In this document: positions 1-64,000 of the stretch, piece after piece
Layout of the letters: every line of letters begins with the position of its first letter
Position numbering within the stretch: the first letter of the stretch is position 1
From: Chitinophagaceae bacterium
GTDB taxonomy: Bacteria > Bacteroidota > Bacteroidia > Chitinophagales > Chitinophagaceae
DNA: 64,000 bases
Assembly: GCA_947374225.1 (NCBI GenBank)
Contig: CANCAY010000003.1
Location: 62,001 to 126,000 of the forward strand
Direction of reading: 5' to 3'
Notes under the pieces: generated by a model
The model's database searches: none
What the model saw: the letters and a program-made list of their open reading frames with translations, nothing else
What the model was told of the DNA's origin: nothing
Program-made: the position numbers and the translations under genes

Positions 1-2631
1 GAAAACACGGGTTCTGTAGGGGATGTTGCAGTAGCGCCTTCTAATCCCAATATTATATATGTAGGAAGTGGTGAAGGAATTCAAAGACCCGATTTGTCTA
101 TAGGAAATGGGTTGTATAAGTCGACTGATGCAGGTAGAACCTGGGCCAACTTAGGATTGCATGATGCACAACAAATTGGAGGCATCAGTATTGACAAGAA
201 AAATGCAGATAGGGTTTTTATTGCCGCACTAGGACATCCTTATGGACCTAATAAAGAAAGGGGCGTTTACAGAAGTTTGGACGGAGGTAAAACACTTGAA
301 CAGGTTTTATATATAGACGAAAATACAGGAGCTGTTCAAGTTGAAATAGATCCCAATAATTCACAAATTGTTTTTGCCACTATTTGGGCTGCAAGACAGG
401 GCCCTTGGGAGAATGGGTCATGGAATGGCAAAGCAAGTGGATTGTATAAGTCAATGGACGGCGGAACTAGTTGGAAACAAATTACTGCAGGCTTACCAAC
501 TACTACCGAGGATGGATTAGGAAGAATTGGATTTACCATTGCGCCTTCTAATTCCAATAGAATGTATGCAACAGTGGATGCAGAAAAAAAAGGTGGACTT
601 TATAGAAGCGATGATGCAGGTGCCAACTGGTATCTACTAACAAGTGATTCAAGATTATGGGGCAGAGGGAGTGATTTTGCAGAAGTTAAATGCGACCCCA
701 CCAATGAAGATATTGTATACTCAGCCAATGTAGTAGTTTGGAAAACAATAGATGGTGGAAAAAATTGGACAGGTATTAAAGGTGCACCAGGTGGAGACGA
801 TTATCACAGAATTTGGATCAATCCAAACAATCCAAAAATTATGGCGATTGGTTTGGACCAAGGTGGAGTAGTAACTGTAAATGGAGGAGAGACTTATTCA
901 AGTTGGTATAATCAAGCTACTGCGCAGTTTTATCATGTGAGCACGGACAATGCTTACCCTTACAATGTATATGGAGGCCAACAGGAAAGTGGTTCGGTAG
1001 GGATTGCTTCAAGATCCAATGACGGAAATATTAGTTTTAGAGAATGGCATCCAGTGGGCGTGGAAGAATATGGATATGTTGCTGCAGACCCATTAGACCC
1101 TAATATTATATATGGCGGAAAAATTACAAAGTATGATAAGCGTACTGGTCAGGTACAAAATATTTCACCAGAGCCAGTAAGGTCAGGGGACGTTAGATTT
1201 ATAAGAACCGCTCCGGTTTTATTTTCACCCGTAGATAATAAGACTTTATATTTTGCAGGAAATGTAATTTTCAAAACTCAAAACGGAGGAGATAGTTGGG
1301 AAATAATAAGTCCGGACTTGTCTAGAGAAGCCTGGGATATTCCTGCAAGCGTAGGCATATACAATACAGCAGAATTACAGAAAATGAAAAGAAGAGGCGT
1401 GGTATATGCATTAGCTCCTTCTTATCAAGACATTAATACTATTTGGGCTGGCACTGACGATGGTTTAATTCATATTACAAAGGACGGCGGTAAAACCTGG
1501 AAAAATATTACACCATCTGCTATTAGTTCATGGAGTAAAATTTCCATGATTGAAGCTAGTAGATTTGATGTGAACACAGCATATGTTGCCGTAAACAGAA
1601 TTCGACTAGACGACATGACAGCGCATATTTATAAAACGACAGACGGCGGTGCTACTTGGAAAGAAATAATAAAAGGTATTCCAGCAGAGCCAATTAATTC
1701 TGTTAAAGAAGATGCAGTAAGAAAAGGATTGTTATTTGCAGGTTCAGAAAATCAAGTTTATTTTTCTTTAGATGCAGGAGAAAATTGGCAATCTTTAAAA
1801 TTAAACATGCCAGCAACTTCAATAAGAGATTTAGTAATCAAAGACGATGATTTAGTGTTAGGAACTCATGGAAGAAGTTTTTGGATTTTAGATAATATCA
1901 ATCCACTAAGACAAATACAAACAAAAGAAACTGTTGCTACTAAATTATTCAAACCTCAAACGGCTACACGTGTACGCTGGAATATGAATACCGATACACC
2001 ATTGCCGCCAGAAGAACCGGCAGGAGAAAATCCTCCAGATGGTGCTATGATTGACTATGCTATTGGAGAAAATAGTACAGCACCAATTGAGCTAAACATA
2101 ATTGATAGCAAAGGGAATATCGTTAGAAGGTTTAGCAGTAATGATAGTTTGTATAAAATTCCAGAAGTAAATATTCCACTTTATTGGATAAGACCACAAC
2201 AGATATTATCAAAAGCTATTGGTGCACATCGTTTTTTATGGGATATGAAATACAATCCAATAAATGAACCAGCAGCATATCCAATGGGTGCAATTAAAAA
2301 TAATACCGCACCAGACGCAACTGCACCTTGGGTAATGCCAGGAATGTATCGTGTACAATTAACGATAAATGGAAAATTGCAAGAACAAACGATTGAGGTA
2401 AAAATGGATCCAAGAGTAAAAACTTCCTTAAAGGACTTACAAAGACAACACGATTTGTCTATGATATGTTATAAAGGAAAACAATTGGCACATGATAAAT
2501 TTCCCGCAATAGAAAGAAAATTCAATCAGCTATTCCAAGTATTAGAAAACACAGAAATGTCTCCAACCGCAACTATTGAGAAAGCGGTAATTGCAACACA
2601 AATAGAATTTGAAAAATTGACAAAAAAATAG
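1..2631 (+). CDS. Sortilin/VPS10-like BNR-repeat propeller protein, 5' end cut by window edge
   Basis: The frame is open from base 1 (ENTGSVGDVAVAPSNP...) and runs to a stop at 2629-2631, so the start lies outside the window; the TTG at 94 is not a credible start. The product carries many BNR/Asp-box motifs (YKSTDAGRTW, YRSLDGGKT, YKSMDGGTSW, WKTIDGGKNW, ITKDGGKTW, YKTTDGGATW), each typical of one propeller blade turn. It aligns along its whole length with the complete 1020-residue protein at 44154-47216. By that comparison about 87 N-terminal residues, including the signal peptide, are missing. The family is usually called WD40/YVTN/BNR-like or glycosyl hydrolase, but catalytic activity is not established. 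Probably secreted or periplasmic (inferred from the paralogue). Confidence 0.85.
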   Translation, partial: ENTGSVGDVAVAPSNPNIIYVGSGEGIQRPDLSIGNGLYKSTDAGRTWANLGLHDAQQIGGISIDKKNADRVFIAALGHPYGPNKERGVYRSLDGGKTLEQVLYIDENTGAVQVEIDPNNSQIVFATIWAARQGPWENGSWNGKASGLYKSMDGGTSWKQITAGLPTTTEDGLGRIGFTIAPSNSNRMYATVDAEKKGGLYRSDDAGANWYLLTSDSRLWGRGSDFAEVKCDPTNEDIVYSANVVVWKTIDGGKNWTGIKGAPGGDDYHRIWINPNNPKIMAIGLDQGGVVTVNGGETYSSWYNQATAQFYHVSTDNAYPYNVYGGQQESGSVGIASRSNDGNISFREWHPVGVEEYGYVAADPLDPNIIYGGKITKYDKRTGQVQNISPEPVRSGDVRFIRTAPVLFSPVDNKTLYFAGNVIFKTQNGGDSWEIISPDLSREAWDIPASVGIYNTAELQKMKRRGVVYALAPSYQDINTIWAGTDDGLIHITKDGGKTWKNITPSAISSWSKISMIEASRFDVNTAYVAVNRIRLDDMTAHIYKTTDGGATWKEIIKGIPAEPINSVKEDAVRKGLLFAGSENQVYFSLDAGENWQSLKLNMPATSIRDLVIKDDDLVLGTHGRSFWILDNINPLRQIQTKETVATKLFKPQTATRVRWNMNTDTPLPPEEPAGENPPDGAMIDYAIGENSTAPIELNIIDSKGNIVRRFSSNDSLYKIPEVNIPLYWIRPQQILSKAIGAHRFLWDMKYNPINEPAAYPMGAIKNNTAPDATAPWVMPGMYRVQLTINGKLQEQTIEVKMDPRVKTSLKDLQRQHDLSMICYKGKQLAHDKFPAIERKFNQLFQVLENTEMSPTATIEKAVIATQIEFEKLTKK

Positions 2632-2691
2632 TTCATAATCAAGCACTCATTTGAGGACTTAATCATGAACTATAAATTATATTATAATTAA

Positions 2692-2722
2692 AGCCCCCAG
2701 AAGTTAGACACTTGTGGGGGCT
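2692..2722. terminator. Intrinsic terminator, probably bidirectional
   Basis: An 8-bp stem AGCCCCCA/TGGGGGCT (2692-2699 with 2715-2722) encloses a 15-nt loop. It is followed by TTTTCTTTT on the plus strand and by TTTAATT on the minus strand. It lies between the convergent genes ending at 2631 and 2771. Confidence 0.75.
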
Positions 2723-2770
2723 TTTCTTTTAGGACTATATTTTCATTGCGTACTTAATTTATTGTGTATT

Positions 2771-4057
2771 TTATTTCTTAGCGTAATCAAATACTAAATT
2801 ACAAAATGCTTTCACACCATTAGAAAAACCAGATTCATCTAAATAGAAATCTGGAGTATGGTGACCACCTACTTCAGTTGCTTTTTTACCCTTCTCCATA
2901 CCACCTAAACTAAAAAAGAAGGTTGGCGCTTTTTCTCCATAAAAAGAAAAGTCTTCCGCAGCTGTTGTCCAATGTGATTCATACACATTATCAGCACCTG
3001 CTACTTTATTTAAAGACAGGACTGCTTTTTTAGCCAAAGCGGGTTCATTATAGTTTACCAAGGTTTGTGTTTTAATGTCCACATCCACCGTCGCGCCAGA
3101 AGCAGCAGCGATTGACTTCGCTGTTAAACGAATTTTTTCATGGGTCTCTTTACGCATTTCAGCATCTAAAGATCGAATAGTACCATCCATTTGAGCTGTC
3201 TCAGGAATAATATTCGCTCTAACACCACTATGCAAAGAACCAACAGAAATCACCAATGGCGCTTTAGTTAAATCAGACTGTCTACTTACAATATGTTGCA
3301 AGCCTTCAATAATTTGAGCAGACACTACAATAGGGTCAATACTTCCCCAAGGCATAGCACCATGACTTCCTTTGCCATGTACAACAATTTTAAATAAGTC
3401 AGAAGAAGCCTGAGCCGCCCCAGACTTATATCCTAGCATACCTGCAGGTAACTGAGCTGCCATATGTAAACCAAATACCACATCCAATTTTGGAGCATCC
3501 ATGGCACCTTCCTTAATCATTAAAGGCGCACCACCTTCTTCATTATTAGGAGCACCTTCCTCGGCAGGTTGAAATAAAAACACAACAGTACCCGCAAGGT
3601 CTTTCTGCATATCTTTTAAGGTTTTAGCAGTCGCCATTAAAATAGCAGTATGTGCGTCATGTCCGCAAGCATGCATAACACTTACCTGTTGTCCATTGTA
3701 TTCTGCTTTTACTTTAGAGGCAAACGGAATAGGCGCTCTTTCTGCAACTGGAAGTGCATCAATGTCGGCTCTCAAACCCATAACTGGGCCAGGTTTGCCA
3801 CCCTTTAATATTGCCACCACACCAGTTTTAGCAACAGGATACTTTACTTCTAATCCAATAGACGTTAAATAGTCTGCAATATATTTACCCGTGTTAAATT
3901 CTCTATTGGAAAGTTCAGGGAATTCATGAAAATGATGACGCCAGCTAATTAACTGAGGTTCTACTTTTTGAACTAAGTCGTTAAAATTTTTAGGTAGCTC
4001 TTGTGCGTTTGCAGCGAAGCCAATAAAAACAGCCGTGGCCAATAATATTTTTTTCAT
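2771..4057 (-). CDS. Secreted M20-family metallopeptidase / amidohydrolase (hippurate or IAA-amino acid hydrolase type)
   Basis: The 428-residue product has a signal peptide (MKKILLATAVFIGFAANAQ, likely cleaved after Ala-Gln) and then a full M20D fold. Metal-binding motifs are MHACGHDAH (C131, H133) and QPAEEG (E166/E167), with GLRADIDALP upstream and a C-terminal GGHHTPDFY histidine. The family hydrolyses N-acyl or N-aroyl amino acids; the substrate here is unknown. An exported location is inferred from the signal peptide. It stands alone, separated from the upstream phosphatase operon by a strong hairpin at 4120-4150. Confidence 0.88.
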   Translation of the reverse strand: MKKILLATAVFIGFAANAQELPKNFNDLVQKVEPQLISWRHHFHEFPELSNREFNTGKYIADYLTSIGLEVKYPVAKTGVVAILKGGKPGPVMGLRADIDALPVAERAPIPFASKVKAEYNGQQVSVMHACGHDAHTAILMATAKTLKDMQKDLAGTVVFLFQPAEEGAPNNEEGGAPLMIKEGAMDAPKLDVVFGLHMAAQLPAGMLGYKSGAAQASSDLFKIVVHGKGSHGAMPWGSIDPIVVSAQIIEGLQHIVSRQSDLTKAPLVISVGSLHSGVRANIIPETAQMDGTIRSLDAEMRKETHEKIRLTAKSIAAASGATVDVDIKTQTLVNYNEPALAKKAVLSLNKVAGADNVYESHWTTAAEDFSFYGEKAPTFFFSLGGMEKGKKATEVGGHHTPDFYLDESGFSNGVKAFCNLVFDYAKK

Positions 4058-4119
4058 GAATTTGATTTTATGAAAATTACAAATTAAAAGGGAAATTTTA
4101 AAGAATTAGATGCCCTAAA

Positions 4120-4150
4120 CGATAAGAGGCCCTGCTTGGGCCTCTTATCG
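4120..4150 (-). terminator. Strong intrinsic terminator at the end of the phosphatase operon
   Basis: A perfect 13-bp stem (4120-4132 with 4138-4150, arms CGATAAGAGGCCC and GGGCCTCTTATCG) has a 5-nt loop TGCTT. On the minus strand it is followed only by a short TTTA tract. It lies 24 bases beyond the stop of the last phosphatase gene and before the M20 peptidase start, so it marks the 3' end of the 16.8-4.2 kb transcription unit. Confidence 0.75.
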
Positions 4151-4173
4151 TATATATAAATTATAACTTTCCT

Positions 4174-6072
4174 TTATTTTTTCTTAGTAACCACTAATGT
4201 GATATCATCTGGATTATTTTGCCCTTCCATCCAAACATCAACTGATTTTATTAAAGTATCAATAATCCCTTGAGCCGATAAATGGCAAGATGCTTGTATT
4301 AGATTTTTCAATTGGTCATAGTCATACATTTCGCCTTTTGAGTTGGGAGCTTCAGGTAAACCATCAGATAGTTGAACTAATACATCACCCGAATCAAAAG
4401 TTCTCGATAATTGCTCAAAGCCTTCGTTTTTCAATCCCCCTAAAGGCAAGCCATTATTCATAATTTCTTCCACCATGCTTGACTTTGCCTTATACAAATA
4501 AATAGGTGGCATAGCTGCAGAACTCATTGTTATCTCTTTGTCTTTGATTTCAACAATATTCAAACTCATTCTTAAAGTGCCTAGGTCTACTTTTTTAACA
4601 ACATTATTTAATTTCTGGAGGGTCAAAGCAGGAGACTCCGCATCTATGCCATTTAAGCCAGCCTTAGTAATAGATACCATCATACCCGAAGTAACTCCAT
4701 GTCCTGTCGCATCTCCGCAAACCGAATATAAAACCCCATTGTCCTGAGGAAAGAAGTCATAATAATCACCTCCAACTTCGGTGGAAGAACGGATAAATGT
4801 AGCAATATCTAAATCTGCTCTTGTAGGTAAGGACTTTGGTAGCATACTAACTTGTAAATCACGAGCCGCTTTTAATTCATTGTTTTTTCGGTCATCTTCA
4901 ATTTGCCTTACTCTATTTTTTTGTTTTTGTCTATTATATATACTCAAACTTACAAAGCCAATAACGAAGAATAAACTAAATCCAATGATTAATTTTTTTC
5001 GATTAGCCTCTTCTTCTTGTATTTGTTTTTCTCGTAGTTCTTCGTTAAGATTAATATTTTCAATTTCATTTACTTTCGACTTGTCTGTTAGAACGTCCTT
5101 TATTTCATTACTTAATAATAAATATTTATAAGCACTATCCACCTTGTTCATTTTTTTATAAATACTAGAAAGCAATTCGCTTGAGTTTAATAACGCTTCT
5201 GTATAGTTAACTTTTTGACCTAATTTGTAAGACAAGTTTGCATAACGTACTGCTGTATCTAAATGATTTAAATTATAATTTGCTCTGGCAATAATTTCAT
5301 ATGTCTGAGTAATATCTTTATCATAATTATTGGAGATGATAATTTGTCTTCCTTCTTCAATAATATCAATTGCTTTTTGATATTGCTTGGTTTTAATATA
5401 ACAATCCCCTATTACATAATAAGGATAGCCCCACTTTTTTGATAAAGGCAGGTTTTTATTTAGATCAACGGCTTTATATAAATATTTTAAAGCTGAATCA
5501 TATTCTTTAATTTGACTATAATATACTCCCAACATGCCAACTGGTGTCCATAATTCAGTTCCTGTAATTCCCTCTTCAAATATTTTTAATGTTTGTGGTG
5601 TAAGCATTTTTTTAACCTTTGAGTAACTTCCCAAACCGCTATAACAACCTAGTAGCTGCATATAAAGATTAGACTGAAAGATCGGATCCGTCAAATGAAC
5701 TGCCTCTGCCTCTTTTTTTGACAAATTCACATAATACAGCCCTAACGAATAATTACTCTTCATCATCATATAACTCATTGCCGTAGACAAATGATTCAAT
5801 GCCAATAGTATTTTTAAATCTAATAGTTTTGCAATTTTTTCGCTTTTGTTTAAATAAACTATTGCACTATCAGCATTGGAATAGAAATAAAAAGTAGCAA
5901 TTTTGTCTTGAAGAATTGCCTTTGTCTTACTGTCAGGCATAGCGTTAATTAGTCCTATGCTATCTTTAAATTCTTCTGTAGGTGTTGGATAAATATAATC
6001 GGAGAATTTTTCTTGAGCGAATAAGTTATTTGAAAATATTCCAAAAGCAATTATAATAATTAATTTTTTCAT
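4174..6072 (-). CDS. TPR-transmembrane-SpoIIE (PP2C) phosphatase, copy 3 of 3
   Basis: This 632-residue protein has a signal-like N terminus, TPR-like helical repeats (about 30-335), a coiled coil, one membrane segment (about 364-382, LIIGFSLFFVIGFVSLSIY), a second coiled coil and a C-terminal SpoIIE/RsbU-type phosphatase domain (about 402-632). The metal-binding motifs are intact: GGDYYDF (D436), GDATGHG (D454), LSDGLPEA (D570) and NPDDIT (D622/D623). The arrangement suggests periplasmic TPR sensing controlling a cytoplasmic phosphatase. The likely substrate is the phosphorylated STAS protein at 12742-13083 (inference). It follows the previous paralogue after only 2 bases. Confidence 0.88.
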   Translation of the reverse strand: MKKLIIIIAFGIFSNNLFAQEKFSDYIYPTPTEEFKDSIGLINAMPDSKTKAILQDKIATFYFYSNADSAIVYLNKSEKIAKLLDLKILLALNHLSTAMSYMMMKSNYSLGLYYVNLSKKEAEAVHLTDPIFQSNLYMQLLGCYSGLGSYSKVKKMLTPQTLKIFEEGITGTELWTPVGMLGVYYSQIKEYDSALKYLYKAVDLNKNLPLSKKWGYPYYVIGDCYIKTKQYQKAIDIIEEGRQIIISNNYDKDITQTYEIIARANYNLNHLDTAVRYANLSYKLGQKVNYTEALLNSSELLSSIYKKMNKVDSAYKYLLLSNEIKDVLTDKSKVNEIENINLNEELREKQIQEEEANRKKLIIGFSLFFVIGFVSLSIYNRQKQKNRVRQIEDDRKNNELKAARDLQVSMLPKSLPTRADLDIATFIRSSTEVGGDYYDFFPQDNGVLYSVCGDATGHGVTSGMMVSITKAGLNGIDAESPALTLQKLNNVVKKVDLGTLRMSLNIVEIKDKEITMSSAAMPPIYLYKAKSSMVEEIMNNGLPLGGLKNEGFEQLSRTFDSGDVLVQLSDGLPEAPNSKGEMYDYDQLKNLIQASCHLSAQGIIDTLIKSVDVWMEGQNNPDDITLVVTKKK

Positions 6073-6074
6073 GT

Positions 6075-8000
6075 TTATTTCTTTTTAGTAATAACCAATG
6101 TAATATCATCCGGATTGTTTTGACCTTCTAACCATACGTCAACTGATTTAATTAAAGTATCAATTATTTCTTGCGCAGTTAAATGGCAAGATGCTTGTAT
6201 TAGATTTTTCAATTGATCATAATCATACATTTCACCTTTTGAGTTGGGTGCTTCTGGTAAACCGTCTGATAATTGAACTAATACATCGCCTGATTCAAAA
6301 GCTCTAGTCTCTAGTACAAACTCTTCGTCTCTTAAACCTCCTAGTGGAAGCCCATTATTCATAAACTCTTCTACCTGTTTGGTTGCGGCCTTGTATAAAT
6401 AAATTGGAGGCATAGCCGCTGAACTTATAAATATCTCGTCATTGCTAATTTCTGCAATATTCATACTCATTCTTAATGTACCTAAGTCAATTCGCTTTAC
6501 AACCCCGTTTAGTTTTTGTAATATTTTATTAGGCTTAATGGGGCCAATACCGTTTAAGCCTGCTTTAGCAACTGACACCATCATACCAGAAGTTACACCA
6601 TGTCCGGTAGCATCTCCACATACGCTGTACAAATTACCTTCTGGTTGTGGGAAGAAATCATAATAGTCGCCACCCACTTCGGTAGAAGAGCGTATAAATG
6701 TAGCAATGTCTAAATCAGCTCTTTTTGGCAATTCCTTAGGCAACATACTTAATTGTAAATCGCGTGCTGCTTTTAATTCTCCGTTTTTGCGATCCTCTTC
6801 AATTTTTCTTAATCTATCTTTTTGTTTTCTTTTGCCGTTTAAATATATACCTATTGCAAAAAATATTAATGCTAAAGCAGTTAACATTAATATTTTTTGT
6901 TGCTTAGCTTTTTGCTCGGCTAATTCGGCTTGTTTAACCTCTTCATTAATAGCCATGTTCTGAGCATCGTTAGCCTTAATATTGTTAAATATTTGATCTC
7001 TTAATACTTCTGTAGCTTCAAGATATTTGAATGCACTGTCTTGAATATGATTCAATTTATATGCCTTATATAACAACTGATTAGCTTTTAATAAGCCTTC
7101 ATTAAATGTAAAATTCGAAGACATTATAACTACATTAGATGCATATTTTATAGAAGAGTCAATTTGATTTAAATTGAAATAATTTAAAGCAACTCCATAA
7201 TTTGCCTCTAGTATATCTTTATAATATAAATCTTTAATTGCATAAGGTATACTTATTTTATAAGCATTTATAGCCTCATTATATTTACCTTGTTTTGTTA
7301 ATATTTCGCCATATACAATATAAGGAGCACTCCATTTTTTTTCTGCAATTGTTGTATCAATAGAATAGCGAATAACTTCATTGTATTTTAGTGCTGTGTC
7401 ATATTCGCCTATCGCAATATAAAATTGTGAACTTAAATGATTCTGATTTAATCTTTGGTTTGTTTCAAATCCAACTTTGATATACTCATTGTTAAAAGCC
7501 GTTACCCCATTTTTGGAAGCAGTTTTATTGATATACTCAAGTGCTTTGTTATGATTGCCTAATTGGGCGTAACTCATGGCAATAGAATAATTGGAATAGT
7601 CTTGCCAAGCTTTTCTCCACCAACCTTCTTCTATTAAGTTATTATCAATATTTATTTTAACATACTTCGCGCATTGGAAAGAGTAATATAAGGCAAGTGG
7701 ATAATTACCTAATACATTCAAATAGACAGATGCTCCATCTCCATAAATTCTATTTAAAAAATTATAATACTTGTTGTCTAAAGAAAGCTTTTCTGCGATT
7801 TTATAATAATATATGGCAGAGTCCCCTTTGTAATAATTATAATAACTTCCAATATTCACATATGTGGCAATTTTAACTTTATAATCGTTGGTAGATTCAA
7901 TTTTTTTAAGGGAATCTTGTACATTTATTATTTCATTATTTAGCGCAAAGGAAGAAATTGAAATAGCAATAGCCAATAAGGTGATGCATGTTTTTTTCAT
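6075..8000 (-). CDS. TPR-transmembrane-SpoIIE (PP2C) phosphatase, copy 2 of 3
   Basis: The 641-residue paralogue has the same plan as its neighbours: signal peptide (to about residue 20), TPR-like repeats to about 340, a coiled coil with DAQNMAINEE, one membrane helix (ILMLTALALIFFAIGIYL), a coiled coil, then SpoIIE. Motifs GGDYYDF, GDATGHG, LSDGLPEA and NPDDIT are all present, so it should be active. The phosphatase half is nearly identical to copies 1 and 3, while the TPR half has diverged strongly. Bases 6181-6215 match 4280-4314 in copy 3 exactly over 35 bases, suggesting recent duplication or gene conversion. It starts 18 bases after copy 1 and is surely co-transcribed. Confidence 0.88.
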   Translation of the reverse strand: MKKTCITLLAIAISISSFALNNEIINVQDSLKKIESTNDYKVKIATYVNIGSYYNYYKGDSAIYYYKIAEKLSLDNKYYNFLNRIYGDGASVYLNVLGNYPLALYYSFQCAKYVKINIDNNLIEEGWWRKAWQDYSNYSIAMSYAQLGNHNKALEYINKTASKNGVTAFNNEYIKVGFETNQRLNQNHLSSQFYIAIGEYDTALKYNEVIRYSIDTTIAEKKWSAPYIVYGEILTKQGKYNEAINAYKISIPYAIKDLYYKDILEANYGVALNYFNLNQIDSSIKYASNVVIMSSNFTFNEGLLKANQLLYKAYKLNHIQDSAFKYLEATEVLRDQIFNNIKANDAQNMAINEEVKQAELAEQKAKQQKILMLTALALIFFAIGIYLNGKRKQKDRLRKIEEDRKNGELKAARDLQLSMLPKELPKRADLDIATFIRSSTEVGGDYYDFFPQPEGNLYSVCGDATGHGVTSGMMVSVAKAGLNGIGPIKPNKILQKLNGVVKRIDLGTLRMSMNIAEISNDEIFISSAAMPPIYLYKAATKQVEEFMNNGLPLGGLRDEEFVLETRAFESGDVLVQLSDGLPEAPNSKGEMYDYDQLKNLIQASCHLTAQEIIDTLIKSVDVWLEGQNNPDDITLVITKKK

Positions 8001-8018
8001 GAAAAATTTTTATATGTT

Positions 8019-9911
8019 TTATATCTTTTTAGTAATTACAATAGTGATATCATCGGGATTATGCTGTCCCTCCATCCACTGGTCAACTGATTTTATTAAT
8101 GTGTCAGTTATTTCTTGTGCTGTTAAATGACAGCTAACTAGAATTAAATTTCTTAATTGATCATAATCATATGGATCGCCTAGTGGGTTTGGCGCTTCTG
8201 GCAAACCGTCTGACAACTGAATTAATACATCTCCAGTTTCAAATGGCATCGTTTCTAAAACAAACTCCTCATCTCTTAAACCTCCTAGTGGCAAGCCATT
8301 GTTCATATATTCTTCTACAGTTTTAGTGGCAGATTTATATAAGTATATTGGTGGCATTGCTGAAGAACTTATATGAATTTCATGAGTATCTATTTCGGCA
8401 ATATTCATACTCATTCTTAAAGTGCCTAAGTCAACACGTTTTACTACACCATTTAATTTTTGTAAAATTTTATTGGGTTTTATTGGACCAATACCATTTA
8501 AGCCTGCCTTTGCAACAGATACCATCATTCCAGAAGTAACACCGTGGCCGGTTGCGTCACCGCATACACTAAATAACGTGCCATCTGGTTGCTGAAAAAA
8601 ATCATAATAGTCTCCTCCCACTTCCGTTGAAGATCGTATATAAGTAGCTATGTCTAAATCGGCTCTTTTAGGGTTTTGCTTTGGCAACATGCTTAATTGT
8701 AAATCACGCGCTGCTTGTAATTCGGCACTTTTTCTTTCATCTTCTATTTTACGAATTTTATTTTTTTGTTTTTGCTTTACAACAAAAAAACACCCTATCG
8801 CAAATAATACTAAAAAAAGGACAATCAAAAAATATATTTTCTGCTGTTTAGCACTTTGCTCAACCAACGCTCTCTGATTAAGTTCCTCGTTCATTGCCAT
8901 GTTTTGAGCATCATTGCTCTTGGAATCATTAAAGATTTGATCTCTTATATCATTGTATTTTTCTAAATACTTAAGGCAACTGTCCTGAGCTTTATTAAAT
9001 TTATAAATATCATACTTTATATGATAGGTCTTTTGCAAACCCTCGTTAAACGTAATAACTTTTGCATTTTCAATTATTTTATTACAATAAACTAAAGAAG
9101 AGTCAAACTTCTTTAAATCATAAAATGACTGTGCAATACCCAAATATGCTTGAGACTCGTCTTTTAAAACATTTCTAATAATACTATGTGGTACCGATTT
9201 TTTATAATAAATGATAGCCTCCTCCTGTTTATTTTCTTTTTGTAAAAGGATTGCTTTTGAAATATAAGGAATGCCCCATCTGTCTTTAAAACTATAACTT
9301 TCATTAATTGCTAATGCCAAATTATTATATTTTTTCGCATCCTCTATTTCATTGTTTCTGATATATGTTTCAGTAAATACACCGTAAATGGTCATTTTAT
9401 CTCCATTACTATATTTTGGTTCAATCTTTTTATATTCTTCTAATGCTTTAGTCATATACTCGTTCGACTTCACCTTATTTAATAAAAAAGCATACGTGTT
9501 TGCAACTGCATAGTTTGCATACAATGTTAAATCTTGCAATTCTTTATCAACTTTATTAATATTTCCTAGCGATTTTAAGGATTCAAATGCATAAGTTAAT
9601 GCAGCCGGATAATTACTTAGTGTATTAGAATTACAACTAGCCATATAAAAATATATTAATGGTAGTTTAGTACTAAGATTGTTTTCAATAGATAAAGCTT
9701 CTGCTTTTTTCAAAAAGATCATAGCAGAATCGCCTTTGAAATAAGCATAATTTATAGATATATGCATTAAGACTTCAACTTTTTCTTTTGCAGTATTTAA
9801 TTGCTCTAGTTTAATTAATGAATCTTTTATATTAATGTGCCTGTATTCTACCTGCGCTTTTGCATTAATAAAACAGATCAGATAAATAAAAAATAATAGT
9901 AGTTTTTTCAT
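8019..9911 (-). CDS. TPR-transmembrane-SpoIIE (PP2C) phosphatase, copy 1 of 3
   Basis: I start this gene at the ATG at 9911 (MKKLLLFFIYLICFINAKAQ, a good signal peptide, giving 630 residues). A longer frame from 9974 would add 21 charged residues and overlap the channel gene. Order of parts: signal peptide, TPR-like repeats, coiled coil with DAQNMAMNEE, membrane helix (IYFLIVLFLVLFAIGCFFVV), coiled coil, SpoIIE domain with GGDYYDF, GDATGHG, LSDGLPEA and NPDDIT. It is the first of three tandem sensor phosphatases behind the STAS/cyclase genes. Its ligand or signal is unknown; the proposed role, dephosphorylating the operon's STAS protein, is inferred from context. Confidence 0.87.
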   Translation of the reverse strand: MKKLLLFFIYLICFINAKAQVEYRHINIKDSLIKLEQLNTAKEKVEVLMHISINYAYFKGDSAMIFLKKAEALSIENNLSTKLPLIYFYMASCNSNTLSNYPAALTYAFESLKSLGNINKVDKELQDLTLYANYAVANTYAFLLNKVKSNEYMTKALEEYKKIEPKYSNGDKMTIYGVFTETYIRNNEIEDAKKYNNLALAINESYSFKDRWGIPYISKAILLQKENKQEEAIIYYKKSVPHSIIRNVLKDESQAYLGIAQSFYDLKKFDSSLVYCNKIIENAKVITFNEGLQKTYHIKYDIYKFNKAQDSCLKYLEKYNDIRDQIFNDSKSNDAQNMAMNEELNQRALVEQSAKQQKIYFLIVLFLVLFAIGCFFVVKQKQKNKIRKIEDERKSAELQAARDLQLSMLPKQNPKRADLDIATYIRSSTEVGGDYYDFFQQPDGTLFSVCGDATGHGVTSGMMVSVAKAGLNGIGPIKPNKILQKLNGVVKRVDLGTLRMSMNIAEIDTHEIHISSSAMPPIYLYKSATKTVEEYMNNGLPLGGLRDEEFVLETMPFETGDVLIQLSDGLPEAPNPLGDPYDYDQLRNLILVSCHLTAQEITDTLIKSVDQWMEGQHNPDDITIVITKKI

Positions 9912-9945
9912 AGCAAGCGTTAATTCTAGAAGGATTCGACGTTTT

Positions 9946-10623
9946 TTAGTGAGTAGCTTCTGGTTGTTTTTCATTAACCATTGCAGATTTACTTAGCCCA
10001 CTCATTCCATATTTTAAAACGAAGGGGATTAGTAATGGAACAAGTCTTCCTATAGTTGGATTTATAAAAACTAAACCTAATGAAATAAGAAAAATAACTG
10101 GGACCACTAATGTGAAATAAAAACCCAATAGCACTCTTTCTTTAGAAATTTTATGTGTAAAAATGTCCAAGTTGTGATTGGTTAAATAAAACCATAAAAT
10201 AGCATTCATAGTTGCTGTTAAACAAATATTAATAACATACACTGCATATGGCAAGTGCAACTCACTGTCGGCCGCATATTCGCCCAAAAGTCCAGAAGTG
10301 AAGGGTAGTAACACCACAGAAAAAAGAAATAATAAATTTAACCATATTAAACGTGTTGTATATTTTTCTACATACCCAAAAATTCTGTGATGAACAGACC
10401 AGTAATAACCAACAATACAAAAGCTAATTATAAAACCTAATAATTTCCAAGCCATTTCTTTAAGTGAGTCCCATAAAGCATGGTCTGTAGCATGTTCTAT
10501 TACGGGTACTTTAAATTCAATCACTAATAATGTAATTGCAATTGCAAATACTCCGTCGGTGAAGAATGAAATACGATCTAATTGAAAATGTAGCTTATTC
10601 GCGCTATGTCCTGCTTCTGCCAT
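9946..10623 (-). CDS. TMEM175-family (DUF1211) potassium channel
   Basis: The 225-residue polytopic membrane protein has the family signature near its N terminus (RISFFTDGVFAIAITLLVI), corresponding to the FSDxVFAIAxTLL pore-lining helix of bacterial TMEM175 K+ channels. About six hydrophobic segments follow, matching the usual size. It begins 5 bases after the cyclase stop and precedes the three phosphatase genes, so it sits inside the signalling operon. Family function is K+ conduction as a tetramer; a link to cyclic nucleotide or phosphatase signalling is only suggested by position. Confidence 0.85.
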   Translation of the reverse strand: MAEAGHSANKLHFQLDRISFFTDGVFAIAITLLVIEFKVPVIEHATDHALWDSLKEMAWKLLGFIISFCIVGYYWSVHHRIFGYVEKYTTRLIWLNLLFLFSVVLLPFTSGLLGEYAADSELHLPYAVYVINICLTATMNAILWFYLTNHNLDIFTHKISKERVLLGFYFTLVVPVIFLISLGLVFINPTIGRLVPLLIPFVLKYGMSGLSKSAMVNEKQPEATH

Positions 10624-10627
10624 AGTT

Positions 10628-12742
10628 CTAGGATTTTAATTTATTTTTAATAATCGCCAATTCATTGGCTTTTAGTTTATTTCTTGTTGCATTTGACGTT
10701 CTTGTAAAATAGGAATGCTTTGTTAAGAATTGATCTTGGATTTTTAACCAATCCGTTTCTGACACTTTTTTCTTTAGCCTAAGCTCTTGTAACAATAGGA
10801 GGCTATTCTCTTCATATCCGGTTCTTCCTAAATAATCCAGGTCGGCATCACAAATAATTTGCTCTAAAATGTTTTTAGGACTTTGTGGAATCTTTGTGGC
10901 CATTATCATCCCAGTAATTTTATTAATTTTTTTAGCAGGAAAGTCCATCGCATTTAGGACCGTGGTTGCATATTCAGCGCCTCTGGCTTCATGTCTTCCC
11001 GGCTCCCATATATAACCTACATCATGTAACCAGGCTGCCAATTTTAAATCAGCTATATCTTCTTTATTAATTTTTTCTTTTTTAGCAATTCTTTCTGACT
11101 GTACAACTACATCACGTATATGATGAATTGTGTGGTAAGTATAATCCTTTGGTAGATGATTTATCAAAAATGATTCTATCATACCAAATGCCACTTCATA
11201 ATTAAATGGAGGACGATCATAGAGCACTTCTTTGATTTCTATTGGCTTTACTTTACCCTTAACCTTAACAGGATTTAATTTTTTACTCTTTAGGTATTTG
11301 TTATGCTTTACGTGTTTCCAAACGGTATCTGAAACTATTATTTCGTCTGCTTTTGCAACAGAACATAAACGTGACGCCAAGTTTACAGAATCGCCAATTA
11401 CAGTAAAATTCATTTGTTGTCTTGAGCCAATATTTCCACTAATTACCTTACCTCTATTTATTCCAATGCCAATAGTAATAGGGAGTTTTGAATGTATTAT
11501 TCTTTGTTGATTAAATTCAATTAAACGCTCTTGCATCTCTATAGCAGTTAATACTGCGTTTTCTGTATCCTGGTCTGTAGAATTAGGCGCGCCATATATA
11601 ACCATTAGGGCGTCGCCAATGATTTTATCAAGTGTCCCATTATATTTAAAAATTATTTCAATCATTAAGTTGAAATAATCATTCAATGTTTCTACCACTT
11701 CATTTGGTGCCATAGTTTCTGACATAGAAGTAAAACCTCTGATATCCGAAAACAATATCGTAGCTTCTTGTTCTTGTCCCCCCAGGTTTAACATGTCATC
11801 ATTTTCTAAAAGCTGGTCGACAATTTGCTTGGATACATACTTTTTAAAAGTGGATTTTAATTTATCCAAATTAGATAAATCTTCCATGGCTACCACAGAG
11901 CCAATGGGCTCATTGATATCGTTCAACAATGGCGAAATAGAAATATTTACAGCCGTAGTTTTACCATTACAGTTCAATTGTACCTCTGTTTCAGAAACAG
12001 TATCTAGTTCTAATTCACATTTTGAGATAAGCTCGTTAATAATTTCATTGGACTCAAAAACATATTCATAATGATTGCCAATAACGGCTTCCCTCTCTAA
12101 ATTAATAATTGCTGCGGCTGCTCTGTTTACGTGATTAATTTCCCCCATCAAATTTGTGGTGAAAACGCCCGTAACAATAGACTGCATTACGTTATCATTA
12201 AAGGTTTTAGCCTCTTTGATACTTTCAATTAATTTAATATTATTATATGCAACTCCTGCCTGAGTGGCTATAGCGGAGAGCATATTGGTGTCAGATACTT
12301 CAAATGCTGAAATACCCGCTCTTGATTCTTTATCGAATAAAATAATCACCCCAACTAGATCTTTTTTATCTAGTAAGGGTGCTATTAGTCCATGTGTGCA
12401 ATTGGTTCTTGTTAAAAATGGATCATTTGAAATTTCAACATTAATCGCCTTGCGATTTTGATTCACTTCGTTAAAAAAACCTCTTTTTTTATTAAATATA
12501 ATGCCCTTCAAAGCTTCTACATCTATATTAAACTCTGCTTCTATTTGAAATAAGTCAGAATTATTATTCTGCATTAATATCATTCCAGAAGAAGCATTTA
12601 ATACTGCACAAGATTTAATTAAGATCTCTTCTAACAATACAGTTACATTTTCAAAGGAGCTTAGCTCGTTTGTAATGTCTAATAAAGTTTCTAATTCAAG
12701 ATACTTTAACTGTAACTCATTTATATTAAACTGCTTGCTCAT
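10628..12742 (-). CDS. GAF-PAS-class III adenylate cyclase-HD domain protein
   Basis: The 704-residue soluble protein contains a GAF domain (about 20-172), a PAS-like domain (about 178-292), a class III cyclase domain (about 325-505) and an HD phosphohydrolase-like domain (about 530-660). Cyclase residues are complete: metal Asp D333 (FSDIRGF) and D377 (KIIGDALM), adenine-selecting K373 and D451, and transition-state N454 and R458 (GDSVNLASR). This predicts cAMP synthesis. The HD part shows HHIRD, WLHDVGY (H573, D574) and CDADLDYLGR, so it may hydrolyse a nucleotide or phosphoester. Its start codon overlaps the STAS stop (TAATG), implying translational coupling and suggesting that STAS regulates it. 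Confidence 0.88.
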   Translation of the reverse strand: MSKQFNINELQLKYLELETLLDITNELSSFENVTVLLEEILIKSCAVLNASSGMILMQNNNSDLFQIEAEFNIDVEALKGIIFNKKRGFFNEVNQNRKAINVEISNDPFLTRTNCTHGLIAPLLDKKDLVGVIILFDKESRAGISAFEVSDTNMLSAIATQAGVAYNNIKLIESIKEAKTFNDNVMQSIVTGVFTTNLMGEINHVNRAAAAIINLEREAVIGNHYEYVFESNEIINELISKCELELDTVSETEVQLNCNGKTTAVNISISPLLNDINEPIGSVVAMEDLSNLDKLKSTFKKYVSKQIVDQLLENDDMLNLGGQEQEATILFSDIRGFTSMSETMAPNEVVETLNDYFNLMIEIIFKYNGTLDKIIGDALMVIYGAPNSTDQDTENAVLTAIEMQERLIEFNQQRIIHSKLPITIGIGINRGKVISGNIGSRQQMNFTVIGDSVNLASRLCSVAKADEIIVSDTVWKHVKHNKYLKSKKLNPVKVKGKVKPIEIKEVLYDRPPFNYEVAFGMIESFLINHLPKDYTYHTIHHIRDVVVQSERIAKKEKINKEDIADLKLAAWLHDVGYIWEPGRHEARGAEYATTVLNAMDFPAKKINKITGMIMATKIPQSPKNILEQIICDADLDYLGRTGYEENSLLLLQELRLKKKVSETDWLKIQDQFLTKHSYFTRTSNATRNKLKANELAIIKNKLKS

Positions 12743-13083
12743 TATAATCCACTAACTGCTTCTTCTTCTGTAGCAAATACAGTTGAATATTTTGTTAGCC
12801 CCATTATGTTAAAGGTTTTGGAAACTATTGGCGCTAAATTAAAGTAGCCAATTTTGCCATCTACTTCTTGTAATTTTTCAATGATTTCAATTAAGATAGA
12901 AACGCCAATACTGTTTACCACCTTAGTTGCCGCCATATTAATTAAAAATTTATTTTGACCGGATTTCATTTTATCATAACAAATTGCTGAGATAGCTTCT
13001 CCTCCTTCATTATTTAAATAACCATCGGTTTCAATAATTATAATTTGATTTGATTCTTTTGTGCTTTTTATAAATTCGCTCAT
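12742..13083 (-). CDS. STAS-domain anti-anti-sigma factor (RsbV/SpoIIAA-like)
   Basis: The 113-residue single STAS domain is the usual length for an anti-sigma antagonist. The segment KVVNSIGVSILIEII matches the conserved DSSG loop, placing the phosphorylatable serine at S58 (N57-S58-I59-G60). In known partner switches this serine is phosphorylated by an RsbW-type kinase and dephosphorylated by SpoIIE/RsbU phosphatases; both kinds of gene flank it here. The kinase gene is 22 bases upstream and the cyclase gene overlaps the stop by one base. The free STAS protein could bind the kinase or the cyclase; which one cannot be told from sequence. Confidence 0.87.
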   Translation of the reverse strand: MSEFIKSTKESNQIIIIETDGYLNNEGGEAISAICYDKMKSGQNKFLINMAATKVVNSIGVSILIEIIEKLQEVDGKIGYFNLAPIVSKTFNIMGLTKYSTVFATEEEAVSGL

Positions 13084-13105
13084 GATATGTAGTTTATTAG
13101 TTAAA

Positions 13106-13522
13106 TTATTTGTTGATATTTTTTTTCATAGTCACCGTAGTGCCTTCACTGTTAGATTCAAACTCCACCGAGTCCATTAATTCTTGAATTAATTGTAAAC
13201 CCCAGCCTCTTTTTCTTTCGTCTTTCCCTATTTTGTTCTCAATCTTAGGTATTTCTACTTTTGTCTTATCAAATCCAATACCTTGATCAATCACTTTTAC
13301 AACTAATGAATCCTCTTCAATTAGAAAATGAATAAATACATTGTTTTCTGCCTTAGAGTGCTCGAATGCATTAATACAAGCTTCAATTAAAGCCATACTA
13401 ATTTCACCTGCCTGGTCTTCTGTTAGGTGCATATGCCTAGCTATAACGTCGGCAGTTTGTGTTGCGATTAATTCCATGTTTGGAATGATTGGCAACTTTA
13501 GTTCTACGCTTGGTTGTTTCAT
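13106..13522 (-). CDS. RsbW/SpoIIAB-like serine kinase (HATPase_c anti-sigma factor)
   Basis: The 138-residue GHKL ATPase of the anti-sigma kinase family has an N-box EACINAFEHS (E47, N51), G1 box DQGIGFD (D79) and G2 box RGWGLQLI. It is the usual compact size, with no sensor domain. In the family it phosphorylates a STAS antagonist and sequesters a sigma factor. The adjacent downstream gene is that STAS protein, but no sigma factor gene lies nearby, so the partner released on switching is unknown. It follows the propeller-phosphatase gene after 72 bases. Confidence 0.87.
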   Translation of the reverse strand: MKQPSVELKLPIIPNMELIATQTADVIARHMHLTEDQAGEISMALIEACINAFEHSKAENNVFIHFLIEEDSLVVKVIDQGIGFDKTKVEIPKIENKIGKDERKRGWGLQLIQELMDSVEFESNSEGTTVTMKKNINK

Positions 13523-13594
13523 ATTGTTTGTTTTATTCTTATGAATTTTATTTAATTATAGATTTTATCTTATTTAGTTATTGAAATTGTATCC

Positions 13595-16500
13595 TTATTT
13601 ATGTTTAATAATTACAATAGTGATATCGTCTGGGTTATGTTGACCTGCTAACCAAGCATCCGCCTGGTTCATTAGTTCATCAATTAATGATTTTGCACTC
13701 ATTTGGCTATTTTCATTAATGATATTTTGAATGCGGGAGTAGTCAAATAATTCTCCATTTAAACTTGGTGCTTCTGCAAGGCCGTCAGAAATAATTGCTA
13801 AAATATCTCCTTCTTTAAATGTCGTAGTGATTTGATCAAAGTTTACTTCTTTAAAGCTTCCCAATGGAACACCCGAAATCATAATTTCCTCTGTTGTATT
13901 ACTTTCCGCTCTATAAACAAAATAAGGAGGCATACCTGCCGAACTTAATATTAATTCTGTCCCTTTTAAATAGGCGATATTTAAACTCATTCTTAATATA
14001 CCTAAATCTACTTTTTTAACAACAGTGTTAAGCGCTGAAAGCATTTTATGAGGCTCCATTTGAGGAAGTCCAATTAATCCAGCTTTAGTAATGGATACCA
14101 GCATTCCTGAAGGAGTTCCATGACCAGTAGCATCTCCGCATATTGCATAAAGAGAACCGTCAGCTTGTTGGAAGAAGTCGTAATAATCTCCACCTACTTC
14201 AGTTGAGGTTCTTAAATAGGTAGCGATGTCTAGCTGTTCGATTTGTGGATTATGTTTAGGAAGCAATCTTTCCTGTAAAGCTTTTGCTTCCGCTAATTCA
14301 CCATTTTTTCTTTCATCTTCTAATTTTTTTATTTGTTGTTTTTCTCTATATTTTGAGAAAGCATAAATAAAGCCGATTAGAAAAATTAAATATAATAAAT
14401 AGGCCCACCAGGTTCTCCATAATGGAGGATAAATAGTAATTGTCATTTTTGCACCTACTTCATTCCATACACCATCACTGTTGGCCGCTTTAACTCTAAA
14501 TATATATTTCCCTTCTCTTAAATTAGTATAAGAAGCAAATCGGCGTGTTCCTGAATAAATCCAGTCTTCATCATAACCTTCCATTTTGTATGCATACTGA
14601 TTTTTTAATGCATCTCTAAAATTAAATGCTAAAAATTCAAATGAAAGGTTGTTGCTTTTGTATGATAATTTAACAGGGGTTTCAACATTAGAGGTCTCGA
14701 CATACATGGTTGTGTCTCTTGATGTAAATTTTTGAATAATTAAAATAGGTGGTTTCGTATTTACTTTTATAGAATCCGGATGAAAATAATTAAGTCCCAA
14801 TAGTCCATTGAAAAATATTTCTCCGCTTGATGATTTAAATGAGCTGTTAGCATTGAACTCGTAATCCTGAACCCCTTCGGAAGGGCCAAAAGATCTAAAT
14901 TTATTATTATAAGGATTATACCTTATTAGTCCATAATTAGATGAGATCCACAATACATTGTCCCTGCCTGCATGAATATCATACAAGTATAAATTAGGAA
15001 CACCGTCCTTTAGGGTTAGAAATATCTTTGTTTGCTTTTCTAAATCAACTTTTATCAAACCATTACCATAGGTTGCAATAAATGCATATTTGCCATCAAC
15101 TACTTTTAAAGAAGGGCCAGAGTAATAATCTTCATTTACTTTAAATGAAATATTTTTTGTTAATGACTTAGCAATATTTGTTTTTTCATTTAACAAAAAA
15201 ATGCCGTCTTCATTTAATACATATAATTCAAATTCAGATTTTCTTTCTACTGCATAAATTCCTTTTTCTAGACCCTTTGGTAAATTCCAATACTTAAAAA
15301 CAAATTTTCCATTGGAATCTGCCAATACAACTGGCTTAATTCCTGATAAAATGGTTTCTTTATTATAGTTTATAAAATCACCCCCATTTACATTACTTGA
15401 TACATTTTGTAATTGCTCATTTGCAAATAATTTTTTATTAAACACCTCCTTGTTAAATGGTTTTTTATATAGTACCAGACCGCCGACAGAATTAGTATTT
15501 CCCGTGAATGCATACATATTTCCCCTATGATCTTCTACTAGCTTCCAAGTTTTTAGTCCTGTTCCATTCTCATTTCTTAAATATGATTTTTTCGATTTAT
15601 GCACACGATCAATAGCAAGTATGCCGCCGCCTGATACATATTCTCCCATCCAAAGCACCCCTTTTTTGTCTTCAACTATTCCCCAGGTTGCGCTAATGCC
15701 CATATTAAAATCGCTTGGAAAATTTTTATTCATTAATCCAAACATTCTTTTACCCGGATCGTATTTTAACAATCCCGAAATGGACGAACCAATCCAAATA
15801 TTATGGTCTTTGTCTTCAAGAATGTCGAAATAATTAGATTCGTTTATTCCATTGTCTTTCCCATTTTGAATATTTAAATGGCTGTTTTTATTATTGCTTA
15901 AATTAATTACATCAATTCCTTCTCCTCCAATTGTCAACCATAAGTAATTACTGGTCTTACTAAAATGTATTCCATTTACATTATTACTTGCTATAGAATT
16001 ATTATTTCCATCTTCGTGTTTAAATATGCGTACTACCTTAGTTTTGATATCATAGATATAAGCACCAAGCTTTGTCGCAACATAAATTTTATTATCAATT
16101 ACTTTTAAATCGTTTGGAATTATATTGAATAAGGAATCTGAGGAGTTAATGATTCTTGAAAATTCTTTTGTTTTAGTATCAAAATATTGAACTCCAATAT
16201 CAGTAGCTAGTACTAATTTCCCTGCTTCCGCTCCTCGAACATAGTTTAATCTCTCTTTTGCCCATTCACCCATTTTTGATGCTTCATGAACATTGAAATG
16301 TTCATATTTTTTAGTTTTTGGATCAAATGAAATTAGCCCAGTACCAACTGTGCCTAACCATACCTTAGCCGATACCGAATCAACAAATATGCTCCTCGCC
16401 GCCCCAATATAATAGGGAAGATTATTATTATTTTTAAATAGCGAATCTCTTATGGGGGTTGTAAAGTTTGTCCATTTGTCAGTTGCCCTTTCTAAAATTG

Positions 16501-16828
16501 AAAAATGTCCAAAATTGTCTACAGTCCAAATATTACCGTTTTTATCTTCTGTTACATCTAGTACCCAGCCACCAGAACGGGAGAATATATTTTTATTGTC
16601 ATGTGTATATTGCTTAAAAGTATAACCATCAAACCTATCCACTCCCGACTGATTCCCTACCCATAAGTATCCCACCCTGTCCTGATAAATACACAATGGG
16701 GAGCTCTGAGACATTCCGTCCTTAATTTGGTAATTATCAAATAAGAAGTCCGATAGAGACTGTGCGTTGACATTTAGGTTGGTAAAAATCATTATAAAAC
16801 CTATAAGACAGGTGCTTATATATTTCAT
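13595..16828 (-). CDS. Two-component-type propeller sensor (Reg_prop, Y_Y_Y) fused to SpoIIE phosphatase
   Basis: The 1077-residue protein has a signal peptide (about 1-22), a periplasmic propeller region of Reg_prop repeats (about 25-690; for example GYLWVGNQSGVDRFDG, HNIWIGSSISGLLKYD), a Y_Y_Y domain (about 725-795), one membrane helix (WWAYLLYLIFLIGFIYAF), a coiled coil and a C-terminal SpoIIE phosphatase (about 850-1077). Phosphatase motifs GGDYYDF, GDATGHG, ISDGLAEA and NPDDIT are intact. In most Bacteroidota proteins with this periplasmic half the output is a histidine kinase with an AraC regulator; here it is a PP2C phosphatase. It is the first gene of the operon, so its signal probably feeds the adjacent STAS protein. 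Confidence 0.87.
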   Translation of the reverse strand: MKYISTCLIGFIMIFTNLNVNAQSLSDFLFDNYQIKDGMSQSSPLCIYQDRVGYLWVGNQSGVDRFDGYTFKQYTHDNKNIFSRSGGWVLDVTEDKNGNIWTVDNFGHFSILERATDKWTNFTTPIRDSLFKNNNNLPYYIGAARSIFVDSVSAKVWLGTVGTGLISFDPKTKKYEHFNVHEASKMGEWAKERLNYVRGAEAGKLVLATDIGVQYFDTKTKEFSRIINSSDSLFNIIPNDLKVIDNKIYVATKLGAYIYDIKTKVVRIFKHEDGNNNSIASNNVNGIHFSKTSNYLWLTIGGEGIDVINLSNNKNSHLNIQNGKDNGINESNYFDILEDKDHNIWIGSSISGLLKYDPGKRMFGLMNKNFPSDFNMGISATWGIVEDKKGVLWMGEYVSGGGILAIDRVHKSKKSYLRNENGTGLKTWKLVEDHRGNMYAFTGNTNSVGGLVLYKKPFNKEVFNKKLFANEQLQNVSSNVNGGDFINYNKETILSGIKPVVLADSNGKFVFKYWNLPKGLEKGIYAVERKSEFELYVLNEDGIFLLNEKTNIAKSLTKNISFKVNEDYYSGPSLKVVDGKYAFIATYGNGLIKVDLEKQTKIFLTLKDGVPNLYLYDIHAGRDNVLWISSNYGLIRYNPYNNKFRSFGPSEGVQDYEFNANSSFKSSSGEIFFNGLLGLNYFHPDSIKVNTKPPILIIQKFTSRDTTMYVETSNVETPVKLSYKSNNLSFEFLAFNFRDALKNQYAYKMEGYDEDWIYSGTRRFASYTNLREGKYIFRVKAANSDGVWNEVGAKMTITIYPPLWRTWWAYLLYLIFLIGFIYAFSKYREKQQIKKLEDERKNGELAEAKALQERLLPKHNPQIEQLDIATYLRTSTEVGGDYYDFFQQADGSLYAICGDATGHGTPSGMLVSITKAGLIGLPQMEPHKMLSALNTVVKKVDLGILRMSLNIAYLKGTELILSSAGMPPYFVYRAESNTTEEIMISGVPLGSFKEVNFDQITTTFKEGDILAIISDGLAEAPSLNGELFDYSRIQNIINENSQMSAKSLIDELMNQADAWLAGQHNPDDITIVIIKHK

Positions 16829-16980
16829 ATATATTTAATTTATTATATTATTATTGGATTTTGAACCAAAAAGAGGGCATTGAAACTTGAAACAATCCTA
16901 ACCGCTTGATTTAGAAGTATATTATATACGTTAAAATACAATTTTGAGTATTCAAGCATCACAGCAATAGGGTTCAAATA

Positions 16981-17005
16981 TGTTCCATATCGGTAAAATG
17001 GAACA
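16981..17005. promoter_or_regulatory. Inverted repeat TGTTCCAT-N9-ATGGAACA, candidate operator
   Basis: Perfect 8-bp arms lie at 16981-16988 and 16998-17005 with a 9-base spacer, about 50 bases before the membrane AraC-type regulator gene and 150 bases from the divergent propeller-phosphatase gene. The same arrangement recurs at 18849-18873 after the regulator gene. Two copies of one architecture flanking one regulator suggest that this is its binding site (inference). Confidence 0.55.
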
Positions 17006-17054
17006 TTTTGGCCAATGGCTCAATTAATTAGAATTAGATCTATATTTTTAATAA

Positions 17055-18290
17055 TTGTCCTATCTTGAATCATATTCAATATACAACGACTGGTTTATGG
17101 CTATTTTATTCCCATTATTTGGGATTTTTACTTCATTTATACTTCTTTACTATTTAAGCTCCTTAAATAGATCTATTATATACTTGGCCTTATTCTTTTT
17201 GTGTTGCAACTTGGTGGTGATGGTATATTTTGGATTGCATTTCTCTAAAGACCTTTTTTGGGAGGGCGTATGTTTTGTAAATTGGCTCCCCCTTTCTTAT
17301 TTATTGGGACCGCTTCTGTTTTATTATGTTAAAACAACATTGACAGATAACAATAAATTGGGGAAATGGGACTGGTTACATTTATTGCCAGCCTTGCTTA
17401 CTATTATTAATTGCCTGCCTTTTACCACGCTGCCTTTTAATGAAAAAGCTAGAATTGCGCATGAAATTGTAAATGTTACTGAGAATTATACTTTAAACTT
17501 CTATTTTGTCTCCTTTGAGTTTATTCTCTTCTCCAGGTCGATACACTTGTTGATTTATTCCCTTTTGTCGATTGGCTATTTTTTCGGATTTAGTAGAAAG
17601 ACCTTTAAAGTCTACGGGAAGTTACCGTCTAATCATGCTATGATTAAAAGATGGATTTACCTGTTAAGTTTTATCCAGATCGTTATTGCTGTAAATAGTA
17701 TTGGTCATATGACCACTTTATATGGTTATCATTTCTCCTTATTGGGGATTCCATCAACTCAAATATTTTCAGAAAAATACTATTTTGAAATATGCGGCGG
17801 CGGGTTTTTTATGCAGAACATTTTTCTATTCTTGTTCCCTAAAATTCTTTACGGAAATATTTCATACAAGGTAGAGGAGGGAAAAGATAGTATTATTGAG
17901 GAGATAAAGTCTATCATTCCAAAGAAAATGAAAGAAGCTTCCGTAAATCCAGATTTTGAAAACATATTAAACGAGTACTTGACAGAAGCTCCATTTATTC
18001 AAAAGGACTTCTCGCTTTCTCAAATGTCATTTGACCTTAAAGTCCCAGAACGTATTATTTCTAATTACTTCAACAAAAACTTAAATATTAGTTTTAGTGA
18101 ATGGAGAAAAAATATTAGAATTGAATTTGTATGTAAGTTAATTGAAGAGGGTCGTGCCACAGATCTTACTATTGAAGCTATTTCTAGTAATGCAGGGTTT
18201 GCTTCTAGGTCAAAATTTATTGACGCTTTTAAAGAGCGAAAGGGAATTACCCCTTCCGCTTTTATTAAATCATTTGTAGTTGCTAATTAA
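17055..18290 (+). CDS. Multi-pass membrane protein with C-terminal AraC-type HTH domain
   Basis: The N-terminal two thirds carries about seven hydrophobic helices (for example AILFPLFGIFTSFILLYYL and a YLLGPLLFYYV segment). The last ~100 residues form an AraC/XylS HTH domain (FSLSQMSFDLKVPERIISNY; helix two GFASRSKFIDAFKE; GITPSAF). This is a membrane-anchored one-component regulator. The start is uncertain: TTG at 17055 or ATG at 17097; both leave the first membrane helix intact. It ends with a 4-base overlap on the convergent SnoaL-like lipoprotein gene. A matching inverted repeat precedes it and another follows the lipoprotein gene. The signal is unknown. Confidence 0.8.
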   Translation: MSYLESYSIYNDWFMAILFPLFGIFTSFILLYYLSSLNRSIIYLALFFLCCNLVVMVYFGLHFSKDLFWEGVCFVNWLPLSYLLGPLLFYYVKTTLTDNNKLGKWDWLHLLPALLTIINCLPFTTLPFNEKARIAHEIVNVTENYTLNFYFVSFEFILFSRSIHLLIYSLLSIGYFFGFSRKTFKVYGKLPSNHAMIKRWIYLLSFIQIVIAVNSIGHMTTLYGYHFSLLGIPSTQIFSEKYYFEICGGGFFMQNIFLFLFPKILYGNISYKVEEGKDSIIEEIKSIIPKKMKEASVNPDFENILNEYLTEAPFIQKDFSLSQMSFDLKVPERIISNYFNKNLNISFSEWRKNIRIEFVCKLIEEGRATDLTIEAISSNAGFASRSKFIDAFKERKGITPSAFIKSFVVAN

Positions 18291-18772
18291 CGAGGCATTA
18301 AACCAAGCTGTTGCATAAATTCAAGATTGTCAAAAAAGTCTTGTTCTTCTGTAATTTTTCCGTCAACTATTGTTGCAATAGTACAGCCAATTACGTCAAT
18401 ATCCTTATTGGTAGCAGGTATGCCAAAGAAGCTTCCAGTGTGCTTTCCTTTAAACTCCCAGTACTTAGTTAATTTGTTTCCTTGCGCAAACATTTCTTTT
18501 ACAATAAATTGTCTATTAGAAAATCCTGTTACATAATTTGCATAATAGGCTTTACAATTTCCCTTTCCTTTAATTTCTGGCTTTGTGTGCAATACTGCAT
18601 CTGCAGCATAAGCAGTATCTAAAATACTTAATCTGCCTTCGTTAATAGCCACTTCCCATACGTTGCCATAAAATTTAATATTGTCGTTTGCAATTTTTTC
18701 ATTCTTAGCCGCTTCATTATTGCAAGCAAAAAGCATACTGCTTACCAACACTGTAAAAAGAATTTTTTTCAT
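18287..18772 (-). CDS. SnoaL-like / ester-cyclase-fold lipoprotein
   Basis: The 161-residue protein has a lipoprotein signal (MLFAC, lipobox Cys C17) followed by an alpha+beta barrel of the NTF2/SnoaL type (FYGNVWEVAINEG, KGKGNCKAYYANYVTGF, FGIPATNKDIDVIG, VDGKITEEQDFFDN). Members include polyketide cyclase-like and ligand-binding proteins; no function can be assigned. Its promoter region (18773-18948) contains the second copy of the TGTTCCAW-N9-WTGGAACA repeat, so it is probably controlled with the neighbouring regulator and MFS gene. Confidence 0.75.
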   Translation of the reverse strand: MKKILFTVLVSSMLFACNNEAAKNEKIANDNIKFYGNVWEVAINEGRLSILDTAYAADAVLHTKPEIKGKGNCKAYYANYVTGFSNRQFIVKEMFAQGNKLTKYWEFKGKHTGSFFGIPATNKDIDVIGCTIATIVDGKITEEQDFFDNLEFMQQLGLMPR

Positions 18773-18848
18773 TTTTTTAGATTTTAGATATTATTCTTTT
18801 AAAAATAGGATAACAATTAACTTGTTTTTAATTTGATCACTTGTAATA

Positions 18849-18873
18849 TGTTCCAATTAGCGAATTTGGAACA
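18849..18873. promoter_or_regulatory. Inverted repeat TGTTCCAA-N9-TTGGAACA, second candidate operator
   Basis: Perfect 8-bp arms lie at 18849-18856 and 18866-18873 with a 9-base spacer. It is centred between the divergent lipoprotein (start 18772) and MFS (start 18949) genes, about 76 bases from each start. It shares ATATGTTCCA on the left and TGGAACATT on the right with the repeat at 16981-17005. Confidence 0.6.
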
Positions 18874-18948
18874 TTGTTTAGTTTACGTTGCTACAAATGG
18901 AGTCCTCTCTAATCATCTTTGATTATAATTATGTAGTAACTTGCTAAT

Positions 18949-20208
18949 ATGAATATGAAAAAACGGTATCAAGTATTATTAGTGTTGTCTCTTTTATCCA
19001 TGATTACTTTTTTAGACAGAGTAGCATTATCAAGTGCTAGTTCAAATATCATGGACGAATTACATATTAGTACCGTACAATGGGGTTGGATATTGGGTAT
19101 GTTTACCATTGCCTATGCTGCATTTGAAGTGCCTACTGGTTGGCTGGGTGATAAATTTGGAGGCAAGAAAATTTTAATTCGAGTAGTTATATGGTGGTCT
19201 TTGTTTACTATTTTAACCGGATTTGCCAATGGTTTCATGATGTTAATCGTAGTAAGATTTTTATTTGGAATGGGGGAAGCTGGAGCGTATCCCAATACTT
19301 CAATCGTTTTATCTAAATGGTTCCCTAGTTTTGAAAGAGGTCGTGCTCAAGCGGTAATATGGGGCGCTTCCAGACTTGGAGCTGCTTTAACACCTTTTAT
19401 TGTGCTTCCTATTCAAACCTATTTTAGCTGGCGAATGTCGTTTTATGTATTAGGTGCGGTGGGAATTATTTGGACCTTGTTCTGGGTTTTCTGGCATAAG
19501 GAAGACCCTACTGAATCAAAAAACATTAACCCAGCAGAGTTAAAATATATATTAGATAATCGTGACCTTCCTATTAAAGACAAAGCAGAAAAAACGTCTT
19601 TAGCTAGTGGATTTAAAAGTAGCAATCTTTGGTTTTTATTAGGAATGTATGTTTGTTATGCCATTGGTGCGTATTTTTTCCAAAGCTGGTTTCATACCTA
19701 CTTACAAAAAGGTAGAAATATCCCTAAAGAAACTTTGATATGGGCTTCCTCCGTTCCCTATTTATTAGCAGCTATTGGATGCTTTACTGGCGGCTGGTTA
19801 AGTGATAAAGCTTGTTTGAAATGGGGGAAGAAATGGGGAAGGCGAATTGTACCCATGGTTGGTTTATTTGTATCCGGTATCTGTATTATAAGTGCGGCAT
19901 TAGTGGTAGATAATTTAACAGCTATTATTGCATTGGGTTTGGGTATGGCGTTTATGGATGTTACAGCGCCTGTTGCCTGGGCGGTTGCTATGGATATGGG
20001 AGGTGATAAAAGTGGAACAATTTCAGGCTCCATGAATAGTGCAGGATTGACCGGCGCCTATTTTAGTACTGTATTTTTTGGCTATATGGCAAATCAATAT
20101 GGATATTATCTCCCTGTATTGTGGATAGGAATTATTGTACTTTTTGGAGCTTTTGTTTGGCTTAAAATTGATGCCACTCAAAAAATTGTATTTAAGGCAA
20201 CAAGCTAG
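18949..20208 (+). CDS. MFS transporter, anion:cation symporter (sugar acid) type
   Basis: The 419-residue protein has 12 predicted membrane helices and MFS hallmarks: FLDRVALSSASSNI in helix 1, the loop 2-3 motif GWLGDKFGGKK and RFLFGMGEAGAYPNTS in helix 4. These are typical of the ACS family, which imports hexuronates, galactonate or tartrate with H+ or Na+. The substrate here is unknown. The start ATG at 18949 (MNMKKRYQ; a second ATG at 18955 is equally good) follows the intergenic region holding the 18849 operator-like repeat. The divergent neighbour is the SnoaL-like lipoprotein. Confidence 0.85.
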   Translation: MNMKKRYQVLLVLSLLSMITFLDRVALSSASSNIMDELHISTVQWGWILGMFTIAYAAFEVPTGWLGDKFGGKKILIRVVIWWSLFTILTGFANGFMMLIVVRFLFGMGEAGAYPNTSIVLSKWFPSFERGRAQAVIWGASRLGAALTPFIVLPIQTYFSWRMSFYVLGAVGIIWTLFWVFWHKEDPTESKNINPAELKYILDNRDLPIKDKAEKTSLASGFKSSNLWFLLGMYVCYAIGAYFFQSWFHTYLQKGRNIPKETLIWASSVPYLLAAIGCFTGGWLSDKACLKWGKKWGRRIVPMVGLFVSGICIISAALVVDNLTAIIALGLGMAFMDVTAPVAWAVAMDMGGDKSGTISGSMNSAGLTGAYFSTVFFGYMANQYGYYLPVLWIGIIVLFGAFVWLKIDATQKIVFKATS

Positions 20209-20235
20209 AAGCCAAGATTTGTCTTAACTTTAGAC

Positions 20236-21333
20236 ATGATTTTTAAACATTCATTTTTATTAAAATTTATTTTAGTAAACAGCTCCTTCATTTTGCTTTT
20301 TTCATGTGGCAAAAAAAATGAAGCAATCCATCCCATTCAAGAAAGTATTACGCACTCTGTTTATGCATCGGGAACTATAAAAAGCAGCAACCAGTATGAT
20401 GTTTTCACAAAAGTGAATGGCATAGTGGAGGAAATTTTTGTAACTGAGGGTCAGTTGGTAAAAAAGGGGCAGCCTATTTTGAAGTTGAATAATTCCAATG
20501 CTGCATTGAACTATGAGACTGCTAAAATTGCCGCTAATTATAATTCTATTCAGTCCAATACCGAAAAATTACAACAAGCAAAAACAGAACTAGAAGTTGC
20601 TAAATTAAAAATGGACAACGAAGCGTCTTTGCTTGAAAGACAAAAGAAAATGTGGGCGCAGGAGATTGGAACAAAAAACGAATTAGATCAAAGAGAATTA
20701 TCCTATAAGAATGCAGCAAGTTTGTTTCATGCTAGTAAGTTAAAACTAGACGATTTAAAAAAACAATTAGAGTTCCAAACGGATCAGTCCTCTAAAAATG
20801 TAGCCATTAGTGCAGTTAATATGAACGACTTTATTATTAAAAGTCAGATAAACGGAAAAGTGTATAATATCAATAAAGAAAAAGGAGAAATGGCAAGCAC
20901 GCAATCTGCAATTGCAGTTGTGGGTGATGCCGCTGCTTTTTATATTGAATTACAAATTGACGAATTCGATATTGCAAAAGTAAAACCCGGTCTTAAGGTT
21001 TATATAAGTATGGATAGTTACAAAGGGCAGGCATTTGAAGCTAGGTTGGATAAAATTTATCCTATTATGAACGAGCGTTCAAAATCTTTTAAAGCAGATG
21101 CTAGTTTTGTAAAAACACCCGAAAATATTTATCCAAATTTATCAGCAGAAGCTAATATAGTTATTGAAATTAAACCTAAGACAATAACTATTCCAAGGTC
21201 TTACCTTGTTGATGATAAATATGTTATTTTATCCAATAAGGAAAAAAGGAAAGTAGTAACTGGCTTAATGGACTATGCAAAAGTTGAAATTATTAGTGGA
21301 ATCACTATTAATGACGAGATTATAAAGCCATAA
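20236..21333 (+). CDS. HlyD/MacA-type periplasmic adaptor lipoprotein of an ABC exporter
   Basis: The 365-residue protein has a lipoprotein signal (LLFSCGKK, lipid-anchor Cys C24), a biotinyl-lipoyl-like segment (YDVFTKVNGIVEEIFVTEGQ, then VKKGQPILKL), a long alpha-helical hairpin rich in Lys/Glu (about 85-185) and a beta-barrel domain (AAFYIELQIDEFDIAKVKPG). This is a membrane fusion protein. The stop overlaps the next start by one base (TAATG), so it forms one operon with the permease and ATPase that follow. Likely function: coupling an inner-membrane ABC pump to the periplasm or outer membrane; cargo unknown. Confidence 0.85.
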   Translation: MIFKHSFLLKFILVNSSFILLFSCGKKNEAIHPIQESITHSVYASGTIKSSNQYDVFTKVNGIVEEIFVTEGQLVKKGQPILKLNNSNAALNYETAKIAANYNSIQSNTEKLQQAKTELEVAKLKMDNEASLLERQKKMWAQEIGTKNELDQRELSYKNAASLFHASKLKLDDLKKQLEFQTDQSSKNVAISAVNMNDFIIKSQINGKVYNINKEKGEMASTQSAIAVVGDAAAFYIELQIDEFDIAKVKPGLKVYISMDSYKGQAFEARLDKIYPIMNERSKSFKADASFVKTPENIYPNLSAEANIVIEIKPKTITIPRSYLVDDKYVILSNKEKRKVVTGLMDYAKVEIISGITINDEIIKP

Positions 21334-22592
21334 TGAAAAAAGGCATACTCATTAATATCGCAAAAGCCCTCTTATTAGCAAGATGGAGACAAACCCTTGT
21401 AGCGGCCACTGGTGTTACTTTTAGTATAGCTATGTTTATTACGTTATTAAGTTTTATGTCTGGATTGAATGATTTACTAGACGGCTTAATTTTGAATAGA
21501 ACACCACATGTTAAACTTTACAATGACATCAAGCCCAATGTCAATCAGCCAGTAAACGATGTAGCAGCATTTAAAGACAAACATAATTTTATCAGTTCCG
21601 TAAAATCAGATGCTGCAAGAATTGCAATTTATAATAGTGGTGCTATAATGAAAAATTTAGACCTTGATAATAGAGTACTGGGATTTACACCAAGGTTAAC
21701 TGCTCAGATTTTTTTTAATAACGGAAGTACCGAAATTACAGGCGCATTAAACGGGATTGATCCCATTAAAGAAGCCAAGCTTTTCCACTTTAACGAATAT
21801 GTTACTTCCGGTGATGCCATTGACTTAAATAATGAATCTAATACTATTATCCTAGGGAAGGGTTTGGCCGAAAAGCTGATCGCCTCTATTGGAACCATTG
21901 TTCAAATATCTACCTCGAATGGGGAAAGATTTCAACTAAAAGTAATAGGCATTTTTCAATCTGGACTTAAAGATTTTGATGACGTACAAAGTTACACTTC
22001 TATAAAAACGGTACAGAAGGTTTTAATTAAACCCAATGATTATATCACAGCTATTGACGTTAAGTTAAAAAATATTTTATTGGCTCCTGCATTGGCTAAA
22101 GAATATGCGAGGGTATATGAATTAGATGCAGAAGACATTCAAACTGCTAATTCTCAATTTGAAACAGGAAGCTTTATTAGAACTTTAATTTCCTATGCAG
22201 TAGGTATCACTTTATTAGTAGTAGCGGGATTTGGGATTTATAATATTTTGAATATGATGATATTTGAAAAGATGGATTCTATTGCTATATTAAAAGCCAC
22301 TGGATTTTCTGGATCTGATGTTAAAAACATTTTTATTTATATCGCAGTGAGCATTGGAATTTTCGGAGGGCTTGTGGGACTCTTATTTGGATTGATCATA
22401 TCCTCCATAATTGATCAGATTCCATTTGTAACAGCGGCACTTCCAACTATCAAGACCTATCCTATTAACTACAATCCCAATTTTTATATAATTGGAATTA
22501 TATTTTCATTGATCACTACCTATTTTGCAGGCTGGTTCCCAGCACGCAAAGCAAGTAAGATAGATCCTGTCATCATAATTAGAGGCAAATAG
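21333..22592 (+). CDS. ABC transporter permease, MacB/LolC-FtsX type
   Basis: The 419-residue permease has an N-terminal membrane helix (about 17-40), a large extracytoplasmic domain (about 45-275) and three C-terminal helices (FIRTLISYAVGITLLVVAGFG; SIGIFGGLVGLLFGLIIS; NFYIIGIIFSLITTYFAGWF). The end WFPARKASKIDPVIIIRGK is the typical FtsX/LolE/MacB C terminus. Such proteins transmit ATP hydrolysis mechanically to the periplasm for lipoprotein release or efflux. It is translationally coupled to the adaptor upstream and lies 2 bases before the ATPase gene. Confidence 0.88.
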   Translation: MKKGILINIAKALLLARWRQTLVAATGVTFSIAMFITLLSFMSGLNDLLDGLILNRTPHVKLYNDIKPNVNQPVNDVAAFKDKHNFISSVKSDAARIAIYNSGAIMKNLDLDNRVLGFTPRLTAQIFFNNGSTEITGALNGIDPIKEAKLFHFNEYVTSGDAIDLNNESNTIILGKGLAEKLIASIGTIVQISTSNGERFQLKVIGIFQSGLKDFDDVQSYTSIKTVQKVLIKPNDYITAIDVKLKNILLAPALAKEYARVYELDAEDIQTANSQFETGSFIRTLISYAVGITLLVVAGFGIYNILNMMIFEKMDSIAILKATGFSGSDVKNIFIYIAVSIGIFGGLVGLLFGLIISSIIDQIPFVTAALPTIKTYPINYNPNFYIIGIIFSLITTYFAGWFPARKASKIDPVIIIRGK

Positions 22593-22594
22593 AC

Positions 22595-23272
22595 ATGAAT
22601 CAGATAATACTAGAAGCCAAGCATGTCAATAAATACTTTGAGGACCCTGTCCGTATCAAAGTACTATCCGATGTTAATTTTACTATTAATAAGGGGGAGT
22701 TTGTATCTCTTACTGGGAAATCGGGTTGTGGTAAGTCTACTTTATTATATGTCTTGTCCACCATGGACACGGCTTACGACGGCGAGGTTTTAATTGACCA
22801 GGAAATCATGCCCAAAAGCAATGAGTCCTTTTTAGCTAAAATTAGAAATGAGAAAATTGGATTTGTTTTTCAGTTTCACTATTTACTAAACGAATTTAAT
22901 GTCCTAGAGAATGTAATGTTGCCTGGACTTAAATTAGCAAAATTTACCAAAGAGGAAATTGAACATAGGGCTTATGAGAAACTAAGGTTATTAGATATTG
23001 AAAAATTAGCGCTCAAAAAAGCAAATCAAATCTCAGGTGGTGAAAAACAGAGAGTCGCAATTGCCAGAGCACTTATTAATGATCCACATATTATAATGGG
23101 GGACGAGCCAACTGGTAATTTAGATAAAAAAAATAGCGACTTAGTGTTTGATCTTTTTTCTAAAATAGTGACTGAATTAAATCAGACATTATTAATTGTA
23201 ACGCACGACGAAAGTTTTGCTGAGCGTACCAATAGGATTATCAAAATGGAAGACGGAAGAATTATAATCTAA
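22595..23272 (+). CDS. ABC transporter ATP-binding protein, LolD/MacB-like
   Basis: The 225-residue ATPase has Walker A GKSGCGKST (41-49), Q-loop FVFQFHYLL, signature ISGGEKQRVAIARAL, Walker B IIMGDEPTGNLD and H-loop LLIVTHDE. Sequence and size place it with the LolD/MacB/FtsE ATPases that pair with FtsX-type permeases. It is the third gene of the adaptor-permease-ATPase operon. It converges with the AraC regulator gene, the two stops being about 5 bases apart with no hairpin visible between them. Confidence 0.9.
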   Translation: MNQIILEAKHVNKYFEDPVRIKVLSDVNFTINKGEFVSLTGKSGCGKSTLLYVLSTMDTAYDGEVLIDQEIMPKSNESFLAKIRNEKIGFVFQFHYLLNEFNVLENVMLPGLKLAKFTKEEIEHRAYEKLRLLDIEKLALKKANQISGGEKQRVAIARALINDPHIIMGDEPTGNLDKKNSDLVFDLFSKIVTELNQTLLIVTHDESFAERTNRIIKMEDGRIII

Positions 23273-23277
23273 AAATA

Positions 23278-24126
23278 TTAGTCCATTCCCTTTCTTTTCT
23301 TAAATGCAGATGGATTTTCTCCCGTAATTTTTTTGAAGGTTTTGTTGAAATAAGAAAGGCTTTCAAATCCAGCATCATAGCAGGTTTCGGTAACATTACG
23401 GTTCTGTAATAATAATTTTTTAGAATAGTTAATTCGATATTGATTTACAAATTCGGTATAAGTAAGCTTGGTAGATTTTTTAAAGTATCTACAAAATGCC
23501 GCTTCCGTTAAATTTACATGTGTCGCAATTGCTTTAATTTTTATAGGTTCTTGAAAATGCATTTCTACATATTGATAAATTTGATGCATGCGCTCTTGTT
23601 CTTTTAAAACCGAATGCGTGGAAATAGGCCTCGTATTCAATAAGGTATACTCATTACTATTTGCAAGCAAGTTGAAAACCTGAATCAATAATATAGTTTG
23701 TTCAAAGGGCGGTAGGTTAGCTAAATTTTTCAATTGTATCCCCGCTTGTTTTTTTGTCTCCCCATAAAACGCAATTCCTGTTTTTGCTTTTTCAAACAAA
23801 TTATAAATTGACTGCATTTCAGGTTGTCTATAAAAAGGATCTTCATAAAAATTTTCTCTAAACTGAACAACCACAGTTTCCACTACTGTCTTAACTCCAT
23901 AATCAAAATTCAAATGAGGTATATAAGAACCAATTAAGGCTAAATCACTTCCTTCATAAGTGCTAATATGATCCCCAATATGTCTAACCCCCTTGTCTGC
24001 TTCTACATAGACCAATTCTATTTCTGGATGGAAATGCCAGTAGAATATTTCATTCAATTTTGGGGTGAGCAGGATTTTGAAGGAACTTCCTGCGTCTGGT
24101 TTAATATTTTCTAGGCTTAGCTTCAT
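23278..24126 (-). CDS. AraC-family transcriptional regulator with cupin-like sensor domain
   Basis: The 282-residue protein has an N-terminal cupin-type domain (IFYWHFHPEIELVYVEADKG is typical) and a C-terminal AraC double HTH (about 185-280: IKAIATHVNLTEAAFCRYFK and CYDAGFESLSYFNKTFKKITGENPSAFKK). This class usually senses sugars or related metabolites. It is divergent from the PhyH dioxygenase gene at 24259, with a 132-base intergenic region, so it likely controls the PhyH-aldo/keto reductase pair (inference). No clear operator was seen between them. Confidence 0.85.
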   Translation of the reverse strand: MKLSLENIKPDAGSSFKILLTPKLNEIFYWHFHPEIELVYVEADKGVRHIGDHISTYEGSDLALIGSYIPHLNFDYGVKTVVETVVVQFRENFYEDPFYRQPEMQSIYNLFEKAKTGIAFYGETKKQAGIQLKNLANLPPFEQTILLIQVFNLLANSNEYTLLNTRPISTHSVLKEQERMHQIYQYVEMHFQEPIKIKAIATHVNLTEAAFCRYFKKSTKLTYTEFVNQYRINYSKKLLLQNRNVTETCYDAGFESLSYFNKTFKKITGENPSAFKKRKGMD

Positions 24127-24258
24127 TATGACTAAAATAACTGACTTAACACCAATTTAGCTAGATTTTATCAATATAGAGCAAATTTTAGCCATTTTAG
24201 ACAAAATGTAAAGCATGTTTTGGGCTGTACTTTTATACTATCAAAACAATTACTTGCT

Positions 24259-25245
24259 ATGGAAAACAAAACAATGGCTCCTTCAATGGTCCCAACAATG
24301 GCACCAAACAACAATGCACATAAGGACATTCCAGGAAATCCTTCTACTGCAAAATCCAGTGCCACCAGTTTAAATGAAAGAAAAAACAGTGAACCTTTAA
24401 GAGTATTAACTGAAGAGGATTGGAAATTTTGGAAACATAATGGATATGTAGTTATTAAAAATGCGGTTCCGCGCGAACAGGCATTGGCAACAGCGCAATT
24501 TATATGGGAGTTTGAAGACAAGGACCCAAACAATAAAGAAACTTGGTACACGGCTCCAAGAGCAGAAATGCAAATGAAGGAATTGGCTTATACTGGAATG
24601 GTAGAGTGTTATAATAATCAGCACTTTTGGAATAATAGACAAATGCAAAAAGTGTATGATGCTTTTGTAGATATATGGGGTACGGAAAAATTATGGGTAA
24701 CAATAGATAGAGCAAATTTGAATTTTCCAATTAAGCCTGGTTTTGAATACAAGGGATTTATTCATTGGGATTATGATCCAGAAACCAAACCAGTGAACGT
24801 GCAAGGCGTATTAGCACTAGCAGATCAAACAGACGAAAACATGGGAGGCTTCCAATGTATCCCAGAGCTATTCAGAACCTATGATACTTGGAAATTAACA
24901 CAACCAGAAGACCGCCATCGTTTTTTACCAGACACTACAGGATTTGAGCCAGAAAAAGTAAAATTAGAAGCGGGTGATTTATTAATATTTAACAGCTTGG
25001 AGCCACATGGCATTAGGGCCAATAGAAGTGAAGATAAAGTTCGTATAGCACAATACATTTCCATGATGCCAGCGGAAGAAGACAATGAAGCATTAAAAGA
25101 ATGGAGAGTTACTTCTTGGAAAAACAGAGTAGCTCCAGAAGGATATGCATTTCCTGGTGATCCAAGAAATTGGGAACAAACAAAATATGAAACCGCAGTG
25201 TTGTCAGATTTAGGAAAAAAATTATTGGGTCTTGAGAAATGGTAA
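24259..25245 (+). CDS. Phytanoyl-CoA dioxygenase (PhyH) family Fe(II)/2-oxoglutarate oxygenase
   Basis: I place the start at the ATG at 24259 (MENKTMAPSM, 328 residues). A TTG at 24220 would add 13 residues of no clear family match. After a low-complexity Met/Pro/Asn-rich N terminus (about 1-45) comes the PhyH fold with the Fe(II) ligands HWDYD (H169, D171) and EPHGIR (H250), then R254 as the likely 2-oxoglutarate contact. Reaction class: 2-oxoglutarate-dependent hydroxylation; substrate unknown. It is followed 13 bases later by an aldo/keto reductase gene and is divergent from an AraC regulator, which together suggest an inducible catabolic pair. Confidence 0.85.
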   Translation: MENKTMAPSMVPTMAPNNNAHKDIPGNPSTAKSSATSLNERKNSEPLRVLTEEDWKFWKHNGYVVIKNAVPREQALATAQFIWEFEDKDPNNKETWYTAPRAEMQMKELAYTGMVECYNNQHFWNNRQMQKVYDAFVDIWGTEKLWVTIDRANLNFPIKPGFEYKGFIHWDYDPETKPVNVQGVLALADQTDENMGGFQCIPELFRTYDTWKLTQPEDRHRFLPDTTGFEPEKVKLEAGDLLIFNSLEPHGIRANRSEDKVRIAQYISMMPAEEDNEALKEWRVTSWKNRVAPEGYAFPGDPRNWEQTKYETAVLSDLGKKLLGLEKW

Positions 25246-25258
25246 TTAAATTACATTA

Positions 25259-26110
25259 ATGCAAAACAACAATTCTATAATTAATAGCAATACTGAAAAT
25301 TCAAATAGCACTAAGCTCAATAATGGTATTTCAATGCCGCTGTTGGGCTTAGGCGTTTATGATATGTATCAAAGCGAAGCCACTCAGGCAGTGGAGACGG
25401 CCTTGGAGATTGGCTATCGCTTAATTGACACCGCTTCCATGTATGAGAATGAAAAAGAAATTGGTACTGCCATAAAAAATAGTCTTGTAAAAAGAGCCGA
25501 CATTTTTTTAACAACCAAGTTGAACAATACCGACCACGGATTTGAGCAAACCTTGAAAGCCTTTGATGATAGTTTGAAAAAGCTAGACCAAGACTATGTG
25601 GATTTATATTTAATACACTGGCCTATTAAAGCGGGGAGGAAAGAATCCTGGTTAGCAGTTGAAAAATTATATAATGAAAAAAGAGTACGCGCCATTGGTG
25701 TTGCCAATTACACCATTCCTTTTTTAGAAGAATTGAAAACCTACGCTACAATTATACCGGCAGTGAATCAAATAGAGTTTTCTCCTTGGTTATTTCTAAA
25801 AGACGAATTAGCTTATTGTAAATCAGCAGGCATTCAGTTACAATCTTATTCTCCAATTACTAGAGGTCTAAAATTTAACGACCCCAGGTTAAAAGGACTT
25901 TGTGACAAGTATCAAAATACACCTGCGCAAATAGTTTTACGATGGCATATAGAACATGGGGTATCTACTATTCCCAAGTCTTCAAAAAAAGAAAGACTGC
26001 TTGAAAACTTTGGAGCGCTCAGTTTTAAATTAGATGCAGCAGATATACTATTAATGAATACTTTTAATGAAGATTTCAGAATTTGTGATGACCCAATTCA
26101 GTTTTTGTAG
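25259..26110 (+). CDS. Aldo/keto reductase (2,5-diketo-D-gluconate reductase-like)
   Basis: The 283-residue TIM-barrel oxidoreductase has the complete AKR tetrad D57, Y62 (IDTASMYENE), K87 (TTKLNN) and H120 (YLIHWP), plus the NADPH-binding motif STIPKSSKKERLLEN near the C terminus. The length is typical. It reduces aldehydes or ketones with NADPH; the substrate is unknown. It is 13 bases downstream of the PhyH oxygenase, so the two are probably co-transcribed. The first ~20 residues are Asn/Ser-rich and precede the conserved fold. Confidence 0.9.
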   Translation: MQNNNSIINSNTENSNSTKLNNGISMPLLGLGVYDMYQSEATQAVETALEIGYRLIDTASMYENEKEIGTAIKNSLVKRADIFLTTKLNNTDHGFEQTLKAFDDSLKKLDQDYVDLYLIHWPIKAGRKESWLAVEKLYNEKRVRAIGVANYTIPFLEELKTYATIIPAVNQIEFSPWLFLKDELAYCKSAGIQLQSYSPITRGLKFNDPRLKGLCDKYQNTPAQIVLRWHIEHGVSTIPKSSKKERLLENFGALSFKLDAADILLMNTFNEDFRICDDPIQFL

Positions 26111-26192
26111 TCGTCTCAATGCGGTTTTAAATTGTATCTTTCAAAAAATAACATAAATAAATACTAATTATTAAAAAAACAATAAAATAAAA

Positions 26193-26579
26193 ATGAAAAA
26201 ATTATTATTAATGCTTGTGATTGCTTTATCAACAACAAGCTTATTTGCACAACACACTAAAGCGCCTGCCACTCAATTAAGACATGTGGTTTTGTTTTCA
26301 TTTAAAGCAAGCTCTACTAAAGAAGAAGTAGCTGCTGTAACAAAAGCTTTTAATAATTTATATGGAACAGTGCCGCAAGTAAAAAATATGGAATGGGGAA
26401 TGAATATGAGCCCAGAACATTTAGACCAAGGCTTTACACATTGTTTTGTGTTGACATTTAGTTCGGAGAAAGATTTAATGAGCTATCAACAAGAGCCTGC
26501 TCATAAAGCATTTCAAGCAGTATTAAAGCCACATATGGATAAAGTATTTGTAGTAGATTATTTCGTGACGCCTAAATAA
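26193..26579 (+). CDS. Secreted Dabb (stress-responsive A/B barrel) domain protein
   Basis: The 128-residue protein has a signal peptide (MKKLLLMLVIALSTTSLFAQ) and one Dabb domain (LRHVVLFSFKASSTKEEV, NMEWGMNMSPEHLDQGFTHC, FVVDYFV). These are small dimeric ferredoxin-like folds. Some members are enzymes of unusual lactone or polyketide chemistry, but most are uncharacterised. It lies after the AKR gene and before a strong terminator; the gap of 82 bases leaves room for its own promoter. Confidence 0.85.
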   Translation: MKKLLLMLVIALSTTSLFAQHTKAPATQLRHVVLFSFKASSTKEEVAAVTKAFNNLYGTVPQVKNMEWGMNMSPEHLDQGFTHCFVLTFSSEKDLMSYQQEPAHKAFQAVLKPHMDKVFVVDYFVTPK

Positions 26580-26641
26580 CGATTTGAATAAGTAACAATT
26601 GATTCAAATTCGACAATCATAAAATAGCAGCTATAAAAAAA

Positions 26642-26663
26642 GGGAGACTCGAATGAGTCTCCC
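26642..26663. terminator. Bidirectional intrinsic terminator
   Basis: A perfect 9-bp stem GGGAGACTC/GAGTCTCCC with a GAAT loop is flanked by seven A on the left and seven T on the right. It serves the convergent genes ending at 26579 and 26685. Confidence 0.9.
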
Positions 26664-26684
26664 TTTTTTTATTCGATAATATTA

Positions 26685-28583
26685 TTACCATCCAATTCCA
26701 TAGTCTTCTCCATGGTTAGAGCTTCCGCCCCAGATACTTCCATGCTTCCAATCAAATAGTATTGCATTAATAGGGCCACTTGTTCTTTCTTCAAAGCTTA
26801 AGCTATAACCCATTCCGCGTAAGTCTTTACGAACCCAGTCAGGTACATTATTATTCAATAACAAATTACCTGGTTTTGGTTTTCTGTCTTCTAATTTAGA
26901 ACCACCTAAAGAAAGCCATAATTGATTCGTATTAATATTAGCTGCTTCTGTAGCTTCTTGCACTGTCATTCCAAACTCTACCACGTTCAAGAAAAATTGT
27001 AATAAGTTTTGGTCCTGCGTGTCTCCACCTTGCACACCAAAAGCCATCATTGGCTTGCCGTCTTTCATTGCCATGCTTGGGGTTAAAGTAACTCTAGGTC
27101 TTTTACCAGGAGCCACTACATTAAAAGGATTGATATTGGAATCCAATACGAAGCTTTGCATACGTTGACTCATACCCACTCCAGTATTTCCAGCTATTAC
27201 TGCAGGTAACCAGCCACCGCTAGGTGTAATAGACACTACCCAGCCTTCCTTATCTGCCGCTTCCACTGTTGTCGTTCCGCGCCATAAGCGATCCATATAT
27301 TCCGCATCTGGCTTACTCACCATGGCAACTGCGTCATGAGCAGGTACAAAACTTCTTGACTTACTAGTATCTGCAGTTGGGGTGAACCCTCTTGACTTTA
27401 ATAAGTTTAAATATGGATTTTGCTTCCCTTCAAAAGGATAAGGATCGCCTGGTCCTGCATTTGGGTTGTTGGCAACAAAATTAATTTCAGACGCTCTTTG
27501 TTTTGCGTATGCTTTACTCAATAATCCTTGCATGGGTTGATTCACAGCAAAGCGAGGATCGCCATAATAAAAATCACGGTCTGCAAAACTTAAATTCATT
27601 GCTTGATAAATAGTATGGATATATCTTGAAGAATTATAGCCCATGCTTTTTAAATCAAAATTTTCTAAAATATTCAACGCTTGTAATAAAGCAGGGCCTT
27701 GGGTCCATTGTTGTAATTTATAAACCTCAATACCTTTATAATTAATATGTGTTGGGTCTTCCTCCACAGGCTTCCAGTTTGCTAAGTCTTGTTTTGTTAT
27801 TAAACCACCTTGTTCTTGTGCACCTCTCACAAATTCGTCTGCAATGTCACCTTTATAAAAACGATCATAAGCAGCAGCAATGGCTTCCTTACGAGATTTT
27901 CCTTTTTTCAACGCTTCTTGTTCTGCGTCAACCATTTTTTGTAAAGTATTCAATAAGTCTTTTTGAACAAAAATTTCGCCTGCTTCTGGTGCTTCTCTTT
28001 TTTGACCCAAATGCGTCAAGAAAACTTTTTTACTATAGGGCCATTCTTTAATTTTTGCCTTGCCCTTTTCCATGCTATTTGCTGTTTGAGCTTCAATAGG
28101 ATAACCAGCTGCCAATTCCATTGCAGGAGCCAACACTTCTTTCAAACTCATCGTTCCATAATTAGAAAGCATATAGCAAATACCACCTGGCGTGCCTGGC
28201 GTAGTTGCCGCTAAAGCACCATATTCAGGAGGGAAATTATAGCCCTTGCTTTTAAAGAATTCAGGAGTAGCGCCGGTTGGTGCAACACCCATTGCATTAA
28301 TGGCAATTACTTTTTTAGTATTTGGATTATAAATCAAAGCCTGTGTTTCACCACCCCAGCTTAACACATCCCACATAGTACAAGTGGAAGCCAACATAGC
28401 ACAAGCAGCGTCTACCGCATTTCCACCTTTTTGAAAAATCATGGAACCCGCAGTAGCGGCAAGTGGCTTGCCTGTAATGGCCATCCAGTTTTTACCATGC
28501 AAAGGCGGTTTTTGAGTTTGTTGCGCAAACATTGTTGATGTAGTTATTACACTAAGTAATAATATCCCAAGAGCTTTTTTCAT
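26685..28583 (-). CDS. Secreted gamma-glutamyltranspeptidase family protein
   Basis: The 632-residue protein has a signal peptide (MKKALGILLLSVITTSTMFAQ) and a full-length Ntn-hydrolase GGT fold. The N-terminal part has QKGGNAVDAACAM and ATTPGTPGG. The autocleavage/nucleophile site is in RGTTTVEAADKEG, making T437 the likely catalytic Thr; the small-subunit part has RPRVTLTPSMAMKDGKP. Family role: cleavage or transfer of gamma-glutamyl groups (glutathione and related amides) in the periplasm. The residue after the second Thr is Thr rather than the usual His, typical of divergent GGT-like proteins, so substrate choice is uncertain. It is divergent from the D-aminoacylase gene. Confidence 0.87.
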   Translation of the reverse strand: MKKALGILLLSVITTSTMFAQQTQKPPLHGKNWMAITGKPLAATAGSMIFQKGGNAVDAACAMLASTCTMWDVLSWGGETQALIYNPNTKKVIAINAMGVAPTGATPEFFKSKGYNFPPEYGALAATTPGTPGGICYMLSNYGTMSLKEVLAPAMELAAGYPIEAQTANSMEKGKAKIKEWPYSKKVFLTHLGQKREAPEAGEIFVQKDLLNTLQKMVDAEQEALKKGKSRKEAIAAAYDRFYKGDIADEFVRGAQEQGGLITKQDLANWKPVEEDPTHINYKGIEVYKLQQWTQGPALLQALNILENFDLKSMGYNSSRYIHTIYQAMNLSFADRDFYYGDPRFAVNQPMQGLLSKAYAKQRASEINFVANNPNAGPGDPYPFEGKQNPYLNLLKSRGFTPTADTSKSRSFVPAHDAVAMVSKPDAEYMDRLWRGTTTVEAADKEGWVVSITPSGGWLPAVIAGNTGVGMSQRMQSFVLDSNINPFNVVAPGKRPRVTLTPSMAMKDGKPMMAFGVQGGDTQDQNLLQFFLNVVEFGMTVQEATEAANINTNQLWLSLGGSKLEDRKPKPGNLLLNNNVPDWVRKDLRGMGYSLSFEERTSGPINAILFDWKHGSIWGGSSNHGEDYGIGW

Positions 28584-28658
28584 ATTTAAAAATTGATAGG
28601 TCTAAATTACATAATTTAAACAACCTATTTAGTAAATTGAGAGACAAATAGAAATGCA

Positions 28659-30227
28659 ATGAAAAAAATTATGTTGGGTGTGGCGGGATATTTATTTGTT
28701 TTGGCTGCAACAGCACAACAAGCAGATATTATAATTAAAAATGGAAAACTAATTGACGGAACTGGAAATAACTGGCAGTATAAAGATATTGCAATAGTAA
28801 AAAATAAAATTGTAGCTATTGGTCAGTTGAAAGACTGGAAAGCAACAAGAGAAATAAATGCAAAAGGATTAATCATCGCCCCTGGCTTTATTGACGTACA
28901 TGCACATATTGAAGGTGGAGAATTAAGAAATCCAGAAGCATCTAATTTTATTTATGACGGAGTGACTACGGTGGTTACAGGAAACTGTGGCGGTTCTGCA
29001 GACAATTTAAATACATATTTTAAATCTATTGACTCTATTGGAACTTCCATTAATGTAGCTTCTTTAATTGGACACAATACCATTCGTAAACAAGCCATGG
29101 GAACTGCTAACAGAAATGCAACAGAAGAAGAGCTAGTGAAAATGGAATTTTTAGCACAACAGGCAATGAATGACGGCGCAGTGGGTATGTCAACCGGGCT
29201 AATATATATTCCAGGCACTTATGCACCAACCGAGGAGGTAGTAAGATTGGCAAAAGTAATTGCAGGAAATGGCGGTGTATATGCTTCACACATTAGATAT
29301 GAAGAAGACAAAGTAGTTGATGCAGTTAATGAAGCCATTCAAATTGGACGAGCAGCAAATATTCCTGTTGAGATTTCACATTATAAAGTAAGTGGACAAA
29401 ACAATTGGGGACGTAGTAAAGAAACTATTCCATTAATTGAGAATGCAAGAAAAGAAGGGATAGACGTTACCATTGACCAATACCCTTACACAGCAAGCAG
29501 TACCAACCTTGGTGTGCTATTGCCAGACTGGGTTTTAGCAGACGGACAGGATTCTATTTTAGCAAGATTTAAAAATCAAGACATAAGAGAAAGAGTAAGA
29601 GCACATAGCATTGGCATTATTAAAAAAAGAGGATTGAAACATTTTGGATATGCAGTAGTGGCTAACTATAAAGCAGACAGCACTTATAATGGAAAAAGTA
29701 TTGAAGAAATTAATTTATTACGCGGCAATAAGCATAATCAAAAAGCAGAAGCAGAAACGATCATTCAAATGATGGAACAAGGTGGCGCTCAAATGGTGTA
29801 TCATGGCATGAGTGAAGAAGATGTGAAAAATATTATGAAGTATCCATACAATATGATTGCAAGTGATGCTGGAATTGCTGTGATGGGTTCTGGCAAACCG
29901 CACCCAAGAGCTTATGGAACTAATTCGCGTGTATTAGGAAAATATGTAAGAGAAGAAAAGGTAATAAACTTAGAAGAAGCCATTAGACGAATGACTTCTT
30001 TGCCTGCAGATAAATTTAATTTAAAAGAAAGAGGATTGTTGAAAGAGGGATTTATTGCAGACATTGTAGTGTTCGACGAAAACGAAGTGGCGGACATGTC
30101 TACTTTTGAAAACCCTCATCAGTATGCAAAAGGTTTTAAATATATTTTAGTAAATGGTGCAGTAACCATTGATAATGGAACACATAATGGTACCCGAAAA
30201 GGAATTGCTATTAGAAATAAAAATTAA
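28659..30227 (+). CDS. Secreted N-acyl-D-amino-acid deacylase (D-aminoacylase)-like amidohydrolase
   Basis: The 522-residue protein has a signal peptide (about 1-20) and an amidohydrolase TIM barrel with metal ligands DVHAHIEG (H81, H83) and TGNCGG (C110, as in D-aminoacylases). Further motifs are YASHIRYEED, EISHYKVSG, SDAGIAVMGSGKPHPRAYGT and the C-terminal ADIVVFDENEVAD. Family reaction: hydrolysis of N-acyl-D-amino acids to D-amino acids. It is divergent from the GGT gene and 24 bases before an oxidoreductase gene, so it is the first gene of a three-gene operon (28659-33541). Confidence 0.88.
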   Translation: MKKIMLGVAGYLFVLAATAQQADIIIKNGKLIDGTGNNWQYKDIAIVKNKIVAIGQLKDWKATREINAKGLIIAPGFIDVHAHIEGGELRNPEASNFIYDGVTTVVTGNCGGSADNLNTYFKSIDSIGTSINVASLIGHNTIRKQAMGTANRNATEEELVKMEFLAQQAMNDGAVGMSTGLIYIPGTYAPTEEVVRLAKVIAGNGGVYASHIRYEEDKVVDAVNEAIQIGRAANIPVEISHYKVSGQNNWGRSKETIPLIENARKEGIDVTIDQYPYTASSTNLGVLLPDWVLADGQDSILARFKNQDIRERVRAHSIGIIKKRGLKHFGYAVVANYKADSTYNGKSIEEINLLRGNKHNQKAEAETIIQMMEQGGAQMVYHGMSEEDVKNIMKYPYNMIASDAGIAVMGSGKPHPRAYGTNSRVLGKYVREEKVINLEEAIRRMTSLPADKFNLKERGLLKEGFIADIVVFDENEVADMSTFENPHQYAKGFKYILVNGAVTIDNGTHNGTRKGIAIRNKN

Positions 30228-30251
30228 ATTTTACGCTCATAATTATTTGCA

Positions 30252-31520
30252 ATGAAAAAATCAGATCAAAACAGTCGACGTCGGTTTTTAAAAAACACTG
30301 CAGCCATCGTTGCTGGGTTTTCTATTGTGCCAAGACATGTATTAGGGAGAGGCTTTTTAGCGCCAAGCGATACGCTTACTAAAGGAATTATTGGAGTAGG
30401 CGGTATGGGACGCGGTCATATTCCTTATGCTGGCACTAGAGTAGTGGCAATTTGTGATGTAGACAAGAATCATTTAACGGAAGTCGCTAATAGTATTGGC
30501 GGTGGTGTTAAAACCTTTCATGATCATAGAGAATTGATTGCATTACCGGAAGTGGACATTGTACATATTGCAACACCACCACACTGGCATGGTATTATGG
30601 CGGTAGAAGCTGCGAAAGCTGGAAAAGATATTTGGTGTGAAAAGCCAATGACTAGAACCATTGGAGAAGGAAAACGTGTCATGGAAGCCGTGAAACAATA
30701 TGGCAATATGTTCAGATTAAATACTTGGTTCCGCTTTGAAGATAATTTTTACGGGATGAACACCACCGTAAAGCCTATTAAAAAATTAGTGGAGTCGGGT
30801 TTATTAGGATGGCCATTAACTGTAACCGTTAGTAAGACAACTGGATTTGATTGGAAATTTTATTGGGTTGGAAAAACCAATCTGGAAGCACAAGCAGTAC
30901 CTCCTGAATTAGATTACGATAGATGGTTGGGACCAGCACCTTACAAGCCATATAATGCACATAGAGTGCACCAAACCTTTAGAGGCTATTGGGATTATGA
31001 TGGTGGCGGACTAGGAGACATGGGACAACACTATATTGACCCTATCCAATATTTCTTAGGCAAGGATCATACCAGTCCTGTTTTAGTAGAAGTAGATGCA
31101 GAACAACAACATCCAGATGCCTGTGGTACCTGGAGAAAAATTACTTATACCTATGAGGACGGTTGTAAAATTATCTTAGACGGCGAAGCCAAGGACCCGA
31201 ACGCAGCTTATATAGAAGGACCTAATGGTAAATTATTCAATGGTTTCAAAAGTACCATTCCTAATTTAAAAGAAAAATTAGCCATGATGCCCGACCCGGA
31301 ACCGCAGGTTACTAATTTTTTAGATTCCGTTAAATACAGAACCCCATTTGCTTTAAATGAGTCTAATGGATTTAGGTCATGTACTATTATTAACATGGGT
31401 AAGATTGCATTGCAATTAGGAAGAACTTTAAAGTTTGATCCAGTGAATCAATTATTCATTGACGACACGGAAGCCAACTCTTTAATTAATCCACCTATGC
31501 GTGGACCTTGGACTATTTAA
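30252..31520 (+). CDS. Tat-exported Gfo/Idh/MocA family oxidoreductase
   Basis: The 422-residue protein has an N-terminal twin-arginine signal (SRRRFLKN followed by a hydrophobic stretch). The NAD(P)-binding Rossmann domain shows GIIGVGGMGRGHI and the family catalytic motif is CEKPMTRTIGEG. The C-terminal domain contains the HRVHQTFRGYWDYDGGGLGD region common in Bacteroidota and Planctomycetes members. Members oxidise sugar hydroxyls, often at C3. A Tat signal fits a protein exported folded with its bound cofactor. It is followed by a DUF1080 protein gene, matching known 3-keto-glycoside pathways. Confidence 0.87.
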   Translation: MKKSDQNSRRRFLKNTAAIVAGFSIVPRHVLGRGFLAPSDTLTKGIIGVGGMGRGHIPYAGTRVVAICDVDKNHLTEVANSIGGGVKTFHDHRELIALPEVDIVHIATPPHWHGIMAVEAAKAGKDIWCEKPMTRTIGEGKRVMEAVKQYGNMFRLNTWFRFEDNFYGMNTTVKPIKKLVESGLLGWPLTVTVSKTTGFDWKFYWVGKTNLEAQAVPPELDYDRWLGPAPYKPYNAHRVHQTFRGYWDYDGGGLGDMGQHYIDPIQYFLGKDHTSPVLVEVDAEQQHPDACGTWRKITYTYEDGCKIILDGEAKDPNAAYIEGPNGKLFNGFKSTIPNLKEKLAMMPDPEPQVTNFLDSVKYRTPFALNESNGFRSCTIINMGKIALQLGRTLKFDPVNQLFIDDTEANSLINPPMRGPWTI

Positions 31521-31549
31521 TTTTATAAAAAGCACCGTTAAAATATACT

Positions 31550-33541
31550 ATGAAAAAAATATTTTACTTATTACTTATTCTATTAGTCTCTGGCAATGAT
31601 ATAATTGCACAGCAAACAGACAATTCGGTTACCACAACATTAAGCGCTTTCCCTTACCAACAGCATAGCCAAATTGACCGAGCAATATCTTCAATGAGTC
31701 ATTGGGGTACAACAGAATGGAAAGCATTTTTCTCTTTGTTGGACCAAGAGCAATTGGACAAAGACTCCTTAAAGTTAAAAGCGACTTATGCATTAAACGC
31801 CTATGTTAATGCGGCTTCTTTAAATGCAAGCCAAACTGCGTCGACAAAAAAATTATTAAACAAGCAGTTGAAAAAAGTAAAAACGGAGTATGGTAAAATA
31901 TTTATTACTACACAGTTAGCACTATTAACCGATGCTGCTATTGTGGATGCAAGAAATAAAGCATTGCCTGCAGTTCCTGTTTATAATGCGCCAACAGCGA
32001 GTAAATTAAATGGGGTACAGGAATTATTGCACTTACAAGACGAAATGGAATTGGCAAAAAATCCAATTCAGCAAAAAAGAATATTAGCACAAGTAGCGCA
32101 TATTCCAGGCTATGGTAGTTTTGCTTTTGTGAGTAAATTTTTATCTAATGAGGCAATCAATAATGACGCAGCTAGTATTATTACAAGACTTGCATTAGCA
32201 GATGCTTCTATAAAGGGAGCCACCGCAAGAGCCGCTTTAGAAACAGCATTGCCTTTAATTAAAGGAGTTGATAGTGCCATATTAGTAAATGAATTAAAAG
32301 CACATTTAAAAAAGCTTCCTTATGACAATGGCTTTGTTAGCTTATTTAATGGAAAGGACTTGACCGGCTGGAAGGGCTTAGTTGGCAATCCTGTATATCG
32401 TTCAAAGCAATCTGATTCAGCAATGCAAGCATTGCAAGCAAAGGCAGATGAAAAAATTAAAACTGATTGGGTGGTGAAAGACGGCATTTTAGTTTTCACA
32501 GGACATGGAGATAATTTATGTACACAAAAAAAATATGGTGATTTTGAAATGTATGTAGACTGGAAAATTACTGCACAAGGAGATGCTGGTATTTATTTAA
32601 GAGGTTCGCCGCAAGTGCAAATCTGGGATACGAGTAGACATGAAGTAGGCGCACAAGTGGGCAGTGGTGGATTATACAATAATCAAAAAAATAAAAGCAC
32701 TCCATTAGTTGTTGCAGATAATAAAATAGGTGAATGGAATAATTTTCATATTATAATGAAGGGGGACAAGGTAACCGTTTACTTAAACGGCGTTTTGGTT
32801 ACGGATAATATTACCTTAGAAAACTATTGGGATAGAGCATTACCCATTTTTGAGAAAGAGCAAATTGAATTGCAAGCGCATGGCACTTATGTAGCTTACA
32901 GAAATATTTATATCAAAGAAATTCCAAGTAACCAGCCAGTACAAATTTCTGATACAGAAAAAAAAGAAGGCTTTGTTTCTTTATTTGATGGACTTAATCT
33001 CGATCAATGGAGAGGTAATAAAACAGGCTATATAGTGGAAGATGGCGCAGTAGTGGTAAATCCAGAAGACGGTAGTGGTGGAAATTTATATACCAACAAC
33101 GAGTATGCTAACTTTGTATATCGATTTGAATTTCAATTAACCCCTGGTGCCAATAATGGAATTGGCATTCATGCGCCACCTGCGGGTGACGCTGCTTATG
33201 TAGGAATGGAAATACAGGTATTAGATAATGAAGCACCTATTTATAAGGATTTACATGTTTATCAATATCACGGATCTGTTTATGGTGTAATACCAGCAAA
33301 ACGTGGTTACCTGTTGCCAACAGGAGAATGGAATCAGGAAGAAATTATGATCAATGGCAGTAAAATAAAAGTGACCCTAAATGGAACTGTCATTACAGAA
33401 GGGGATATTAAAGAAGCATCAAAGAATGGTACATTGGACCATAAAGAACATCCCGGCCTTACTAGAACAACCGGCCATATTGGATTCTTAGGACACGGCG
33501 ATGTGGTGAGATTTAAAAATATGCGCGTAAAGAATCTATAA
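31550..33541 (+). CDS. Secreted protein with two DUF1080 (3-keto-disaccharide hydrolase) domains
   Basis: The 663-residue protein has a signal peptide (to about residue 21), a helical region (about 40-255, HEAT-like) and two concanavalin-like DUF1080 domains (about 262-460 and 476-662). Each opens with the family signature (GFVSLFNGKDLTGWKG; GFVSLFDGLNLDQWRG) and contains a GIYLRGSPQVQIWD-type or GIGIHAPPAG-type segment. DUF1080 proteins include hydrolases acting on 3-keto-glycosides. The Gfo/Idh/MocA oxidoreductase 29 bases upstream could make the 3-keto substrate. A strong terminator follows at 33590. Confidence 0.87.
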   Translation: MKKIFYLLLILLVSGNDIIAQQTDNSVTTTLSAFPYQQHSQIDRAISSMSHWGTTEWKAFFSLLDQEQLDKDSLKLKATYALNAYVNAASLNASQTASTKKLLNKQLKKVKTEYGKIFITTQLALLTDAAIVDARNKALPAVPVYNAPTASKLNGVQELLHLQDEMELAKNPIQQKRILAQVAHIPGYGSFAFVSKFLSNEAINNDAASIITRLALADASIKGATARAALETALPLIKGVDSAILVNELKAHLKKLPYDNGFVSLFNGKDLTGWKGLVGNPVYRSKQSDSAMQALQAKADEKIKTDWVVKDGILVFTGHGDNLCTQKKYGDFEMYVDWKITAQGDAGIYLRGSPQVQIWDTSRHEVGAQVGSGGLYNNQKNKSTPLVVADNKIGEWNNFHIIMKGDKVTVYLNGVLVTDNITLENYWDRALPIFEKEQIELQAHGTYVAYRNIYIKEIPSNQPVQISDTEKKEGFVSLFDGLNLDQWRGNKTGYIVEDGAVVVNPEDGSGGNLYTNNEYANFVYRFEFQLTPGANNGIGIHAPPAGDAAYVGMEIQVLDNEAPIYKDLHVYQYHGSVYGVIPAKRGYLLPTGEWNQEEIMINGSKIKVTLNGTVITEGDIKEASKNGTLDHKEHPGLTRTTGHIGFLGHGDVVRFKNMRVKNL

Positions 33542-33589
33542 ATAGAAAGCAGCGGTCTTTGTTTATAATATTCAAAATATCTTTTTGAA

Positions 33590-33614
33590 AATAGCCTCGT
33601 AATTCGAGGCTATT
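33590..33614. terminator. Intrinsic terminator after the DUF1080 gene
   Basis: A perfect 10-bp stem AATAGCCTCG/CGAGGCTATT with a 5-nt loop TAATT continues into T-runs on the plus strand and A/T-rich sequence on the other. It lies between the convergent genes ending at 33541 and 33642. Confidence 0.88.
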
Positions 33615-33641
33615 TTTTTTGCAAAGAAGTTTTTTCTTTTA

Positions 33642-34469
33642 TTAATGTAATTCCTTCTCCCTTAAAAGTTCAAATATTTTAAATGAAAGGGATTGCTCAT
33701 TTATTACCGGTAATATATAGTCGTCTATTTGACTCACAGGCGTAATCCTTTTCGTAGAGCTTGATATAAAAGCTTCTTGCGCTGTTTTTAATTCTGTTAA
33801 AGCAATATCACGCTCTTCTATTTTTATATTATTAGCCAAAGCAATGCTTATGATATTTTTGCGTGTAATCCCCTTAAGCATATGAGACGCTGGTGTGATA
33901 AGCGTTCCGTCTTTTATCATGAAAAAATTAGACCTTGGACACTCTCTTACAATACCTGCTTGATGGTACAATATATCTTCTGCTTTTTGAGCTTTCATCC
34001 AAGGTTGTAACCAGATAGCCATTAAATAATCGGTGGTTTTCACCTCCCATAATTGTCGCTGAAACTCATAGCTAGCAAGCTTAATCCCCTTTAATGGCAT
34101 GGCTTCAGGAGGCGCGGTCAACGGCTGTTGTAAAACTAATAATCTAGGTGCAGTAATTTGATAGCCATCTGCAGAGTCGCCACCACCAATAATCAATCTA
34201 ATACCGCTATAAGGCAAATTATTTCTTTCAATTAATTGATATACAATTTTAACAATATCCTCCCTGGTTTCGGCAATACCCAATCGCATAATAGTAGCTG
34301 AATTATAAAAACGATCTAAGTGGTCTTCTAAAAACAAAGGTTTGTTATTCGCAACCCTTAAGTAATCAAAAATGCCATATCCTCTTTGTACTAAAAGGTC
34401 TGTTGCCGGAACTCCCGCATTTGCTAATGGCAAATATTGTTTGTCTATATAACAAGTAAGTGCGTTCAA
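33642..34469 (-). CDS. Class IV aminotransferase (branched-chain / D-amino acid / aminodeoxychorismate lyase type)
   Basis: The 275-residue fold-type IV PLP enzyme shows QRGYGIFDYLRV near the N terminus, the PLP lysine at K144 (WEVKTTDYL), ECPRSNFFMIKDG and the phosphate-binding MLKGITRKNII. The length matches the family. Sequence alone does not separate branched-chain, D-alanine and 4-amino-4-deoxychorismate substrates. The gene is monocistronic, opposite in direction to its neighbours, with the DUF1080 terminator at its 3' side. Confidence 0.87.
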   Translation of the reverse strand: MNALTCYIDKQYLPLANAGVPATDLLVQRGYGIFDYLRVANNKPLFLEDHLDRFYNSATIMRLGIAETREDIVKIVYQLIERNNLPYSGIRLIIGGGDSADGYQITAPRLLVLQQPLTAPPEAMPLKGIKLASYEFQRQLWEVKTTDYLMAIWLQPWMKAQKAEDILYHQAGIVRECPRSNFFMIKDGTLITPASHMLKGITRKNIISIALANNIKIEERDIALTELKTAQEAFISSSTKRITPVSQIDDYILPVINEQSLSFKIFELLREKELH

Positions 34470-34572
34470 AATAAAGTTGTTTTATTGCCCTAAAATTAAA
34501 GCATCTCGTTCAACTGGGTTTAATAATTGTAATCATATTTTGTGTAACTTAGGATACTTAAAACGATAAGCT

Positions 34573-35532
34573 ATGCTAGACAGAAGAAAATTTTTAGCGC
34601 AAGGAGCCCAAGCTTCCATTGCAGGGTTATTTTTAACAAAGGGTTTTGCAACACCAAGCCCATTAATATCAAATATTGGAATCAACTTGTTTTCTTTGCC
34701 TAAATTATTGGAAGCAGACCCTGCAAGTTCTTTTAAAATGTTGTCTGGCATGGGTTATAAGGAAATTGAATTATACGGACCTTATCCATTTAGCACGGAA
34801 AAAGCAAAAGCTAGCTGGGCTGCCGTTACCGATTTAGTGGGTTTTAAAGGAAGTGGTTTTTTTGGAAAAAACATTAAAGAAACCAAGGGTTTATTAAATG
34901 ATAACGGATTAATTACGCCTTCTATACATACGGACCTAGACACGCTTTCTACTAATATGGGTGCTTTAGGTGAAGCTGCTCAAACGTTAGGAAATACATA
35001 TGTGGTATTGCCTTCAATTCCTGAAGACAGAAGAAAGACCTTAGATGATTATAAAAGAATGGCAGAGCAGTTTAATAAAATTGGAGCTGAGGCAAAAGCA
35101 AATGGCATTAAGTTTGCTTACCATAATCATGGTTATGGATTAAGCAAAATGGAAGGGCAGATTCCGTTAGATATTATTTTTAAAAATACAGACCCTAGCT
35201 TAGTGTTTTTTGAGATGGATTTATACTGGACTACCGCTGGTGGAGCGGACCCAATTCAATTGTTAAAGACACATAAGGACCGTTATAGATTAATGCATGT
35301 TAAAGACATGAAGCAAAAAGTTCGTTTTTCTGGAGACGGTGGCAATCCAAAGCAATGGACGGAATTGTGGGACTTTATGACCACTGCTGGCGACGGCGTA
35401 TTGGATTTAAAAAATATTATTACCACTGCAAAAGCCAATGGTGTAAAGCATTTTGTAGTAGAGCAAGATATTGTAAAGTCACCCGAAATTGCACTTAAAA
35501 GAAGTCATGATTATTTAGCTTCCTTAAGATAA
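34573..35532 (+). CDS. Tat-exported sugar phosphate isomerase/epimerase-like TIM barrel protein
   Basis: The 319-residue protein has a twin-arginine-like signal (MLDRRKFLAQGAQASIAGL; RRKFL) followed by a xylose isomerase-like TIM barrel: GYKEIELYGPYPF, FAYHNHGYGL, FFEMDLYWTTAGGADP, RLMHVKDM and VEQDI. The EMD, HVKD and EQD acidic/His residues form the usual metal site. Exported members of this family occur beside Gfo/Idh/MocA and DUF1080 proteins in sugar catabolism; here those genes lie 1 kb away. It starts about 100 bases from the divergent aminotransferase gene. Confidence 0.85.
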   Translation: MLDRRKFLAQGAQASIAGLFLTKGFATPSPLISNIGINLFSLPKLLEADPASSFKMLSGMGYKEIELYGPYPFSTEKAKASWAAVTDLVGFKGSGFFGKNIKETKGLLNDNGLITPSIHTDLDTLSTNMGALGEAAQTLGNTYVVLPSIPEDRRKTLDDYKRMAEQFNKIGAEAKANGIKFAYHNHGYGLSKMEGQIPLDIIFKNTDPSLVFFEMDLYWTTAGGADPIQLLKTHKDRYRLMHVKDMKQKVRFSGDGGNPKQWTELWDFMTTAGDGVLDLKNIITTAKANGVKHFVVEQDIVKSPEIALKRSHDYLASLR

Positions 35533-35542
35533 TAAAATTAAA

Positions 35543-36616
35543 ATGCTAATTCAAAGTAGTTGGTTATTGGGCGGGATTTTTTTAGTATGCGCTGCTTTAA
35601 TTTGGATATTTGGCATACGACTCACCAAGGCCATTGATACTATTGTGCATCATTATGGATGGGGTGAAGCTATTGGAGGAATTGTTTTTTTAGCCATCAT
35701 AACTAATTTACCAGAAATTGCTATTACAGCAGTTGCAGCATACCAACATGAATATGATATTGCAGTAAGCAATATTTTAGGAGGTATCGCTATTCAAACT
35801 GTAGTATTAGTTTTAATAGATGCTTTTGGCGTAGGAAAAAGAGCACCACTTACTCATAAAGGACATTCAAGTATTTTACAGATAGAGGGTTGGACGGTGG
35901 TCATAATATTAGCAATTGTATTAGTTGCCAATAAACTACCCATTGAATATAAATTATTACGTGCAACTCCTTACGAGTGGTTCATGACTGCTTTTTGGAT
36001 TGGCTCCATATTTTGGACCAAGCATTTGTATAATATACATGCTATTAAAAAACAAAGAAAGGTCTCTACTGTTGATTTTAACACCAGTACCATTTTAGAT
36101 AAATTAGTTATTAATAGTCCCAATAGCATCAAACACATTAAAAAGGGACAATCTATTTCTTCTGCTTTATTAATATTAGTAATTGGGGCGTTTATTACCT
36201 TATTTGCTGGATATGGGCTAGAAGTGTCCGGCGAAATCCTAAGTAAAAGATGGGGTATAAGCGGAGTATTGTTTGGCTCTACCATTTTAGCTTTTTGCAC
36301 TGCCCTGCCAGAAATATCTACTGGAATTGCATCGGCAAAAATTAGAGCTTACGAAATGGCAGTTAGTGACATCTTTGGAGGAAACGCCTTCTTACCATCT
36401 CTTTTTTTGATGGCTGCATTAATTAGTGGGGACAGCATTCTGCCTAGTTTACAATTTTCAGACATTTATTTAACTTATGTAGGCATTGGATTAACGCTTG
36501 TCTATATTATTGGAATGAAATGGCACTCTAAGAGGCAATACTTTAATTTAGGGATTGACTCCATTGTTGTTTTACTGCTATATATTTTAAGCATCGCTGG
36601 ATTAATCTTCCTGTAG
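35543..36616 (+). CDS. Sodium/calcium exchanger family (CaCA) membrane protein
   Basis: The 357-residue protein has about 10-11 membrane helices and two alpha-repeat motifs, ITNLPEIAITAVAA with AVSNILGG in the N-terminal half and FCTALPEISTGIAS with AVSDIFGGNAF in the C-terminal half. These are the ion-binding repeats of CaCA exchangers (YrbG/ChaA-like). Likely function: Ca2+ or other cation extrusion in exchange for Na+ or H+. It lies 10 bases after the TIM-barrel gene, so it is probably co-transcribed, though no functional link is obvious. Confidence 0.85.
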   Translation: MLIQSSWLLGGIFLVCAALIWIFGIRLTKAIDTIVHHYGWGEAIGGIVFLAIITNLPEIAITAVAAYQHEYDIAVSNILGGIAIQTVVLVLIDAFGVGKRAPLTHKGHSSILQIEGWTVVIILAIVLVANKLPIEYKLLRATPYEWFMTAFWIGSIFWTKHLYNIHAIKKQRKVSTVDFNTSTILDKLVINSPNSIKHIKKGQSISSALLILVIGAFITLFAGYGLEVSGEILSKRWGISGVLFGSTILAFCTALPEISTGIASAKIRAYEMAVSDIFGGNAFLPSLFLMAALISGDSILPSLQFSDIYLTYVGIGLTLVYIIGMKWHSKRQYFNLGIDSIVVLLLYILSIAGLIFL

Positions 36617-36630
36617 AAGTTATAAACAAT

Positions 36631-36663
36631 AAAAAAGGCAATTCGTTTTGAATTGCCTTTTTT
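36631..36663. terminator. Bidirectional intrinsic terminator
   Basis: A 14-bp perfect stem (36631-36644 with 36650-36663; core GGCAATTC/GAATTGCC with A6/T6 ends) has a GTTTT loop. It sits between the convergent genes ending at 36616 and 36665. Confidence 0.92.
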
Positions 36664-36664
36664 A

Positions 36665-37123
36665 TTAAAACTTTGCGTCGTTTATTTCTAACCAATATCC
36701 ATCAGGATCTTGTAACCAAATTTGATGCACTCCGTCAATTCTTGTAGTAATTGCATTTTTATTTCCTGCAACGTCTTCGAATGACATATTTGCTTTACGT
36801 AGCTTAGTAATAAAAGAATCATACTCTGAAACTGAAAAACAAGTATGCTGATTTTTATAATACTCTTTAAACTTTTCTGCCCCTAAAATAATATGCATGG
36901 TACTTATAGGTGAGGTTCTTAACCATATATGCGCATTGTCGTGGAATGGCTCTGGCACGGTATCTAATCCAATTATGTTTTGATAAAAATCTCCAGATTT
37001 CTTTAAATCCACTACATAAATAGCAGTATGATTAATGATGGCTCTAGATTTTTTATCGGTATTGTTCTGCGCCATTGCGCGTATTCCTATAAAACAAATT
37101 GCTAGTAAAATAATTTTTCTCAT
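36665..37123 (-). CDS. Secreted VOC/glyoxalase-superfamily protein
   Basis: The 152-residue protein has a signal peptide (about 1-18, MRKIILLAICFIGIRAMAQ) and one vicinal-oxygen-chelate domain: INHTAIYVVDLKKSGDFYQ (metal His in INHTAI), AHIWLR, QHTCFSV and the C-terminal WLQDPDGYWLEIND (metal Glu). The layout resembles lactoylglutathione lyase, but secretion argues against a cytosolic methylglyoxal role; substrate unknown. A terminator precedes its stop side, and the MoxR-like gene lies upstream. Confidence 0.85.
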   Translation of the reverse strand: MRKIILLAICFIGIRAMAQNNTDKKSRAIINHTAIYVVDLKKSGDFYQNIIGLDTVPEPFHDNAHIWLRTSPISTMHIILGAEKFKEYYKNQHTCFSVSEYDSFITKLRKANMSFEDVAGNKNAITTRIDGVHQIWLQDPDGYWLEINDAKF

Positions 37124-37165
37124 TAGTGCCTTTTTGATTTTTTGGAGGTTGTGATTTTTTAAAGA

Positions 37166-38710
37166 TTATTGATAATCGCTTTCGCTTAAATCATCGTCTT
37201 CGTAACCTAAGTTACCAAAATTCATAATGCTTCCCATTAAATCTTTAAATTCAATTTTCCCGTCAATCATTTTTTTAGAAATCAAGGAATAACTAGAAAG
37301 ACCGTGCAATACAAATTCCATTAACAAAGCAGCTTCCTTTTCATTTGCTTGAGGGAAGTGTTTTTTCACAATACCATATAAACCGTCCACCTTATACAAG
37401 TTGGCAATTTTGTCCGCGTCCTTCATGTCTAAGAATAAATCCAAATGATTGCCCCCGTCAAACCAAGCAGTAATAGCCTTGTATGGATTTTCTGGCGCTT
37501 TTTGATCAGCAGATTTTTTTCCAGTGTTTCGCTTGGTTTTAGCTAATTCTGGATTGGGAAAATATTGTACAAATTGCGTACGAATTGACTTATTCAATAA
37601 ATTCAATGCAACTTCATAAGGTCCTTCCTGTTCTCCCTCATAAACTAATTCAATCTTACCTGTAATGGAAGGAATAATGCCAGACAAGTCGCTAATCCAA
37701 ACCTGCGTCTTTTTTTCATTGTGCATTATAGCCCTGCGTTCTGCACTGCTTACTGCATTTTCATAAGCCGCAATTGTTAAACGCGCACTCACACCACTTT
37801 TCTTGTCTACGTATTCATTATTTCTAGCTTCAAAAGAAACCTGTTCCACTAAACGCTTAATTAAATCACTCACGTCTACTTTCTCCTTTTGAGCTTCACT
37901 AATATGTGCTTCTTGCTCGGTAATTAATAAAGCGGTCTCTAGGCTTTTAGGATAGTGTGTCAAAATTTGACTTTGTATACGATCCTTTAACGGTGTCACA
38001 ATACTGCCTCTGTTCGTGTAATCTTCTGGGTTAGCAGTAAATACAAATAAGATATCCAATGGCATACGTAGTTTAAAACCACGAATCTGAATATCCCCTT
38101 CCTGTAAAATATTAAATAAAGAAACCTGGATTCTAGCTTGTAAGTCGGGCAATTCATTTATTACAAATATGCCCCTGTTGCTTCTTGGGATAATTCCATA
38201 ATGAATCACTTTTTCATCAGAAAAGCTCAATTTTAAATTGGCAGCCTTAATGGGATCAATGTCACCAATCAAATCCGCCACACTTACGTCGGGAGTAGCT
38301 AGTTTTTCACCATAGCGTTCTGACCTATGTAGCCATTTAATAGGAGTCTCGTCTCCGTGTTCTGCAATTAGGTCAATCGCAAACTTACTTAATGGCTTTA
38401 ACGGATCGTCGTTTACTTCGCTACCTGCAACAATAGGAATATACTCGTCCAATAAATCCACCATTTGACGCGCCATTCTTGTTTTAGCTTGACCACGTAA
38501 TCCTAAAAACAAAATATTATGTCTACTTAAAATAGCCCTTTCAGTATCTGGTATTACCGTATCCTCATAACCCATAATACCCGTAAAGGCATTTTCTTTA
38601 TTCTGAATACTGTTAATTAAATTATCTCTTACCTCGTCTTTGATAGACTTAGATATGTATTTACTTTTTTTAAGTTGTCCTAATGTGTTAATCTTTTCAA
38701 TCTTCATCAT
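37166..38710 (-). CDS. MoxR/ChlI-type AAA+ ATPase
   Basis: The 514-residue ATPase has Walker A GLRGQAKT, Walker B GIFVINELPDL and a sensor region FTANPEDYTNRGSIVTPLKDR, as in magnesium chelatase ChlI and MoxR proteins. A long C-terminal region follows the AAA module. It is paired with a VWA-domain gene 20 bases upstream. In characterised MoxR-VWA systems the pair inserts metals into, or remodels, target proteins. No target gene is recognisable here. The first ATG pair (MMKIEK) leaves the exact start uncertain by one codon. Confidence 0.87.
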   Translation of the reverse strand: MMKIEKINTLGQLKKSKYISKSIKDEVRDNLINSIQNKENAFTGIMGYEDTVIPDTERAILSRHNILFLGLRGQAKTRMARQMVDLLDEYIPIVAGSEVNDDPLKPLSKFAIDLIAEHGDETPIKWLHRSERYGEKLATPDVSVADLIGDIDPIKAANLKLSFSDEKVIHYGIIPRSNRGIFVINELPDLQARIQVSLFNILQEGDIQIRGFKLRMPLDILFVFTANPEDYTNRGSIVTPLKDRIQSQILTHYPKSLETALLITEQEAHISEAQKEKVDVSDLIKRLVEQVSFEARNNEYVDKKSGVSARLTIAAYENAVSSAERRAIMHNEKKTQVWISDLSGIIPSITGKIELVYEGEQEGPYEVALNLLNKSIRTQFVQYFPNPELAKTKRNTGKKSADQKAPENPYKAITAWFDGGNHLDLFLDMKDADKIANLYKVDGLYGIVKKHFPQANEKEAALLMEFVLHGLSSYSLISKKMIDGKIEFKDLMGSIMNFGNLGYEDDDLSESDYQ

Positions 38711-38730
38711 ATGTTTTTTAAATCTAGTTG

Positions 38731-39828
38731 TTAGTATACTGTTTTTCTTTTGCCACTTTCAAAGTCATTAAATAGAAATGCGCCCAATTTATCTAAGGAA
38801 GCAAAGAATGCTTTTCCATTATTCATTTCGGTAAACTCTTGTACAAAGTTTTGCAAATAAGGGTCGGAAGCAATCATAAATGTGGTGATTGGTATTTTTA
38901 ATTTCTTGCATTGAGCCGCTAAATTAATACAGCGATTCACCACTTTTCTGTCTAGTCCAAAACTGTTCTTATAATATTTTTTACCGATTTTCAAACAGGT
39001 AGGCTTACCGTCTGTGATCATGAAAATTTGTTTGTTCGGATTTTTACGTCGACGCAATAAGTCCATCGCTAATTCAAGCCCAGCAACCGTATTAGTATGA
39101 TAAGGCCCTACTTGCAAATAAGGAAGGTCTTTAATTTCAATGCTCCAGGCATCATTACCAAACACTACAATATCCAATGTGTCTTTAGGATATTTAGTAG
39201 TGATTAATTCAGAAAGCGCCATGGCCACTTTTTTTGCAGGCGTGATTCTATCTTCTCCATATAAAATCATGGAGTGAGAAATATCAATCATTAATACGGT
39301 AGAAGTTTGTGTTTTAAAATCGCTCTCACGAATCATCAAATCCTCTTCCTTCATAGTGAAGTTTTCCACTCCATTATTAATCTGCGCATTACGAATACTC
39401 TCTGTGAAATCAATTTGATCTAACATATCACCAAATTGAAAAGCGCGCGTGTCTGGATTCAACTCTGTACTTGGACCCGCTTTTGTAGTTTGATGATTAC
39501 CCTGTTTTGATTTTTTTAATTTTCCGAATATTTCATCTAAACTTTTTTGTCGAATAGTCTGTTCCGACTTAGAAGTAATTTTAAAGCTCCCATCCTGTTC
39601 GTTTTCTTTTAAATAGCCATTCTCTTTAAGGTCTTCTATAAAATCACCCATCCCATAGTCGTCATTTGTTAATTTATGCTCGCGATCTAATTGATTCAGC
39701 CAATCCAAAGCTTCGCCAGCCTCCCCATTGGTATAGGTCAATATTTGAGTGAACAAATCCAGTAATTGTTCGAATTTCGATTTACTGTTTTCGTTTGGAT
39801 TAAAATTTAAAAAGCGATGTCCTATCAT
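38731..39828 (-). CDS. VWA-domain protein, partner of the MoxR-like ATPase
   Basis: The 365-residue protein has an uncharacterised N-terminal half (about 1-165) and a von Willebrand A domain with the MIDAS motif DISHS (VLMIDISHSM), then MITDGKPT and TFMIASDPY. No signal peptide or membrane segment is seen, so it is cytoplasmic, unlike the Bat proteins. It is transcribed just ahead of the AAA+ gene; the pair resembles the ChlD/ChlI or CoxE/CoxD architecture. Confidence 0.85.
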   Translation of the reverse strand: MIGHRFLNFNPNENSKSKFEQLLDLFTQILTYTNGEAGEALDWLNQLDREHKLTNDDYGMGDFIEDLKENGYLKENEQDGSFKITSKSEQTIRQKSLDEIFGKLKKSKQGNHQTTKAGPSTELNPDTRAFQFGDMLDQIDFTESIRNAQINNGVENFTMKEEDLMIRESDFKTQTSTVLMIDISHSMILYGEDRITPAKKVAMALSELITTKYPKDTLDIVVFGNDAWSIEIKDLPYLQVGPYHTNTVAGLELAMDLLRRRKNPNKQIFMITDGKPTCLKIGKKYYKNSFGLDRKVVNRCINLAAQCKKLKIPITTFMIASDPYLQNFVQEFTEMNNGKAFFASLDKLGAFLFNDFESGKRKTVY

Positions 39829-39886
39829 AGTGTTGATGTGCTATTCTTTAATAACAGATATTAGAGCAGATTGTTTGTTAAAACAA

Positions 39887-41089
39887 CTAGAACTTCCTGC
39901 GAATATCTCTTATTCTTATAGTAAGTGGCAAAGGTATTCCATTTCTGAAAACAATGACCTTTACTTTGCCAATACTATTTTGTAATGCATTTTTAAGCGC
40001 TTGTATATTGGTAATTAGCCTTGTGCCTATTGACATAATTACATCTCCCGATTTAAATCCCGCCTTGTCTCCAGGTGAATTTTCTTGAATATCCACAACT
40101 GTAATTTGGTTGTCTACTAAATAAATGCCAAGTCCAGTGTAAGCATAATCAAACAGGTCATTAAAATGCTTATTGGGTATGATATAAATAGATTCGTCGG
40201 GATAGTTTAAAACCACATTAAACCTCCTCAATAGGTCGTTGCCAAGAATTCCACCTATGCCTGGATAGTTTGTAACATTATAAGTGTCATCAAAAACATG
40301 TACAGGCACTTTCCTAAACCGATATGGCCCCACTTGTACTTTACCAACTATGCTTATACTCATCTGTTTTTTCCCACCGATACCCTCCGCCTGAACAGGA
40401 AGTCGATTTCTTTTTTTTAAAAAAAGATTATTTGCAGAATCATATTTTTCAGAAATTAAAACATTAAGTCCTGCGCCAATATCGAATATAAAATTAGAAG
40501 CAATTTTATTTGCATCTTTTAAAACCAAGGCGGTGACTGGTAAATTATAAAATTTTGTATTTAAATACGCCCCGCCTTTATAATCATATTCACCGGGACT
40601 ATACAAGCTTATTAAGTGTGTGTCATAATTAATATAGAAAATAAATTTTCTTAAAAAGCTATAGCCAATTATACCGTCAATCTTAACACCATATACACTA
40701 GTTAATAAACTATAGTCATTTATATAAAAATCAAGATGATCAATACTTAAATTTGAAAAATACAGTTGATGGTTATATGTAAATGGAACTTTTTTAATCC
40801 CAGCTATACCCTTCACAATTTTCTCAGAGGGCTCTATCTTAAGACCCAATAAAACTGCTAGGGCAGAATCAAGGGAGGCGCCACCGCTTCCCGTATCTAA
40901 TATAAAATTTAAGGAGTCTGAGCCTTCATTCAGTTTGGCCTTGACTATAATTATCCCGCCCGTCAATTCTTCAAAAGAAAGTGTGGTTATTAATTGTGCT
41001 TTATTTGCAATGAAATCCGTTTGCGTAAAAGCATGCTGAAATACACCTAAGCAGCAAAATAAGATTAAGCGCTTTTTCATGTGCATCAT
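39887..41089 (-). CDS. Secreted retropepsin-like aspartyl protease with C-terminal PDZ domain
   Basis: The 400-residue protein has a signal peptide (MKKRLILFCCLGVFQHAFTQ; the ATG at 41080 may be the true start rather than 41089). Two aspartyl-protease half-domains follow: the first with FILDTGSGGASLDS, the second with FIFDIGAGLNVLIS, where Ile replaces the usual Thr in DTG. A C-terminal PDZ domain (GIYLVDNQITVVDIQENSPG...AGFKSGDVIMSIG) follows. Such proteins are common in Bacteroidota and are thought to act in the periplasm; substrates are unknown. It is divergent from the beta-barrel receptor gene, with a 179-base region between. Confidence 0.85.
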   Translation of the reverse strand: MMHMKKRLILFCCLGVFQHAFTQTDFIANKAQLITTLSFEELTGGIIIVKAKLNEGSDSLNFILDTGSGGASLDSALAVLLGLKIEPSEKIVKGIAGIKKVPFTYNHQLYFSNLSIDHLDFYINDYSLLTSVYGVKIDGIIGYSFLRKFIFYINYDTHLISLYSPGEYDYKGGAYLNTKFYNLPVTALVLKDANKIASNFIFDIGAGLNVLISEKYDSANNLFLKKRNRLPVQAEGIGGKKQMSISIVGKVQVGPYRFRKVPVHVFDDTYNVTNYPGIGGILGNDLLRRFNVVLNYPDESIYIIPNKHFNDLFDYAYTGLGIYLVDNQITVVDIQENSPGDKAGFKSGDVIMSIGTRLITNIQALKNALQNSIGKVKVIVFRNGIPLPLTIRIRDIRRKF

Positions 41090-41212
41090 TTCAATGCCTT
41101 ATAAATTTACGGCTTAATGTTGGAACTCAAAATGTAACAAATACATCAAATATGCGTCTTAAAGGCCAAACGAACCAAATACCGCTCCTCCGTAAATTTT
41201 TACCGTTAAGCA

Positions 41213-41234
41213 TTATACATGGTACCTTGTATAA
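41213..41234. promoter_or_regulatory. 22-bp near-perfect palindrome upstream of the beta-barrel receptor gene
   Basis: Arms TTATACA (41213-41219) and TGTATAA (41228-41234) flank a centre containing GGTACC. Only one symmetric pair is mismatched. It lies about 35 bases before the receptor start, where a repressor or activator could act. It could instead be an RNA hairpin in the leader. Confidence 0.4.
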
Positions 41235-41268
41235 CCTGCTTCCGTAATTTTATTTCAAATTATAACAA

Positions 41269-43530
41269 ATGAAACCATCAACATATATACTAGTCTTTGT
41301 TTTGTCTAGCTTTTTAAAATCACAAGTGATTAATGCTCAGTCAGTTAATCAAAATTCTAGTAAAATCATCAATGACAGTACCCAGGTAAAGAAAAGTTTA
41401 ATGAGCGCCGATAGTGTTCATAAACTTAAAGAAGTAGTCGTGTCCACCAAGAAACCAATGATTGAACAGAAGATAGACAGAACCGTAATTAATGTGGATG
41501 CCTCCCCAAGTAATGCTGGTTCCAATGTAATTGAGGTATTAGAAAAGTCACCTGGAGTAAGTGTAGACAAGGACGGCAATATTTCCTTAAAGGGAAAGCA
41601 GTCTGTATTGGTTATGATTGACGGCAGACCTAGTTATTTAAGCCCAAGTGATTTATATAATTATTTAAAGAGTTTGCCTTCGACTGCAATAGACCAAATT
41701 GAATTAATGACCAACCCACCCGCAAAATATGATGCATCTGGAAACGCAGGAGTGATTAATATTAAAACCAAGAAAAGCAAAACCATGGGTTTTAATGGAA
41801 CTTATAATGGAAGCGTTGGACAAGGGGTATACAATAGAAATAGCAATAGCTTGAATTTAAATTATAGAAAAAATAAATTAAATGTTTTTTCAAATATGAG
41901 CTATTCTAATTGGGAAGGTTTTAATGATTTAAAAATTGTAAGAAACTATAAAGACGACAATAATAATGTAAAAGCAATTTTTGATCAAACTGCCTTTTCT
42001 AAAAATTCGGAAAAAAATAATGCAAATTTAAAAGTTGGATTTGATTATTCAATAAGTAATAAAACCAATATAGGCGCAGTTATAACCGGGTTTATTAATC
42101 CAGAAAAAAATAACAATAATAATACTAGCTTTTTAAAGAATGCTAATAATGTTACAGATTCAATTGTAAAGTCAGTGAATGATGTTTCAAATAAATGGAA
42201 AAATATATCAACTAATATTTATATACAGCACAAGTTTGATAGCTTAGGCAAAGAGTTAAGTGTTGACTTAGACGCTAGTAAATTTTATTCTAATAGTAAC
42301 AGTTTGTTGATTAATCAGATGTTAAATGCTGATAATAGCTTTAGATCAAAACAGGAATTATTAGGCCAGTTCCCAATTGACATTCAAATATTGTCTGCCA
42401 AAACAGACTATAGTCATCCATTAAAAAATAAAGCGAAACTAGAATTAGGTGCCAAGTCAAGCTATGTGCAAACAACGAATGGTGCTAACTTTTTTAATAT
42501 TATTCCAGGAGGACAAACCATTGATTATAATAAAACAAACTCATTCGACTATAAAGAAAACATAAACGCTGGTTATATCAATTTTAGTAAAGAGATAAAT
42601 AAATGGGGATTTCAATTAGGACTAAGAGCGGAAAACACCAATGCTAACGGGTATCAAAAAGGAAATGCATTAAAAGCCGATTCTAGCTTTACGAGATCCT
42701 ATACCAATGTATTCCCAACCACTTATATTACGTATAAGGCTAGTGATAAAAACCAATACAGTATTAATTTTGGAAGACGTATTGATCGCCCAAGCTATCA
42801 GGACCTGAATCCCTTTATATTTTACCTAGACAACTATACTTATAATAAAGGGAACCCTTTTTTACAGCCTCAAATCACTAATAATTTCGAACTAGGATAT
42901 ACCTATAATCAATTCATTACCACCACCCTTAATTATAGCGTAACTAATAAAATATTTCAAGAGTCTATGATTCAAGACGGTTATGCTACTATTGTTCAAA
43001 CCACCAATATTGGCACTAAAACAAATTATGGCATAGCAAGTAATATTCAATTAGAAGCAAAAAAAATATTTTCAACAAATATATATCTAGCTTATACACA
43101 TGACAATTACAAAGGTGATGTGGCTGGTGATAAGTTAGATATTAGCGCAGATATGTATTTAATAAGTTTAAACAATCAATTTAAATTTGATAAGGGATGG
43201 AGTGCAGAATTAAGTGGCTGGTATAGAACAAAAGGTGTAGAGGGACAATTATTAATAAATCCTTTAAGCCAAGTTAACCTAGCGGTTCAAAAACAAGTCC
43301 TTAAAACCAAGGGTACTATTAAGTTGGGCGTAAGAGATTTATTTCTTACTAACTTTCCTTCTGGAATTATTCGATTTAGCAAAACAGAAGCCGACTTTAG
43401 TAATAGAAGAGACTCAAGAATTGTCAGTCTAAGTTTTACTTATCGATTTGGCAAAAGCTTTAAAGCCATTACCAAGAAGAGTTCTGGCGCTGATGATGAA
43501 AAAGGTAGAGTTAAAGTAAGTGGAAATTAA
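41269..43530 (+). CDS. Outer-membrane beta-barrel receptor (TonB-dependent-receptor-like, plug plus barrel)
   Basis: The 753-residue protein has a signal peptide (to about residue 24), a plug domain (EVLEKSPGVSVDKDGNISLK, VLVMIDGRPSYLS, NPPAKYDASGNAGVINIKT) and a long C-terminal beta-barrel (about 170-740) with alternating aromatic strands. No carboxypeptidase-like N-terminal domain or clear TonB box is seen. This is the Bacteroidota outer membrane beta-barrel family. The ligand is unknown and no SusD-like partner follows. Codon use and composition fit the neighbourhood. Confidence 0.85.
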   Translation: MKPSTYILVFVLSSFLKSQVINAQSVNQNSSKIINDSTQVKKSLMSADSVHKLKEVVVSTKKPMIEQKIDRTVINVDASPSNAGSNVIEVLEKSPGVSVDKDGNISLKGKQSVLVMIDGRPSYLSPSDLYNYLKSLPSTAIDQIELMTNPPAKYDASGNAGVINIKTKKSKTMGFNGTYNGSVGQGVYNRNSNSLNLNYRKNKLNVFSNMSYSNWEGFNDLKIVRNYKDDNNNVKAIFDQTAFSKNSEKNNANLKVGFDYSISNKTNIGAVITGFINPEKNNNNNTSFLKNANNVTDSIVKSVNDVSNKWKNISTNIYIQHKFDSLGKELSVDLDASKFYSNSNSLLINQMLNADNSFRSKQELLGQFPIDIQILSAKTDYSHPLKNKAKLELGAKSSYVQTTNGANFFNIIPGGQTIDYNKTNSFDYKENINAGYINFSKEINKWGFQLGLRAENTNANGYQKGNALKADSSFTRSYTNVFPTTYITYKASDKNQYSINFGRRIDRPSYQDLNPFIFYLDNYTYNKGNPFLQPQITNNFELGYTYNQFITTTLNYSVTNKIFQESMIQDGYATIVQTTNIGTKTNYGIASNIQLEAKKIFSTNIYLAYTHDNYKGDVAGDKLDISADMYLISLNNQFKFDKGWSAELSGWYRTKGVEGQLLINPLSQVNLAVQKQVLKTKGTIKLGVRDLFLTNFPSGIIRFSKTEADFSNRRDSRIVSLSFTYRFGKSFKAITKKSSGADDEKGRVKVSGN

Positions 43531-43540
43531 TCGTCCAATG

Positions 43541-43972
43541 CTAATTTAACTCTGCACGAAAAAGTTTTGAGGTTTTTGGTTTTAGTCTGCTGTCATTATA
43601 ATAATTAATAATGTCCATGATTAACCAACCAATTGTCTCGTCCCCTTGCTGAGTAATAATACCTATTTCATTTAAATAAACAGTGTCAGGGGTTATAGCT
43701 TCTCTTGATAGTTCTAATAAACCTGTTGGAGTTAATAAATACGGAGATACTACTTTTAAATTTACATGTGAATTAGTCAAGCTAATTGCACATGTAAATT
43801 TTTTATGTAGGTATTCAAAATGAAGCGATCCGTCTATGATTCCATCTTGATTTTTATTTACAGTTAAACTATAAATACGATTGCTTGATTTTGTAAAAAG
43901 CAAAGGATTGCCATTAAGCTCAACATTTAGTTTTTCAACTTTGTTAGCTGATTGGTTTTTTGAATCTGACAT
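43541..43972 (-). CDS. Uncharacterised 143-residue protein with a structured leader
   Basis: I do not recognise a family. The product is mostly beta-strand in pattern, with no signal peptide and no membrane helix (MSDSKNQSANKVEKLNVELN... to ...SKLFRAELN). It converges with the receptor gene after 10 bases. Its 5' region (43973-44153) contains a 17-codon ORF with a good Shine-Dalgarno sequence and an upstream structured segment, so its expression may depend on that leader. Real coding potential is supported by length and consistent codon use; function is open. Confidence 0.65.
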   Translation of the reverse strand: MSDSKNQSANKVEKLNVELNGNPLLFTKSSNRIYSLTVNKNQDGIIDGSLHFEYLHKKFTCAISLTNSHVNLKVVSPYLLTPTGLLELSREAITPDTVYLNEIGIITQQGDETIGWLIMDIINYYNDSRLKPKTSKLFRAELN

Positions 43973-43990
43973 GGTATGATATTTTTATGG

Positions 43991-44044
43991 TTAAAAATTC
44001 ACGCCAAGAAAAATGAAAAAGGAAATTACGTTTGTTTTTGACAT
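43991..44044 (-). CDS. Possible 17-residue leader peptide (micro-ORF)
   Basis: The ATG at 44044 opens a short ORF encoding MSKTNVISFFIFLGVNF, ending in TAA at 43991-43993. It is preceded at good spacing by GAGGA (minus strand GATGAGGACTTACATG), a strong Shine-Dalgarno sequence by the standard of this genome. The peptide is hydrophobic in its middle. It ends 18 bases before the start of the 143-residue gene and directly follows the structured element at 44045-44121. It could be an attenuator-type leader or a small membrane peptide. Confidence 0.45.
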   Translation of the reverse strand: MSKTNVISFFIFLGVNF

Positions 44045-44121
44045 GTAAGTCCTCATCGATTTTACCACCGTAAAGTTGCGTCTCTCTCGGTTGGCAGCCA
44101 CTAAAGGCTTCTTGATGATGG
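44045..44121 (-). ncRNA. Candidate structured cis-regulatory RNA (riboswitch-like leader)
   Basis: Read on the minus strand, a short three-way-junction-like fold can be drawn. Outer helix: TCATC (44119-44115) with GATGA just ahead of the micro-ORF. Hairpin 2: AGCC/GGCT (44109-44106 with 44099-44096). Hairpin 3: CCAACCG with CGGTGG (44094-44088 with 44070-44065). The segments GCCAACC and GGTGGTAAAATC resemble the GGCAACC and AGGTGCTAATTCC core of S-box (SAM-I) RNAs, but the rest does not match that class. The outer helix covers bases next to the Shine-Dalgarno sequence, a plausible on/off switch. The class is unassigned. Confidence 0.4.
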
Positions 44122-44153
44122 AACAAAGGTATTACATTTTTTAGAACCTTGCC

Positions 44154-47100
44154 TTATATTTTTGCATTTTTAACTAATAGAATTTCATCTAAGTGCTTGA
44201 TTTCCAAGTCTAATTCTGCTTTTAACTCCCCGAAAACCTTGTAAGAGCCGTCTGTAGGCTTATAGTCTCCAGACTCCACTACACGCATTAAAGAAGCTAA
44301 TTTGTTATTCAACTTAATTGGGAAGTTCAAAGGATCCTGAGAGCTTTGGTTTCTAACTTGATACAAGTTTTCCTCGATTGCAGCAATTTGAGCAATGAAT
44401 AATGCATTCGATTTTGAAACGGTTGTCTTAGCAGCTATTGCTTCTGCATTTATTTTTTCTTTAATCGCTCTTATTTTTATTACCGCTTCATTAGCTCTAC
44501 TCACTTGGTCCCTAATTTGTATCGCTAATTTAAATTTCTCTTGCATATCCGCTATTGTTACATCATGCACTCTTGGATCCATTTTTAGTTCGAACGCTTC
44601 TGTTACAGATTTTCCACCAGCACTAATGCGTACTTGATAATTTCCAGGCACTGCAGTAGGACCAGTATACACAGGCGCACTCCATAAAATCATTCCTTTA
44701 AAATTAGTGGCTGCAGGATATTTTAAATCCCATTCAAATTTATTTAAACCCGGTTTTATAGAAGGAGGCATTGGCTTTCGGTCGTCCTCGTCTTCGTCTG
44801 CAGCGGCGTCATTTTCTTTTTTAACTTTTGGCAAAACACCTACAAAACTATTTACTAGTTTACCGTCCCTATCTAAAATTTCGATTTTTAAATCTTTAAT
44901 AGTGGAATCTAAATAATATTGGAAGACTGCTTTTTGTACTGTTCTTACTGCATAATAAGGCTTAAATAAATGAAGCCCTGCTTTAATTCCAGCGTCTTTG
45001 GTTCTAACAGGGGACACGTCGTCTAATACATACATACTGCGACCATGTGTTCCAATTACAATATCTTTTTCTGTTACTTGTATATCAGATACTTGAACGT
45101 CTGGCAAATTTAAACTTAATGATTCCCAGCTGTCGCCTGCGTTATAAGAAACCCATACTCCATGTTCTGTACCTGCATATAATAAACCTTCTCGTGTAAT
45201 GTCTTCTCTTACAGCATGAACATAATCATCTGCACGAATTCCTGTAATTATTTTTTTCCATGTTTTCCCAAAGTCTGTAGTTTTCCAAATATAAGGAGTA
45301 CGGTCATCCATTTGATAACGCTTCGCTGCAATATAAGCGGTACCTGCATTAAAGCGAGACGCTTCAATAATACTTACTCTTGTATTTTTAGGCATATCTG
45401 TTGGTGTAATATTTATCCAATGCTTGCCACCGTCTTTTGTGATATGAATTAATCCATCGTCAGAGCCAGCCCATATAATATTTACATCTTGATAAGACGG
45501 CGCTAACGCAAACACTGTTCCATAAATTTCAGGACCATTCATGTCACGCGTAATTACACCACCACTCACACCTAATGTTGTTGAATCATTATAAGTCAAG
45601 TCCGGACTGATTTGCTCCCAGCTTTGACCTTCGTTTGTTGTTTTCCATACATGTTGAGAACAAGTAAATAATACATTAGGGTCTACTGGCGAGAACACTA
45701 TCGGATATGTCCACTGCCATCTTTCTGGCAATGTCTTTGCCTCTTCTCCAGAAAAGAATCTTGGATATACTTGCACATCACGCACCTGTCCTGTCATTCT
45801 ATTAATACGTGTTAATAATGCACCCTGGCTACCCGCATAAAAAATATCCGGATTTTTTGGATCCTGTGCAATATATCCGCTTTCACCACCACCCACTTCA
45901 TAAGCAAAGCCCATTCCTGGTTTGGTTGAATTGCTGCGCACGGCTCTATGTCTGTAATCCTCACTAGGCAAAGCCACTGTAGTATTGTCTTGTTGTGCAC
46001 CCGCTACTTGATATGGGAAATCATTAGTAACAGTAATATGATATAATTGTGCTGTTGGAAAATCTTCGTCCGTCCAACTTAATCCGCTATTAGTTGAAAC
46101 GGTACCACCCCCGTCATTTGCAGTAGCTAGTCTTGTTGGGTCTGTTGGGTCAATCCATAAATCATGATTATCACCATGTGGTACTTTTATTTCTGTTTTA
46201 AAACTCACACCACCGTCGGTTGATTTATAAAAATTTACATTCAAGCCATATACCGTGTTCTTGTCTTTAGGATCTGCAACGATTCGAGAATAGTAAAAAG
46301 CACGTTGACGCAACTTGCGTTCGTTGTTTACAATTTTCCAATTAGCGCCTCCGTCATCAGAACGATACAAACCGCCGTCGTTAGATTCTACAATAGCCCA
46401 AACTCTATTGCCATCCGCTGGAGATACCGCTACGCCTATCTTTCCGACTACCTTAGGCATACCAGGATTTTTAGAAATTACATTCCAGGTAGCACCACCG
46501 TCGGTAGATTTATATAATGCAGAAGTTCCTACGTCGGCCCACATTTTATAAGGTGTACGATATACTTCCCAAATGCTAGCATAAATATTTTCAGGATTTT
46601 GCTGATCAATTACTAAATCCTCTGCACCTGCTTTATCATTAACGAATAATACTTTTTTCCAAGTAACGCCACCGTCGGTTGTTTTGAAAACACCGCGATC
46701 TTCGTTTTTTCCAAACGCATGACCCAGTGCAGACACATACGCGATATCTGGATTGGTTGGATGAATTCTTACTCTCGAAATTGATTGCGTATTTTTTAAA
46801 CCCATATTTTTCCAAGTCTTACCTCCGTCAATTGACTTGTAAACGCCATCACCTTGCATAATATTTCCACGAAACTCTGTTTCGCCCGTACCTATATATA
46901 TAATGTCTGGATTCGTCTCTGATACTGCCACGGCACCAACGGAAGAACTAGTCAATTGGCCATCTGTTACTGGCTTCCAATTCAAGCCCCCGTCACTTGT
47001 CTTCCAAAGTCCGCCACCCACCGCACCAAAGAAATACTCTTGTTTGCGCTTGCTACTCCCCGCAATGCCTAAAGAACGGCCACCTCTATTTGGACCAATA

Positions 47101-47216
47101 TTTCTCCAAGTCATTCCCTTTAAGGTAGAGTCCTTTACTTGCGCCTTTAATTCAACGCTATTTAATAATGCGATAGTTGCAAAAGAAGCAACAACAATAC
47201 GAGACAAAACTTTCAT
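44154..47216 (-). CDS. Secreted sortilin/VPS10-like BNR-repeat propeller protein (full length)
   Basis: The 1020-residue protein has a signal peptide (about 1-26), two regions of BNR/Asp-box repeats (WKTSDGGLNW, YKSIDGGKTW, FKTTDGGVTW, YKSTDGGATW, YRSDDGGANW, WKTTNEGQSW, ITKDGGKHW, WKTTDFGKTW) and a C-terminal region (about 740-1020) with MDPRVHDVTIADMQEKF. It is the paralogue of the truncated protein at the left edge (1-2631). Family members are extracytoplasmic; some relatives act on glycans, but no active-site residues are clear. The gene stands alone, with promoter space at 47217-47381. Confidence 0.87.
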   Translation of the reverse strand: MKVLSRIVVASFATIALLNSVELKAQVKDSTLKGMTWRNIGPNRGGRSLGIAGSSKRKQEYFFGAVGGGLWKTSDGGLNWKPVTDGQLTSSSVGAVAVSETNPDIIYIGTGETEFRGNIMQGDGVYKSIDGGKTWKNMGLKNTQSISRVRIHPTNPDIAYVSALGHAFGKNEDRGVFKTTDGGVTWKKVLFVNDKAGAEDLVIDQQNPENIYASIWEVYRTPYKMWADVGTSALYKSTDGGATWNVISKNPGMPKVVGKIGVAVSPADGNRVWAIVESNDGGLYRSDDGGANWKIVNNERKLRQRAFYYSRIVADPKDKNTVYGLNVNFYKSTDGGVSFKTEIKVPHGDNHDLWIDPTDPTRLATANDGGGTVSTNSGLSWTDEDFPTAQLYHITVTNDFPYQVAGAQQDNTTVALPSEDYRHRAVRSNSTKPGMGFAYEVGGGESGYIAQDPKNPDIFYAGSQGALLTRINRMTGQVRDVQVYPRFFSGEEAKTLPERWQWTYPIVFSPVDPNVLFTCSQHVWKTTNEGQSWEQISPDLTYNDSTTLGVSGGVITRDMNGPEIYGTVFALAPSYQDVNIIWAGSDDGLIHITKDGGKHWINITPTDMPKNTRVSIIEASRFNAGTAYIAAKRYQMDDRTPYIWKTTDFGKTWKKIITGIRADDYVHAVREDITREGLLYAGTEHGVWVSYNAGDSWESLSLNLPDVQVSDIQVTEKDIVIGTHGRSMYVLDDVSPVRTKDAGIKAGLHLFKPYYAVRTVQKAVFQYYLDSTIKDLKIEILDRDGKLVNSFVGVLPKVKKENDAAADEDEDDRKPMPPSIKPGLNKFEWDLKYPAATNFKGMILWSAPVYTGPTAVPGNYQVRISAGGKSVTEAFELKMDPRVHDVTIADMQEKFKLAIQIRDQVSRANEAVIKIRAIKEKINAEAIAAKTTVSKSNALFIAQIAAIEENLYQVRNQSSQDPLNFPIKLNNKLASLMRVVESGDYKPTDGSYKVFGELKAELDLEIKHLDEILLVKNAKI

Positions 47217-47381
47217 ATAAAATAATTAAGTGTATGATGTAATTTAATTATTTTATTGATTGCTTTTTCAATTATTATTTTAAATGACGCTTTTGCTTTT
47301 CTAATGAATTTGTATAAATCAGTAAGCCTGAATTAATACTTCTGTGGGGATATTCATTAACTTCATTACAAAATATATTCC

Positions 47382-48944
47382 TTGAAAAAAACAATATACA
47401 CATTAAGCATTTGTCTATTTGTATTAACCACAAGTGCTCAAGTACAACCTATTAGTGCAAAACAAATTGACTCCCTAACGGAATTGGTTTTAAAAACATT
47501 TAATGTTCCCGGTATTGCGGTGGGTGTTGTGAAAGACGGCAAGCTGATACATGCAAAGGGTTACGGTATTGCCAATTTAAAAACAGGAAAAAAAGTAGAC
47601 GAGCATACTTTGTTTGGAGTAGCATCAAATAGCAAAGCTATGACAGTAGCGGCGCTAGGCATATTGGTGGATGAAGGAAAAATCAAATGGGATGATAAGG
47701 TAACCGATTATATTCCTGAATTTAAAATGTACGACCCCTATGTAACAGAAGCTTTTACTATTCGTGATTTATTAACGCATCGTAGTGGATTAGGATTGGG
47801 TGCAGGGGATTTAATGATGTTCCCCGATGGGTCTGATTTTAGTAGAAAGGACATTATTCATAATTTAAGATTCTTAAAACCGGTTTCTGCCTTTAGGACT
47901 AAATATGATTACGATAATAATTTATACATAGTTGCCGGAGAAATTGTAGTAAAAGCAAGTGGACAAAGCTGGGAGGATTTTGTAGAGCAAAAAATCATGC
48001 AACCTTTGGGCATGAAGGAAACAGCGGCTTCCATATACAGATTAAAAGACAAAAGCAATAGCATTCGTCCACATGCCCCAGTAGACGGCAAGTTACAAGT
48101 ATTGGATATTGACTGGAGCGAGAGCGCGAATGCAGCTGGTGGCATTTGGAGCAATATTACCGATTGGAGTAAATGGGTGATTGCCCAAATGAATCATGGT
48201 CAGTATGGAGATAACTTACAAAACAAAATATTTAGCGACGCAGTGCACGAGGAAACATGGAGTCCACAAACTATTATTAAAGCGGGAACTGCTGCTCCTT
48301 ATAATACTCATTTTTCGGCATATGGTTTAGGCTGGTTCTTGAGCGACGTTAAAGGATACAAACAAGTAACACATACGGGAGGGCTTGCAGGTATTGTAAC
48401 ACAGGTGGTGATGTTCCCTGAATTGAAATTGGGTATTTTAGTATTTACGAATCAGCAAGTGGGGGCAGCTTTCAATGCCATTAGCAATACGATTAAGGAT
48501 AGTTATATAGGAGTTACTGGTTATGATTGGGTAAAAATTATGCATGACCGTGTTGAAAAAGGGGAAGCAGAAGCGAAAAAAATTAACGACGAAGTCGTCA
48601 AAAATATTTTAGAACAAGAGAAGAAAAATGCAGGAAAATTTAATGTCGCACCTTATGTTGGTACTTATAAAGACCAGTGGTTTGGTGATATTGAAATAAG
48701 TGATAATAATGGAAAAGCCTGGATAGCAAGTAAGCGTTCTCCAAAATTAAAGGGAGAATTATTTCCATATAAAGGTAATACCTTAATTGTACGTTGGTCA
48801 GACCGCAGTATGGACGCTGACGCTTTTGTAATATTTAGTACGGACATGGACGGCAAGCCCGCAGGAATGAAAATGAATGCCATTTCACCCTTAACAGATT
48901 TTAGTTTTGATTTTCAGGATTTAGATTTGAAGAAGGTTAAATAA
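47382..48944 (+). CDS. Secreted serine beta-lactamase-fold hydrolase (penicillin-binding/esterase class C family) with DUF3471-like C-terminal domain
   Basis: The 520-residue protein starts with TTG at 47382; no in-frame ATG lies nearby, and this start gives a clean signal peptide (MKKTIYTLSICLFVLTTSAQ). The catalytic SxxK motif is S82-N-S-K85 (GVASNSKAMT), the YxN-type motif lies in TKYDYDNNLYIV, and the third motif is HTGG. A C-terminal DUF3471-like lipocalin-type domain (about 418-515, NVAPYVGTYKDQWFGD) follows. These proteins hydrolyse esters, D-amino acid amides or peptides; the substrate is unknown. Confidence 0.88.
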   Translation: MKKTIYTLSICLFVLTTSAQVQPISAKQIDSLTELVLKTFNVPGIAVGVVKDGKLIHAKGYGIANLKTGKKVDEHTLFGVASNSKAMTVAALGILVDEGKIKWDDKVTDYIPEFKMYDPYVTEAFTIRDLLTHRSGLGLGAGDLMMFPDGSDFSRKDIIHNLRFLKPVSAFRTKYDYDNNLYIVAGEIVVKASGQSWEDFVEQKIMQPLGMKETAASIYRLKDKSNSIRPHAPVDGKLQVLDIDWSESANAAGGIWSNITDWSKWVIAQMNHGQYGDNLQNKIFSDAVHEETWSPQTIIKAGTAAPYNTHFSAYGLGWFLSDVKGYKQVTHTGGLAGIVTQVVMFPELKLGILVFTNQQVGAAFNAISNTIKDSYIGVTGYDWVKIMHDRVEKGEAEAKKINDEVVKNILEQEKKNAGKFNVAPYVGTYKDQWFGDIEISDNNGKAWIASKRSPKLKGELFPYKGNTLIVRWSDRSMDADAFVIFSTDMDGKPAGMKMNAISPLTDFSFDFQDLDLKKVK

Positions 48945-48973
48945 ACTATCTTAGCAATCTAAAAATATAAAAC

Positions 48974-49402
48974 ATGCAAGAACAAAATTATAAAAACCAC
49001 GCACAGATGGTTCCTGGTTTTCACTATGTAGGATTGTTATCTATCCTAGCTTTATTAGGTGGATCTATTAATTATGCGTTTCGTGCTACTCCAGAAAATA
49101 AATATCTAGCTACCTTATTAGTATTAGCTAGTTTCCTATTTGCAGTATTGTGGATTTACATTCGTGTGTTCCCATTAAAAGCACAAGACAGAGCTATTAA
49201 AGCGGAGGAGAATTTACGTTACTACACTTTAACAGGAAAGTTATTGCCAGCAGATGTAACCGTATTGCAAGTAGTGGCTTTACGTTTTGCACCAGATGCA
49301 GAATTTGTTGCATTAGTAGACCGTGCAGTAAAAGAAAAATTAACAAGTAAAGAAATCAAATTGGCAATCCAAAACTGGAAAGCAGATTTTTATAGAGTTT
49401 AA
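48974..49402 (+). CDS. Small membrane protein, DUF6526-like
   Basis: The 142-residue protein has a conserved-looking N terminus (MQEQNYKNHAQMVPGFHYVG), two adjacent membrane helices (about 18-36 and 45-64) and a soluble C-terminal domain (about 70-142). It resembles the DUF6526 family of Bacteroidota and Firmicutes (from memory of the family pattern, not searched). Function unknown. It follows the serine hydrolase gene by 29 bases, so the two may be co-transcribed. Confidence 0.75.
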   Translation: MQEQNYKNHAQMVPGFHYVGLLSILALLGGSINYAFRATPENKYLATLLVLASFLFAVLWIYIRVFPLKAQDRAIKAEENLRYYTLTGKLLPADVTVLQVVALRFAPDAEFVALVDRAVKEKLTSKEIKLAIQNWKADFYRV

Positions 49403-49441
49403 ATAAAACAGTTTCGAGTAAACAACTTGAAAATATATTTT

Positions 49442-49467
49442 AAGCCCTTCAGGAAACTGAGGGGCTT
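49442..49467. terminator. Bidirectional intrinsic terminator
   Basis: An 11-bp stem (49442-49452 with 49457-49467; one T-G pair) has a GAAA tetraloop and is followed by TTTTAAATTTT. It lies between the convergent genes ending at 49402 and 49468. Confidence 0.85.
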
Positions 49468-51039
49468 TTAAATTTTAACAATCGCTTTCACATACATTTT
49501 GTCTGCGTTTTGCAAGCGTAAATAATATACTCCTGTAGGTAAATTGGTTCCATATAAATTATAGCTATTCATGCCAGCAAAGCTATACGTGGCTTCTACC
49601 AAAACTCTTATGACAGTACCCGAGCCGTCAAGTAATTGTAATAATGTGTGACCCCCATTTGTTTTAAATTCCACTTTAGTTTGGGAATAAAAAGGATTTG
49701 GGTAATTATATATTAACGCGTCTTTTGCAAAGATGGAATTGTCATTGTGAATGCCGCATACACTTGCATTTATTAAGGGTATGGTTGGATATTCTTTTAA
49801 CATAATTTCCAATTGATCTGTAGATTTAACACAGAACCAATTTTGTAAAATGGTATTATAAATCGTTCTGAAATCATGTTGATATGGAATATTATCATTC
49901 ACTGTTGCCACTGTTGGCAGGTCTGGGTTATTTCCAAATACACCACCACGCACATTTTTACCAAATAAAAATAAAGGAGCCGCTGCACCATGATCGGTCC
50001 CTCCGCTTGCATTAGATTTAATTCTTCTTCCAAATTCAGAATAGGTCATACCAATCACCCTGTCTTCAATTTCCAGACCGCTTATATCAGTTTGAAATGC
50101 CGTTATTGAATCAGATACTGTTTTTAATAAATTGGCATGTGTCCCTAGGGTGGTGTCTGTAGCAGTTGTTTGACCTGAATGCGTATCAAAGCCACCATAA
50201 TTAACCATATACACTTTAGTCTGTAAACCACCTTTAATTAAACGTGCCACTATTTTTAATTGAGTTGCTAAGCTGTTATTAGGGTAGGTGGTTTGCTGTG
50301 TAACACTATCAGATGCTAATTTAATCCGGGCTGCATACTGATTGGTTTGTTTGGCAATTCTTCGTAAAAAAGAAAGTTCGTATCCAGCATTGGTATTAGG
50401 AACAGTAGCGTCGGTACCGTCAATTAAATTATAAAAAGAACTAGGGTCAGAAATACTTAAAGCCATATTCACTGCAGGACCTTGACAAGTCAGGGTAGAC
50501 AATGAGCCAATTTGTATAGCAAGTGGATCGGGCTTGTTGGAATTGGGATAGTTGTCTGGATAACCTGGGTTGTCATAGTTTAAGTATCTACCTGCCCAGC
50601 CGGTGTTTAAATATTGATCGCTGTCCGAACCAGACATCCAAATATCAGTTGCTCTAAAATGAGAGAAGCTGGGTTGCGGATAACCCACTGCCTGAACCAC
50701 ATTTAATTTACCCTCTGCAAATAAACCTTGTAAGGAATTCATAGCTGGATGCAAACCGGTAGCGTCATTACCCATTAATTTCAACACTTTATTTTCTGGT
50801 ATTGCAATATTAGTTCTTGCATTATAATACTTACTATACTCACCAATTGGAATCACCGTATTTAATCCATCGTTACCTCCACTTAATTGTATTATTACTA
50901 ATACCCTATCATTATCTGCGGTAGCAAGTAAAGAAGCATCTAATAACGGATGGTCTTGTAAAATATGAATCGGGTTCCCACTAATCATGGTGGGGGTTAG
51001 CAAGGCTAAGCTATTTCTTATAAAACTTCTTCTTTCCAT
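49468..51039 (-). CDS. DUF1501 protein with type IX secretion C-terminal sorting domain
   Basis: The 523-residue protein begins with a Tat-like signal (MERRSFIRNSLALL; RRSFIRN). The DUF1501 region shows VIIQLSGGNDGLNTVIPIG, FSHFRATDIWMSG, YGGFDTHSGQ, YSEFGRRIKSN and GTDHGAAAPLFLFG, a sulfatase/alkaline phosphatase-like fold. The last ~85 residues (IYNYPNPFYSQTKVEF...LPTGVYYLRLQ...) are a T9SS type A sorting domain, so the protein is probably exported to the cell surface. The partner DUF1800 gene lies directly upstream (one base between). The biochemical activity of the pair is not known. Confidence 0.88.
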   Translation of the reverse strand: MERRSFIRNSLALLTPTMISGNPIHILQDHPLLDASLLATADNDRVLVIIQLSGGNDGLNTVIPIGEYSKYYNARTNIAIPENKVLKLMGNDATGLHPAMNSLQGLFAEGKLNVVQAVGYPQPSFSHFRATDIWMSGSDSDQYLNTGWAGRYLNYDNPGYPDNYPNSNKPDPLAIQIGSLSTLTCQGPAVNMALSISDPSSFYNLIDGTDATVPNTNAGYELSFLRRIAKQTNQYAARIKLASDSVTQQTTYPNNSLATQLKIVARLIKGGLQTKVYMVNYGGFDTHSGQTTATDTTLGTHANLLKTVSDSITAFQTDISGLEIEDRVIGMTYSEFGRRIKSNASGGTDHGAAAPLFLFGKNVRGGVFGNNPDLPTVATVNDNIPYQHDFRTIYNTILQNWFCVKSTDQLEIMLKEYPTIPLINASVCGIHNDNSIFAKDALIYNYPNPFYSQTKVEFKTNGGHTLLQLLDGSGTVIRVLVEATYSFAGMNSYNLYGTNLPTGVYYLRLQNADKMYVKAIVKI

Positions 51040-51040
51040 T

Positions 51041-52645
51041 TTATTGTAGTTGATAGTCTGGCAGGTTCATAATATATTTCAACAAAGCCTTTAATCGCGT
51101 ATTCACAATATTGAAGTTGATCGTAGTTGGATTCGCAATATATAAGTTCCAAGCATCAGACCAATAATAATCACTAGCTTGTCCACTTAATAAAATTTGT
51201 GTTTTAAGATTTGATTTTGTGATGCTTGCAATTTCGGTAGACACCAAAAATGCAAATAAACTGTCCACTAAAATATTTGGATCTGCGGGATTATTACAAA
51301 CTGATTTAGCAAATGCAATTGTATTAATAATAATTTTTTTACCATTCTTACTATATCCAGTTTCCAACATTAGATCGGTAAATTTATTTCTTTTAGGAAG
51401 GGTGTCGGCGTTAATCCAAAGCTCATTAAATTCAGGTGCCTGATAATAAGCAGGCCAGCCAGCAACATTAGGTGGGTCTACTAGGCTTTGGCCCATTAAA
51501 TTTAATTGGGCCACCATTATATTGTATAAAAAATAAGCGTCCCCATAATCTAATATTGCATTAGGGAAGTTGATTTCGTATTGTCTTAAAAATCCAATAA
51601 CATGGTCTGCTGGGCTTTTTATTTGACATCCAATATAAATAGTATCATAAAAATGTTCACTCTCTAATAAAAGTTTTAAAACTGGCTTAATCTCAAAATT
51701 ATTATTAACAAAGGCAGTAGCTAGTGGGGTAATAATATTAGCTTCCACATTTGCGTCTACATAATAAAAAACAAAATAGCGATAAAGTTTTCGACAAATA
51801 AATTTAGCCAATTCTGTTTTTTGAAAAATCATATCCAATAATTCGTCTGTCTCAAGTGCGCCGCTTGCACCCGCTTTTCCTGTGATCACTTTATTATTAT
51901 AAAAAGCAGAAAATGTTTTGTTAGTCGTATCATGACGTGTTGCGTCAAAATAACTATTATTATTGGCGTCAATTCTCCAACCCGTTAAAACCCTAGCTGC
52001 TGTTTTAACGTCTTCTTCGCTATACTTAGCTCCCCCTTCTTTGCCGATAGTAAAAAGCTCTTGTAATTCACGACCATAATTTTCGTCGGGCGCTGTTTTA
52101 GCATTTAAATATCCATTCAAATATCTAAGCATGCCGGGGTCGGTGGTGACCGCGCGAACCATTTGCTTAAAATTACCAATACAGTTTGTTCTTAAAATTT
52201 GATGATGATTATAAATCATTGTCGCATAAGAGATCGTATCTGCTTCCGTACCAAAATGATTACTCCAAAACAGGGTGATTTTTTCTTGTATATTTTTTTC
52301 TTGGCCTGTCATTATACTTAGCAACCATTTTTTATAGGTATTTCTTCTATTACTATTAATAGTACCGTCGGTGCTTATATTATTAATCCAAGTGGCGCCT
52401 GGGGCCACAACCGGGTCAATAATGGTAGTTGTATTATAATCGTTAAGTGGTGGGGGCGGTAAATTTGTTGAAACTGTAAGTATTGCTTCTACCGCAGTTG
52501 ACAAGCCCATGTTATTAAAATGTGTGATATCTGATGCACTAGCACCAAACAGCGTTCGATTTAATAAATGCTTTGTTAAAGCCCTTGTCCAAGTTCCTTG
52601 AAATTTATTTAAACCTAAATTGCTACTTTGGGGGGTTGTAGACAT
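51041..52645 (-). CDS. DUF1800 protein, partner of the DUF1501 protein
   Basis: The product is about 534 residues from the ATG at 52645; a TTG at 52666 would add seven residues. Family motifs are HLLNRTLFGASASDI, LFWSNHFGTEAD, NYGRELQELFTIG, AARVLTGWRI and PPNVAGWPAY. No signal peptide is obvious. DUF1800 and DUF1501 genes occur side by side in many phyla; the co-occurrence suggests one complex or pathway, but the role is unproven. The next gene follows one base after the stop, so translation may be coupled. Confidence 0.87.
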   Translation of the reverse strand: MSTTPQSSNLGLNKFQGTWTRALTKHLLNRTLFGASASDITHFNNMGLSTAVEAILTVSTNLPPPPLNDYNTTTIIDPVVAPGATWINNISTDGTINSNRRNTYKKWLLSIMTGQEKNIQEKITLFWSNHFGTEADTISYATMIYNHHQILRTNCIGNFKQMVRAVTTDPGMLRYLNGYLNAKTAPDENYGRELQELFTIGKEGGAKYSEEDVKTAARVLTGWRIDANNNSYFDATRHDTTNKTFSAFYNNKVITGKAGASGALETDELLDMIFQKTELAKFICRKLYRYFVFYYVDANVEANIITPLATAFVNNNFEIKPVLKLLLESEHFYDTIYIGCQIKSPADHVIGFLRQYEINFPNAILDYGDAYFLYNIMVAQLNLMGQSLVDPPNVAGWPAYYQAPEFNELWINADTLPKRNKFTDLMLETGYSKNGKKIIINTIAFAKSVCNNPADPNILVDSLFAFLVSTEIASITKSNLKTQILLSGQASDYYWSDAWNLYIANPTTINFNIVNTRLKALLKYIMNLPDYQLQ

Positions 52646-52747
52646 AATATAAGAATGTACTCTCAAATTAGTAATATAATCCTAGAATTTATTGAATATT
52701 AGATCAATAAATTAATAACTTACCTTTACATTGTAAAATTTAAAACT

Positions 52748-52981
52748 ATGAGTAACAATATTATTATTTCAATTTGGATTTTGTCTTCTATCTACTGCGT
52801 ATACAAATTGTATAAAAGATCTAAGTCTACTTCTTTTGATGGCGTTATTGGATATACTCCGGGTTTAGAAGTTATTATGGTAATTGCATTGGGACCCTTA
52901 TTAACCGTAATTGACATTTCACTTACTTGGATCAGAATATATAAAGAAGCTGAAGAAGCAAGAAGAAGAGCGAAAAACTAA
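52748..52981 (+). CDS. Small two-helix membrane protein of unknown function
   Basis: The 77-residue ORF has two hydrophobic segments (about 4-20 and 42-62) and a charged, helical C terminus (YKEAEEARRRAKN). ATG start at 52748. It converges with the metallophosphoesterase gene after 6 bases. I do not recognise a family; it is accepted as a gene from its hydrophobicity pattern and place between real genes. Confidence 0.55.
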   Translation: MSNNIIISIWILSSIYCVYKLYKRSKSTSFDGVIGYTPGLEVIMVIALGPLLTVIDISLTWIRIYKEAEEARRRAKN

Positions 52982-52987
52982 TTTTAG

Positions 52988-53797
52988 CTATACTTCAAAT
53001 ACTGCATCTCGTTTAAACTGGTTATGTTCATGGTATTGAACATAACCAAGCTGATTGGTAATCATTTGAGTATTACCAATGGAGAATGTTGGTGTATTAT
53101 GGTGATGATGGCCATAAATCCAACAGTCCGCATTCGCCGACTCTATCAAATCATATAGTTCTGTTGCGAACCCCTCTTGAATTGGGTCGTTCTTATATTT
53201 ATTAGGATAGTTTAATAAAGTAGGGAGGTGGTGTGTCACAATCACCTTTTTAATGCTATTGTTATTAACACTATCCTTACTAGTTTCCTTTTTAATATTT
53301 CCCGGCACAAAATCATCCAATAAAATTTGCTTCAAAAATGCAACCGATTCTTCGTGTAATAAATTATAATCAGGCGGAGTAATTGGCGCTCCATCAAAAT
53401 TAATTTGATAAAAGTCATTCATGCGTCTTTGAATAATATATTGATTCACTGGACCAATATGAGACCAAAGCGTAGAAAATACGAACTGCCTATTGTCAAT
53501 AATTACCGACTCATTATTAATTAAAGAAATGTTTGATCTAATATTTTCACAAAAGCTGCCATGTTTGGTAGCAGCATCAAAGCCATAGTATTCGTGGTTT
53601 CCAGGCAACCAATAGGTTTGCCTAAAGTGGTCCGAAATATAATTCCAAAAATCATTGTATTCGTCCATTATATTAAATGGCATAACGTCCCCTGCTAAAA
53701 TTAATATTTCAGCAGCTGCAATAAGCGGCTTTCGATTTAATAATTTTTTGTTCTTCGGAAATTCAAGATGTAAGTCAGACGCGTATTGAAAAAGCAT
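52988..53797 (-). CDS. Calcineurin-like metallophosphoesterase
   Basis: The true start is probably the ATG at 53797 (MLFQYASDLHLEF, 269 residues). The frame extends to 53845, but the extra 16 residues are not typical of the family. All metallophosphoesterase motifs are seen: SDLHLEF, GDVMPF, GNHEYYG, VTHHLPTL and GHHHHNTP, giving a dinuclear metal site. Cytoplasmic; the substrate (phosphodiester or nucleotide) is unknown. It is divergent from the truncated ORF6N gene. Confidence 0.87.
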   Translation of the reverse strand: MLFQYASDLHLEFPKNKKLLNRKPLIAAAEILILAGDVMPFNIMDEYNDFWNYISDHFRQTYWLPGNHEYYGFDAATKHGSFCENIRSNISLINNESVIIDNRQFVFSTLWSHIGPVNQYIIQRRMNDFYQINFDGAPITPPDYNLLHEESVAFLKQILLDDFVPGNIKKETSKDSVNNNSIKKVIVTHHLPTLLNYPNKYKNDPIQEGFATELYDLIESANADCWIYGHHHHNTPTFSIGNTQMITNQLGYVQYHEHNQFKRDAVFEV

Positions 53798-53839
53798 GAT
53801 TAAAATTACACCAACTACTAGAATGCATTGCAATAAATT

Positions 53840-54298
53840 TTGCACAGTAGAAAATCTCCGAACGAATATCTTTATTTAGATTTTATGTTTCAGTTAACTA
53901 ATATAGAACTTGAATTTATTAAGATTCAAGTAAAAGACTTAGATCCTGGCAGTCTTTCTTCAAGATCACAATTTGTGACCTTGAACACAACAAGGGGTAG
54001 TAACATCAAATATTCACCTTTGGCATTCACGGAACAGGGTGTAGCTATGCTAAGTGGTATCTTAAACTCAAAAAGGGCGATTCAAATGAATATTGCCATT
54101 ATGCGTGCATTTGTGGAATTGAGAAAAGTGCTTCTTATAAAGTCAGACTTTAAGCTTCAATTAGACGAAATAAAAGAGAGACTAGGAGGCCACGATGTGC
54201 AACTAACTCAAATTTATGAGGCTATAGAAAATATCCTAGACGAAAACGCAGCTCAGAATAAATGGGATAATAGATCAAAGATTGGTTTTAATAAATAA
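53840..54298 (+). pseudogene. 5'-truncated ORF6N/KilA-N-type DNA-binding protein
   Basis: From about residue 14 (LDFMFQLTNIELEF, SRSQFVTLNTTRG, KYSPLAFTEQGVAMLSG, SKRAIQMNIAIMRAFVELR) this matches the C-terminal two thirds of ORF6N proteins, common in Bacteroidota genomes and phages. The N-terminal DNA-binding half (LDRDLAELYGVETR... type, about 60 residues) is absent. The upstream 80 bases do not encode it before running into the metallophosphoesterase gene. The only start in frame is TTG at 53840. The C terminus (WDNRSKIGFNK) is intact. Likely a deletion relic, possibly of mobile origin. Confidence 0.65.
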
Positions 54299-54331
54299 AA
54301 GTTGGAACTTAGACATGCTAATACTAACGCA

Positions 54332-54859
54332 ATGAACTTACAACCCAATCATTTAAAGAACGAAGCAATAACGCTTGTGCCATTAGATGCAGCTGACTTC
54401 GAAGTCTTATATGCAGTGGCGTGTGATCCTTTAATATGGGAACAGCACCCCAATCCAGATAGATATAAAAGGGAAGTATTCGAGAATTTCTTTAAAGGGG
54501 CAATTGAATCCAATGGCGCTTTTTTGATTAGAGATGCAAAAACAGATGCCATACTTGGTTGTTCAAGGTTCTATGATTATGACGACGCTAAAAGTGAAAT
54601 TAAAATTGGCTATACTTTTTTTTCGTGCACTTGCTGGGGAAGGGGAATAAACAAAGAAGTTAAAAAGCTCATGATAGACTATGCTTTAGGCTTTGTAGAC
54701 AAAATTATATTTCACGTGGGCGCTAGTAATATTAGATCTCAAAAGGCGATGGAGAAATTAGGAGCTGAAAAAATTGGTGAAGAATTGGTTGCTTATTTTG
54801 GAGAAGCTAATAGGAATAATTTTGTATATGAGATAAAAAAAGCCCCCAACTTTCGTTGA
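54332..54859 (+). CDS. GNAT-family N-acetyltransferase (RimJ/RimL type)
   Basis: The product is 175 residues from the ATG at 54332; a TTG at 54302 would add 10. The GNAT fold of the RimJ/RimL class shows LVPLDAADFEVLYAVACDPL, IGYTFFSCTCWGRGINKEVK (acetyl-CoA-binding region around CWGRGINKE) and FHVGASNIRSQKAMEKLGAEK. It acetylates an amine of unknown identity. The last residues (KAPNFR) and the stop are encoded within the terminator hairpin of the opposing tRNA gene. Confidence 0.87.
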   Translation: MNLQPNHLKNEAITLVPLDAADFEVLYAVACDPLIWEQHPNPDRYKREVFENFFKGAIESNGAFLIRDAKTDAILGCSRFYDYDDAKSEIKIGYTFFSCTCWGRGINKEVKKLMIDYALGFVDKIIFHVGASNIRSQKAMEKLGAEKIGEELVAYFGEANRNNFVYEIKKAPNFR

Positions 54860-54864
54860 GGGCT
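54834..54864 (-). terminator. Intrinsic terminator of tRNA-Phe
   Basis: On the minus strand, AGCCCTCAAC (54864-54855), loop GAAA and GTTGGGGGCT (54850-54841) form a 10-bp stem with one T-G pair, followed by TTTTTTT. It begins 2 bases beyond the tRNA 3' end and overlaps the 3' end of the GNAT gene on the other strand. Confidence 0.9.
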
Positions 54865-54866
54865 AG

Positions 54867-54939
54867 TGGCACCACCCGGGCTCGAACCGGGGACACAAGG
54901 ATTTTCAGTCCTTTGCTCTACCAACTGAGCTACAGCGCC
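54867..54939 (-). tRNA. tRNA-Phe (GAA)
   Basis: A 73-nt cloverleaf on the minus strand: acceptor GGCGCTG pairs with TGGTGCC (with G-U pairs), D-arm GCTCAGTTGGTAGAGC, anticodon stem AAGGA/TCCTT with loop CTGAAAA (anticodon GAA at 54906-54904), T-arm CCCGG-TTCGAGC-CCGGG and discriminator A. CCA is not encoded. A strong terminator follows. Confidence 0.95.
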
Positions 54940-55041
54940 ATCGGATTTTCATCCATCCAATTATATAGCTATAACCGGGTTGCAAATATATGGCTCTACT
55001 GCTTTATAAACAAGAACTTGGTCCATTTTATTGTTAAAACC

Positions 55042-55317
55042 CTATTTCAGTTCAATTTTATTAGTATCGTCACTCAAGATGAGCGCCTTTAGTTTAATAT
55101 AAGCGGAGTAGTCCAGTTTTAAATAGGTACCTTCAATTATAAATACATAGCCGTTTCCCGATTCTTCCATCGTGCCTACTACTTTGTCTTTGGTCTCAAA
55201 TACCCAATCACTTTCTCCTGAAATTATAATTTTCTTTTTTCCTTGCGATTGTAGAATATCGTACTCGTGTTTCTTATTATCTCCATCGGAATTTACCCAT
55301 ACTTGAATTTTTTTCAT
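55042..55317 (-). CDS. Uncharacterised 91-residue protein
   Basis: This small soluble protein is rich in Lys and Asp with a beta-strand pattern (MKKIQVWVNSDGDNKKHEYD... to ...ILSDDTNKIELK). No signal peptide or membrane helix. It is divergent from the XRE regulator gene at 55455, and the 137-base region between contains the palindrome GGACAATTGTCC, so it may be under that regulator. No family recognised. Confidence 0.5.
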   Translation of the reverse strand: MKKIQVWVNSDGDNKKHEYDILQSQGKKKIIISGESDWVFETKDKVVGTMEESGNGYVFIIEGTYLKLDYSAYIKLKALILSDDTNKIELK

Positions 55318-55406
55318 TTTGATTCGTTTTAAAGAGAATTAAAAAACGTCGAATTTCCATATCCCCCAAATCAATAAAACATCAAAAACCAAAAGCACAC
55401 ACAAAA

Positions 55407-55418
55407 GGACAATTGTCC
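55407..55418. promoter_or_regulatory. Perfect palindrome GGACAATTGTCC, candidate XRE operator
   Basis: The 12-bp perfect palindrome lies 37 bases before the GTG start of the small XRE regulator and 90 bases before the divergent 91-residue gene. This place and symmetry fit autoregulation by an XRE-type repressor (inference). Confidence 0.5.
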
Positions 55419-55454
55419 CTATGTTAAATATACAATATTTAGTCTTTTTACTCT

Positions 55455-55694
55455 GTGAAAAAAGTAAAACTCTACTACAGAAACGACGAATTTTTAATCA
55501 TCATAGGAAGAAATGTAAGAAAGCTGAGAACCACGGCAGGATTAACTCAGACCGAACTTGCCTTTTTATGTAATGACTCAGACTACTCTCAAATCAATAG
55601 AATTGAGCTGGGTAAGATTAATTTTTCTGTTTCTTATCTTACACTACTTTCAACCGCGTTGAAAGTAGAGATTGATGAAATTATTACCAACTAA
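55455..55694 (+). CDS. Small XRE-family HTH transcriptional regulator
   Basis: The 79-residue protein is essentially one Cro/C1-type HTH (IGRNVRKLRTTAGLTQTELA, QINRIELGKINFSVSYLTLLSTAL). It starts with GTG at 55455; no ATG is available. No second domain, so it probably acts as a dimeric repressor. Similar solitary XRE proteins are common in Bacteroidota genomic islets. Its stop overlaps the convergent EamA gene stop by 4 bases. A palindrome upstream may be its operator. Confidence 0.8.
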   Translation: MKKVKLYYRNDEFLIIIGRNVRKLRTTAGLTQTELAFLCNDSDYSQINRIELGKINFSVSYLTLLSTALKVEIDEIITN

Positions 55695-56575
55695 ACCGCC
55701 GTTGCAACCACGAAAAAGGAAGCTATAATTAATGCAAGGCCAATCCATTGTTTTGGACTTAGGCGTTCTTTAAAAAACACGAATCCAATTAATACCGACA
55801 GTATCTGACTGCTAATAATTAAAATATTTATTACTACTACTGGCAAGTATTGGTAGGAGATATTAATAGCCAAGCCACCAGCAACAAGCAATACCCCTAA
55901 AATTAAATATTCTACAAGGTGCTTGGCTTGTAAATAGTTAAATAAGTCTTTTAGCATGCCATCTTTTACTACCATGGCTAAACCAAATAACATTGCAGTA
56001 GTTTCAATAACTAAACTAAAACCAAGTGGACCCCACCATGAAATAGGGTAAGTGTATAAAGCATATGAACTGCCCCAGAAAAAACTAGAAGCCAGTCCAT
56101 AAATAATTCCTGTTTTTAAATGATGTCCCTTGGCTAATTCCTTGCCTTGTAAATACAATAATAATAATCCCGCTGTTGACAAAATAAACGCATACAAATA
56201 AGGTGTTTTCCAAACTTCACCAACAACAAATACTGCCGTTAAAATAGTAAATAGTTTTAGCGAAGACACGGGAACCACAACACTTACAGGCGCTTTTTGA
56301 ATACCATGCAAAAAGAAAACCAATCCAAAAATATTAAAAACAGAAAGTGCTACTGATAAAATAAATTGTTTATCAAATGTCAGGTCTCTAACTATCCAAT
56401 ATTTAAAAAATGGCTCGTGCCTAAAACCAAAATATAAAATGGCGAAAATAAACGTTGCAAAAACTCCTCTATAAAACATTCCAATTTGAAAAGGAATATG
56501 TACTGTTACTTTTTTCCAATAAGCATTACTGATAGCGAAACAAAAAGCACCAATTAATACAAAAATTATTCCCAT
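55691..56575 (-). CDS. EamA/DMT-family membrane transporter
   Basis: The 294-residue protein has ten predicted membrane helices in two EamA repeats (about 2-140 and 150-292), for example PVSVVVPVSSLKLFTILTAVFVVGE at the end of the first and YLPVVVINILIISSQILSVLIGFVFFKERLSPKQWIG in the second (quoted in part). Members export or import metabolites; the substrate is unknown. It is 8 bases downstream of asnS and probably co-transcribed with it. Confidence 0.85.
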   Translation of the reverse strand: MGIIFVLIGAFCFAISNAYWKKVTVHIPFQIGMFYRGVFATFIFAILYFGFRHEPFFKYWIVRDLTFDKQFILSVALSVFNIFGLVFFLHGIQKAPVSVVVPVSSLKLFTILTAVFVVGEVWKTPYLYAFILSTAGLLLLYLQGKELAKGHHLKTGIIYGLASSFFWGSSYALYTYPISWWGPLGFSLVIETTAMLFGLAMVVKDGMLKDLFNYLQAKHLVEYLILGVLLVAGGLAINISYQYLPVVVINILIISSQILSVLIGFVFFKERLSPKQWIGLALIIASFFVVATAV

Positions 56576-56583
56576 AAAAAATT

Positions 56584-58044
56584 TTAATATTCGCAGTTCT
56601 TCGGTGTTCTTGCAAAGGCAATAACATCTCTAATATTTGTCATGCCTGTCACAAACTGTACCATACGCTCAAAGCCTAAGCCAAAACCTGCATGGGGAAC
56701 ACTTCCAAAGCGTCTTGTGTCTAAATAATAACTCATTTCTTCTAATGGAATATGCATTTCATTCATTCTGGCTTCTAATTTGTCCAAACGCTCTTCTCTT
56801 TGTGATCCTCCTACAATTTCTCCAATACCTGGTGCTAATATATCCATAGCTGCAACGGTTTCTTTTCCTGCTTCACAACCATCATTCATTCGCATATAAA
56901 AAGCTTTTATTGCAGCAGGGTATCCTGTTACAATTACTGGCTTTTTAAAATGTTGTTCTACTAAATATCTTTCATGCTCACTTTGTAAATCTATTCCCCA
57001 CTTAACGTCGTAAGTGAATTTCTTTTTCTTATAATGATTGCTATTTAATAATATGTCAATGGCTTCGGTATAGGTAATTCTTTCAAATCCATTTTCTAAA
57101 ACGAATTTTAATTTTTCCACCAAACCTAATCCACTTCTTTTTTCTGTTGGCAATTGTTTTTCTTCTTCCGCTAAACGACTATCTAAAAAAGCTAAGTCGT
57201 CTTGATTATGTTTCATTACATAATCAATTAAGTGCTTAATAAAATCTTCCGCCAAATTCATATTGTCTTCTAAATCGTTAAAAGCAACTTCGGGCTCTAT
57301 CATCCAAAACTCTGCTAAGTGTCTTGTGGTGTTGGAGTTCTCGGCACGGAAGGTTGGACCAAATGTATAGATGTCTGAGAACGCCATTGCGCCTAACTCT
57401 CCTTCTAATTGACCACTCACTGTAAGGTTGGTACTCTTACCAAAAAAATCTTGCGTAAAATCAATTTCTCCAGCTTCATTTTTTGCTGCGCCTTCTAAAG
57501 GAAGTGTAGTTACACGGAACATTTCACCAGCACCTTCTGCATCACTACTTGTAATGATAGGGGTGTGTAAATATAAAAATCCACGGTCATTAAAAAACTG
57601 ATGCACCGCAAATGCCAATGAATGACGAATGCGAAACACAGATCCAAACGTATTGGTTCTAAAACGTAAATGTGCTTTTTCTCTTAAAAATTCAAGAGAA
57701 TGTTTTTTAGGTTGTAGTGGATATTTTTCTGCATCACTATCTCCTAGTATTTCTATTTTAGTTGCTTTAACTTCTACTGTTTGTCCTTTTCCTAAACTCT
57801 CTACCACAACACCCGTTGCTTTTATAGAAGCACCAGTAGTAATACGTTTTAATATAGCCTCATTAAACTCGCCTAAGCTTGCTACAATTTGTACATTGTT
57901 ATTGGTACTTCCATCGTTTAATGCGATAAACTGATTATTTCTAAAAGTACGCACCCATCCCATTACTACGACTTCAGATCCTACAGCACTCTTTGCGTCA
58001 GTACCGCTTAGCAATTGCTTTATTTTGACTCTTTGATTGAACAT
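56584..58044 (-). CDS. asnS: Asparaginyl-tRNA synthetase
   Basis: The 486-residue class IIb synthetase has an N-terminal OB-fold anticodon-binding domain (about 15-105: [20 protein letters not shown]) and a catalytic domain with motif 2 [20 protein letters not shown] and motif 3 [15 protein letters not shown]. AsnRS-type features ([33 protein letters not shown]) distinguish it from AspRS. It charges tRNA-Asn with asparagine in the cytoplasm. The gene is divergent from rho. Confidence 0.95.
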
Positions 58045-58263
58045 ATTTAGTTATTTCGAGTAGCAAAGATAATCCGTTTTAGCGCCTAATTGCCCGGAAT
58101 CAAGCACAAAAACGGGTAAAAGTTGTTTTTTTATAGAAAAAGGTTTTAAATTGCAGTAGTCCTTACAAAATACAGGTCAATATCCCGACCACAATTTTTC
58201 AAAAAAGATTCTCAACAAAGCTCAGAACTTGATTCGAATTTTAATAAAACTATAGATTTTAAC

Positions 58264-59817
58264 GTGCAAGAAAAAGACGACAAACCAAAAAAGGGTCGTA
58301 AACCCTTAGAGAAAGCGGCGCCTGCTGCAAAAGCAACTAAAACTCAAAAGACAAGTCCTGTGTCTGAAGAAGAAGCACCTGCTGCAAAAAGAAAACCAAT
58401 TGCTAAAAAACCCGAAGCTGCTCCTGTTAAAGAAAGTAGTGAAGACGATAAAGCTTCCAAGATTGCCGCTGCATTATTTGGAGACGAAAGCGAAGCCAGC
58501 AAACCTGTTGCACCCGCTGCAGCACCAACTGGCGAACCCGCTGCACCTGCACCACAGGCAGACCAGTCTGGACAAAGCGACCAAACTAATAACAATCCAA
58601 ACCCACAAGGCGGTGAGCAGCGTGGCCCTAGAGGCCCTGGACAAGGACAACATCCTGGTCATAGATACCCACCAAAAAAAGAGCCCGTATTTAATGTAGA
58701 ATTTGACGGCGCCATTGCATCGGAAGGTGTTTTAGAAATGATGCCTGATGGATATGGTTTTTTACGCTCTTCTGATTATAATTATTTGTCTTCTCCAGAT
58801 GACGTTTATGTTTCACCATCTCAGATCAAATTGTTTGGTTTGAAAACGGGTGATACCGTGCAAGGCACAGTGCGTCCACCAAAAGAAGGTGAAAAATATT
58901 TTGCTTTAACTAAAGTGGATTATGTAAACGGAAAACGTCCAGATGAAATTCGTGATCGTATTCCTTTTGATTATTTAACCCCTTTATTTCCTTTCGAGAA
59001 ATTAAATTTATATACAACCGCTAATAACTACAGCACACGTATCATGGATTTGTTTACCCCAATAGGAAAAGGCCAACGTGGACTTTTAGTCGCGCAGCCT
59101 AAAGTGGGTAAGACCATGTTATTGAAAGAAATTGCAAACGCTATTGCAGCCAACCACCCCGAATGTTATTTGATGGTGGTGTTGGTGGACGAGCGACCGG
59201 AAGAAGTTACCGACGTTGAGCGTTCTGTGAAAGCAGAAGTGATTGCGTCTACTTTTGACGAGCCTGCAGAAAAGCACGTGAAGGTTTCTACTATGGCTTT
59301 ACAAAAAGCAAAACGTTTAGTAGAATGCGGACATGATGTAGTGATTTTATTAGATTCAATTACACGTTTAGCTCGTGCTCATAATACAGTTGCTCCAAGC
59401 TCTGGTAAGGTTTTATCAGGTGGTGTGGAAGCAAACGCAATGCAAAAACCAAAACAATTTTTTGGTGCTGCGCGTAAAATTGAAAATGGCGGATCCCTTA
59501 CCATCATTGCAACAGCATTGGTGGATACGGGTTCTAAAATGGACGAAGTTATCTTTGAGGAATTCAAGGGTACGGGTAATATGGAATTAGTATTAGATCG
59601 TCGTTTAGCTAACAAACGTATTTTCCCTGCAATTGATTTAACGGGATCAAGTACACGTCGTGATGATTTATTATTAGACAAAGACGTCTTACAAAGAATG
59701 AATATTTTACGTTTATTCTTGAATGACATGAACACCGACGAAGCAATGAATGAATTATTAAAAAGAATGCGCGGAACCAAAGACAATGAAGAATTTTTGG
59801 CGAGCATGAACAGATAA
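58264..59817 (+). CDS. rho: Transcription termination factor Rho
   Basis: The 517-residue ATP-dependent RNA helicase has a low-complexity Ala/Pro/Lys-rich N terminus (about 1-140), an RNA-binding cold-shock-like domain (about 150-225: [20 protein letters not shown]), Walker A QPKVGKT (278-284), Walker [11 protein letters not shown], and Q- and R-loop regions ([40 protein letters not shown]). The start is GTG at 58264. The frame is open back to 58150 without a standard start codon, so the start is uncertain. The helical Rho_N domain of most Rho proteins is not seen. It is followed by a strong terminator. Confidence 0.93.
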
Positions 59818-59820
59818 ATA

Positions 59821-59852
59821 AAAAAAGCCACTTTATTAAAAGTGGCTTTTTT
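59821..59852. terminator. Bidirectional intrinsic terminator (rho / nadD)
   Basis: A 14-bp stem with core GCCACTTT/AAAGTGGC, A6/T6 flanks and loop ATTA lies immediately after the rho stop. It shares its last base with the convergent nadD stop codon region. Confidence 0.92.
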
Positions 59853-60424
59853 TATTCCTTAAAGTAATTATTATCTTCAATTTCTTGACGCACTTTTTCT
59901 GGCACTAAATAACGAATCGTTATTCCGGCTTTGCGATTGTTGCGAATTAATGTAGCAGAGAGTTCTAGCATGGGTGCTTCTAAATAAACAAGGTCCGCAC
60001 CGTATGTATCTGTGATTTCAAAACCAGGACGTTGATATACAATGAAGCGATAATTATTTTTAAGCGTTTCAAAATTTTTCCATTTAGGCAAATTCTGAAA
60101 ACTATCTCCGCCCATAATTACATAAAACTCATGCTGTGGATATTGCTCTTGTAAATAGGTAAGTGTATCAATCGTATAAGAGGGTTTCGGTAATTTGAAT
60201 TCAATATCTGAAACCTTTAATTGTGGGTCATCTTCAATCGCTAATTGTGCTAAATGAAGTCTATCATATTCATTTAATAAACTGCTCTGTGGTTTGTGGG
60301 GATTGTGCGGTGACACGACCAGCCATACTTGTTTTAAATCGGAATGATTGGCGATATAACTCGCTACCATTAAATGGCCGTGATGTATAGGATTAAAAGA
60401 ACCGAAAAATAAACCAATTTTCAT
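59852..60424 (-). CDS. nadD: Nicotinate-nucleotide adenylyltransferase
   Basis: The 190-residue nucleotidyltransferase has the GSFNPIHHGHL motif (8-18, HxGH signature) and the C-terminal LSATLIRNN (SxTxIR) motif that binds ATP phosphates, plus MGGDSFQNLPKWKN. It makes deamido-NAD from nicotinate mononucleotide and ATP in NAD biosynthesis. Length typical. The FeoA-like gene lies just upstream on the same strand, 25 bases away. Confidence 0.93.
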   Translation of the reverse strand: MKIGLFFGSFNPIHHGHLMVASYIANHSDLKQVWLVVSPHNPHKPQSSLLNEYDRLHLAQLAIEDDPQLKVSDIEFKLPKPSYTIDTLTYLQEQYPQHEFYVIMGGDSFQNLPKWKNFETLKNNYRFIVYQRPGFEITDTYGADLVYLEAPMLELSATLIRNNRKAGITIRYLVPEKVRQEIEDNNYFKE

Positions 60425-60449
60425 GCTTAACTTATTGATTGTCAGTGAT

Positions 60450-60680
60450 TTATTGTAAATTAGGGCCTACAATAATGCTTTCTGCTTCATCGTTTCTTAG
60501 ACTAAGTTGGTACCCCGCAACCGATATAGAAATAGGATCACCCAGAGGTGCTATTTGCTCTACTGTAATTAATTCTCCAGGTATGCAGCCCATCTCCATT
60601 AATTTCAAAAAGATATCATCGTTTTCAAAAGAATGTATCACACCAGACTCCCCAATTTTTAATTCAGATAGTTTCTTCAT
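60450..60680 (-). CDS. FeoA-domain protein
   Basis: The product is 76 residues from the ATG at 60680 (MKKLSELKIGESGVI). The frame extends to 60719, but those residues are not family-like. The SH3-like FeoA fold shows LKIGESGVIHSF, LKLMEMGCIPGELITVEQIAPLGDPI and YQLSLRNDEAESI. Solo FeoA proteins usually support FeoB-type Fe2+ transport or other metal control; no FeoB gene lies in the window. Confidence 0.85.
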   Translation of the reverse strand: MKKLSELKIGESGVIHSFENDDIFLKLMEMGCIPGELITVEQIAPLGDPISISVAGYQLSLRNDEAESIIVGPNLQ

Positions 60681-60787
60681 AATTATACCACAAAGATAGT
60701 TTCCTTTATTCTCATACACTTACGAAATTTGGAGCAATAATGAGGGTGCATAATTCGTATATATTTAGAAGACAATCTTTTATAATC

Positions 60788-61222
60788 ATGAGCATATCTT
60801 TTAACAAAGCAGACAAGTCTGCAACGCTAGGCAATCGAACAGCTTTAAAATCTTTTCTAGAAAAGCAGATTAAGAAGGAGGGCCTGATAATTGAAAACCT
60901 ACAATACGTTTTCTGCTCTGACAAGTACTTGCTAGATATTAATAAACAGTTTTTAGCACATGATTATTATACTGACATTATCAGCTTTGACTTGTCTGAA
61001 CAAAAAGGACAGTTAATCGGGGACATATATATAAGTGTAGATAGGGTAAAAGAGAATGCCAAAACCATGGGCACTACACAGGTAAATGAGCTACTCCGCG
61101 TAATATTCCACGGTGCATTACATTTTTGTGGTTATAAGGATAAGAAACCGGCCGATGTAAAGTTAATGAGGTCCATGGAAGATAAATGGCTGAAAGCTTT
61201 TTTTAAACTGACAGGACACTAA
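60788..61222 (+). CDS. ybeY: Endoribonuclease YbeY (rRNA maturation)
   Basis: The product is 144 residues from the ATG at 60788; the frame extends to 60740, but those residues are not family-like. It has the UPF0054 signatures TDIISFDLSE and GDIYISVDRV and the metal motif HGALHFCGYKD (H108, H112). The third ligand of the classical HGxLHxxGxDH is Asp (D118) instead of His, a variant I believe is common in Bacteroidota. It takes part in 16S rRNA 3'-end maturation and ribosome quality control. It is followed by the parS region and mnmG. Confidence 0.9.
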   Translation: MSISFNKADKSATLGNRTALKSFLEKQIKKEGLIIENLQYVFCSDKYLLDINKQFLAHDYYTDIISFDLSEQKGQLIGDIYISVDRVKENAKTMGTTQVNELLRVIFHGALHFCGYKDKKPADVKLMRSMEDKWLKAFFKLTGH

Positions 61223-61230
61223 TTTTCTAC

Positions 61231-61337
61231 TTTCATCACTTGCTTCGCAAGTTCTTGTTCCACGAGAAGGTGCATAGCAACTGATGCCAGAAAATTTCTT
61301 AGAGTGTTCCACGTGGAACACACTAAGAGTGATGAAA
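61231..61337. repeat. Long inverted repeat enclosing parS site 1
   Basis: Perfect 10-bp arms TTTCATCACT (61231-61240) and AGTGATGAAA (61328-61337) enclose a 6-bp hairpin (ACTTGC-TTC-GCAAGT, 61238-61252), a parS half-site (TGTTCCACG at 61256-61264) and the full parS-like palindrome at 61305. The role is unknown; it could be a ybeY 3'-end structure or part of a ParB-binding region. Confidence 0.45.
61305..61320. promoter_or_regulatory. parS-like centromere site 1
   Basis: The perfect 16-bp palindrome TGTTCCACGTGGAACA is identical to known chromosomal parS variants (consensus TGTTNCACGTGNAACA). Flanking bases extend the symmetry with one mismatch to 61298-61327. It is the binding site for the chromosome partition protein ParB. 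parA and parB are not in the window. Confidence 0.85.
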
Positions 61338-61356
61338 TGAGGAATTAATTTAAAAG

Positions 61357-61372
61357 TGTTCCACGTGGAACA
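61357..61372. promoter_or_regulatory. parS-like centromere site 2
   Basis: A second copy of TGTTCCACGTGGAACA. Its flanks extend it to a perfect 34-bp palindrome at 61348-61381. Its centre is 52 bases from that of site 1, about five helical turns, so both would face the same side of the DNA. It ends 36 bases before the mnmG start. Confidence 0.85.
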
Positions 61373-61393
61373 CTTTTAAATACAAATCAAACT

Positions 61394-61401
61394 TATCTTT
61401 G
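61394..61401 (+). promoter_or_regulatory. Bacteroidota-type -7 promoter box of mnmG
   Basis: TATCTTTG matches the Bacteroidota -7 consensus TAnnTTTG exactly. It ends 7 bases before the mnmG ATG, predicting a very short or absent leader. The matching -33 region (TTTT at 61374-61377) lies in the arm of parS site 2. Confidence 0.5.
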
Positions 61402-61408
61402 CAATCTT

Positions 61409-63277
61409 ATGTTTCCAAAATACAATGTCATAGTAGTGGGTGCCGGTCATGCCGGATGTGAGGCAGCAGCGGCGGCGGCCAATATGGGTAGTAAAGTATT
61501 ACTCGTAACCATGAATATGCAAACCATCGCCCAAATGAGTTGTAACCCTGCCATGGGTGGAATCGCTAAAGGTCAAATTGTTCGTGAGATAGACGCACTA
61601 GGTGGTTATAGTGGAATTGTATCTGATCTAAGTACGATCCAATTTAGAATGTTGAATAAGAGTAAGGGCCCTGCAATGTGGAGTCCAAGAACTCAAAATG
61701 ATAGACACTTGTTTGCTAGCAAGTGGAGAGAGATGCTAGAGCAAACCCCCAATGTTGATTTCTATCAAGATTCCGTACAGGAATTAATTATAAGAAACGG
61801 GAAAGCCTGTGGGGTTAAAACCAGCTTAGGTCATTTAATTGAATCCGATGCGGTAATTATAACTAGCGGAACCTTCCTTAATGGAATTATGCATATTGGC
61901 GAGAAGCAAATTGGCGGTGGTCGTGTTGCTGAAAAAGCGGCAACGGGTATTACTGAACAATTGGTTTCGTTTGGTCTGGAGTCTGATAGATTAAAAACAG
62001 GAACACCGCCGAGGGTTGACGGCCGTAGTTTGGACTACACAAAAATGGAAGAGCAGAAGGGTGATGAAGAAGTAGTAGGTTTTTCTTATTTAAATGTGCC
62101 AAAAGTTAAACCGGAAAACCAGCGTTCTTGTTGGATTACTTATACTGACACCGTTGTACATGATATATTAAAGACAGGTTTTGATCGTAGTCCAATGTAC
62201 GCTGGTCGTATTGAAGGCGTTGGACCAAGATATTGTCCTAGTATTGAAGATAAAATAAATAGATTCGCAGACAGAGAAAGGCATCAATTATTTGTTGAGC
62301 CAGAAGGATGGAATACGGTAGAAGTTTATGTAAACGGATTCAGCACTAGCTTGCCAGAAGAAGTTCAATACGAAGCACTTCGTAGAGTTCCCGGTTTTGA
62401 GAATGCAAGAATGTTCCGTCCTGGATATGCTATTGAGTACGACTTCTTTCAGCCAACACAATTAAGATATACATTAGAGACTAAGGCAATCGAAAACTTA
62501 TATTTTGCTGGACAAATAAACGGAACTACTGGATATGAGGAAGCCGCTTGCCAAGGTATCATGGCAGGAATGAACGCACATTTAAAAGTGAATCATCAAG
62601 CACCATTTGTATTACAAAGAAGTGATGCGTATATAGGAGTTTTAATAGATGACTTAATAGGAAAGGGTACAAACGAACCTTACCGTATGTTTACATCACG
62701 CGCCGAATTCAGAACCTTACTAAGACAAGACAATGCTGATTTAAGATTAACCGAATTGTCCTATAAATTAGGACTAGCATCTGAAGAACGCATGAAAAGA
62801 GTGACGGAGAAGACAGAACATGTTTCAGAAATAATAAACATACTAAATACACACTCAATTACTCCTACTGAAATTAATGAATTCCTTGGTACCATTGACT
62901 CTGCGGCTACTACAGAAAAACAAAAAGCATCCAAATTAGTATTGAGACCCAATATTAGTCTTCAACAAATTCTAGAGAATAGCACTACCTTAACTGAGAA
63001 ATTAAAAGGAAAAGAAATCGAATATTTAGAGCAAGCCGAGATACAGGTTAAATACGAACGTTATATTGAAAAGGAAAAAGAAATAGTTGAACGCATGGCT
63101 GCGCTAGAAAATAAAATAATTCCAGAAACCTTTGATTACGACAAGGTTGCCGCTTTGTCTATTGAGGCAATGCAAAAGTTTAAAAAAATAAGACCCGTTA
63201 CCCTGGGTCAGGCAAGTAGAATTAGTGGAGTGAATCCAAGTGATATTCAAATACTCATGGTGTATATGGTTAGGTAG
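61409..63277 (+). CDS. mnmG: tRNA uridine-5-carboxymethylaminomethyl modification enzyme MnmG (GidA)
   Basis: The 622-residue FAD protein has the dinucleotide-binding motif VVGAGHAGCEAAAAAA (about 10-25) and family blocks MSCNPAMGGIAKGQIVREID, GTFLNGIMHIG, RLKTGTPPRVDGRSLD, RYCPSIEDKI, PGYAIEYDFF and FAGQINGTTGYEEAACQG. Its C-terminal helical domain ends with the conserved pattern RISGVNPSDIQILMVYM. With MnmE it modifies the wobble uridine (cmnm5U) of several tRNAs. It is often near oriC, consistent with the parS sites before it. Confidence 0.96.
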   Translation: MFPKYNVIVVGAGHAGCEAAAAAANMGSKVLLVTMNMQTIAQMSCNPAMGGIAKGQIVREIDALGGYSGIVSDLSTIQFRMLNKSKGPAMWSPRTQNDRHLFASKWREMLEQTPNVDFYQDSVQELIIRNGKACGVKTSLGHLIESDAVIITSGTFLNGIMHIGEKQIGGGRVAEKAATGITEQLVSFGLESDRLKTGTPPRVDGRSLDYTKMEEQKGDEEVVGFSYLNVPKVKPENQRSCWITYTDTVVHDILKTGFDRSPMYAGRIEGVGPRYCPSIEDKINRFADRERHQLFVEPEGWNTVEVYVNGFSTSLPEEVQYEALRRVPGFENARMFRPGYAIEYDFFQPTQLRYTLETKAIENLYFAGQINGTTGYEEAACQGIMAGMNAHLKVNHQAPFVLQRSDAYIGVLIDDLIGKGTNEPYRMFTSRAEFRTLLRQDNADLRLTELSYKLGLASEERMKRVTEKTEHVSEIINILNTHSITPTEINEFLGTIDSAATTEKQKASKLVLRPNISLQQILENSTTLTEKLKGKEIEYLEQAEIQVKYERYIEKEKEIVERMAALENKIIPETFDYDKVAALSIEAMQKFKKIRPVTLGQASRISGVNPSDIQILMVYMVR

Positions 63278-63416
63278 AAAATAGCTTAGGATTAAATTAT
63301 ATATTCCATCCTCCCACTTATCAAAAAAAATATAAACGTCTTTTTTTAAAACGCTTAATTCAGTAGCTTTAGTACTATTCTTATAAAGTATAACTAAACA
63401 ACAAAATTAACAGCGT

Positions 63417-64000
63417 ATGAGGAGGATTATTTTATCTCTCGTCTTATTAGTAGTAGGGGTTGCTGCAAATGCGCAGGAGTCTTTTCCTATTAATGGAATC
63501 AGAGATGTTAGAGCAGGAATGTATGCGTTTACAAATGCAACTATCATTCAGAACGAAAATGTGAAAATTGAAAAAGGCACATTAGTAATTAAACAAGGTA
63601 AAATTATAGCCATCGGTGCAAACGTGGTGGTACCTAAAGAAGCAATCGTGGTTGATTGTGCTGGTAAATATATATACCCCTCTTTTATAGATCCATTTAC
63701 AGATTACGGTGCAGGTACTCCTAAAAGAAATGCAGGTGGTTTTAACTATGGTGCTCCAGCACAATTTAGTTCAAACAAAGTGGGTGCATATAATTGGAAC
63801 CAGGCTATTAAACCAGAGGTAAACGCTTCAGAAAGTTTTAATGTTGACGAAACAAACGCAGTGGCCTATAGAGCAAATGGTTTCGGAACTGTTTTCACAC
63901 ATGTAAAAGACGGAATCGCACGTGGAACAGGCGCCGTAGTAACATTGGCTAGTGGTAGTGCAAATGCTGCAATATTAAAAACAAAAGCTGCCGCTGTATA
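63417..64000 (+). CDS. Secreted amidohydrolase-family protein, 3' end cut by window edge
   Basis: The ATG at 63417 opens a frame that continues past base 64000 (194 complete codons visible). A signal peptide (MRRIILSLVLLVVGVAANAQ) is followed by an amidohydrolase N-terminal beta-sandwich (TLVIKQGKIIAIGANVVVPK, CAGKYIYPSFIDPFTDYG). Where active amidohydrolases have the metal-binding HxH after the FID motif, this one reads FIDPFTD with no His. Large Bacteroidota proteins of this type (about 1000 residues) often have such a degenerate first domain and a second, complete one. The missing 3' part decides its activity. Confidence 0.8.
   Translation, partial: MRRIILSLVLLVVGVAANAQESFPINGIRDVRAGMYAFTNATIIQNENVKIEKGTLVIKQGKIIAIGANVVVPKEAIVVDCAGKYIYPSFIDPFTDYGAGTPKRNAGGFNYGAPAQFSSNKVGAYNWNQAIKPEVNASESFNVDETNAVAYRANGFGTVFTHVKDGIARGTGAVVTLASGSANAAILKTKAAAV

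What the first reader, a model, noticed from the sequence alone, without database searches (positions are those of the whole stretch)
4120..16828. A 12.7-kb operon joining four sensor phosphatases, an RsbW kinase, a STAS switch and an adenylate cyclase
Seen: eight co-directional genes with gaps of -1 to 72 bases, ended by a 13-bp hairpin. They encode one propeller-SpoIIE and three TPR-SpoIIE membrane phosphatases, one RsbW-like kinase (N, G1 and G2 boxes intact), one STAS protein (Ser58), one GAF-PAS-cyclase-HD protein and a K+ channel. Known: in RsbU/V/W systems PP2C phosphatases dephosphorylate STAS, which frees a sigma factor from the kinase. Inferred: with no sigma gene here and a translationally coupled STAS-cyclase junction, the switch may control cAMP synthesis instead. 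Four parallel input phosphatases feeding one STAS protein would form an integrating signalling hub that I cannot match to a described system.
Basis: partly seen in the sequence, partly recalled or inferred. Interest (0 to 1): 0.78.

Follow-up and report, generated by a model that had tools for sequence, protein, structure and literature searches.

The report
Phosphatase-kinase switch joined to cAMP enzyme
A set of genes kept side by side in several related groups of bacteria joins a protein-phosphorylation switch, usually used to free transcription factors, to an enzyme predicted to make the messenger cAMP, which suggests that the switch controls that enzyme, as a similar switch does for another messenger in Pseudomonas.

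Summary
In detail: eight co-directional genes (16828 down to 4174) encode four sensor-SpoIIE phosphatases, an RsbW-like kinase, a STAS protein (Ser58), a GAF-PAS-class III cyclase-HD protein and a TMEM175-type protein, ended by a 14-bp hairpin without a T-run. In its own assembly (92% complete) the operon holds all four SpoIIE matches, the only strong RsbW match, the only class III cyclase match, and the one of two STAS proteins with the serine; one sigma factor with region 3 was found. The cyclase belongs to a clade (38-98% identity) in which RsbW and STAS lie upstream in 18 of 18 loci that can be judged for both, against 1 of 59 (STAS) and 0 of 59 (RsbW) for the next-best cyclases. Best reading: a SiaABCD-like partner switch whose output is an adenylate cyclase, possibly with a phosphodiesterase-like HD domain. 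STAS-cyclase contact, direction and product are inferred. Against it: 20 of 22 close RsbW relatives have no cyclase neighbour. Four phosphatases were seen only here and in one sister locus. New variant of a known kind.

The parts
13595..16828 (-). Membrane sensor phosphatase: propeller (Reg_prop, Y_Y_Y), one TM segment (about aa 806-824), SpoIIE/PP2C
   Evidence: Pfam SpoIIE E 3.6e-29, Y_Y_Y 9.4e-19, Reg_prop 1.4e-12; motifs and hydropathy
13106..13522 (-). RsbW-like serine kinase (HATPase_c_2)
   Evidence: Pfam HATPase_c_2 E 5e-25; PDB 6m36 RsbW E 1.3e-12; E47, N51, D79, G81, G83, G106, G108 the same in 18 of 18 cyclase-linked and 20 of 20 SpoIIE-linked relatives
12742..13083 (-). STAS switch protein, Ser58 in VNSIG
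   Evidence: Pfam STAS E 2.1e-9; aligns with the DSSG motif of a SpoIIAA structure; N57 and S58 in 19 of 19 cyclase-linked and 20 of 20 SpoIIE-linked relatives
10628..12742 (-). GAF-PAS-class III cyclase-HD protein, 704 aa; D333, K373, D377, T447, N454, R458 present
   Evidence: Pfam; residues in 20 of 20 clade rows; ATG overlaps the STAS stop as TAATG
10631..11230 (-). HD domain of the cyclase protein, fold shared by HD hydrolases and cyclic-nucleotide phosphodiesterases
   Evidence: AlphaFold2 pLDDT 93.7; bacterial HD hydrolases Z 15.9-17.5, PDE10A up to Z 16.8 and PDE7A 16.0; Foldseek ranks the hydrolases first (best E 2.6e-5) and phosphodiesterases of the PDE type only from E 0.014
9946..10623 (-). 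TMEM175-family (K+ channel) protein
   Evidence: Pfam TMEM175 E 6.5e-28; such a gene is in 6 of 21 clade loci, after the cyclase
8019..9974 (-). TPR-SpoIIE membrane phosphatase 3
   Evidence: Pfam SpoIIE E 5.5e-27; TM about aa 380-398
6075..8000 (-). TPR-SpoIIE membrane phosphatase 2
   Evidence: Pfam SpoIIE E 7.3e-28; TM about aa 370-388
4174..6072 (-). TPR-SpoIIE membrane phosphatase 1
   Evidence: Pfam SpoIIE E 3.2e-29; TM about aa 361-379
4119..4151 (-). 14-bp perfect hairpin after the last gene, no T-run

Best explanation
The operon is a self-contained partner switch whose output is cyclic-nucleotide (most likely cAMP) synthesis. RsbW phosphorylates STAS on Ser58; membrane PP2C phosphatases with TPR or propeller sensor parts remove the phosphate when their signals arrive. 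The phosphorylation state of STAS then sets the activity of the GAF-PAS-cyclase encoded next to it, most likely by unphosphorylated STAS binding and activating the cyclase as SiaC does to SiaD. In the HD-bearing members the fused HD domain probably hydrolyses the same nucleotide, or at least a nucleotide. Shown here: gene content, catalytic residues, conserved linkage. Inferred: the phosphorylation cycle, STAS-cyclase contact, direction of control, product, HD activity, sensor side of the membrane.
For: Own assembly: SpoIIE 4 matches, all in the operon; class III cyclase 1, here; STAS 2, the other without a serine at the site, by eye; RsbW-like 1 at E 9.5e-25, three weaker matches (E 2e-7 to 3e-4) not inspected; one region-3 sigma factor. 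Linkage: of 21 clade loci (L117-L137), RsbW and STAS lie upstream on the same strand in 18 of 18 that can be judged for both; STAS is directly before the cyclase in 17 of 19 that can be judged, with a phosphatase gene between in L125 and L126; two loci are cut inside the cyclase. Outside the clade: STAS in 1 of 59, RsbW in 0 of 59, and neither in 20 chosen same-family loci, 17 of which hold a cyclase. A more distant RsbW-STAS-cyclase set is in G428 (L113). RsbW, STAS and cyclase distances correlate, r 0.90-0.93 over 18 loci. A published parallel exists.
Against: No binding or activity data. Of the 22 close RsbW relatives found in other genomes, 20 have no cyclase beside them (19 have a SpoIIE gene in that place, L093 has SpoIIE genes on both sides), so the RsbW-STAS pair can work without one. 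Two other genomes placed in the window's genus have no RsbW match. STAS and cyclase are parted by another gene in L125 and L126 and by about 140 bases in L124 and L131. Clade-specific residues are dense in the PAS-cyclase linker (9 of 32 against 34 of 468, p 0.0007), but not significantly among invariant positions (9 of 18 against 34 of 111, p 0.11), and relatedness is uncorrected. Distance correlation is also expected from plain co-inheritance. L113 is a long branch in both trees. The cyclase has its own GAF and PAS domains. The assembly is 92% complete.
Confidence: 0.55

Rival explanations
1. Classical partner exchange: the kinase RsbW, not STAS, holds the cyclase inactive, and unphosphorylated STAS draws RsbW away.
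For: RsbW and STAS are both present in 18 of 18 clade loci that can be judged; RsbW-type kinases bind their targets in the sigma systems (established knowledge, recalled).
Against: The gene next to the cyclase, sharing a base with it in the window and in L117-L122, is STAS; published cyclase examples (SiaC-SiaD, HsbA-HsbD) use the switch protein.
Confidence: 0.2
2. The switch regulates a sigma factor (the primary one, as reported for Chlamydia in an abstract seen in the listing, PMC4552016) or another unlinked target, and the cyclase is a co-transcribed parallel output with its own GAF/PAS input.
For: 20 of 22 close RsbW-STAS pairs lack a cyclase neighbour; a primary-type sigma factor exists; the cyclase has its own sensor domains.
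Against: Clade-wide linkage of RsbW and STAS to this cyclase; no second region-3 sigma factor found in the assembly.
Confidence: 0.17
3. The cyclase is upstream: its product or its GAF/PAS domains tune the kinase or phosphatases.
For: In 19 of 22 relatives the same gene position holds a SpoIIE phosphatase, an upstream component.
Against: No cyclic-nucleotide-binding domain among the Pfam hits (E up to 0.01) of the kinase, STAS or phosphatases.
Confidence: 0.08

Closest known systems
SiaABCD of Pseudomonas aeruginosa (PMC8457831: abstract and introduction read; PMC7647112: abstract read)
   Same: PP2C phosphatase, kinase, a switch protein phosphorylated by the kinase, and a nucleotide cyclase; phosphorylation of the switch protein prevents its binding to and activation of the cyclase
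   Different: SiaC is a DUF1987 protein phosphorylated on Thr68 and SiaD is a diguanylate cyclase; here a Pfam STAS protein (Ser58) and a class III GAF-PAS-cyclase, with HD domain and TMEM175 gene in part of the clade and up to four phosphatases
HsbA-HsbD of P. aeruginosa (PMC5085249: abstract read) and BgrV-BgrR of Sinorhizobium meliloti (seen only as cited in the PMC8457831 introduction)
   Same: A STAS/anti-anti-sigma protein is tied to a cyclase
   Different: Diguanylate cyclases, not class III
RsbU/V/W and SpoIIE/AA/AB partner switches
   Same: PP2C, STAS and HATPase kinase trio; the STAS serine aligns with the DSSG motif of SpoIIAA
   Different: No sigma gene in the operon; a cyclase gene sits next to STAS
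CyaB1/CyaB-type class III cyclases
   Same: Cyclase domain closest to PDB 6fht (bacteriophytochrome-adenylate cyclase), 2w01 and 3r5g CyaB; Lys/Thr pair (as an adenylate cyclase mark: recalled)
   Different: Linked to RsbW-STAS; C-terminal HD domain

Membership tests
Partner-switching module (RsbU/V/W type) | HATPase_c_2 serine kinase with N, G1 and G2 boxes | tested here: met
   kinase activity not tested
Partner-switching module (RsbU/V/W type) | STAS protein with a phosphorylatable Ser/Thr at the known site | tested here: met
   Ser58 aligned to the SpoIIAA DSSG motif, S58 in 19 of 19 and 20 of 20 relatives; phosphorylation itself not tested
Partner-switching module (RsbU/V/W type) | PP2C/SpoIIE phosphatase with metal-binding Asp motifs | tested here: met
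   Four of four in the window
Sigma-controlling RsbU/V/W system | Cognate SigB/SigF-type sigma factor | tested here: inconclusive
   One region-3 sigma factor (285 aa) in a 92% complete assembly, none in the operon; the primary sigma factor as target cannot be excluded
SiaABCD | SiaD-type GGDEF diguanylate cyclase | tested here: not met
   The cyclase is PF00211 class III
SiaABCD | SiaC-type DUF1987 switch protein | tested here: not met
   Pfam gives STAS PF01740 only
SiaABCD-like logic | Switch protein binds and activates the cyclase | not testable with these tools
   Linkage only
Class III adenylate cyclase | Two metal Asp, Lys/Thr purine pair, Asn and Arg transition-state residues | tested here: met
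   D333, D377, K373, T447, N454, R458 in 20 of 20 clade rows; D, D, K, T also in 59 of 59 outgroup rows, N in 56, R in 58; roles recalled, product not tested
Cyclic-nucleotide phosphodiesterase (PDEase_I) | PDEase_I sequence profile | tested here: not met
   Pfam gives HD and HD-CE, not PDEase_I, at E up to 0.01
Cyclic-nucleotide phosphodiesterase (PDEase_I) | PDE catalytic fold and metal-binding His/Asp | tested here: inconclusive
   PDE10A up to Z 16.8 and PDE7A 16.0, close to tied with bacterial HD hydrolases such as 2pq7 and YpgQ; Foldseek E 0.014 or worse for PDEs; H537, H541, H573, D574, D632 invariant in 13 of 13

The most novel reading that the evidence does not exclude
A cAMP set-point hub: several membrane sensor phosphatases converge on one STAS switch that controls a single protein which both makes (class III cyclase) and destroys (HD phosphodiesterase) cAMP, in a genome where this protein is the only class III cyclase found, with a potassium channel as a local effector. 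No paper that I saw describes a partner switch acting on a class III cyclase.
Probability: 0.2. Interest if true: 0.78.

Novelty: new variant of a known kind. Interest (0 to 1): 0.6.

Why it matters
If true, partner switching, known for sigma factors and for diguanylate cyclases, also drives class III cyclases, which extends the rule 'a STAS-like switch sets a cyclase' to a second messenger family. It would give a concrete route from membrane sensors to cAMP in Bacteroidota, with a small gene set that can be tested in E. coli. It also supplies a natural comparison: related RsbW-STAS pairs linked either to a cyclase or to a SpoIIE phosphatase.

Tried and rejected
Chance clustering or artefact: rejected, because the order is kept in loci whose cyclases are only 38-54% identical to the window's. 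An ordinary sigma switch: not rejected, kept as a rival. The excess of clade-specific residues in the PAS-cyclase linker was first taken as a sign of a binding site. Over all positions it is 9 of 32 against 34 of 468 (p 0.0007) for the clade and 5 of 32 against 17 of 468 (p 0.009) for its L127-L136 part, while four outgroup sets had no such linker residue; but among invariant positions p is 0.11 and 0.31, and the four outgroup sets had almost no specific residues anywhere (0 to 4), so they are weak controls. I do not rely on it. A structural test of STAS-cyclase docking by a read-through single chain was prepared but dropped: MAFFT laid the GAF part of the cyclase rows over the STAS part, and the structure tool's description promises no contacts between domains. 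The cyclase model has pTM 0.46 and serves only for secondary structure; no fold search was made with it. A second, independent origin of the STAS-cyclase link in L113 is suggested by the RsbW+STAS tree but not by the cyclase tree, where L113 is a very long branch at the border of the clade; it shares 16 of 43 clade-specific states, against at most 11 in an outgroup row. I leave it open. The HD fold searches did not separate a cAMP phosphodiesterase from other HD hydrolases; by sequence the best solved structure is 2pq7, a predicted HD hydrolase, E 0.0026. Literature: eight searches listed no paper whose title or abstract start describes a STAS or RsbW switch acting on an adenylate cyclase. Several listings were capped (20 of 49, 25 of 27, 15 of 1,598, 10 of 308, 20 of 16,454). 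Passage searches of PMC8256260 and PMC11418112 found no 'cyclase' in their main texts. The library holds open-licence PMC papers only.
Full report
OBSERVATION. The eight genes are present as described. In transcription order (minus strand): propeller-SpoIIE (13595-16828), RsbW-like kinase (13106-13522), STAS (12742-13083), GAF-PAS-cyclase-HD (10628-12742), TMEM175-family protein (9946-10623) and three TPR-SpoIIE proteins (8019-9974, 6075-8000, 4174-6072). Spacings are 72, 22, -1, 4, -29, 18 and 2 bases; the -29 rests on the first ATG, and starting at the internal Met before the signal-peptide-like stretch would give +34 (inference). STAS and cyclase overlap as TAATG. The closing hairpin is 14 bp (4119-4151), folds at -26.1 kcal/mol with z -6.2, and is followed by TTAGGGCATC, so it is not a standard intrinsic terminator. 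Each phosphatase has a hydropathy peak just before its PP2C domain (the third TPR protein has two overlapping ones at its N-terminus as well), and the four PP2C motifs searched for.

OWN GENOME. The assembly is 2.46 Mb, 83 contigs, 92.4% complete. SpoIIE: 4 matches, all in this operon. HATPase_c_2: 4 matches; the operon's is strong (E 9.5e-25, frame of 149 aa); the other three (E 2e-7 to 3e-4, frames of 274-671 aa) were not inspected. STAS: 2 matches; the second (L009) reads NWDHAII where the operon protein reads VNSIGV, by eye. Class III cyclase: 1 match. Sigma region 3: 1 match, a 285-aa protein that looks like a primary sigma factor. Cyclic-nucleotide-binding domain: 3 matches, of which two look like receiver-cNMP-HTH proteins and one like a Crp/Fnr regulator, by eye. 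The absences carry the incompleteness of the assembly.

NEIGHBOURHOOD OF THE KINASE. A search of 395 genomes of the phylum with the RsbW protein gave 23 genomes with E of 1.3e-19 or better (own included), then a gap to 5e-13. I fetched the other 22 (L092-L113) and three weaker places (L114-L116). A STAS gene lies next to RsbW in 22 of 22. The gene after STAS is a GAF-PAS-cyclase in 2 of 22 (L092, L113), a SpoIIE protein (open frames of 533-614 aa) in 19 of 22, and L093 has SpoIIE genes on both sides. In 14 of those 19 the SpoIIE frame also matches the window's GAF-PAS part at E 0.01 or better, mostly weakly. Two other genomes placed in the window's genus had no RsbW match. So the RsbW-STAS pair is wider than the cyclase link.

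NEIGHBOURHOOD OF THE CYCLASE. Of 147 same-family genomes, 96 have a match to the cyclase protein, many of them to its HD part alone. In 20 loci that I chose from these (17 with a cyclase hit, 3 with HD alone) no STAS, RsbW or SpoIIE match was found (E up to 0.001, one query each), while the HD domain was a separate gene beside a cyclase on the same strand in 11 and fused in 1 (the choice favoured loci with both). L117-L137 (21 loci, 38-98% identity) stand apart from L138-L196 (59 loci, 30-38%, lower E-value rank). In the first group RsbW and STAS lie upstream on the same strand in 18 of 18 loci that can be judged for both; the contig of L120 starts at STAS, and L130 and L137 are cut inside the cyclase. 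STAS lies directly before the cyclase in 17 of 19; in L125 and L126 a propeller-SpoIIE lies between. In the window and L117-L122 the STAS stop and the cyclase ATG share a base; in L124 and L131 about 140 bases part them. SpoIIE genes are held in 17 of the 18; the exception, L123, has only 0.8 kb before RsbW and 2.9 kb after its TMEM175 gene. L120 holds no SpoIIE gene in 6.7 kb after its TMEM175 gene. In the second group STAS is beside the cyclase in 1 of 59 (L146, Blastocatellia, no RsbW hit) and RsbW in 0 of 59 (three queries each, E up to 0.01); several of these contigs are short. Organisms are named as in the records, mostly MAGs and single cells.

TREES. RsbW+STAS, 40 rows (L092 dropped as duplicate; L120, L130 and L137 lack RsbW; L114-L116 dropped): the window and 18 clade rows form one group (89/83, not starred), L093 lies next to it, and L113 falls with the SpoIIE-linked rows (100/100); the cyclase label needs two changes, forced by starred branches, but L113 and L093 are long branches flagged by the program. 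Cyclase, 51 rows (21 linked; 30 of the 59 outgroup rows): the linked rows are on one side of a branch (100/99), with L113 a very long branch (3.88) at the border; the eight HD-less rows form a clade (100/100). Pairwise distances of RsbW, STAS and cyclase correlate at 0.90-0.93 over 18 loci, which shows co-inheritance and no more.

RESIDUES. STAS N57-S58-I59-G60 is kept in 19 of 19 cyclase-linked rows; N57, S58 and G60 also in 20 of 20 SpoIIE-linked rows. S58 aligns with the first serine of the DSSG motif of a SpoIIAA structure, which by recall is the phosphorylated residue. RsbW box residues are the same in 18 of 18 and 20 of 20. The cyclase has D333, K373, D377, T447, N454 and R458 in 20 of 20 clade rows; the first four are also in 59 of 59 outgroup rows. 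A Lys/Thr pair is, by recall, an adenylate cyclase mark of the CyaB1 type, hence cAMP is the inferred product; one of the nearest solved cyclases, 2w01, is by recall a guanylate cyclase, so similarity alone does not settle it. The linker test is told under Tried and rejected.

HD DOMAIN. It is fused to the cyclase in 13 of 21 clade loci (in L119 the contig ends inside it) and not found on the cyclase in 8 (L127-L129, L132-L136); L128 has a separate HD gene upstream of RsbW. The AlphaFold2 model is good (pLDDT 93.7). Foldseek's best matches are bacterial HD hydrolases (E 2.6e-5 to 9e-4), with cyclic-nucleotide phosphodiesterases of the PDE type only from E 0.014. In the second look, hydrolases (2pq7 Z 17.5, 3b57 17.4, YpgQ 16.5) and phosphodiesterases (PDE10A up to 16.8, PDE7A 16.0; about 190 residues aligned of 200) are close to tied; the tool warns that helical folds reach middling Z by common arrangement and that a shared fold shows no function. 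Pfam gives HD, not PDEase_I. A phosphodiesterase role is plausible from the fusion to a cyclase, and not shown.

MECHANISM. The best-supported reading is sensor phosphatases and RsbW setting the phosphate on STAS Ser58, and STAS setting the cyclase. The closest experimental precedent is SiaABCD, where SiaA and SiaB balance SiaC phosphorylation (PMC7647112 abstract) and phosphorylation prevents SiaC from binding and activating the diguanylate cyclase SiaD (PMC8457831 abstract and introduction); that introduction also cites BgrV-BgrR and HsbA-HsbD. Each step in the window is inferred from homology and linkage. Rivals are RsbW holding the cyclase, a sigma or other target with the cyclase in parallel, and the cyclase acting upstream.

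NOVELTY AND VERDICT. Eight literature searches listed no report of such a switch on an adenylate cyclase; I saw listings (several capped) and abstract starts, the abstracts named above, one introduction, and ran passage searches in two further papers. The kind of system is known and the output enzyme is new to it: a new variant. The 'four parallel inputs' feature was seen only in the window and L117, although several contigs end too early to tell.

Noticed in passing
L094-L112: A conserved RsbW-STAS-SpoIIE gene set, in most loci with further propeller-SpoIIE genes nearby, in 19 of 22 phylum relatives, with no output gene among the families searched for.
   Followed up: partly
L009 1474-1872: The second STAS protein of the own genome lacks a serine at the phosphorylation site (NWDHAII, by eye).
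   Followed up: no
L042-L047, L049-L051, L053, L060: A separate HD-domain gene next to a class III cyclase gene on the same strand in 11 of 20 chosen same-family loci; in L048, as in the window, the two are in one frame.
   Followed up: partly
window 9946-10623; L117, L118, L120, L123, L130, L137: TMEM175-family gene directly after the cyclase in 6 of 21 clade loci.
   Followed up: partly
L146 1803-3919: Blastocatellia contig with a STAS gene (DSSG) before a GAF-PAS-cyclase and no RsbW hit: possibly a separate case of the same pairing.
   Followed up: partly
L138 4229-9707: Riflebacteria contig with a SpoIIE gene just upstream of a GAF-PAS-cyclase, without STAS or RsbW hits.
   Followed up: no
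L198 1177-2235, L199 1033-2085: Two proteins that look like receiver-cNMP-binding-HTH fusions, possible cyclic-nucleotide readers in the own genome.
   Followed up: no
window 17055-18290: AraC-family regulator gene divergent from the operon.
   Followed up: no
L129, L132-L136: Open frames of these clade cyclases run about 137-157 codons upstream of the part that matches the window's GAF domain; in L129 and L136 no ATG lies in that extension.
   Followed up: no
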